DNA from: Myxococcales bacterium
GTDB lineage: Bacteria > Myxococcota_A > Bradymonadia > Bradymonadales > Bradymonadaceae
DNA length: 37,350 nt
Reading direction: 5' to 3'
Assembly (NCBI GenBank): GCA_007119595.1
Contig: SKPJ01000031.1
Span: 1-37,350, forward strand
Part shown: positions 1 to 37,350 of the stretch, in pieces
How the letters are laid out: each line of letters opens with the position of its first letter
Position numbering within the stretch: the stretch's first letter is position 1
Made by a program: the position numbers and the translations under genes
The notes under the pieces: generated by a model
What the model saw: only the letters and a program-made list of their open reading frames with translations
Told to the model about the DNA's origin: nothing
Database searches by the model: none

Positions 1-1
1 T

Positions 2-238
2 GCCATCGAGCCGGCCGCTGAAATTCCCACCGATGATTTCGTCCAGCGCATGCTCGATGAAGAGTCGGATATCCAGGCGATGATGGATAAATGCATCAAC
101 GGCTCCGATATGAGTCAGCAAGAGATGCTCCAGATGCAGGCCGTGATCTACAGCTACTCCCAGCGCGTCGATTTGACCACCAAGGTCGTGGAAAATGCCA
201 CCAGTGGCATCAAGGATGTGATGAATACTCAGGTCTGA
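2..238 (+). CDS. sctI: Type III secretion inner rod protein SctI-like, 5' truncated by window edge
   Basis: Frame open from base 2; C-terminus ...QAVIYSYSQRVDLTTKVVENATSGIKDVMNTQV resembles YscI/PrgJ-type inner rod C-termini; directly upstream of sctJ. Confidence 0.7.
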   Translation, partial: AIEPAAEIPTDDFVQRMLDEESDIQAMMDKCINGSDMSQQEMLQMQAVIYSYSQRVDLTTKVVENATSGIKDVMNTQV

Positions 239-327
239 GAAGGGGGCAACGACGTCCTGCGCTCGACCTCTTAGGAGTGGATCTATCGGTGGTAGGTGAT
301 GGGGCTGACTGAAGCGTTGGAATATCT

Positions 328-1137
328 ATGGATTGGATTCTGAAATCCGGTGGTCGCCGGGCTGCACTCTGGAAGATGGGGGGCTGGCTGTTGCTGGTGG
401 GGCTCCTCCTGGGCTGCAATGAGCCACTGCATCACGATCTGGACGAACGAGAGGCCAATGCCATGGTGGTCACTCTCCATCAGAAGGGTCTGGAGGCCGA
501 AAAGATTCGCGATCCCGACGACGACGAGCGCTGGGCTGTAGAAGTGCCCAGACCACAACGCATCGACGCCTGGACGGTGCTACAGCAAGAGGGATTCCCC
601 TGGCCGGATCGAGGTGGGTTCGATGATTTTTACCCCGGCGGTGGATTGATTCCCACAGCACAAGAAGAGCGCGTGGTATTGCAATACGCCACTGCACGTG
701 AATTGCAGTCCAGTCTGTTGCGAGTGGAGGGAATCGTCGATGCCCACGTCCACCTCGTACTCCCTGAACAGCCACGGGTGCAGTTGACGGGTAGCGAGAC
801 CTCCGATCCTCGGGCCAGTGTCCTCGTTCAATGGCGGGCGGGAATGGAGCAACCGCCGCTGGATGCCGAGGGTATCCGGCAGTTGGTCAGCGGCGCTGTT
901 GAGGATCTGGACCCCGAAGCGGTTCACGTCGTGATGAGTGCCGTATCCGGTACGGAGCAACCTCGCGCGGAATTCGAATTTGCCCAGGTGGGGCCGATCT
1001 CGGTGGCACCTCACAGCCAGGGATTGCTTCGGTTTGTCATGCTCTTGATGGGGGCCGTCATCATCGCTCTGTCCGCGGGCCTCGTCTATATGGTGCTGAC
1101 GCGCAAGCGCGGAAATCGCGAGGGAGGGATGGCTTGA
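328..1137 (+). CDS. sctJ: Type III secretion inner-membrane ring lipoprotein SctJ (YscJ/PrgK family)
   Basis: Lipobox LLLGC, then NEPLHHDLDEREANAMVVTLHQKGLEAEK; VEGIVDAHVHLVLPEQP motif; C-terminal TM helix. Confidence 0.92.
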   Translation: MDWILKSGGRRAALWKMGGWLLLVGLLLGCNEPLHHDLDEREANAMVVTLHQKGLEAEKIRDPDDDERWAVEVPRPQRIDAWTVLQQEGFPWPDRGGFDDFYPGGGLIPTAQEERVVLQYATARELQSSLLRVEGIVDAHVHLVLPEQPRVQLTGSETSDPRASVLVQWRAGMEQPPLDAEGIRQLVSGAVEDLDPEAVHVVMSAVSGTEQPRAEFEFAQVGPISVAPHSQGLLRFVMLLMGAVIIALSAGLVYMVLTRKRGNREGGMA

Positions 1138-2000
1138 ATGAGAACGGGGTCAATGAATTGACGTCGTCGGAGGCGGGCTTTTTATTTGCTGCCAGTCGAT
1201 GCCGAGCGTTCGACAAGGTGCATGAAATGGTCGACGAAGTGACGGCTGGACCACTGGTGAGGCTCGTCGAGTATCAAGAACCCGAGGGGATTCGGCAACA
1301 GGAGCAGTTGCTGGAACAGGCGCGGTTTTGCGCCTGGTTTCAGCGCAATGAGCGAGTAATTTCACCGCGGCGTCGAGAGGCGATAAAGGTGGGGTTTGAT
1401 GGTCTGACTGGCGATGCGACTACCAGTGCTCGTGAACGGGGCTGTCACAGACTCGTGCAGCGCGTTGGTATACGACAGGGAGGAGACTTTTCGGTGTGGA
1501 GCCATGGTCATTTCGATCTGCGGCGTTGGCTCGATGAGGAGGCCGCGCAACCGGCGGCGACTCGATTGGTCATACTCGGCGCGGTGTTGGTAGGGGCGGT
1601 GGCCCGCACGGCGGTCCGGCGCCGTCTCGCCGCTTTGATGCGAGCGCTTCCACCGTCGATTGGCCAACGGGTTCAGGCTCGGCTGCGCGCCGTACCCGAC
1701 CTTCCCACGCCCGTGTTGCGCCGAATCAACGAAGTGTATTGCCGCATCGCTGCGACAGGGCATCGACCCGATGAAGAGCTGGCACTTCTGGGGCTGTTTT
1801 TCGTCGTCAGTGCCGCCATTTTTCGACAAAGTCGTGTGATCAATCGACTCCAAGACAGTCTGCCCGACCCGATCGCCCGGCACTGTCGAGTGTACCGCAT
1901 CGCCTGTGTTCGAAGCGGCAAGCCGGAACTTACCCCGCTGATTGCGGATTGGATCTTTGCACTTTTCTACGATCAAAGTGAGAGAAGAGCCGATGACTGA
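1134..2000 (+). CDS. sctK: Probable type III secretion SctK-like accessory protein
   Basis: 288-aa ORF starting TTG at 1134, overlapping the sctJ stop; placed between sctJ and sctL as in I-J-K-L-N-O operons; weak family signal. Confidence 0.5.
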   Translation: MNENGVNELTSSEAGFLFAASRCRAFDKVHEMVDEVTAGPLVRLVEYQEPEGIRQQEQLLEQARFCAWFQRNERVISPRRREAIKVGFDGLTGDATTSARERGCHRLVQRVGIRQGGDFSVWSHGHFDLRRWLDEEAAQPAATRLVILGAVLVGAVARTAVRRRLAALMRALPPSIGQRVQARLRAVPDLPTPVLRRINEVYCRIAATGHRPDEELALLGLFFVVSAAIFRQSRVINRLQDSLPDPIARHCRVYRIACVRSGKPELTPLIADWIFALFYDQSERRADD

Positions 2001-2661
2001 ACCCCTACCGACGGTGCTGGAGCGCGAAGGAGACGTCGTTCGTGCGGCGAGACCTCTATTCGAAGAGGGCCGCGTGATTCGAGCCCGAGTCATCGATGAT
2101 CTGCGGGCCATCGATGATGAACTTCGCACCTTGCGAAAACAGGCCCGAGACACACTGGACGAGGCTCGACGAGAGGCCCAACTGATTCAAAAAAGAGCGC
2201 GCAAACAGGGTCGGGTGGAAGCCATGCAGGAGTGCATGGAGGAACTGGGCAGGGCACGCGCCGAATATGGCAAATTATGTAGCCGGGCCGAACGGGATAT
2301 GGTGACCCTGGCGTTTCAGATCGCGCGGCGCATCATCGGTCATTCCATCGACGTACAGCCCGACGTCGTTCGAGATATCGTCGGAAAGGCGCTGACCTCG
2401 GCACGAGGGCGGCGAGAGATCGTCATCTATGTGCATCCCAAGGACTACGACATCGTGGAATCCGCCCGACAAGACTATGCGAGGGATATGGAGGGGGTAC
2501 CGGTGTATTTCGAGGCCGATTCCTCGCTGAATCGCGGTGATAGTGTCATCGAAACCGAGTCCGGACGCATCGATGCCCGACTCGAAACCCAACTCGATGT
2601 GCTGCGCGAGACGTTGCTCGGCGGCGATCGGGGCGGTGGACTCACGGAGCAGAATTCATGA
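1993..2661 (+). CDS. sctL: Type III secretion stator/ATPase regulator SctL (YscL/FliH family)
   Basis: Starts MTEPLPTVLEREGDVVRAARPLFEE; coiled-coil N-terminus, AFQIARRIIGHSIDVQPDVVRDIVGKAL and IVIYVHPKDYDIV motifs. Confidence 0.88.
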   Translation: MTEPLPTVLEREGDVVRAARPLFEEGRVIRARVIDDLRAIDDELRTLRKQARDTLDEARREAQLIQKRARKQGRVEAMQECMEELGRARAEYGKLCSRAERDMVTLAFQIARRIIGHSIDVQPDVVRDIVGKALTSARGRREIVIYVHPKDYDIVESARQDYARDMEGVPVYFEADSSLNRGDSVIETESGRIDARLETQLDVLRETLLGGDRGGGLTEQNS

Positions 2662-4010
2662 CGAGGGGAGAAGAAGTTTCACAGCCAGGCGAAGGTCAGG
2701 ACTCGCTTTTGGGCCACTATCTGGAGCGGCTCGACGAAGCGGCTCCGGTGCGCATACGCGGACGGGTCCAAGAGGTGACGGGCCTCGTTGTGCGGGCCAG
2801 CGTGCCTGAGGCCGTGGTCGGGGAGTTGGTCGAAATTCGGCTCCGCGATGGCTCGGTGATGCGCGCCGAAGTCGTGGGATTCGAAGGAGAGGAGGTGGTG
2901 TTGATGCCCATGGGAGAGGTCTCGGGAATCGGACCCAGTGCAGGCGTCGAGTCCACCGGCGAGCCCATGAGTGTGCGATGTGGGGACGGGCTTTTGGGAC
3001 GAGTTCTCGATGGGCTGGGGCGTCCCATCGACGGTGGACCGCCGCTTGGAGGGCCGGGCTTTTGCGACTGGCCGTTGATGCGAACAGCACCGGATCCATT
3101 TACGCGAAAGCGGATCACCGAGCCCATGTCGATGGGGATCCGCGCCATCGACGGCCTACTCACCGTTGGAAGAGGGCAACGAGTGGGATTATTCGCCGGC
3201 TCCGGGGTCGGAAAGTCGACGCTCATGGGTCAGATTGCAAAGGGCAGTGACGCCGAAGTAGTGGTCATTTCCTTGATCGGTGAGCGGGGCCGCGAGGTGC
3301 GCGACTTTCTCGACGAGGTATTGGGCGAGGAGGGACTAAAGCGGGCCGTGGTGGTCGTAGCGACCAGCGATGCGCCCAGCCTGGTGCGGCTCAAATCGGC
3401 CTTTGTGGCGACGGCGATCGCCGAATATTTTCGGGCCCAAAAAAAAGAGGTGCTGCTGATGATGGACTCCGTGACCCGCTTTGCGCGGGCTCAGCGGGAG
3501 GTGGGGCTCGCCGCTGGAGAGCCACCTGCTCGGCAGGGGTATCCGCCCAGCGTGTTCAGCATGCTTCCCAGGCTGTTGGAGCGGACTGGAAATGACGACG
3601 TCGGTTCCATTACGGCGCTGTATACCGTTCTCGTCGCCGGTGGCGATATGGAGGAGCCCATCGCCGACGAGGTGCGCGGAATTCTCGACGGGCACATTAT
3701 ATTGAGCCGCCATCTCGCCAGTCGCAATCACTGGCCGGCCATTGACGTATTGCCCTCGTTGTCGCGGGTGATGAAGAGCGTCACCACCGATGAGCACGTC
3801 GCTGCTGCCGGTCGGTTCCGCGAGGTCTTATCCACCTACGAGGAGCAGCGCGATTTGATCAGCCTCGGCGCCTATGAATACGGCACGGATATGGAGGTCG
3901 ATCTGGCCATTGATTATATCGAGGAGATGGAGTCCCTGTTGCAGCAGGGTATGGAGGAGTTCACTGAGATGGAGCAGACAAAAGCATTGCTATTGGATCT
4001 GTTTGGATAG
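2658..4010 (+). CDS. sctN: Type III secretion ATPase SctN (YscN/FliI family)
   Basis: GLFAGSGVGKSTLMGQIAKG Walker A; GERGREVRDFLDEVLGEEGLKRAVVVVATSD; LLMMDSVTRFARAQREVGLAAGEPPARQGYPPSVFSMLPRLLERTG. Confidence 0.97.
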   Translation: MTRGEEVSQPGEGQDSLLGHYLERLDEAAPVRIRGRVQEVTGLVVRASVPEAVVGELVEIRLRDGSVMRAEVVGFEGEEVVLMPMGEVSGIGPSAGVESTGEPMSVRCGDGLLGRVLDGLGRPIDGGPPLGGPGFCDWPLMRTAPDPFTRKRITEPMSMGIRAIDGLLTVGRGQRVGLFAGSGVGKSTLMGQIAKGSDAEVVVISLIGERGREVRDFLDEVLGEEGLKRAVVVVATSDAPSLVRLKSAFVATAIAEYFRAQKKEVLLMMDSVTRFARAQREVGLAAGEPPARQGYPPSVFSMLPRLLERTGNDDVGSITALYTVLVAGGDMEEPIADEVRGILDGHIILSRHLASRNHWPAIDVLPSLSRVMKSVTTDEHVAAAGRFREVLSTYEEQRDLISLGAYEYGTDMEVDLAIDYIEEMESLLQQGMEEFTEMEQTKALLLDLFG

Positions 4011-4028
4011 ACGCATGAGGAGGAATCG

Positions 4029-4523
4029 ATGCCGGCCGACGACGACTATGATTTAAAGACCCTCCTACAGCTTCGAAATCGGGAGCGCGACGATGCCGAA
4101 AAGCGCTATGCCCGGGCGATGACCGTGCATGGGGATCTCGCCAAGAAGGTGCAGCGGCTGGAAACGAAGCACCGAAAGATGGTCCGCGACCGACGCAACA
4201 AGTGCCAACAATTCGACGATCAACTCCTCGAGGGCTCGGCATCGATGGCGAAGATTCAGAAATTCGATCACTACCTCGCCGGTCTACGTGAGCGCGAAGA
4301 ACAGGCGTGGAATAAAGTCGAATCTGCGCGCAGGGAAAAAACAGAGGCCCGCACTCAGATGGAGAAGGCGCGAAGATCGATGCTCGAGGCGGTCCGACAG
4401 GTCAAAGCCGTCGAAGAGCACTACGAGAAGTGGAAAGAAAAAAAGAAGTTGGACAACAAACGCCGACAAGCGGCGAAAATGGATGATGTCGCCGCACGCA
4501 TGTGGCGCCAAAATCGGCAATAA
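4029..4523 (+). CDS. sctO: Type III secretion stalk protein SctO-like (YscO/FliJ-like coiled coil)
   Basis: 164-aa highly charged coiled-coil protein directly after sctN. Confidence 0.65.
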   Translation: MPADDDYDLKTLLQLRNRERDDAEKRYARAMTVHGDLAKKVQRLETKHRKMVRDRRNKCQQFDDQLLEGSASMAKIQKFDHYLAGLREREEQAWNKVESARREKTEARTQMEKARRSMLEAVRQVKAVEEHYEKWKEKKKLDNKRRQAAKMDDVAARMWRQNRQ

Positions 4524-4547
4524 CCCCATCGATTTGGAAACTGAACC

Positions 4548-4955
4548 ATGGCGATGAAACTCGATGGTCCAAATAGCCCGTGGCCGCCGCGTGCCCATGA
4601 CGAGGTGTCCGGGCTTCGTCCGGCGATTACCGCCCAGATCGATGAACCGATGGTCGCCTCCTCAATGGCCCCCATGATGGGGGAGTTGTTGGCTCGTCTG
4701 GAGGGCTTTTCGACGCCACGAGATGTCGGTGAGATGAAGCCGCCGAAACCGCCGACAGGTGAAGCACCGATGACACCGGCCGACGCGTCGGCGGCGCTTC
4801 ATGATGCCTGTGGTGCATTGCGGGAGCAGGCGCTGTCCACAGCCGCCGATCCGCAGAGGGCGACGACACTACAGTCGATGGTCGAGGTCATCGAGGACCA
4901 TCTGGCCATGAAGGGAGAGATCATCGCTCGCAGCACCAATGGGCCCGAAAAATAA
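4548..4955 (+). CDS. Uncharacterised small protein at the 3' end of the T3SS operon
   Basis: 135-aa ORF, same strand, 24 bp after sctO; Pro/Ala/Met-rich N-terminus and helical C-terminus. Confidence 0.6.
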   Translation: MAMKLDGPNSPWPPRAHDEVSGLRPAITAQIDEPMVASSMAPMMGELLARLEGFSTPRDVGEMKPPKPPTGEAPMTPADASAALHDACGALREQALSTAADPQRATTLQSMVEVIEDHLAMKGEIIARSTNGPEK

Positions 4956-5004
4956 TCCCTGCGCTGTTGTTGATCCACCATTCCCGATGGCGCGGGTTGT
5001 ACGA

Positions 5005-5694
5005 TTAGGACGCTTTCTCGGTTGCCGTGGCCTGTTGGGCATCGGCCTCATCGTCGAGTTCACCGGGAAGAAAGATGCACTCCTGGTTGGTGAGATAGAG
5101 CCCGAAATTATCGAGGTCGAAGCCCGCAAGCTCGATCTGGCGTCGCGTTTCGTCGATCTTTTGGGGGTCCAGCATGCGAGCCATCAATTCTCGCTGATCG
5201 TGCATCGCCCACCACAAATAGTCCGGGACCAGCTCCAGCAAATCGTCGAGATTTTCTCGCACAAAGGAGATATCCAACTTTCTGGTGGAGCGATAGGGAT
5301 TGTAGCCGGGATACTCCATGCGCACCCCGGCGGTGACCAATTTACGTCCCACGTGATAGAAGACGCGGTCGAAATTATAGGGGGCATCGCGTTGTTCGAG
5401 TTGACCGTAATCGCTTCCGGTCAGCGCCAGATCCAAACGGTGAGCGCGGTGAGCGTAGGCACGAAGAGCTTCGTAGCGGCGTCCGGCGCGGCCGTCGTCG
5501 CAGTGCTCCTCGTGGCGTGCGATCAAGGTGTTGAGAACGACGGCTGGGCTAAAGTCGGGAATCTCTTCGGAGGGAAATCGATTGCGCAGACTGCGATGGT
5601 ATTCCCTCAAAAAGTGACGAAAATTGGATTCGTCAAATTGAATACCGAGCAAGAGATTGGTCTCGATCTGTTGGATCGTTCCCTCGGGGGTCAT
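5005..5694 (-). CDS. Hypothetical protein
   Basis: Coding-like, charged, coherent translation; ATG at 5694 preferred over TTG at 5712; preferred over the opposite-strand shadow ORF 4939-5715. Confidence 0.7.
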   Translation of the reverse strand: MTPEGTIQQIETNLLLGIQFDESNFRHFLREYHRSLRNRFPSEEIPDFSPAVVLNTLIARHEEHCDDGRAGRRYEALRAYAHRAHRLDLALTGSDYGQLEQRDAPYNFDRVFYHVGRKLVTAGVRMEYPGYNPYRSTRKLDISFVRENLDDLLELVPDYLWWAMHDQRELMARMLDPQKIDETRRQIELAGFDLDNFGLYLTNQECIFLPGELDDEADAQQATATEKAS

Positions 5695-5893
5695 TGTATT
5701 CTCGCTGCGCAATGAAGTGTCATGAACATTGAATGAAATTGTCGACGCTAAGCCTATCGCGAATGGGCGAGGGGGTAAAAGGCGTTTTTTTCAAGGAGTG
5801 TCGGGGTTGATGGGAGGCTGCCCTAGTACTAGGTTGCCGATCCGAAGAACCTAACGATTTGCCGAGTACAACCTCAAAGCGACAGGTGCAGTA

Positions 5894-6346
5894 ATGGAAG
5901 GATTCCAGGTATTGGTAGCGATTCACAATATATTGCGTTGGGCCGTGATGTTGGCGGCCGTAGCTGCCATCGGCGGAGCCTGGCATGGCGTCGTCACAAA
6001 GCGGGAGTGGAAGAAGGGCGACCGGATACGCACCGTCGCCTATGTCGCTACGATGCACCTGCAGTTGTTGTTGGGGCTTTTGCTATATGTGCAAAGTCCC
6101 CTGGTGCGCGCTGCATTCGACGATCCGGGGGCGGCGATGGGGGAGCGCCAATTTCGCTTTTTCTTCGTGGAACATATTACGCTGATGATTCTCGCTGTGG
6201 TGGTCGTGCAGGTGGGCTCCATCATGGCGAAGCGGGCGGACGAGGACTTTTCAAAGCACAAGCGGGCGGCGATCTTCTTTACCATCGGGTTGGTGTTGAT
6301 CTTGGCCGGTACTCCCTGGTTTCGACCGCTGCTCCCCGGTTTTTGA
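5894..6346 (+). CDS. Small integral membrane protein (four predicted TM segments; cytochrome-b-like)
   Basis: Hydrophobic segments with conserved-looking HNILRW, MHLQLLLGLLLY and EHITLMILAVVV. Confidence 0.7.
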   Translation: MEGFQVLVAIHNILRWAVMLAAVAAIGGAWHGVVTKREWKKGDRIRTVAYVATMHLQLLLGLLLYVQSPLVRAAFDDPGAAMGERQFRFFFVEHITLMILAVVVVQVGSIMAKRADEDFSKHKRAAIFFTIGLVLILAGTPWFRPLLPGF

Positions 6347-6376
6347 GCCCCTTTTCACCACGATTGCGCGAGAAAT

Positions 6377-8941
6377 ATGAGTGAATTGAGCGCATTGCCC
6401 ATCGATCCACTTTTGCCGGAGGTGGTGGAAGCGGTTCGAGAACACCGCGGCGTCGTCATCGAGGCGCCGGCAGGCGCCGGAAAGAGCACGCGAGTGCCTC
6501 CGGCCCTACTGGATGCCCGGCTCGCCGGCGATGACCAGATCATCATGCTCGAGCCCCGGCGGGTGGCGGCCCGAGCCACGGCGCGGCGCATCGCCTATGA
6601 GCGAGGCGCCGAGGTAGGCGGCGAGGTGGGCTACCAGGTTCGCTTCGATCGCCGAGTCAGTAACAAGACCAAACTGGCCGTTATCACCGAGGGGATTTTG
6701 ACCCGGCGACTCCAGAGCGATCCCTTCTTGGAGGGCGTCGGCGTGGTCATCCTCGACGAATTTCACGAACGGAGCATCCACACCGATCTGGCGATCGCTT
6801 TTTTGCGGGAGGTTCAAGAGGTTCGAGAGGATCTAAAAATCGTGGTCATGTCGGCGACTCTCGACGCCAAACCAATCGCCGACTACCTCGACATTCCCGC
6901 TCTCCGCAGTGAAGGCCGAACCTTTCCGGTGGATATCGAATATCTCGACAAACCGCCGGAAGACCGCATCGAGTACGAGGCGGCTCGCATGGTACGCCGT
7001 TTCGTCGGTAGTGAGCGCGATGACGGCGGCGATATCTTGATTTTCATGCCCGGCAGAGGCGAAATCCACCGCTGTCTGGACTCGCTTAAGGAGTGGGGGA
7101 AGGACGAGGGCATCGAGCTGTTGCCGCTATACTCGGGATTGTCCCATAAGGAGCAGGATCGGGCCCTGGAGACCGGGGGCCCGCGGAAGGTGATCGCCGC
7201 CACCAATATCGCCGAGACCTCTCTGACGATTGAGGGGGTCACGGTGGTGATCGATTCCGGGAAGGTGCGCCAGATGCGTATGTCACCAGCCAGTGGGCTG
7301 GATAACTTGGAGCTTCGGCACGTGAGCATGGCGTCGGCCAAGCAGCGCGCCGGGCGCGCGGGTCGCGTCCGAGCGGGGCGCGCCATTCGGCTCTGGACAC
7401 CGGCCTATGAACATCGCCTCGACGAATTCGACGAGCCCGAGATCAGGCGTATCGATCTGACCCCGGTGGTCCTGGAAGTGCTGGCCTGGAGCGGTGCAGA
7501 CCCCCGGGAGTTCGCCTGGTTCGACGCTCCCCCGGACCACGCCATTCGGCAGGGGCTGAAATTGTTGGAGATGCTCGGCGCCGTGGAACCGGGTCGTTTT
7601 CAGTTGACCGATCTGGGTAAGCGGTTACTCGACCTTCCGGTGCATCCCCGAATGGGTCGGATGCTGATCGAGGGCGAAAAGCGCGGTGTCGCCGACCGGG
7701 CGGCACAGATGGCGGCCATCATCTCGGAGCGCGACTTCGTCAATTCCGTCGAGCGCGACGCGCCGAGCGACGACTCCGATATTCTCGTGCGCGCTGAATT
7801 TTTAGATGCTGTGGCCTCGGGGCGTCGCCAATCGGCCCGGCGACTCGGCTTCTCGACCCATACCGGTGGGGCACGGCGGGTAAAAAAGGTCAGTCGCCAG
7901 CTTCGAAAGATGGTCGACCGAAAGAGCCGCGGGGGCACTCAAGACGACGCTCTGCGCTCGGTGTTGGCCGGCTTTCCGGATCGGATCGCCATGCGCCGCG
8001 AGGAGGGTAGCGATCAATTCGTCATGGTCGGCGGGGAGCCGATGACGCTGGCCTATGAGAGCGTCGTGCGCGATGCCCGTTTTATCGTCGCTCCCGTGGT
8101 CGCCGGCGAGACGAGAGCTCGATCGGCCGTTGGCGGCGTCGACTCCCGGGCCTTGATTCGGCTGGCGAGCAAGGTGGAACTTTCATGGCTCGAGAAGGAC
8201 TTTCCAACTCGCTTCGAAGAGCTCGTCGAGGTTGGCTTCGACGACGAGAAAGAACGGGTCATGGCCCGCAAGATCCGGCGCTTCGCAGAGTTGCGTCTCC
8301 AGGAGCAGATCGTCTCCGTCGATGACGGTGCAGACCCCGAAGAAGTAACCCGCAAATTGATGACTCATGCCCTGGAAGACGTCCCGCGGGCCTTCGACCT
8401 CGGCAACGACGATCACCAATATCTGATTCGCTGGGAATGCGCTCGCCGGTGGTTCGAGGAGGCCGAATTTCCCAGGCTGTCAAATGGCGATAGACGGGGC
8501 AACGAAGAGGCCGAAATCTGGCAGCAAATTCTGTGGGGAAAGCGCTCCTTTGCCGAACTCCGCCGGATGTCTCTTCCCTCGATGCTCGGCGCATATCTGA
8601 CCAGCGAGCAGAGACGGATTCTCGACGAAGAACTCCCCCAACGCATCGAAGTCCCCACGGGCAGCCGAATCCGTCTCCAATACCGGATCGACGAGCCCCC
8701 GATATTGGCGGTCCGAATCCAGGAGATCTTCGGCTGGACCGAAACCCCACGGATCGCCCGCGGACGCATCGCGGTGCTAATGCATCTTTTGGCCCCCAAT
8801 TTTCGGCCGGCCCAGGTCACCGACGATCTCGCCGGATTCTGGCAGCGAACCTACCCGGAGGTGCGAAAAGAACTCCGCGCTCGCTACTCCAAGCACCCCT
8901 GGCCAAAAGACCCGGTGAATGCGAAGGCGGTCTATAAGTGA
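6377..8941 (+). CDS. hrpB: ATP-dependent DEAH-type helicase HrpB
   Basis: EAPAGAGKSTRVPPALL, LEPRRVAARATARRIAYE, VGYQVRFD, DEFHERSIHTDLAIAFLREVQ, KQRAGRAGRVRAGRAIRLW; HrpB-type C-terminus WPKDP. Confidence 0.95.
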   Translation: MSELSALPIDPLLPEVVEAVREHRGVVIEAPAGAGKSTRVPPALLDARLAGDDQIIMLEPRRVAARATARRIAYERGAEVGGEVGYQVRFDRRVSNKTKLAVITEGILTRRLQSDPFLEGVGVVILDEFHERSIHTDLAIAFLREVQEVREDLKIVVMSATLDAKPIADYLDIPALRSEGRTFPVDIEYLDKPPEDRIEYEAARMVRRFVGSERDDGGDILIFMPGRGEIHRCLDSLKEWGKDEGIELLPLYSGLSHKEQDRALETGGPRKVIAATNIAETSLTIEGVTVVIDSGKVRQMRMSPASGLDNLELRHVSMASAKQRAGRAGRVRAGRAIRLWTPAYEHRLDEFDEPEIRRIDLTPVVLEVLAWSGADPREFAWFDAPPDHAIRQGLKLLEMLGAVEPGRFQLTDLGKRLLDLPVHPRMGRMLIEGEKRGVADRAAQMAAIISERDFVNSVERDAPSDDSDILVRAEFLDAVASGRRQSARRLGFSTHTGGARRVKKVSRQLRKMVDRKSRGGTQDDALRSVLAGFPDRIAMRREEGSDQFVMVGGEPMTLAYESVVRDARFIVAPVVAGETRARSAVGGVDSRALIRLASKVELSWLEKDFPTRFEELVEVGFDDEKERVMARKIRRFAELRLQEQIVSVDDGADPEEVTRKLMTHALEDVPRAFDLGNDDHQYLIRWECARRWFEEAEFPRLSNGDRRGNEEAEIWQQILWGKRSFAELRRMSLPSMLGAYLTSEQRRILDEELPQRIEVPTGSRIRLQYRIDEPPILAVRIQEIFGWTETPRIARGRIAVLMHLLAPNFRPAQVTDDLAGFWQRTYPEVRKELRARYSKHPWPKDPVNAKAVYK

Positions 8942-8970
8942 TCGCCGAAGAAACCGAGACAACCTCATAA

Positions 8971-9186
8971 ACAACCTCGCCTCGTCACTAGCCCGTAAAT
9001 TTCACGCGGATTCGTTCACGAGGCAAAGCAGGGCGCAGGGACAGGGGATGGGGATGACCGACGCAATTCACATTGCGGAGGGAGAGCGACCGACAGGGAG
9101 CGGTCACCGCCACTGTCCATGCGCATTTGCGAAGCCGCAGTAGATTCCGCGTGAGATTTGCGGGCTAGATGACGGGTTGAGTTTGT
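8971..9186. repeat. Long imperfect palindromic element (arms ~40 bp, ~83% identical, plus inner pairing segments)
   Basis: 8971 acaacctcgcctcgtcactagcccgtaaatttcacgcgga pairs with the reverse complement of 9146-9186, acaaactcaacccgtcatctagcccgcaaatctcacgcgga; inner hairpin CGCAAT-tcac-ATTGCG at 9062-9077. Confidence 0.85.
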
Positions 9187-9206
9187 CTGCACAGCGTGCG
9201 ACAATC
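9168..9206. repeat. Dispersed repeat copy 1: gatgacgggttgagtttgt-N8-cgtgcgacaatc
   Basis: 19 + 12 identical bases at identical 8-nt spacing to 36596-36634. Confidence 0.85.
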
Positions 9207-9594
9207 GGGCGCGCCGAACTGGATTTTTTCGCCTCGATGCCAGACCACTTTTTTTGAGTGTGAAATCATCGGCATTGTGGCATGTCCGTTGCGAATGAAC
9301 ATCCTTTGGTATTCGCGATCGGCCAGAGGATATGCGGTGGGCGTTGAGAAGCGCCACCGGTCACCAAGGGCGTTCAGATCTTGTGGTTCGAAGAGATCGT
9401 ATTGCTGATTTTGGTCCGGCCCTCGTGGTTGCGGTGATGGAATCGCCCCATTGAGACAGAAGGGTGCGAAAAATTGCGTGTACCGCCCGGCTCCAGAGTT
9501 GTCGTCCGAGGTGTTGAATTGAATCGATGCACAGGTTCTGCGAAGTGGACGCAGAAACGGTTGTGAATGGTCGGGGCAGGGAAACGAGGTCCAA

Positions 9595-10965
9595 ATGAAT
9601 GGGAAAGTAAGGCGCTGGGCATGGGCGACGTTGGTGATGGTGTTGATCACGGCGATCTCCATGGGCGCCGTGGCCGACGAGGAAGCGAGTCCGACACGAG
9701 TGGTGGTGACGGGGGTGAGCGACGATGGTGGCGAGATCGTACTTTCGGAATTGCGACAGGTGCCAAATGTCGATCTGCGCTCCGAGAGTTGGTTTGTAGG
9801 TCAGGTCGAATCTCGTGCGTTCAACCCCGATAGGATCCTGGATCAACCATCGGATTTGGGATGGGTGATGGACGGCGCCGACATCGACTTGGTGATCGTC
9901 TTTGACGAGGCGTCGGACGAAGATTTTCAAGTTCGTTTTATTGGTTCCGATGGAGGAAAAACGGAGCGTGAATTTTTGGCCGATAGGGGTTCAGACGGTT
10001 CCATTCGCCGCGGTGGGGTGATGCTCGTTCGCCACGAATTGGAGGAATATCTGGGCGCGGACACGACGAGCACCGAGCCCTCGGAGCCGGTCGCGGAAGC
10101 TGGCCAATCTCAGCCGGAGGGAGCAGATGATGTCGACGAGCTAAGCGATTCAGAAGCGTTTCGTCGCCAGGCGGCTGCGGAGCACGAAGCGCTGCGAGAA
10201 CTCTACGAACGAGATATGTTTTGGATGCATGTGTACGGGCGGTTTTTGCAGATAGAAGATCCCGGCGTTTTGGACGAGGCCGTAAATGATTTTTTTGGAT
10301 TTGAATTAGATGCTGAGCTCTTTCCCTTCGGGGCCACCGATCCCGACCGCGCACAGGCTGGCTTTTATATGACTTACACTCATAACTTCAACTCGTTCTT
10401 TCTCATCGAGGAGTCCGGCGGTGAGACGGTGGAGTATGATGTTTTTGTGCAAGATTTTGGTGTCGAGACGGGGACTCTCTATCGCCTCGAGTCACCCTTG
10501 GATGAGTCGAATTTCCAGTTACGGCTCAAAGCTGGAATGCGCTACAACCAATTTCGGATGTCCAATTTTCCACTCGAAACTCTGATGTTTGAATCGGCGG
10601 ATGAAGAGGAGGAGGACGACGACGAACTGGAAACGAGTAGCCTGAGCATGAGCAGAGTCTCGTTGGTCCTTGGAACCCGGGCGACTCTGCCGTTGACTGG
10701 AGCCCTTGCATTTGCGGTGGATGTAGATGTGATGCCCATTGCATTTTTGAGGCACGACCTGGACGATGTGGACACCTTTACCTTTGGATTTGGTGGCAAT
10801 GCGGGCATTCAAGTTCAGGCCGTGGAAGATCGCTTCCATGTATCTGCCGGATATAGCTTTCGGCTCTACCAGTCGCGTATGGATCTAGGGGATCAGGATT
10901 TCCCATCTCTGATTAGCTATGAGTTGAACCACGGATTACGCGCGGGGCTTATCTTCCAATATTGA
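9595..10965 (+). CDS. Secreted two-part outer-membrane protein, paralogue A (soluble N-terminal domain plus predicted C-terminal beta-barrel)
   Basis: Signal peptide MNGKVRRWAWATLVMVLITAISMGAVADEE; alternating amphipathic strands; C-terminal LNHGLRAGLIFQY ending in an aromatic residue. Confidence 0.8.
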   Translation: MNGKVRRWAWATLVMVLITAISMGAVADEEASPTRVVVTGVSDDGGEIVLSELRQVPNVDLRSESWFVGQVESRAFNPDRILDQPSDLGWVMDGADIDLVIVFDEASDEDFQVRFIGSDGGKTEREFLADRGSDGSIRRGGVMLVRHELEEYLGADTTSTEPSEPVAEAGQSQPEGADDVDELSDSEAFRRQAAAEHEALRELYERDMFWMHVYGRFLQIEDPGVLDEAVNDFFGFELDAELFPFGATDPDRAQAGFYMTYTHNFNSFFLIEESGGETVEYDVFVQDFGVETGTLYRLESPLDESNFQLRLKAGMRYNQFRMSNFPLETLMFESADEEEEDDDELETSSLSMSRVSLVLGTRATLPLTGALAFAVDVDVMPIAFLRHDLDDVDTFTFGFGGNAGIQVQAVEDRFHVSAGYSFRLYQSRMDLGDQDFPSLISYELNHGLRAGLIFQY

Positions 10966-11339
10966 TTCATCGATGAGTGGTTGCTCGGACGTCGCCTTTC
11001 ATTTCGTTGGGCATAACGGGAACGAAAATTCACTGAAACCATCCGCTTTGCCGGCTGAAGATGTCATCTTTTGCTCTCACCATTTTCCTGACGCAGCTCC
11101 GTTGTGCACGCGGTGGTAACGATGCAGAATTTACCTGCCATCGTACGGGTGGTGTTGCGATGTAGCTAAATTGCGCCCTGGAAATGCGCAAACCAGAAAG
11201 TTGTGACTTATGAAAAAGTTTGGTTTCGTTCTGCATTGTGAGAGGAATTGTTGGCCAGTTGTTCTCCAATCTTTGGCGCTAACTGTGAAGTCGATGGACA
11301 ACGGTCGTGAATAGTTGGGGTCCGGTGACGAGGTTTCGA

Positions 11340-12764
11340 ATGTACGGGAAAGCAAAATGCTGGGCATGGGCAACGTTGGTCGTGGTGGCGATGACGTTTA
11401 GCTCAGTTGGTGCATTGGCTGATGAGGATTCGGGTTCGACGCGGATTGTCGTAACGGGATTGGCCGATGGGGGTACGCAGACGGTCCTGTCCGAGTTGCG
11501 AAGTGTGCCAGATGTCGATCTACGCTCCCATAGTTGGTTTATACGCCAGGTCGAGTCCCGTGCTTTCGATCCCGATACGATCCTGGAAAACCCATCGGAT
11601 TTGGAATGGATAATGGACGGTGGTGGTATCGATCTGGTGATCGCGTTTGAGGAACTGTCAGACGAGGATTTCCAGGTTCGTTTCTTGATCTCCGATGGAG
11701 GCAGAACCGAGCGCGAATTTTTGGCCGATCGAGGGTCCGATGGCTCCATTCGCCGCGGAGGAGCGATGGTCATTCGCCATGAATTATTGGGTTTTTTGGA
11801 GACCTATTCGCCGGCGCCAGCCGCGGCGCAGCCGGAAGAAGAACCGGCGATGCCCCAGGAGGCACAAACAAGCCCGGATGATATTCGGGATGATATTAGT
11901 GATGCCGAGGCGTTTCGCCGCCAGGCAGCCAGAGAGCATCAAGAGATGCTAGAACGCTACGACCGAGATGTGCTCTGGTTACGTTTTCACGGGCGCTTTC
12001 GCATGGCGGAAGAAGCGGGGTTTGCAGACAGCGAACTGAGTCAATTTTTCGGGTTTCGGCTGGATGGCGAAGTTTTTCCATTTTCCACATCCGATTCCGA
12101 TCCCGCACCGTTCGGGGGATATCTCGACTACGATCATGGTTTCAACTCCTTCTCAATCGTCGAAGAAAACGACAATGAGCGGATTGAATACGGTGTCTTT
12201 GTTCAAGATTTTAGTCTCGAGGGGGGCGGAATCTATCGGTTCGATTCGCCACTGAATGCGGTGAATCTTCAGATTCGACTTACGGCTGGATTGCGCTACA
12301 ACAAGTTTCGGGTTTCCAACGTGCCGGCCGGACTATTCGATCTGGGCGGAGGAGATCCCTTTGAAGATGGATTTGAGGATGCAAATGGAGGTGAAACAGA
12401 TCCAGTGACGGGGGGGGAAGGCGAAACGGAGACGACAACTCTAAGCGCGAGCAGAACTGCCGTCGTCCTTGGTGCCCGTTCGCTTGTTCCCTTGACGGAT
12501 GGATTTGCACTTTCGGTGGACTTCGATGTGGTGCCGTTTGCTTTTCTCAGCGATCAGGAAGGCTCGATCGATGGAGCGTCGACATTCGGATTTGGTGCCA
12601 ATCCGGGAGTTCAAATTCAGGCGATAGAAAATCTACTCCACGTATCCGCTGGATACAGCTTTCAGTTTTACCGAACGAGTTTTCAACACGAAGCAGACGC
12701 ACCACCAACGCTTAGCTACCTATTGAATCACGGCGTGAGAATAGGGGTTGCCCTCCAATATTGA
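11340..12764 (+). CDS. Secreted two-part outer-membrane protein, paralogue B
   Basis: Tandem paralogue of 9595-10965 with shared RVVVTG, SELR.VP(N/D)VDLRS.SWF, REFLADRGSDGSIRRGG, EAFRRQAA.EH, VSAGYSF and LNHG(L/V)R.G..(F/L)QY; ATG at 11340 aligns with the paralogue A start (track uses GTG 11307). Confidence 0.8.
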   Translation: MYGKAKCWAWATLVVVAMTFSSVGALADEDSGSTRIVVTGLADGGTQTVLSELRSVPDVDLRSHSWFIRQVESRAFDPDTILENPSDLEWIMDGGGIDLVIAFEELSDEDFQVRFLISDGGRTEREFLADRGSDGSIRRGGAMVIRHELLGFLETYSPAPAAAQPEEEPAMPQEAQTSPDDIRDDISDAEAFRRQAAREHQEMLERYDRDVLWLRFHGRFRMAEEAGFADSELSQFFGFRLDGEVFPFSTSDSDPAPFGGYLDYDHGFNSFSIVEENDNERIEYGVFVQDFSLEGGGIYRFDSPLNAVNLQIRLTAGLRYNKFRVSNVPAGLFDLGGGDPFEDGFEDANGGETDPVTGGEGETETTTLSASRTAVVLGARSLVPLTDGFALSVDFDVVPFAFLSDQEGSIDGASTFGFGANPGVQIQAIENLLHVSAGYSFQFYRTSFQHEADAPPTLSYLLNHGVRIGVALQY

Positions 12765-12839
12765 ACTGAGCCAGGATTAGCCCGAACCCTGGAGTTTGTA
12801 CGCTGTGAGCTCGACGTCTGCCCGCTTTTGCCGTCTCCA

Positions 12840-13110
12840 GGCTGCCCTGTGGGCCGGATAAACGAGGCTCCATCCGACGCCGGTCAACGACTTTGGCCGC
12901 CTCCACAGAAGATGTACAGCGGCAGGTAGCAGTAGTGGCCGTAATACCCGTCGAAGAATTTGTCCTCCTGATCGCCGTGGAGCTCAAGATTGGTGGCATC
13001 CGCGTCGAGGACGAGCACTTCAGGCGGTCCTCCGACGCGATCGACCCATAGCTCGATGAGCTCGCTCTCCAGCCCTTTCCAGTGAGTATGCTCAAATCGT
13101 CTTGGCGATC
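12840..13110 (-). pseudogene. Degenerate IS1380-family-like transposase fragment
   Basis: Minus-strand translation PPEVLVLDADATNLELHGDQEDKFFDGYYGHYCYLPLYIFCGGGQSR* matches the IS1380 catalytic core pattern (VLDxDATDxxxHGxQEGxFFxGYYxxYCYLPLYxFCG); frame is lost after FCG. Confidence 0.82.
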
Positions 13111-13359
13111 CCGACATGATCGGTCGCCAGAGGTGGCAGGCGATGATGGATTCCGAACAACAAGGTAGGCGGGAGGAAGTTTGGTCGGAAGACATGGTGA
13201 ACACGAAGGCGGTCCAGTCTAGGGAGGGGAAAGACATCGATTCGAAAATCAATTCTTTGTTCCAAGACGCTGGAAGCGCCTTTCCGACTCGGCTAAGGTG
13301 CCAACAGTGAGGCTGGCTGAAGGGATCGCCTGATTGCATCGACTTTATGGGAATTAAAA

Positions 13360-14343
13360 ATGTATCACTCTCGAAATTCAACTCCCGAGCTGGGACTTTC
13401 GCTACTGTTGTTCGCTGTCTTTGTCGTCGTTATCGCCGGTTGTTCAGACGATGATGCCAGATGTAGCGGCGACGATGATTGTGCCGGCGATTATCAATGC
13501 AGCGACGATGGAATTTGTGTGGCACCGGAAGATTTCGACAACAGGCTCAACGTCGCCGAAGAAAGTGATGCAGGAGACGAAATAGATCTTTCGGACGCCG
13601 ACGATAGCAACGATGGACAAGGCTCGGACACGGATTCTGGGGAAGACGTGTCGCCGGTCGACGATTCCCCGGCGTTTCAACCGGCGGACACCGACGAGTT
13701 ATTGGCCGCCGAGCAGGAGTACGGCTTTCGACAAACCAGAACCTGTACTCCCAGTGGATTTAGTGCCTGCGAGCCCAACGAACAGCCACAGCCCGTTTTG
13801 TGGTACGATGACGAGATCAGCTACGTGATCAACCAGCGTGGAACCAGTGATCTCCACGACGGCGATCAGATCACCGACGAGGTCCGAGACGCTGTCATTG
13901 AATCCTTTGACACCTGGAGTGATCAGGATTGCTCGGGACTCGATCTGGTCTTCGATGGTCTTAGTGATGAGGATGAATTGACCTTCTCACCGGATGGGGA
14001 GAGTACGAATTTGGTGGTGTGGCGCGACGACGCGTGGACGAATCCGGGCTATGACGGCGTGGCGCTGGCGACGGTCACCTTCAGCACCTCCACCGGCGAG
14101 ATCGTGAGCGCCGATATCGAGTTGAATACGGCGGAGTACGAATTCACGAATTCCGACAGCGATGTGGTCGTGGATCTGAGAAATACCGTTACCCACGAGG
14201 TGGGGCATTTCGTGGGTCTCGATCACTCCCCTCACTCGGATGCGACGATGTTTGCGACCTCTCCGGCCGGGGAGACCTCAAAGCGAGAGCTTCACGAGGC
14301 CGATATTGCCGGGCTGTGTTTTATCTATCCCGCCGGCCCCTAA
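13360..14343 (+). CDS. Matrixin-like (M10) zinc metalloprotease lipoprotein
   Basis: Signal peptide with VVVIAGC lipobox; Cys-rich CSGDDDCAGDYQCSDDGIC; acidic linker; zinc motif HEVGHFVGLDHS followed by a Met (DATMF). Confidence 0.88.
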   Translation: MYHSRNSTPELGLSLLLFAVFVVVIAGCSDDDARCSGDDDCAGDYQCSDDGICVAPEDFDNRLNVAEESDAGDEIDLSDADDSNDGQGSDTDSGEDVSPVDDSPAFQPADTDELLAAEQEYGFRQTRTCTPSGFSACEPNEQPQPVLWYDDEISYVINQRGTSDLHDGDQITDEVRDAVIESFDTWSDQDCSGLDLVFDGLSDEDELTFSPDGESTNLVVWRDDAWTNPGYDGVALATVTFSTSTGEIVSADIELNTAEYEFTNSDSDVVVDLRNTVTHEVGHFVGLDHSPHSDATMFATSPAGETSKRELHEADIAGLCFIYPAGP

Positions 14344-14353
14344 CGGTCGTATG

Positions 14354-15763
14354 TCACCAACAGCCCGGGGCGGCGGCGAGGGCTTCTTCGACGCGCGCGA
14401 TATACTGGTCGCTGGCGTCATATTCCTGACAACCCTCTCCGTCCATGAGGCGAAAACCGGTTTCGAATAGATAGGTTTCGTCGCCGTGGGGCAGGTCGTG
14501 ACCTTGCTGCAGACTTTGGACCATCGTCGGTGGCAGGGTGCAGAATTGATCCACCGACTCAAAGCGCCCCAGTCCATCGGGAGTCGGCGAGGCGACGACC
14601 AAAAAGCGCTCCACGCCAATATTACCGGCTTGAAATGCCTCGAATTCCCCGAGGGAAATTGGTTGGCCGGCTTCGATGAGGTCGTCGGTCTCCGGCATCG
14701 GCGGAAAGATCACGCTTCCCCCTTCAGAACCGAATAGATTGATGACGCGCACATGCATGTCCTGGGCGGTTTCCAGCCAGATCTCGGTCTTTTGGCCGTG
14801 ACATAGGCCGCCGCCGTCGCGGCGGTCGAAGTGCAGCGCGACCTTGTCATCGTCCAATTTTACCGGAAATGGGGGCAGATAGGTGGAGCGGTCGATATCG
14901 GGGGCGACGACCTCCGGAAAGTGGACCGAACCACCGCTGAAGACGCGGTCCACCGTGCGGGCTTGCCAGGAGACCTCCAGGGAGTCCTCTACTCCTCCCA
15001 TCGGTACGATCTGAGCGGTGACGACGCCATCAGCCCGGTCGGGTAGCCCCTGTCCGCTCCAGCTCGGATCGAGGGGGATGACATGAGCCGAGGCCCGATC
15101 GAGAGCGTCTTGAAGATGCCTGTGTAGCCACTCCGAGCGAAGTCCGCCCGGGACGCCGTGATCATCGATATTATGGATGGTCATTCGCGGGGTTCCCCCG
15201 CCCAGAGATTCTTGCACCCGCTCCACTACATCCTGGGCGTGAGCCTGCAGTCGGGTTCCGAGATCGGTTTCAACGGCCCGCTTCCACTCCTCGAGTTGAT
15301 CGGCTGCAATGACCGCCATCACACATCGGTATCCCTCACTTTCTTGGGGCTCCCAGATCGTGATTTGTTGTTCGATCTGGCCACAGAGGATGCCCTGACA
15401 GATTCGGTCGCGCAGCTCGGTGCGCGCTTGCTCTGTGAGTTCTTCAAAACTGGCTTGTTGGGAGATCGCCGTCTCCTGATCGTATTGGCGACCTCCCGCA
15501 CCACGGGGTGGCACGAGTTGACCAAGGCACTCGCTTTCATCTCTTCCGGCACCGGCAACCGGTACTTCGGCGGATGCGAATTCGTCGCTTGCAACTTCAC
15601 CGCGATCGCCTTCAGCGTCTTTGTCTTCGGCTTGTTTTTGCAGCTCTTCGGCGGCTTCGTCGGGAATCTCCGGTACGCTACTGCACGACCAGATCCCATA
15701 GCTGAGAACAACGACGGCCATGACGAACAAGACCGGGCGAAATAAAGGAAAAAGAGATTTCAT
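14354..15763 (-). CDS. Lipoprotein with C-terminal DUF4384-like domain
   Basis: Start MKSLFPLFRPVLFVMAVVVLSYGIWSCSS (lipobox-like SYGIWSC); C-terminal EIWLETAQDMHVRVINLFGSEGGSVIFPPMPETDDLIEAGQPISL resembles DUF4384. Confidence 0.65.
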   Translation of the reverse strand: MKSLFPLFRPVLFVMAVVVLSYGIWSCSSVPEIPDEAAEELQKQAEDKDAEGDRGEVASDEFASAEVPVAGAGRDESECLGQLVPPRGAGGRQYDQETAISQQASFEELTEQARTELRDRICQGILCGQIEQQITIWEPQESEGYRCVMAVIAADQLEEWKRAVETDLGTRLQAHAQDVVERVQESLGGGTPRMTIHNIDDHGVPGGLRSEWLHRHLQDALDRASAHVIPLDPSWSGQGLPDRADGVVTAQIVPMGGVEDSLEVSWQARTVDRVFSGGSVHFPEVVAPDIDRSTYLPPFPVKLDDDKVALHFDRRDGGGLCHGQKTEIWLETAQDMHVRVINLFGSEGGSVIFPPMPETDDLIEAGQPISLGEFEAFQAGNIGVERFLVVASPTPDGLGRFESVDQFCTLPPTMVQSLQQGHDLPHGDETYLFETGFRLMDGEGCQEYDASDQYIARVEEALAAAPGCW

Positions 15764-16001
15764 CATGGGCCAACCCAAAAGTAGCAAATGCGATCGATGC
15801 AATTGGATGTCGAGGATTCCCGACGGACTACAATTCGTCAACGGTGGTCATCGACTGGGAGCCGTCGATTGAATTTTCTTGCCAACCGACGCTCCAAGGA
15901 GTCGCCGACGAAAAGTGAAAGTCATTATGGTTGGTCAATAGCCAACGATGGCGATAAGCTTGCGCCACGAACACTGAATTGATTTGCAAGGAGAAGAAGA
16001 A

Positions 16002-17219
16002 ATGAAGCGCAATCTACAACAGCCATTTCAACTCGGAGTTGTATTGCTGGCGGTGGCGGCGATGAGCGTCGCCACCGCCTGTAGCGGCAGTCCTGATCGA
16101 CCCGATGGCGCACAGATGCCCGACGAGGTGCCTTCGCTGCATATCGAGCCCCAGAGAGGGGTTTATATTCGCGCCGGTTTTGATGATGACCCTTCCGATT
16201 ATATCGGTCAGTTTATCAACGACGATGTCTCGGAAGCCGATATCGATGAGACACGGGGTGTACAGACCACGTGCAGCCAATATATCGAATATCGGGAGGT
16301 CAATGCCGGTGGAACCTACGACGAGGTCTACCAGGCGTCGCGAAGCGCTGGTGCTTCCCTGGGAGTCAGCCCACAGGCCCAGGCAGCAGGAGCCGGAGGT
16401 CAGGCGAGTGCGGGCAGTTCTGATGGAGCCATGGTGCGGGTGGAATACGAGTTGAGCAAACGGATGCGAGGGGTGATGACGCCGGAGTACGAGGAGTGCT
16501 GTAGGCAAAATGTGACCGGTTGCTCGGGACGGTATCTGGCCGAATTTTGGAAGGGCACCGGTGAGATCTATCAATTTGTCGGCTCTCAGGCCGAGTTCAG
16601 TGCTGGTGGATCGGTCCCCGGCGTCTCCGAGAGCTCTGTCGAGTTTTCCGACGGTGCCGCCTGGAGTCGGGCGATGAGCTTTGACGATATGTATTTTGCG
16701 TTCACCGTCTCCGACGCCGCCATCGCCGATCAGGATTGTAGCTGGGTCGATGTTGTACCCACCTCAAACGAGGGAACCTATTTCGTCGGCGTCTCACCGC
16801 CGGCAGCGTCGGAATCGGCGGCCCGTTCTCTGGCGATGCGGGAGGCCCGCGTGCAGGTGGTTCAATACCTCGGCGAGCAGATTCAGGCGTCGACGGCAAC
16901 GACGAGTAGCGCCATGGAGGGCTTTTTGGATGACCAACGAGTGATCGAGACCATGGCCGAAGGCGTGGCCGAGCGCGTAGAGGATGATCGCTATTGTCCG
17001 GTGGAGACCACGGATTCACCGGAGGGCACGCTGTATACCTCGCGGGTCCTCGCATTCTTTCCGCAGGAGCAGATGGAGGCGGCGGCCAAAGAGTCACTCG
17101 ATCAGCTCGAAGAGACGCTGGAGGAACAGGGTGAATTGTCGGACGACCAGCGTCAGGAGCTGGATTCCATCCGCGGCGATATGGAAATTCCTTCCGAAAA
17201 GCCGCCGGAAGTAAAATGA
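16002..17219 (+). CDS. Lipoprotein, LPP20-like
   Basis: MKRNLQQPFQLGVVLLAVAAMSVATACSG lipoprotein signal with RBS aaggag; central SESAARSLAMREARVQVVQYLGEQI segment; strongly divergent from the DUF4384-like gene. Confidence 0.6.
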   Translation: MKRNLQQPFQLGVVLLAVAAMSVATACSGSPDRPDGAQMPDEVPSLHIEPQRGVYIRAGFDDDPSDYIGQFINDDVSEADIDETRGVQTTCSQYIEYREVNAGGTYDEVYQASRSAGASLGVSPQAQAAGAGGQASAGSSDGAMVRVEYELSKRMRGVMTPEYEECCRQNVTGCSGRYLAEFWKGTGEIYQFVGSQAEFSAGGSVPGVSESSVEFSDGAAWSRAMSFDDMYFAFTVSDAAIADQDCSWVDVVPTSNEGTYFVGVSPPAASESAARSLAMREARVQVVQYLGEQIQASTATTSSAMEGFLDDQRVIETMAEGVAERVEDDRYCPVETTDSPEGTLYTSRVLAFFPQEQMEAAAKESLDQLEETLEEQGELSDDQRQELDSIRGDMEIPSEKPPEVK

Positions 17220-17225
17220 GATGAC

Positions 17226-17256
17226 CGAAGCGTTTGATCGAAGCGTTTGATCGAAG
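17226..17256. repeat. 13-bp tandem repeat cgaagcgtttgat, about 2.4 copies
   Basis: 17226-17238 and 17239-17251 identical, partial third copy cgaag. Confidence 0.9.
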
Positions 17257-17293
17257 CCGGCAGGCGGCAAATGAGCCGTCTGCCGGCTTTTTC
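17256..17293 (+). terminator. Rho-independent terminator
   Basis: GCCGGCAGGCGGC-aaatga-GCCGTCTGCCGGC hairpin followed by tttttc, just after the 17219 stop. Confidence 0.9.
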
Positions 17294-17451
17294 AGTGGAA
17301 CCAGCCAACGCATGGGAATCAGTGAGAAAAAATAGCACTGGTTTTGCTTACTCCGCGACGGAATTAATTGCTCCCGGGCGGCGATCAATCTAGGGTGAAT
17401 TAACGGCCTCGTATTACCCACCATCTCACGATTTTTGTCCCCTGGTAGCCG

Positions 17452-19275
17452 ATGAGTTCAAAACCCACGACGGAAGTCGTCGAATATACGGTGAGATATC
17501 TGGTGCGATTGCTGTTGCGCGCCGATGTGTTGACCAGAGAACAAGCCAAAAAGGCGGTGGAGCAGGAACATCCGATCCGCGAGGAGATCCTGCGCGAAAA
17601 GGTTGCCGGCGAAGACGGACGACGTCAGGCGCATTACGAAGTGACGCCGGCGGAGGTGGTCGCACGGCTTGGATTTCGCGGCGACGATGGTGAAATGATC
17701 GACGAAAGCGACATCATGCAGGTCGTCGCCGAAGACGTGGGACTTCCCTTTGAAAAGCCGGATCCCCTCGACTTGGATATGGAGCTGATCGCCCAGACGA
17801 TGAGCCGTCCCTTCGCCAAGCGCCACAGTTGTGTGGCCTTGCGGCGCGAGGAGGGAAAGGTCGTCATGGCCCTGGACAATCCCTACGACCAATTGTTGCG
17901 CCACGAACTGCGCACGTTGATCCCGAGCGATCTAAGCCTGGTGGTCAGCCCCAAAAGCGACATCTTGCAGATCATTACCGAGGTCTACGGACTGCGTTCG
18001 TCGATCAGCGCCGCCGAGCAAGAGGTCGTTCAGGGACTGGATCTGGGCAATCTCGAGCAGTTTATCCAGCTCAAGGACGTCGAGACCATCGACGCCACGG
18101 ACCGGCCCGTCATCAACGCCGTGGAGTATCTATTGCATTATGCCTTCGAGCAGCGGGCCAGTGATATCCACCTCGAGCCCAAGCGCAATCACACCGTGGT
18201 TCGCCTTCGCATCGATGGTGTCCTCCATGCCATTTACCAATTTCCCCGCGCCATTCATGCCGCACTGGTAAGCCGGATCAAGATGCTCGCCCGCATGGAT
18301 ATCGCCGAAAAGCGAAAACCCCAAGATGGCCGCATCAAAACCGAGCGGGCCGGCCGGGAAGTGGAGCTTCGGGTGTCCACTTTGCCGGTGGCTTTTGGAG
18401 AAAAAGCAGTGATCCGGATCTTCGATCCTCAGGATCTGATCCAGGCTCTGGATAATGTGGGGTTTTTTAAAGATGACCTGAAGGTCTGGCGCAATTTCAT
18501 CAATCGACCCCATGGAATGATCCTGGTCACCGGTCCCACGGGCAGTGGTAAGACCACCACCTTGTACTCCTCGCTGCGGGAATTGGCCGGCCCCGACGTC
18601 AATATTACGACCGTCGAGGATCCGATCGAGATGATCTACCAGGAGTTCAACCAGGTGCTGGTCCAGCGGCGGATCGACGTCACCTTTGCCACGGCATTGC
18701 GCTCCATTCTCAGACAGGATCCGGACGTGGTCATGATCGGTGAGATCCGAGATTCGGAGACGGCGTCGATGGCGACCCAGGCAGCGCTGACGGGCCACCA
18801 GGTCTTTTCGACACTGCATACCAACGACACTTCCTCGGCGGTCTCACGGCTGTTGGATATGGACGTTGAGCCCTTTTTGCTGTCGTCGACATTGGTCGGG
18901 GTCATGGCCCAACGCCTATTGCGCACTGTCTGCACCAAGTGCAAAACTAAGGATCAATTGACGCCGGAGCAGGTCTCGCTGCTCAATATCAAATTGCCGG
19001 CGCGCTCCAAAAAGACTCTTCCCGTCTATTACGGAAAGGGTTGCGTTCGATGCCGAGGCACCGGTTATTACGGTCGCACGGCAATTTTCGAGTTGTTGGA
19101 GGTCGACGAAGTGATTCGAAAATTGATCGCCGACGAGGTCAGCGCTCCGGAAATTCGCAAGGCAGCGCGGGCCAACGGGATGATGTCGCTTCGGGAATCG
19201 GCGATAAAGAAGATGGCCCAGGGCAAGACGACCTTTGAGGAAGTAATCAGCGTCGTATCGGATTCATCATCGTGA
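17452..19275 (+). CDS. Type IV pilus/type II secretion assembly ATPase (PilB/GspE family) with N-terminal MshEN-like domain
   Basis: LVTGPTGSGKTTTLYSSLRE, TTVEDPIEMIYQEFNQVLVQ, ILRQDPDVVMIGEIRDSETASMATQAALTGHQVFSTLHTND, tetracysteine CTKCK...CVRCRGTGYYGR. Confidence 0.95.
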   Translation: MSSKPTTEVVEYTVRYLVRLLLRADVLTREQAKKAVEQEHPIREEILREKVAGEDGRRQAHYEVTPAEVVARLGFRGDDGEMIDESDIMQVVAEDVGLPFEKPDPLDLDMELIAQTMSRPFAKRHSCVALRREEGKVVMALDNPYDQLLRHELRTLIPSDLSLVVSPKSDILQIITEVYGLRSSISAAEQEVVQGLDLGNLEQFIQLKDVETIDATDRPVINAVEYLLHYAFEQRASDIHLEPKRNHTVVRLRIDGVLHAIYQFPRAIHAALVSRIKMLARMDIAEKRKPQDGRIKTERAGREVELRVSTLPVAFGEKAVIRIFDPQDLIQALDNVGFFKDDLKVWRNFINRPHGMILVTGPTGSGKTTTLYSSLRELAGPDVNITTVEDPIEMIYQEFNQVLVQRRIDVTFATALRSILRQDPDVVMIGEIRDSETASMATQAALTGHQVFSTLHTNDTSSAVSRLLDMDVEPFLLSSTLVGVMAQRLLRTVCTKCKTKDQLTPEQVSLLNIKLPARSKKTLPVYYGKGCVRCRGTGYYGRTAIFELLEVDEVIRKLIADEVSAPEIRKAARANGMMSLRESAIKKMAQGKTTFEEVISVVSDSSS

Positions 19276-19784
19276 AACGAGTCATTTACATGGTAGCCGG
19301 CGGGATGGCGACAGTCGTGGTGGTGGCCATGATCGTCACGGCCTGGACGTGGCCCATTCTCAACGAGGTGGAGACCGGTGCAACTCCGGAGTATCCCGAA
19401 CTTCAGCCGCATTATTACTCCACGGAGCCGGCGCGAATTCACGAAGAGGCCAAGGCGGCGGTGGAAGAACTGCAGCGCTGGGAGGTGGTCGACGCCGATC
19501 CAGCGTCGCTGCGTGTCGATGCCGAGCGCACCACGCGGCTGGGGTTCGTCGATGATATCACGATTCGCGCAGAGCCGGTGACGGAGTTTGTCTCCCGGGT
19601 TCACGTCCGCAGTGCCTCCCGGGTGGGACAGGCCGATCTGGGGCAAAATGCGCGCAATATCAACGAGTTTTTCGATGAACTCCAACAGCGATTGGGGGCC
19701 GTTCAATTCGATCCCGCCCAAGCAGATGTCGAGGATGACGAAGCGCAACCAGACTCCTCGGAGGACGTGACGGGGGAGGGTTGA
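19272..19784 (+). CDS. DUF1499-like membrane-anchored protein
   Basis: N-terminal TM; RTTRLGFVDDITIRAEP...SRVHVRSASRVGQADLGQNARNINEFFDEL, a DUF1499 signature. Confidence 0.8.
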   Translation: MKRVIYMVAGGMATVVVVAMIVTAWTWPILNEVETGATPEYPELQPHYYSTEPARIHEEAKAAVEELQRWEVVDADPASLRVDAERTTRLGFVDDITIRAEPVTEFVSRVHVRSASRVGQADLGQNARNINEFFDELQQRLGAVQFDPAQADVEDDEAQPDSSEDVTGEG

Positions 19785-19999
19785 CCGATCTCGGAGGAAG
19801 ATTGCTCCAATGGGAGCCATCTTTATCACACCCGTTGAAATGCACGGGATTCCAAGATTTGGTGTCGGGTACACACACGATAGGCTGGCGGGGCGTTTTT
19901 GGAAAAAAAGTTGCCTTTTCCCCGTTTTGGCACGAAATTTGAAGTTACCTGGGGTGGAAGCGATGTACTACTGGACTGTGGTCCAACCCGAAGTGTCCC

Positions 20000-20446
20000 A
20001 TGGATGAGGCGCAAACATACGAGACGCAAAAGGTGCTCGGCCGGCACTGGATGGCCGCTCTGTGGGCGGCTGTGGCCATTTCTGGATTTCCCGCCCTGGC
20101 GATGGCGGATGCCGAGGGCGGCTCGCCCTCGGTGGCCATGTATACCGCGACGGCGATTGGTTCGGTGGTCGTCGTGGCCCTCGTACTGACGGCGGGCCTC
20201 AAAATCGCCCATGGTCTGAGGTTCATCGGAGGTGAGAGGCAGGTGCGCCTAGAGCGCCAACTCCGTGTCGGATTCGGGGCCACCTTTTTGCTCGCCGCAG
20301 TGACTCCCTACGTGGCCATCAACTACTCGATGGCCATTTTTATCCCTTTCATAATCGGCGCTGGACTGATCATCGGCTTGTGGATCTGGGCCACTTCCCA
20401 CCACGGCGATTTGGATTCCGGAATGCCCACATCGACTCGGACCTGA
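20000..20446 (+). CDS. Small hypothetical membrane protein
   Basis: Several hydrophobic segments; coherent ORF; start uncertain. Confidence 0.5.
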   Translation: MDEAQTYETQKVLGRHWMAALWAAVAISGFPALAMADAEGGSPSVAMYTATAIGSVVVVALVLTAGLKIAHGLRFIGGERQVRLERQLRVGFGATFLLAAVTPYVAINYSMAIFIPFIIGAGLIIGLWIWATSHHGDLDSGMPTSTRT

Positions 20447-20539
20447 TCTCCAATCTCCAGGGTGACCCGTGATATACTGGGTTTCTGGTTTCTCGGTGAT
20501 TCCTTTCGGCAACTCGCTATCCCTAGTCGCACGGAATCA

Positions 20540-20565
20540 GAGCGGTCGTTATGGTTTGACCGCTC
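20540..20565. other. Perfect 8-bp stem hairpin in intergenic DNA (terminator lacking a T-run, or 5' leader structure)
   Basis: GAGCGGTC-gttatggttt-GACCGCTC. Confidence 0.6.
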
Positions 20566-20617
20566 AAAAGTGAATCCGTATCGTGGGCCCGTTCTTACCT
20601 TTCGTGGAACATGGCTC

Positions 20618-22195
20618 ATGACGCGAGCAGCGACGATGCATAGAAATTGGGGATGGATGGTCGGTCTGATGGCTACGTTGGTGGTGACCATGGCCGGTTG
20701 TCCCTCCTGTGAGCGGTCCGGTGAGGATGCAGACGCATTCGTGGTTCTGATGGATGCGTCGCCGGCGGGGCTGGATCCGCGATTTGCCACCACCGATGCC
20801 AGCGCCAAACTGGTGGCGCTGCTGCACGAGGGATTGATCTCCATGGATACCCCGGACGCCACGATGGAGTATCGATTGGCTACCAACATCGAGCAGACCA
20901 GTGAGACACGCTACGAAATCGAGATGCGAGACGACGCTTTATTTCACGACGGGACCCCGGTGACGGCCCGCGATGTGGAATATACCTATATGCAGTTGGG
21001 CGAAGTATCGTCCCCCTTTGCCGGGACGAGCGAGCGCATTGAGGAATTCGATGTCGTCGACGACCATCGAATTGTCATCACTCTCAAAGAACCCCATGCC
21101 CCATTTGAGATGGATCTGGGGATGGGAATTTTGCCGCGCCATATCTGTGAGGGGCACGACACCTGTCCGGGAGACCCAGTGGGTGCCGGGCCATTTCAAT
21201 ACAGAGATCGCCAGGGAGGGCTTCAGGTGGAGTTCGAGCGCTTTGAAGACCATTTTGACGGCAGCCCGTCGATCGAGCGGCTCGTCTTTCGAGTCATTCG
21301 CGACGATAATGCGCGGGTATTGGCATTGTTGGGAAATACGGCCGATCTCGTGCAAAATGCGGTGTCTCCGCTGATGATGCCCGTCGTGGAAGATGCCGAT
21401 GGACTCCAGATTCAGACCGCTCCTTCCTTTCGCTATACCTATCTGGGGTTCAATCTAGAGCACCCCATCCTCGGCGACGAGAAGGTGCGCCGGGCCATCG
21501 CTCACGCCATCAATCGCGAGGAGATCATCGAGTATAAATTCGGTGGGGCGGCGCGGGCGTCGACGGGACTTTTTGTCCCCGAACATTGGGTCTATGAGGG
21601 CGATGTCGATGTCTATGAATACGATCCCGATCGAGCTCGGCAGTTGTTGGACGAGGCCGGATGGACCAGAGACGGCGACGAATATCGCTTCGAATTGGAA
21701 TTCAAAGTCTCGGCGAATAATTTTCGCCGATCTCTGGCGCAGTTGATCGGTCAGCAGCTCGGTGAGGTGGGAATCTACGTCCGTGTTCGGGCCTATGAGT
21801 GGGGGACGTTTTTCGACGATATACGAAGTCGGAATTTCGAAGTCACCACCTTGCAGTGGCCGTCGGTACTGGAGCCGAATTTGTTGCGCTGGATTTTTCA
21901 CTCCGACAATGTGCCCACCGCTGATGCCCGGGCCGCCGGGGCCAATCGGGGGGCTTATAAAAATGAGCGCGTCGATGAATTGCTCGACAAGGGACAGCGC
22001 GAGACGGATCGGGAGAAGCGAAAAAAGATCTACTCCGAAATTCAGCAGATTCTCGCCCGGGAATTGCCCTATATTTCCCTGTGGCATGAGGATAACGTCG
22101 CCGTGTTGCGCGAGGGCACCGAGGGGTATTATACCACTCCCAACGCCCGTTATGACGCGCTTCGCACCGTGGTGCCCGCTCCCCGACCGGAATGA
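20618..22195 (+). CDS. ABC transporter family-5 (peptide/oligopeptide) substrate-binding lipoprotein
   Basis: Lipobox MATLVVTMAGC; LDPRFATTDASAKLVALLHEGLISMD; FRYTYLGFNLEHPILGDEKVRRAIAHAINREEII; ATG 20618 preferred over 20462. Confidence 0.92.
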   Translation: MTRAATMHRNWGWMVGLMATLVVTMAGCPSCERSGEDADAFVVLMDASPAGLDPRFATTDASAKLVALLHEGLISMDTPDATMEYRLATNIEQTSETRYEIEMRDDALFHDGTPVTARDVEYTYMQLGEVSSPFAGTSERIEEFDVVDDHRIVITLKEPHAPFEMDLGMGILPRHICEGHDTCPGDPVGAGPFQYRDRQGGLQVEFERFEDHFDGSPSIERLVFRVIRDDNARVLALLGNTADLVQNAVSPLMMPVVEDADGLQIQTAPSFRYTYLGFNLEHPILGDEKVRRAIAHAINREEIIEYKFGGAARASTGLFVPEHWVYEGDVDVYEYDPDRARQLLDEAGWTRDGDEYRFELEFKVSANNFRRSLAQLIGQQLGEVGIYVRVRAYEWGTFFDDIRSRNFEVTTLQWPSVLEPNLLRWIFHSDNVPTADARAAGANRGAYKNERVDELLDKGQRETDREKRKKIYSEIQQILARELPYISLWHEDNVAVLREGTEGYYTTPNARYDALRTVVPAPRPE

Positions 22196-22207
22196 GTCAA
22201 CCATCCC

Positions 22208-22774
22208 ATGAGCGAATTGACTGACAGGGATTCTTCGTCGACGGGTCGAGATATCCTGGCCGTGGCGATCATCGCCATTACGGCATTGGTGTTGGGGGCC
22301 AACCTCTTCATGCTCATCGACGATGGCGCAACGGGCTCGTTGGAGGGAGACGTGGCGCCGAGTTTCGAGCTCGAGGTTCTCGGCAGCGATAAAATGATGT
22401 CGGTTGAGAAATATCGCGGCCAGGTAATCGTTATCGACTTCTGGGCGACCTGGTGTCCGCCGTGTCGCGAGCAGATGCCGGTTCTGGAGAAGGTGGCTAC
22501 CGATCCGGAGCTCGATGGTGAGGTCGTGGTTCTGTCGGTCAATACGGATCCTGAGACCGACGATCGAAGACAGCGCGTAGAGGCGTTTTTGCGAGAAGAA
22601 GAACTGACGTTGCCGACGGTTATCGATACCGGTGAGATGCGCGCTGCGTATCGGGTTACGACGATTCCCACGCTGGTGGTGGTAACGCCTTCCGGCGAGA
22701 TCAGTCACGTCAGCGAGGGCCTTCATGACGAAGAGACATTGCGTAACCTCATCGCCCGGGCTGGTGGGAAGTAA
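22208..22774 (+). CDS. TlpA/ResA-like membrane-anchored thioredoxin-fold protein
   Basis: N-terminal TM; VIDFWATWCPPCREQMPVLEKV; cis-Pro TTIPTLVVVTPSG. Confidence 0.93.
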   Translation: MSELTDRDSSSTGRDILAVAIIAITALVLGANLFMLIDDGATGSLEGDVAPSFELEVLGSDKMMSVEKYRGQVIVIDFWATWCPPCREQMPVLEKVATDPELDGEVVVLSVNTDPETDDRRQRVEAFLREEELTLPTVIDTGEMRAAYRVTTIPTLVVVTPSGEISHVSEGLHDEETLRNLIARAGGK

Positions 22775-22925
22775 TCCACCCGGGCTGCTGAGGGCAGTTG
22801 ACACAGGACTTTCGAGCACGCACAAAGAGCGAATATGACGCGATCATGCTGGCTTGGCTCGAGATCTGTTGTGGGCTAGACTGGTTGCTATTCTCAGCAA
22901 GGTTCCTACCCGTGGAGTCCAGGAA

Positions 22926-24851
22926 ATGGGTGAACAAGAGGTGAAGGGGATGGTCGGTGGCGAAGAACTTCGTCACTTTATGCGCCATCTATTGCGAGAT
23001 CTCCACGCGTTGGAGCGAATGCTCGACGAGGGAATGATCGAATCCGACATTCGGCGTATCGGCGCGGAGCAGGAACTGTTTTTGTTGGACAGCAGTTATC
23101 GGCCGGCGCCGTTGGCGTTGAAGATGCTGGACCGAATCGACGATGAGCGGTTCACCACGGAGTTGGCGATCTTCAATCTGGAGTTCAATCTCGATCCGCT
23201 GGTCTACGGCGGTGATTGTTTGGGCCAGATGGAGCAGTCGATCAACGAGCTGACCAGGATGGCCCGGGAAGCGGCGGCCGCCGAAGATGGGCACGTGATG
23301 CTCACCGGGATCTTGCCGACCTTGCAAAAATCCGATCTGGCCATGGAGAGCATGACGCCGATGCCTCGCTACCGGGCACTCAACGACGCCCTCAGCCGAT
23401 TGCGGGGAAGTGATTACGAATTTTATATCAAGGGAGCCGACGAGTTTATCGTCAAGCACGATTCGGTGATGTTGGAAGCCTGTAATACGTCGTTTCAGGT
23501 CCATTTTCAGGCCGGACCGGATGAATTTGCCGATCTGTACAACGTAGCCCAGGCGGTGGCCGGCCCCATGGTGGCCGTGGCCTGCAACAGCCCGCTGTTA
23601 TTCGGTAAGCGTTTGTGGCATGAAACGCGGATTGCTCTGCTGGAGCAGTCCATCGATACCCGCCCAACGCGCCATCACCTGCGCGAGAATAACCCCCGGG
23701 TTACCTTTGGGAATGCCTGGCTCGATGAATCGGTGCTCGAGATTTTTCGCGAGGATATCGCCCGATTTCGACTCCTATTTGCCACCGAAATCGACGAAGA
23801 TCCCTTTGAGGTCATCGATGAAGGAGGCATTCCCAAGCTCAAGGCGTTGCGGCTGCACAACGGTACGATCTACCGCTGGAATCGCCCCTGCTACGGAATT
23901 CTGGACGGTAAACCGCATCTGCGCATTGAAAATCGAGTCTTGCCGGCCGGTCCGACGCCGGCCGACGAGGTGGCGAACGCGGCGTTCTGGTTTGGCTTGA
24001 TGGCGGGAACGGCGAGAAGCTATCCAGATATTCGGGGGAGAATGGAGTTCGATGAGGCCAAAAATAACTTCTTTGCCGCCGCCCGCCATGGTCTCGACGC
24101 CCCGATGACCTGGGCTGACGGCGATAGCGGGACGGCTCGGGAATTGATCTCATCGAAGCTATTGCCTCTGGCTCGCGAAGGGCTTGAATCGGGGGAGATC
24201 GATCAGGGCGATATCGATCGCTATTTGGCGATTATTGAAGAACGCGTCGAACACCGGCGCACGGGTTCGATCTGGCTGTTGGAGTCCTTCAACGAACTCA
24301 GCGACAGTTTGCCGGTCAGTGAAAAGTTGAGCGCCCTGACTTCGGCGGCCGTCAAACGCCAGACCAGTGGTGAGCCGGTTCACCAGTGGAGCGCAGCGAC
24401 TGCCGAAGAACGAACCAGTTGGCGCGATAATTACCTGCGCGTCGAGCAATATATGACCACCGACCTGATCACGGTCAACGAGGACGAGTTGATCGACCTG
24501 GTCGCCAGCGTCATGGATTGGCAGCACCTTCGCCATGTGCCGGTGGAGGACAATGAACACCGGTTGGTGGGGCTCGTAACGCGGCGCACGATGATGCGCA
24601 TGCTCGCCGGTGGAAAATTTCGCGAAGACGAGCCGGTTCCGGTCTCCTCGATCATGCAGGAAGAGGTGGTCACCGTGACACCGGAAACCCGTAGCCTCGA
24701 TGCTATCAAACTGATGCGGGAGGAGCAGATCTCCTGTTTGCCCGTCGTTCAGGATGAGCGGTTGGTGGGGATCATTACGGATCGCGATTTTATGGAGATC
24801 GCCCGCGACCTGCTCGAGGAGCGACTCCGCGGCGGTTCCGACGAGGAATAG
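22926..24851 (+). CDS. Glutamate-cysteine ligase (GCS2)-like protein fused to a C-terminal CBS-domain pair
   Basis: IGAEQELFLLD, TELAIFNLEFNLDPLVYGGDC and LRIENRVLPAGPTPADEVANAAFW of the carboxylate-amine ligase type; CBS pair YMTTDLITVNEDELIDLVASVMDWQHLRHVPV...IMQEEVVTVTPETRSLDAIKLMREEQISCLPVV..GIITDRDF; ATG 22926 preferred over TTG 22854. Confidence 0.85.
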   Translation: MGEQEVKGMVGGEELRHFMRHLLRDLHALERMLDEGMIESDIRRIGAEQELFLLDSSYRPAPLALKMLDRIDDERFTTELAIFNLEFNLDPLVYGGDCLGQMEQSINELTRMAREAAAAEDGHVMLTGILPTLQKSDLAMESMTPMPRYRALNDALSRLRGSDYEFYIKGADEFIVKHDSVMLEACNTSFQVHFQAGPDEFADLYNVAQAVAGPMVAVACNSPLLFGKRLWHETRIALLEQSIDTRPTRHHLRENNPRVTFGNAWLDESVLEIFREDIARFRLLFATEIDEDPFEVIDEGGIPKLKALRLHNGTIYRWNRPCYGILDGKPHLRIENRVLPAGPTPADEVANAAFWFGLMAGTARSYPDIRGRMEFDEAKNNFFAAARHGLDAPMTWADGDSGTARELISSKLLPLAREGLESGEIDQGDIDRYLAIIEERVEHRRTGSIWLLESFNELSDSLPVSEKLSALTSAAVKRQTSGEPVHQWSAATAEERTSWRDNYLRVEQYMTTDLITVNEDELIDLVASVMDWQHLRHVPVEDNEHRLVGLVTRRTMMRMLAGGKFREDEPVPVSSIMQEEVVTVTPETRSLDAIKLMREEQISCLPVVQDERLVGIITDRDFMEIARDLLEERLRGGSDEE

Positions 24852-24873
24852 GACTCAGTGAAAGGGGGAGCGC

Positions 24874-27800
24874 TCAGACCGTTGGGCTATCGTCGCTCGT
24901 CAGAGCGCCTCGCAGATCTTCGAATATCATAAATGTACAGGGGACGAAGAAGAGGCAGATGATGGTGCCGAAGACGATTCCAAAGCCCAGACTGATCGCC
25001 ATCGGGACCAGAAATTCGGCCTGTACATTGCTCTCCACGATCATGGGAGTCAATGCGATGAAGGTGGTGGCAGCGGTCAAGATGATGGGACGGAACCGGC
25101 GACAGGAGCCGGCGATGATCGCCTCTGAGGCCGACAGTCCGCGCTGAAGATAATGATTACTGGTCGCCAGAAGGATCAACGACGCATTTACCACGATGCC
25201 CGACAAAGCGATCATGCCCATGACACTCATAAAACTGAGATTGTATCCCATGATGAGATGGCCGAATACGGCTCCGATGCATCCGAAGGGGATCACCACC
25301 ATGACCACGATCGGTTGCAAATAAGAGCGAAAGGCAAACGCCAGCAGCACGTACATCGCAAAGAGGGCGAGCATCAAGGCGCCGAGAATCTGTGACAGCG
25401 CTTCTTCTTGTTCTTGTTGCTCGCCGCTGAGTGACCAATCGAGACCGGGATAATCCTGCTCGAGTTGGGGCAATGGGCCGGCTCGCAATGTCGCCATCAC
25501 CTCGTTGCCAGAGGTCACTCCATCCTCGACGGTGGCCGAAATATTGACGATTCGTCGACCATCCTGGCGGCGGATGGACACCGGTCCCCGTCCCCGCTTG
25601 ATGGTCGCTGCTTGCGAAAGTGGCAGTTCCCCGCCGTTGGCCGTACTCAAAATCATGCGCTCCAACGCGTGCTCCGATTGGCGCTCGGCAAGCGGCCTTC
25701 GCACGTATACCCGAAGGCTATCCCGGCCCCGCTGCATGCGCAGGGCCTCGACGCCGAAAAATGCCGCCCGCAATTGCCGTCCCAGGGCAGCCTCGGTGAC
25801 GCCCAGATTACGTGCTTCGGAGCGCAGCTTCAGGTCCAGTTGTTCTTTGCCGGCGCTGACCCCGTTGTCGATGTCGCTGACACCCTCGAGTTCGCTCAAT
25901 ATTTGCGCCAGCTCGTTGGCGGCTGGTTCCAATACTGCGGGGTCGGAGTGGTGGAGATCGAGGCTGATGGGTTCGCCGGTATCAAGACCCGATGAAAAGT
26001 CCAAGACCAGCGCTTCGACGCCGGCGACATCACCGATGTTTTCTCGCCATCGCTCCGTGAATTCACGGGTCGTAAAATCGCGTTCTGCGGCATTGACGAG
26101 ATGGATGGACTGCCGCGCCAGATGACTCCGTGCTCCCGGTGAACTTCCCGTGGGGCCGCGACCGGAAACCCCACGGCCGTGTTCGGTGAGTATGCCGCGG
26201 TGGACGGTCTCTTTCTGGCCCATCTCATCCAGCGTTTCATAGCCCGCCTCCAGGACTCGGTCGGCCACCAAATGGGTCAACTCTGCATCGCTTCCAAAGG
26301 GCATTCGGATGTTAACGGAGGCTACATCGCCTTCAACGGGGGGAAAGAAGGTAAACGCCATACGACCGCTAAAGACGAGCGCCGAGATGATGATGAGCAC
26401 TGCGAGCCCACAGGCCATCGTGAAATAGCGAAAGGAGATGGCGTTGAGCAGGGCCGGGCGATAGTGGCGATCGATAAAGGTGCCGAGGGCCTTGCCAAAG
26501 CGCTTTTGAAATTGCATCACCGTCGCCAAAAATCCGGTCCATTTCGTCGGGCGCGATCGCGCAAGGTGGGCCGGCAAGATAACCAGTGCTTCCACCAACG
26601 AGACCACCAATACAAGAACGACGACCACCGGAAGGGTGGCGAAGAGATTCCCCGTCGTACCCGGGATCGCCAACAGAGGCAAAAAGACGGTGGTGGTGGT
26701 CAAAAGGGAGATACCAAGTGGGCCTGCGACCTCGCGGACGCCAGCGATGGAGGCAGCCACCGGGTCGAGCCCTTCCTCGCGATGGGTGTAGATCGCTTCA
26801 CCGACGACGATGGCGTAGTCGACGACGATTCCCAGGGTCAATATGAAGGCGAAGAGGCTGATCATATTGAATGAGACCCCGAATAGGGGCATGAAGATCA
26901 GCGATCCCAAAATGGCGATTGGGATTCCCAGTGTGACCCAGAAGGCGAGTTTGATGTTCAGGAAAAGCCCGAGGACGATAAGGACCAATAGCAATCCCAG
27001 ATAGGCATTTTTGAGCAGCAAGCTGATGCGCTCGGCAAACTCCTCGGAGTCGTCCTCCCATACTGCGAATTCGACTCCCGGTGGCAGCGAATCCTCGTTT
27101 TCCTCGATGTAGCGGTGGGCTGCGTTGGAGACGTCCAGCGGACTCTGGTCGCCGACTCGGGAGATGATCAAACGGGCGGCTTGGCGTCCGTCGTAGTAGG
27201 TGATGCGATTGAGCTCCCGAAAGCCGTCTCGCACATCGGCGATTTCGCCAATCCGGAGGGTGGAGCCATCGGAGTCGGCGATGACGACGATATCCTCGAA
27301 TTCTCGCACATGTTCTTTGCGCTCGTCGGTGCGCAGCAAGATCTCGCCGCCCGGGGTTCGCAGGCCTCCGCCCGGCATTTCGACGGCGGCATCGCCGATG
27401 GCGTCCGCGATCTCGTCGATCGTCAAATCGTGGGCTCGCAGGGTGGCCTCCGAGACCTCGACGGCCATCTCGGGCGGGCGCATGCCAGACAGCGAGATGC
27501 GCGTGATCTCGGGCTCATTCAACAGACCCTCCCGGGTCTGGGCGGCCAGCTCTCGAAGGGTATGCTCGTCGGTATCGCCGTGAACGATGACCGTCAGTAC
27601 CTGGGTGCGGGCGGTGCGCAGGCTGACCGACGGAGGATCGACTCCGTCGGGAAAGGTGCTGATTCCGTCGACGGCGACCTGAATTTCGCTCATCACCATT
27701 TCTTCGTTGGCTCCGGCCACCAACTCCACGGTTACTCGACCGCCTCCCTCGCGAGCCAGGGAGTGGATATTATCGATGCCCGGGATGTTTTGAACGGCGT

Positions 27801-28059
27801 CTTCGACGGGTCGGATCATCGCTTCTTCGACGTCCTCCGGTGTGGAACCGGAGTAACTGACGTTGATCCGAATTTCGTGGAGGCGATAGTCGGGAAAGAC
27901 CTTTTGGTGGATCTCCTGGGTCATGACCAGGCCACCGACCAAGAAGATCAGCATCAACAGGTTGGCGGCCACAGGATGCTTGGCCATATAGGCCAGCGGT
28001 CCGTTGGCGAATCCGGGATCCTCGGCAGGTGGAGGACTATCGCCGGTCCCTCGTATCAC
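24874..28059 (-). CDS. RND family efflux transporter permease (AcrB/MdtB-like)
   Basis: 1061 aa; HPVAANLLMLIFLVGGL, VFPDY, GSTPEDVEEAMIRPVEDAV; two repeated TM blocks with LGIVVDYAIVVGEAIY and ALSGIVVNASLILL. Confidence 0.95.
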   Translation of the reverse strand: MIRGTGDSPPPAEDPGFANGPLAYMAKHPVAANLLMLIFLVGGLVMTQEIHQKVFPDYRLHEIRINVSYSGSTPEDVEEAMIRPVEDAVQNIPGIDNIHSLAREGGGRVTVELVAGANEEMVMSEIQVAVDGISTFPDGVDPPSVSLRTARTQVLTVIVHGDTDEHTLRELAAQTREGLLNEPEITRISLSGMRPPEMAVEVSEATLRAHDLTIDEIADAIGDAAVEMPGGGLRTPGGEILLRTDERKEHVREFEDIVVIADSDGSTLRIGEIADVRDGFRELNRITYYDGRQAARLIISRVGDQSPLDVSNAAHRYIEENEDSLPPGVEFAVWEDDSEEFAERISLLLKNAYLGLLLVLIVLGLFLNIKLAFWVTLGIPIAILGSLIFMPLFGVSFNMISLFAFILTLGIVVDYAIVVGEAIYTHREEGLDPVAASIAGVREVAGPLGISLLTTTTVFLPLLAIPGTTGNLFATLPVVVVLVLVVSLVEALVILPAHLARSRPTKWTGFLATVMQFQKRFGKALGTFIDRHYRPALLNAISFRYFTMACGLAVLIIISALVFSGRMAFTFFPPVEGDVASVNIRMPFGSDAELTHLVADRVLEAGYETLDEMGQKETVHRGILTEHGRGVSGRGPTGSSPGARSHLARQSIHLVNAAERDFTTREFTERWRENIGDVAGVEALVLDFSSGLDTGEPISLDLHHSDPAVLEPAANELAQILSELEGVSDIDNGVSAGKEQLDLKLRSEARNLGVTEAALGRQLRAAFFGVEALRMQRGRDSLRVYVRRPLAERQSEHALERMILSTANGGELPLSQAATIKRGRGPVSIRRQDGRRIVNISATVEDGVTSGNEVMATLRAGPLPQLEQDYPGLDWSLSGEQQEQEEALSQILGALMLALFAMYVLLAFAFRSYLQPIVVMVVIPFGCIGAVFGHLIMGYNLSFMSVMGMIALSGIVVNASLILLATSNHYLQRGLSASEAIIAGSCRRFRPIILTAATTFIALTPMIVESNVQAEFLVPMAISLGFGIVFGTIICLFFVPCTFMIFEDLRGALTSDDSPTV

Positions 28060-29285
28060 GATGGATCCTCGACTTCGTCGGTATCGTCTTCACGCTCCAC
28101 CCGCAGGGGCATGCCCTCCACCGGGCTGGACAGCCCGCTGAGTATGAGCCGCTCGCCGTGGTTGAGATTTCGCTCCACCGCAACCGTCTCGGAATTGCGC
28201 CAGGCGATATCTACCTCTCGGATTTCCAACACATCATCGGAGTTCGCCACATGGACGCGGTTTCCGCCGTGAAGAGCGATGCGGGGGATCTTGATGACAT
28301 CGCGAGATCGCCTTCCCTCCAACTCCACAGAGACGAAGGAATTCAGTAGCAGCGGAGCCTGTCGCAGGGCCGGTGTATCCGGTTCGGCCTGTTCGCCTTC
28401 TTCACCCGAAAGGGAGAAGGGGTCCTCAATGCCAACGAGAATCCGGGCCATACTTCCCGAGGGATCGAGATCGCCGAGGAGCCGGATGATCTCGCCTTCG
28501 TGTTCTACTGAGTCTTGACCGGATTCGTGGCGCACAAGGGCGCGTGAACCCTGATCGCCGTCGCGGCCCGGGATCGCCAGTCGGCCCAAGGTCTCGAAGG
28601 GGACCGAAACCTGGACCCAGAATTCGTCGAGTGCGACCAACTTTGCCGCCGGACTCCGCGGTGAAATAAGCTCTCCGGGCTCGATACTCGCCTCCTGGAC
28701 GAGTGCCGCAAATGGGGCTCTTACGCGAGTGCGCTCCAGATTGAGTCGCGCTCGCTCCAGCTCGTGTTTGGCGCGGTCGATCTCGAGTTGCGCCTGCTCT
28801 TGTTGAGGTTTTCGAAGGGCCAGCGGCGGCGGTTCTTCGTCGTGGTTTCCGAAGTGTTCCCATTCCTGTTCGGCCACCACCTGATGGCCCTCTTCGATGG
28901 CCAGTTCTGCCTCTGCCAACTTGACCTGGTTTTCCGCTTGCTCCACCGAGATCTGGTAGTCTCGCGGATCGATTTCCAACAGAATTTCGTTTTGTTGGAC
29001 TACGCCTCCGTTGACGAGTCCGGGATGGCGTCGCAGGACGCGACCGGAGACCTCAGACTCCAGGGTGACTTGGCGGGCCGGTACCACGGTTCCCTGAGCT
29101 TCGATGCGGGGACTGGCCAGACGCCGTTCGACGTCCATGACGGTGACCAACTGCGCGCTTCGCTCGTGTTGAGTGGACTCCGTTTGGGCTCGATTCAAGA
29201 GCAGGCCGAAGCCGATCAAAACTCCGATCAAGACAATCCCCAGAGCGCCGATGGTGTTGAAGAAGCGCAACTCCGTACTCTTCAT
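28056..29285 (-). CDS. RND efflux periplasmic adaptor (MFP/HlyD-like)
   Basis: EAQGTVVPARQVTLESEVSGRVLRRHPGLVNGGVVQQNEILLEIDPRDYQ; VRAPFAALVQEASIEPGELI; 4-nt overlap with the downstream RND gene. Confidence 0.93.
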   Translation of the reverse strand: MKSTELRFFNTIGALGIVLIGVLIGFGLLLNRAQTESTQHERSAQLVTVMDVERRLASPRIEAQGTVVPARQVTLESEVSGRVLRRHPGLVNGGVVQQNEILLEIDPRDYQISVEQAENQVKLAEAELAIEEGHQVVAEQEWEHFGNHDEEPPPLALRKPQQEQAQLEIDRAKHELERARLNLERTRVRAPFAALVQEASIEPGELISPRSPAAKLVALDEFWVQVSVPFETLGRLAIPGRDGDQGSRALVRHESGQDSVEHEGEIIRLLGDLDPSGSMARILVGIEDPFSLSGEEGEQAEPDTPALRQAPLLLNSFVSVELEGRRSRDVIKIPRIALHGGNRVHVANSDDVLEIREVDIAWRNSETVAVERNLNHGERLILSGLSSPVEGMPLRVEREDDTDEVEDPS

Positions 29286-30787
29286 TGAAACTCCTCCTCG
29301 GTGCCGGAATCGGGCCAGTGTCCCCCGGCTACCCTGCATAACTGTACGCGCTGGGACAATAAAAGGCGGCTACTCTCGAGTTCGGCGCGCTGAAGTTGTT
29401 GAACACTCTGCAAGGCCGTAAGCACCCGCAAATAGTCGAGGATGCCGGCCCGGTATTGGACACGGGCCAACTCCAGCGCTTCTTCAGCAGAGTCCAGTTG
29501 TCGGCGTTGGTAAAGCAACATTTCGTATAATGCCTGCCCGCGGGCCAGGGTATCCTCCACCTCACGAATTGCGTCGAGGAGTACCGAGGAAAATTCGAAG
29601 AGTTGGCGCTCCTTGATGGCCACCTGTTCATCGATCTCCCCCTGTCGCCGGCCACCGTCCCACAGGGATTGAAAAATAGATCCGGCAACCCCGACGAAGA
29701 GAAAGTCGAATAATTCTCCGATATTCATCGCTTGTGTAGAAAGACTAGCGGAGAGGTGAAGCTGGGGCAAACGCTCCGCGAGGGCAGCATCGACGCGGTC
29801 ATCGGCGGCGGCCACCCGAAACCGAGCAGCCATGACATCCGGACGTCGCTCCAGAAGTTGAGCGGGCAAAAAATCGGCGATCGGTGGCAATTGTTCGGGA
29901 AGTCTCTGGGCCGCCGGGACTTCGATGGATCCCGGGGGACGCCCCGCGAGTATCGCCAGGGCATTAAGGGTCAGTGTCTCGTCGAGCTCAGCCCCTCGCT
30001 GTACCTCGTGGAGTTCCTCGATTTGCTGCTCTTGTTGGACGATATCGATGGCGCTGGCCATTCCCTGGGAGTGGCGCACCTTGGTCAACTCGAGAAAGGT
30101 CTCGGCCGCCGCGATTTGCTCCTGTATTACGCGGGCCTCGGAGCGGCTGCGAGCCAATTCGAAGTATAACTCCGCCGTCTCCGCTGCGAGGGCCATCTTC
30201 AACGCCACCAGATCGGCTTCGATCGCCAGGGCGTCGGTTTCCGCCGCAGAGATTGCAGAGCGAACCCGCCCCCACAGATCAACCTCGTAGCTTGCGCGGG
30301 CCGACAATTCGTATTCTTGTTCCCAGCCATCGCGACCGCGCTCCCCTTCCGTGAGTGCCTCGAGCCCCAGTTGAGGGTGACGCCCGGCGCGGTGCTGTCG
30401 CAACACGGCGCGGGCCTGAGCCACCCGAGTTGCCGCGATATGAATATCGAGGTTTTGCTCCAAGACCGTATCGATCAATTCGCCCAATGCTGTGTCGCCA
30501 AAATCTGCGCACCAACCCTCGTCGAAAGTCTCTCCGGTGAGTTCGTCCTCATGCCAATCAGAGGGAAGTTCAAAGACGGGCTCGATCTCGTTGTCCTCGA
30601 TTCCCGTCGTGCTCGAGCAGCACACCAAGACCAGTGTGGTGATCCCCAACCATCCAAAGAGAATCCACCGCCTGCATGCTGGCCCCAGCAGACTGCGGAG
30701 AAACTCCCGATGCGCCTGACGAACCAGCCGCCACGATCTCAGCGTCGATACTCCTCCGTGATAAGCGAGTGCATCGCGTCGTCGCAT
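29282..30787 (-). CDS. Outer membrane efflux lipoprotein (TolC/NodT family)
   Basis: NLDIHIAATRVAQARAVLRQHRAGRHPQLGLEA; SYEVDLWGRVRSAISAAETDALA; ILAGRPPGSIEVP; LERRPDVMAARFRVAAADDRVDAALAERLPQLHLSAS; start uncertain. Confidence 0.92.
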   Translation of the reverse strand: MRRRDALAYHGGVSTLRSWRLVRQAHREFLRSLLGPACRRWILFGWLGITTLVLVCCSSTTGIEDNEIEPVFELPSDWHEDELTGETFDEGWCADFGDTALGELIDTVLEQNLDIHIAATRVAQARAVLRQHRAGRHPQLGLEALTEGERGRDGWEQEYELSARASYEVDLWGRVRSAISAAETDALAIEADLVALKMALAAETAELYFELARSRSEARVIQEQIAAAETFLELTKVRHSQGMASAIDIVQQEQQIEELHEVQRGAELDETLTLNALAILAGRPPGSIEVPAAQRLPEQLPPIADFLPAQLLERRPDVMAARFRVAAADDRVDAALAERLPQLHLSASLSTQAMNIGELFDFLFVGVAGSIFQSLWDGGRRQGEIDEQVAIKERQLFEFSSVLLDAIREVEDTLARGQALYEMLLYQRRQLDSAEEALELARVQYRAGILDYLRVLTALQSVQQLQRAELESSRLLLSQRVQLCRVAGGHWPDSGTEEEFQ

Positions 30788-31330
30788 CTCCTTGACCTCG
30801 CGGCGGCTGATTTCGTCAGGTTTTCTCGGCGGATACGCCGCTTCGAGGTCGCGGTTGGGTGAGGGAGGTGATGACAGATTGCATCGTCGACCGAAGACGA
30901 CAATGAGATCGGAGCGGCGCGCCGCCGAGACGCTAACGCGAGTTTTCCCGCAGTCTGCTAGAGTTGGAGGGAGAAAAGACATCGATGACATTAGTTACCA
31001 ATAGTACGACACGTCGGATACCAAACCATTTCACACTCAAGAGTAGTATCCGATTGCGACGAGGACCATCAAGGTATCTCGCGGGCAACGGATAAAGATG
31101 GTGCATGACCCATGATTTTTTTACCACCTCGCCCAAAGGAACCACGCCTCGATGGAGGAGTGCCATTCGATGAAATGCCGGCCTGGACACCGTTGGGGCC
31201 GCGGGAATGAGAGGGCTGATTGGATCGGGATCTTCTCATCTCGAAACGCCGGTTTACGTGCCGGTCCCCCACTGACTATCCTCGGCGCAGACGATGGTGA
31301 ACTTTTTACTCCTCCACGGTGCTGTCCCCA

Positions 31331-34300
31331 ATGAAAGACTTCGTACATCTGCATGTTCATACCCACTACAGTCTGCTCGACGGTGCCAATCGGATTCCCG
31401 ATCTGATGGAGCGCGTCGGCGAATTGGGCATGGACGCCGTTGCCATGACCGACCACGGCAATATGTACGGCGCCGTCAACTTTCAAAAGGGGGCTAAAAA
31501 GGCGGGCATCAAGTCGATCATCGGCTGTGAGATGTATATGTGCGACGATGCTTTCGACGAGGAGGCACGGACAGCGGAGGTCTTTCATTTGACCCTGTTG
31601 GCGGAAAACCAAAAGGGCTACGAAAACCTGATGTACCTCAATTCAATAGGGTGGTTGAACGGGTACGACGAGCGGCGCGGCATTCCACGAATCGACTTTG
31701 AACTGCTCGCCGAATATCACGAAGGCCTGATCTGTTTATCCGGTGATCTGGGAAGTGAGATCAATCAGGCTTTGCTGCGGGATGACCGCCAAGCGGCGCG
31801 CCAGATCGCCGAGCGTTATCATGGGCTTTTTGGGCACGAACACTACTATTTGGAGGTCATGGACAATGCTCTTCCGGAGCAAAAGAAATGCACGCAAGCG
31901 CTCATCGAGTTGAGCGATGAGTTGGGCATCGAAATGGTGGCCACCAACGACTGTCATTACCTGACTCGCGACGATGCACGAGCCCATGCGGTGCTGATGT
32001 GTATTCAGCTCGGCAAGACGGCCGACATCGATCGGATCATGGAACACGGCGTCGATCAACTCTATGTCCGCAGCGCCCAGGAGATGTGGGAGGTCTTCTC
32101 CCACATTCCCCGGGCGCTCGAGAATACGGTCAAAATTGCCGAGATGTGCGATGTCGAGATTCCCCTCGGCGAGATCTATCTCCCCCAGTACGACGTGCCC
32201 TCTGAATTCATCGCCGGGCGAGGCCTCGACGATCCCACGGGAGCCATCGACGAGTATTTTGCTCACGTCGCCCAGGAAGGTCTCGAAAGGCGCTTTGAGG
32301 AATTCGACGCCCTGGACCAAGACTACGAACGCCGGGTCTACGAGGAGCGCCTCGAAGAAGAGATCGAGATTATCCGCCAGATGGGATTTCCCGGCTATTT
32401 TCTCATCGTCTGGGATTTTATCGATTGGTCCCATCGGCAGGGGATTCCCGTGGGACCAGGGCGGGGCTCCGGAGCTGGCAGTCTGGTGGCCTATTCGCTG
32501 CGGATTACCGACATCGATCCCATGCCCTACGACCTGCTCTTTGAGCGATTTCTGAATCCCGAGCGGGTTTCGATGCCCGACTTCGATATCGATTTTTGTA
32601 TGAATCGCCGCGGAGAGGTCATCGACTATGTCACCGAGAAATACGGCGCCGACAACGTGGGGCAGATCATCACCTACGGGCAGATGAAGGCTCGAGCGTG
32701 CATCAAGGACGTCGGAAGGGCCCTTAACTTCAGTTTCGGTGAGACCAATCGCATCGCCAAATTGGTCCCCGACGAGTTGGGTATCACGCTGGAGGAAGCG
32801 CTGAGTCAGGAGAAGCGACTACCTCAGATGTGCGATGAGGATGAGCAAGTCGATACTCTCTTCGATATCGCGTTGTCATTGGAGAATCTGAATCGCCAGG
32901 CGGGCATCCACGCCGCTGGTCTGGTCATCGCCGAGGATCCGCTGTGGGATTACGTCCCCATTTGTCGGGGAGCCAATGGCGAGATCGTCACCCAATACGC
33001 CAAAAACGAGGTCGAAGAGGCGGGATTGGTCAAATTCGATTTTTTGGGGCTCAAGACCTTGACCGTCATCGATGATGCGGTGCGGCTCATCAATCAGCAG
33101 AGCGATCCGGACAGTGACGAGCCCTTCGAACTGACGTCGATTCCCCTCGACGATCCCAGTGTCTTCGAGCTCATCTCCGCCGGTGATACCACCGGTGTAT
33201 TTCAGCTCGAATCCTCCGGCTTTCAGGGGCTTTTGAAGAAACTCCAGCCCAATAGCTTTGAGGATATCGTGGCCGCCGTCGCCCTGTATCGTCCGGGCCC
33301 ACTTGGAAGCGGAATGGTCGATGATTTCATCGACCGCAAACACGGTCGAAAAGAGGTGGAGTATCCCCATCCGTGGCTCCAGGAGGTGTTGGAGCCCACC
33401 TATGGGGTCATGGTCTATCAGGAACAGGTGATGAAGACCGCTCAGATCATGGCCGGATATACCCTGGGCGAAGCGGATCTGTTGCGCCGGGCGATGGGCA
33501 AGAAAAAAGCCTCCGTGATGGAGGAACAAAAACAGATTTTCGTCGACGGAGCGGTGGATAAAGGTGTCGAAGAGCGCACGGCGACCGAAATATTTGATTT
33601 GATGGCCTATTTTGCGGGCTATGGTTTCAATAAATCTCACTCCGCAGCATATGGACTGATCACCTATCAGACGGCCTATTTAAAGGCTCATTATACAGTG
33701 GAGTTTATGGCGGCGCTGATGACGAGCGACCGCGACAACACCGACAAGATCGTGCGCTTCATCAACGAAGCGGAGGAAATGGGCATTGAGGTGATGCCTC
33801 CCGACGTCAACGAATCGCTGCTCGATTTTAGTGTCGTGGAGGGAAAAATCCGCTTTGGCCTGGCCGCCATCAAAGGCGTCGGTGCGGGGGTGATCGAGGT
33901 CATCTTGGAGGAACGCGAGCAGGGAGGTCCTTTCGAGAGCATCTTCGACTTTTGTGGACGCGTCGATCTGGATCGGATCAACAAGCGGGCCGTGGAGGCG
34001 ATGGTCAAGTCGGGGGCATTCGATTCCATCGGGCCCGATACCGACGAGAATTATATCGGCGCCATCTGTGAGGCTCGAGCGTCCTTGTTCGAGTCCATCG
34101 AAGCTGCTGTCGAGCGCGGAGCGCGGGCCCAACACGACGCGAAGGTCGGGCAGTCCAGCTTATTCGGAATGATGAGTGAGGATGCCCGTGACGAGGTCCT
34201 CGACGAGACTTATCCCGAGGTTCGGGCGTGGTCGGAGCGCATGTTGCTGGGATACGAAAAGGAGCTTCTGGGGTTTTATGTCACCGGTCATCCCCTGGAT

Positions 34301-34897
34301 CGTTTCCAGAGCGAGCTCGGCATCTATGGGGTATCGAGCACCAGTGATCTGACGAACGGAGAATTGCGAAACCACAGCCAGGTCGTCGCCGCCGGTATGG
34401 TCACTGCGATGCGCGAGATCAGTCTCAAAAGTGGCGACGGACGCATGGCATTCGTCACCCTGGAGGACAAGACCGGGCGGGTGGAGGTCATCGTTTTTAG
34501 CTCCGCCTTTGAGGAATACGAAGAAGTACTAAAAAGTGGCGATCCCCTCCTTATACGGGGCATGATTCAGGAAGAGGGAGACCCGGAAAATCGCACCCGG
34601 CGCATCAAATGCGACGAGGTGACGACCCTGATGGCTCAGCGCGAGGAGAAGATCAGTTGCGTCGAAGTGGAAATCGAAGTCGACGATGTCGACAACGGCC
34701 AATTGGAGAAGCTACGGCGTATTCTACAGCGTCACCGAGGGGACTGCCGGACGGCTTTGATCTTCAAGATGAACACCAACGAAGGCAGCGGAAGGGCGGA
34801 GTTGGCGCTGCCGAATGGGTTTTCGGCGCGACCTAGCGATGAATTATTGATGTCCCTGGAGCGCATTTTCGGGCGCCAATCGGTTCGCCTTCGCTAA
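31331..34897 (+). CDS. dnaE: DNA polymerase III alpha subunit
   Basis: PHP motif DFVHLHVHTHYSLLDGANRIPDLM; VGPGRGSGAGSLVAYSLRITDIDP; PDFDIDFCMNRRGEVIDYV; ATG 31331 preferred over 31319. Confidence 0.98.
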   Translation: MKDFVHLHVHTHYSLLDGANRIPDLMERVGELGMDAVAMTDHGNMYGAVNFQKGAKKAGIKSIIGCEMYMCDDAFDEEARTAEVFHLTLLAENQKGYENLMYLNSIGWLNGYDERRGIPRIDFELLAEYHEGLICLSGDLGSEINQALLRDDRQAARQIAERYHGLFGHEHYYLEVMDNALPEQKKCTQALIELSDELGIEMVATNDCHYLTRDDARAHAVLMCIQLGKTADIDRIMEHGVDQLYVRSAQEMWEVFSHIPRALENTVKIAEMCDVEIPLGEIYLPQYDVPSEFIAGRGLDDPTGAIDEYFAHVAQEGLERRFEEFDALDQDYERRVYEERLEEEIEIIRQMGFPGYFLIVWDFIDWSHRQGIPVGPGRGSGAGSLVAYSLRITDIDPMPYDLLFERFLNPERVSMPDFDIDFCMNRRGEVIDYVTEKYGADNVGQIITYGQMKARACIKDVGRALNFSFGETNRIAKLVPDELGITLEEALSQEKRLPQMCDEDEQVDTLFDIALSLENLNRQAGIHAAGLVIAEDPLWDYVPICRGANGEIVTQYAKNEVEEAGLVKFDFLGLKTLTVIDDAVRLINQQSDPDSDEPFELTSIPLDDPSVFELISAGDTTGVFQLESSGFQGLLKKLQPNSFEDIVAAVALYRPGPLGSGMVDDFIDRKHGRKEVEYPHPWLQEVLEPTYGVMVYQEQVMKTAQIMAGYTLGEADLLRRAMGKKKASVMEEQKQIFVDGAVDKGVEERTATEIFDLMAYFAGYGFNKSHSAAYGLITYQTAYLKAHYTVEFMAALMTSDRDNTDKIVRFINEAEEMGIEVMPPDVNESLLDFSVVEGKIRFGLAAIKGVGAGVIEVILEEREQGGPFESIFDFCGRVDLDRINKRAVEAMVKSGAFDSIGPDTDENYIGAICEARASLFESIEAAVERGARAQHDAKVGQSSLFGMMSEDARDEVLDETYPEVRAWSERMLLGYEKELLGFYVTGHPLDRFQSELGIYGVSSTSDLTNGELRNHSQVVAAGMVTAMREISLKSGDGRMAFVTLEDKTGRVEVIVFSSAFEEYEEVLKSGDPLLIRGMIQEEGDPENRTRRIKCDEVTTLMAQREEKISCVEVEIEVDDVDNGQLEKLRRILQRHRGDCRTALIFKMNTNEGSGRAELALPNGFSARPSDELLMSLERIFGRQSVRLR

Positions 34898-35063
34898 ACG
34901 GAAGAACATTTAACTGAAACAAACGTCTCGCCGGCTGATTGAGCCATCTTTCGACCGATCCTCGCTTGAAGTAGCAATGCTACGCCTGCACTCGGTTCGA
35001 ACCAAAATCTGGCCCAATCATCTCGTCGGTACCGCGTTTCATTTAAATGACGTTCCGTTTAGC
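34893..35063. repeat. 171-bp imperfect palindrome between dnaE and recA
   Basis: Termini gctaaacggaa / ttccgtttagc; inner matches catttaa-tgaaac, tgattg.gcca; centre gtagcaatgctac at 34971-34983. Confidence 0.88.
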
Positions 35064-35262
35064 AGCGTGCGAAGAAACGAAACGCTACAAACCATTACGC
35101 ACGATCGAGGCCGGAGGGGACGATAACAGAATTGGTTCCCGTTTTGGTGGGCTGAAGGGAAGGGTGGATAAGCCCGCTGCGTCCGACTGTCATTATCGTG
35201 ATATTCGCAGGCCAATAGTGAGTTTCGCGCGCAATACGATCACTTTTATTTGGCGGAAGTGG

Positions 35263-35291
35263 TTGACGGAGAGGAGTCCGGGGACTATACG
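35263..35291 (+). promoter_or_regulatory. Sigma70-type promoter of recA
   Basis: TTGACG (35263-35268), 17-nt spacer, TATACG (35286-35291). Confidence 0.75.
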
Positions 35292-35307
35292 TTTATTCAG
35301 TTATCAT

Positions 35308-35324
35308 CGAAACGTCTGTTCAGT
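35308..35324 (+). promoter_or_regulatory. Candidate LexA box of the Myxococcus type upstream of recA
   Basis: cgaaacgtctgttcagt matches 15 of 17 positions of CTRHAMRYBYGTTCAGS (consensus recalled from memory), just downstream of the predicted -10. Confidence 0.5.
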
Positions 35325-35411
35325 ATGGTGTGGGCAACAAATATACAACGCAAATCTGGCGGCGAAGTCGTCTGTACCGAATTCGCCGCAGCTTCGAAAA
35401 AAGGAGAAGCG

Positions 35412-36458
35412 ATGGGTAAAAAAGACGAAAATAAAGAAAAAGCACTCGATCTGACGGTCAAGGCGATCGAAAAACAGTTCGGAAAGGGCGCCATCATGCG
35501 CCTCGGTGAGGATGATGCGACGATCGAAGTAGAGGATCCGATTCCCACGGGATCGATTTCATTGGATGTCGCCCTGGGGGTGGGAGGGTACCCGCGAGGA
35601 CGAGTCGTCGAGATCTACGGGCCGGAGTCGTCGGGAAAGACCACCTTAGCTCTGCACGCTTTGGCCAATGCCCAACGGGCCGGGGGAGTGGTGGCGTTTA
35701 TCGATGCCGAGCACGCATTGGACGTCAATTACGCGAAAAATCTGGGAGTCGACACCGAAGAGTTGCTCATCAGTCAGCCCGATACCGGTGAGCAGGCGCT
35801 GGAGATCGTCGACATGTTGGTGCGCTCCAATGCCATTGATCTGTTGGTCATCGATTCCGTCGCCGCCCTGACCCCCCGTGCCGAGATCGAAGGTGAAATG
35901 GGCGATTCCCACATGGGACTTCAGGCACGGCTTATGAGTCAGGCGCTGCGCAAATTGACGGGCACCATCAGCAAGTCCAAGACTTGCGTGATGTTCATCA
36001 ACCAGATTCGAATGAAGATCGGAGTGATGTTCGGTAACCCGGAGACGACATCGGGAGGGCGAGCATTGAAATTTTATAGCTCGATTCGCCTCGATATTCG
36101 ACGGATCGGAGCGATCAAGGACGGCTCCGATATCAACGGGAACCGCACCCGGGTCAAGGTGGTCAAAAACAAGGTAGCCCCGCCATTTCGCCAGGCGGAG
36201 TTCGACATCATTTACGGAGAGGGCATAAGCTTTCAAAGCGATCTGGTGCAATTGGGCTCGGAGTTGGGTGTCGTCGATAAAGCGGGCTCCTGGTACAGCT
36301 ATGGCGATGTGCGTCTGGGACAAGGGCGACAAAACGCCAGAAGCTTTTTGCTGGAAAACCCGGATGTCCAGAGGGAGATCGAAGCCGAGATCCGGGAGCA
36401 TTACGGGCTATCGGCTCCGCCGCGGCAAGAGAAAGCCGAAGAGGAGGCGGCGGAGTAA
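35412..36458 (+). CDS. recA: Recombinase RecA
   Basis: [108 protein letters not shown] ggagaag. Confidence 0.99.
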
Positions 36459-36595
36459 AAACAGTGGGGCGAAGCCGGCTGTGTGGCTTCGGTTTCGCCG
36501 TAGCGCAGGCGCAACTGCGGCCCCGCTTCTTGCCAGACTTCGCCCTGCTGTTCCAGCCCTTTTGCCGATCGGATCTGGATCGCGTCCCCAGTGAT

Positions 36596-36634
36596 GATGA
36601 CGGGTTGAGTTTGTGCTCGGGCCGTGCGACAATC
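36596..36634. repeat. Dispersed repeat copy 2: gatgacgggttgagtttgt-N8-cgtgcgacaatc
   Basis: Same 19 + 12 bases and same spacing as 9168-9206. Confidence 0.85.
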
Positions 36635-36762
36635 CCGCCCGTCGCTCCCGGTTTTTTCAATAGGATGGAATGGTCGATGGAGACGTCGCGACGAGCCTGG
36701 CACCGAGAGGTTCGAACTCGCAGTCTCACCGGGGTTCTCCGAGCAATAAGCGAGTGCCACCG

Positions 36763-37350
36763 ATGAGTTCCAAGGAAAAGGGTGCAAAACAAAAGGCAAA
36801 GCGCGACCTGGACAAGGTCTTGAAGGTCGCCGTCAAAGGGGGGGCCAGCGATATCCATATCAAGGCCGGATTGCCGCCGATTTTTCGGGTCGATGGGGCG
36901 CTGATGCCGTTGCGCGATGCGCGACGACTGAGTCCCGAAGAAATTGGTCAGATGGCGGCGGCGATCATGACCAAATATCAGCGCGAGCAGTTCGAGCGCG
37001 ATCTCGATCTGGACCTTTCCTACGGGGTGCCAGGGGTGGGCCGATTTCGAGTCAACGTCTTTCAGCAGCGAGGCTCGATCGGGCTGGTCTTTCGGATCAT
37101 TCCCTTCAAAGTGGCGGGGATGGAAGAGCTGTTATTGCCGGAAGTGATCGCGGAGTTGGCCGAGGAACGACGGGGATTGATCCTGGTCACGGGTGCAACG
37201 GGAAGTGGTAAGTCGAGACGCTCTGCGGCGAATGCTGCGCTACTTGGTTATAGGCACTATTATGACTGGGATAAAAAGAAATGGATTGATAGTGGGTTTG
37301 AAACAAAAGTTCAATACATCACAACAGAAATGACAGTCGATGAAATACAA
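36763..37350 (+). CDS. pilT: Twitching motility ATPase PilT, N-terminal part; 3' portion from about 37215 looks non-PilT (chimeric join)
   Basis: DLDKVLKVAVKGGASDIHIKAGLPPIFRVDGALMPL; FRVNVFQQRGSIGLVFRIIPF; RGLILVTGATGSGKS, then a switch to RRSAANAALLGYRHYYDWDKKKWIDSGFETKVQYITTEMTVDEIQ. Confidence 0.85.
   Translation, partial: MSSKEKGAKQKAKRDLDKVLKVAVKGGASDIHIKAGLPPIFRVDGALMPLRDARRLSPEEIGQMAAAIMTKYQREQFERDLDLDLSYGVPGVGRFRVNVFQQRGSIGLVFRIIPFKVAGMEELLLPEVIAELAEERRGLILVTGATGSGKSRRSAANAALLGYRHYYDWDKKKWIDSGFETKVQYITTEMTVDEIQ

Follow-up and report, generated by a model that had tools for sequence, protein, structure and literature searches.

The apparent PilT-helicase fusion at the end of a Myxococcales contig is very probably a chimera, made during assembly or in a read, where two genes share a P-loop string

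The stretch of DNA analysed here (the window, 37,350 bases) ends in an open reading frame that begins as a pilus retraction ATPase and finishes as something else. Does this frame encode a fusion protein, or were two genomes joined on the way to the assembly? An earlier sequence-only reading proposed a probable assembly chimera. The present analysis supports it: the window is an entire contig (C59), so that the sequence stops at 37350 because the contig does, not through an arbitrary choice of boundary; the orthologues of the gene are intact; and the sequence after the switch is of phage type and absent from the rest of the genome and from its relatives. We give a probability of about 95% to the reading that the end of C59 is chimeric, joined in assembly or in a read at a P-loop string shared by two genes.

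The terminal open reading frame starts at 36670, with a likely true start near 36764, and remains open up to 37350; across the switch its translation runs ...RRGLILVTGATGSGKS|RRSAANAALLGYRHYYDWDKKKWIDSGFETKVQYITTEMTVDEIQ. Its first part (36764–37212, forward strand) is the 5′ portion of a recA-linked pilT-family gene, encoding a PilT/PilU-type retraction ATPase through the Walker A motif GATGSGKS (about 37189–37212). This assignment draws on TIGR01420, on PilT structures and on the orthologues from four genomes of the same genus, which are 83–88% identical. The frame had been described as textbook PilT up to GATGSGKS with an abrupt change thereafter, and so it proved. Up to the GK it matches TIGR01420 (PilT/PilU) with E = 1.3e-42 over profile positions 2–135 of 343, and PilT crystal-structure chains with E of about 1e-36, and the PilT similarity ends there. 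Of the features that define the TIGR01420 family, the N-terminal domain and Walker A are present; the ATPase domain is incomplete, Walker B and the C-terminal part being absent. The score is 149.7 bits against a curated cut-off of 319.1 bits, and the match breaks off near position 141 because the contig sequence changes. The resemblance to type 4a pilus retraction ATPases covers residues 1–150, from the N-terminal domain into the RecA-like domain as far as Walker A, whereas everything beyond GKS is missing from the C59 gene, the Asp box, Walker B and His box being absent from the contig.

How the gene would normally continue can be read from its relatives. The PilT part has a homologue in 56 of 57 related genomes. 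Across the junction, the 29 best loci all went on as normal PilT with GSGKSTTLA (once GSGKSSTLA), in line with the expectation that PilT should continue with TTLA. The earlier reading had named the same junction in related genomes as a finding that would speak against a chimera; it was looked for and found in none of the 29 orthologues, the four same-genus genomes included, and all 57 relatives lack a homologue of the 46-residue tail that follows the switch. Two of the same-genus genomes (G001 and G003) carry complete pilT orthologues of about 400 residues. The neighbourhood is also shared: recA adjoins pilT in the window, and the DNA fetched for 21 of the 29 orthologous loci also has recA next to pilT.

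The change from PilT to 46 residues without PilT similarity happens within one codon. One could ask whether these residues are simply PilT that has diverged. Nothing was found in favour of this reading. Conservation at this stretch is high in all relatives, and the tail scores −0.6 bits on a PilT profile covering the same positions as opposed to 64.3 bits on a profile of viral helicases; the reading is refuted, and its probability is negligible. For the viral profile, 48 distinct viral segments were used. None of 2,000 shuffled versions of the tail exceeded 9.0 bits on it, and the PilT stretches of relatives at the same place scored below zero. The sequence that follows the P-loop therefore fits the DnaB-like helicase family, and the description of the tail as helicase-like is borne out.

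The tail (37213–37350, forward strand) is thus assigned, from phage and viral homology, the profile and GC content, as a piece of a phage-type DnaB-like replicative helicase, lying just 3′ of the P-loop and truncated by the contig end. On its own, the 46-residue tail matched no Pfam or NCBIfam family. A tblastn search of phage records returned 28 phages (of Bacillus, Staphylococcus and Mammaliicoccus), SPbeta-like among the matches listed, and the matches fall inside replicative DNA helicases where these are annotated; the best, in the helicase of an SPbeta-like Staphylococcus phage, is 41% identical over all 46 residues (E = 2e-3). Scans of IMG/VR gave 17 loci at first and then 128, of which the 80 kept are 37–56% identical to the tail. 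At full length, the viral homologues belong to the DnaB-like helicases, matching phrog_19 with E values as low as 5e-59 as well as Pfam DnaB_C. Compared with this group (phrog_19; DnaB_C, PF03796; an SPbeta-like and metagenomic viral branch), the tail aligns just past the P-loop, gap-free in the viral relative inspected, and shares GKSR(R), a common Y, YITTE and, downstream, DEIQ; it differs in consisting of 46 residues only, with no N-terminal domain and no more of the ATPase domain. One of the viral DnaB-like helicases (L173, 1501–1656) has an in-frame stop at the tryptophan position of this stretch (EE*INTG); either the phage may have reassigned the stop codon or the gene may be broken.

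Base composition changes together with homology. The 138-base tail has a GC content of 39.9% versus 57.6% for the contig, so that the fall in GC noted at the switch is real; none of the 3,708 other 138-base windows on C59 is as low, and only 0.13% of 17,573 such windows from 101 other contigs are. The closest viral loci have 27–33% GC. In a search for the source phage, exact DNA patterns from the tail and junction had no match in IMG/VR, and peptide patterns found no relative in the GTDB genomes scanned.

The DNA at the switch was compared with that of 29 PilT orthologues and 15 viral helicases. The interval 37189–37213 (forward strand), ggtgcaacgggaagtggtaagtcga, fits both genes, and the first base diagnostic of the helicase is 37214, where AGA (R) stands instead of ACN (T). 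The window reads GGAAGTGGTAAGTCGAGACG here; a PilT orthologue reads, for example, ..GGAAGTGGTAAGTCAACG.. (GSGKST), and a viral helicase ..GGTGGTAAGTCTAGACG.. (GKSR, often GKSRR) against AGTGGTAAGTCGAGACG in the window. Several viral homologues carry GSGKSRR or GGGKSRR, and one (L047/L193) has exactly ATGSGKSRR. The switch was said to fall at a P-loop string common to both families close to the end of the sequence; that placement holds, the end being 138 bases away.

The open frame across the junction could be taken to favour a real in-frame recombination, by which a phage helicase came to lie downstream of the P-loop of the recA-linked pilT, with either a broken pilT or a PilT-helicase fusion as the outcome. 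If true, the pilus motor would be disrupted or re-made. However, a join inside a shared P-loop coding motif is expected to continue in frame wherever such a string is shared, and so the open frame says nothing on function and is no sign of selection. The recombinant is unseen among the 29 orthologues, even within the genus, and the switch lies so near the contig end. In addition, the rest of such a phage helicase is absent from the genome, as is a second copy of the tail; the one full DnaB encoded there is an ordinary bacterial protein of 454 residues. We therefore regard recombination as very improbable, in agreement with the earlier view that it was much less likely than a chimera.

By the chimera reading, the bacterial sequence would run through recA and the pilT-family gene as far as the Walker A motif, where the assembly would cross into an AT-rich phage or mobile-element genome whose DnaB-like helicase would have a near-identical P-loop coding string; the contig then stops about one read or k-mer length past the crossing. 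No fusion protein would exist, and the real gene should go on with STTLASMVDYIN..., like its relatives. We infer that the two sequences were brought together in the assembler or in a chimeric read, and not in a cell. In short-read metagenome assemblies, chimeric contigs arise when shared k-mers link the graphs of different genomes (PMC7299287). The C59 end resembles such inter-genome chimeras in its compositional step at a shared conserved string near a contig end; here it was judged from the assembled sequence.

The setting is one of fragmentation. The source genome is a metagenome-type assembly of 5.24 Mb in 614 contigs, 87.8% complete with 3.3% contamination. A dispersed repeat of about 130 bases (34930–35062), between dnaE and recA, has 31 matches in the genome, itself counted, at 72–96% identity, and five contigs (C10, C103, C108, C304 and C326) terminate 119–134 bases into it. 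A stop 138 bases past a false link would be the same behaviour. Counted from its TCG, the tail is exactly 141 bases long, and 141 is the highest k that one widely used assembler applies by default. A fixed k-mer length was nevertheless rejected as a signature, since overlaps between contig ends vary from 54 to 120 among 102 contigs sampled, with no single fixed k, and the coincidence is not used as evidence.

Within the artefact reading, the join may instead have arisen in the library, by PCR or multiple-displacement amplification, through template switching at the P-loop, the assembler having followed a rare read. The contig stops after roughly one read length of tail, and the junction sits in a short homologous string. 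Moreover, the longest exact string shared between the junction and known viral homologues is 10 bases, a figure taken from the collections searched, which do not include the true source phage and yielded no source helicase at high nucleotide identity; a string of 10 bases is shorter than usual k-mers and is easier to reconcile with template switching than with a k-mer join. We consider this sub-case possible but hold it only tentatively.

With either origin, the apparent PilT-helicase fusion is almost certainly artefactual; its biology is ordinary, and nothing novel is indicated. Its only importance is as a warning: gene callers would label the end of C59 a 'PilT-helicase fusion', and a conserved P-loop string can link genomes that are unrelated where contigs end. 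About 160 bases at the end of C59 should be trimmed or masked ahead of claims of gene fusion or horizontal transfer.

Two further contigs were considered. The 3′ end of C305 (L128, about 9120–9272) has an abrupt AT-rich tail, with 36% GC in the last 138 bases versus 56% for the contig; it was considered as a second chimera and set aside, the tail having no long open reading frame and being probably intergenic. The missing C-terminal half of the recA-linked pilT was not found in the assembly, where only paralogues at 34–58% identity occur. Contig C128 was rejected as a candidate for it, its starting ATPase fragment reading as a PilB-type C-terminus. This contig (L014; 1–590 and 644–3015) holds the 3′ part of a pilB-type gene, followed by a second, complete pilT, which is a paralogue, and a pilC-like gene, so that the genome has a separate canonical pilB-pilT-pilC cluster besides the recA-linked pilT.
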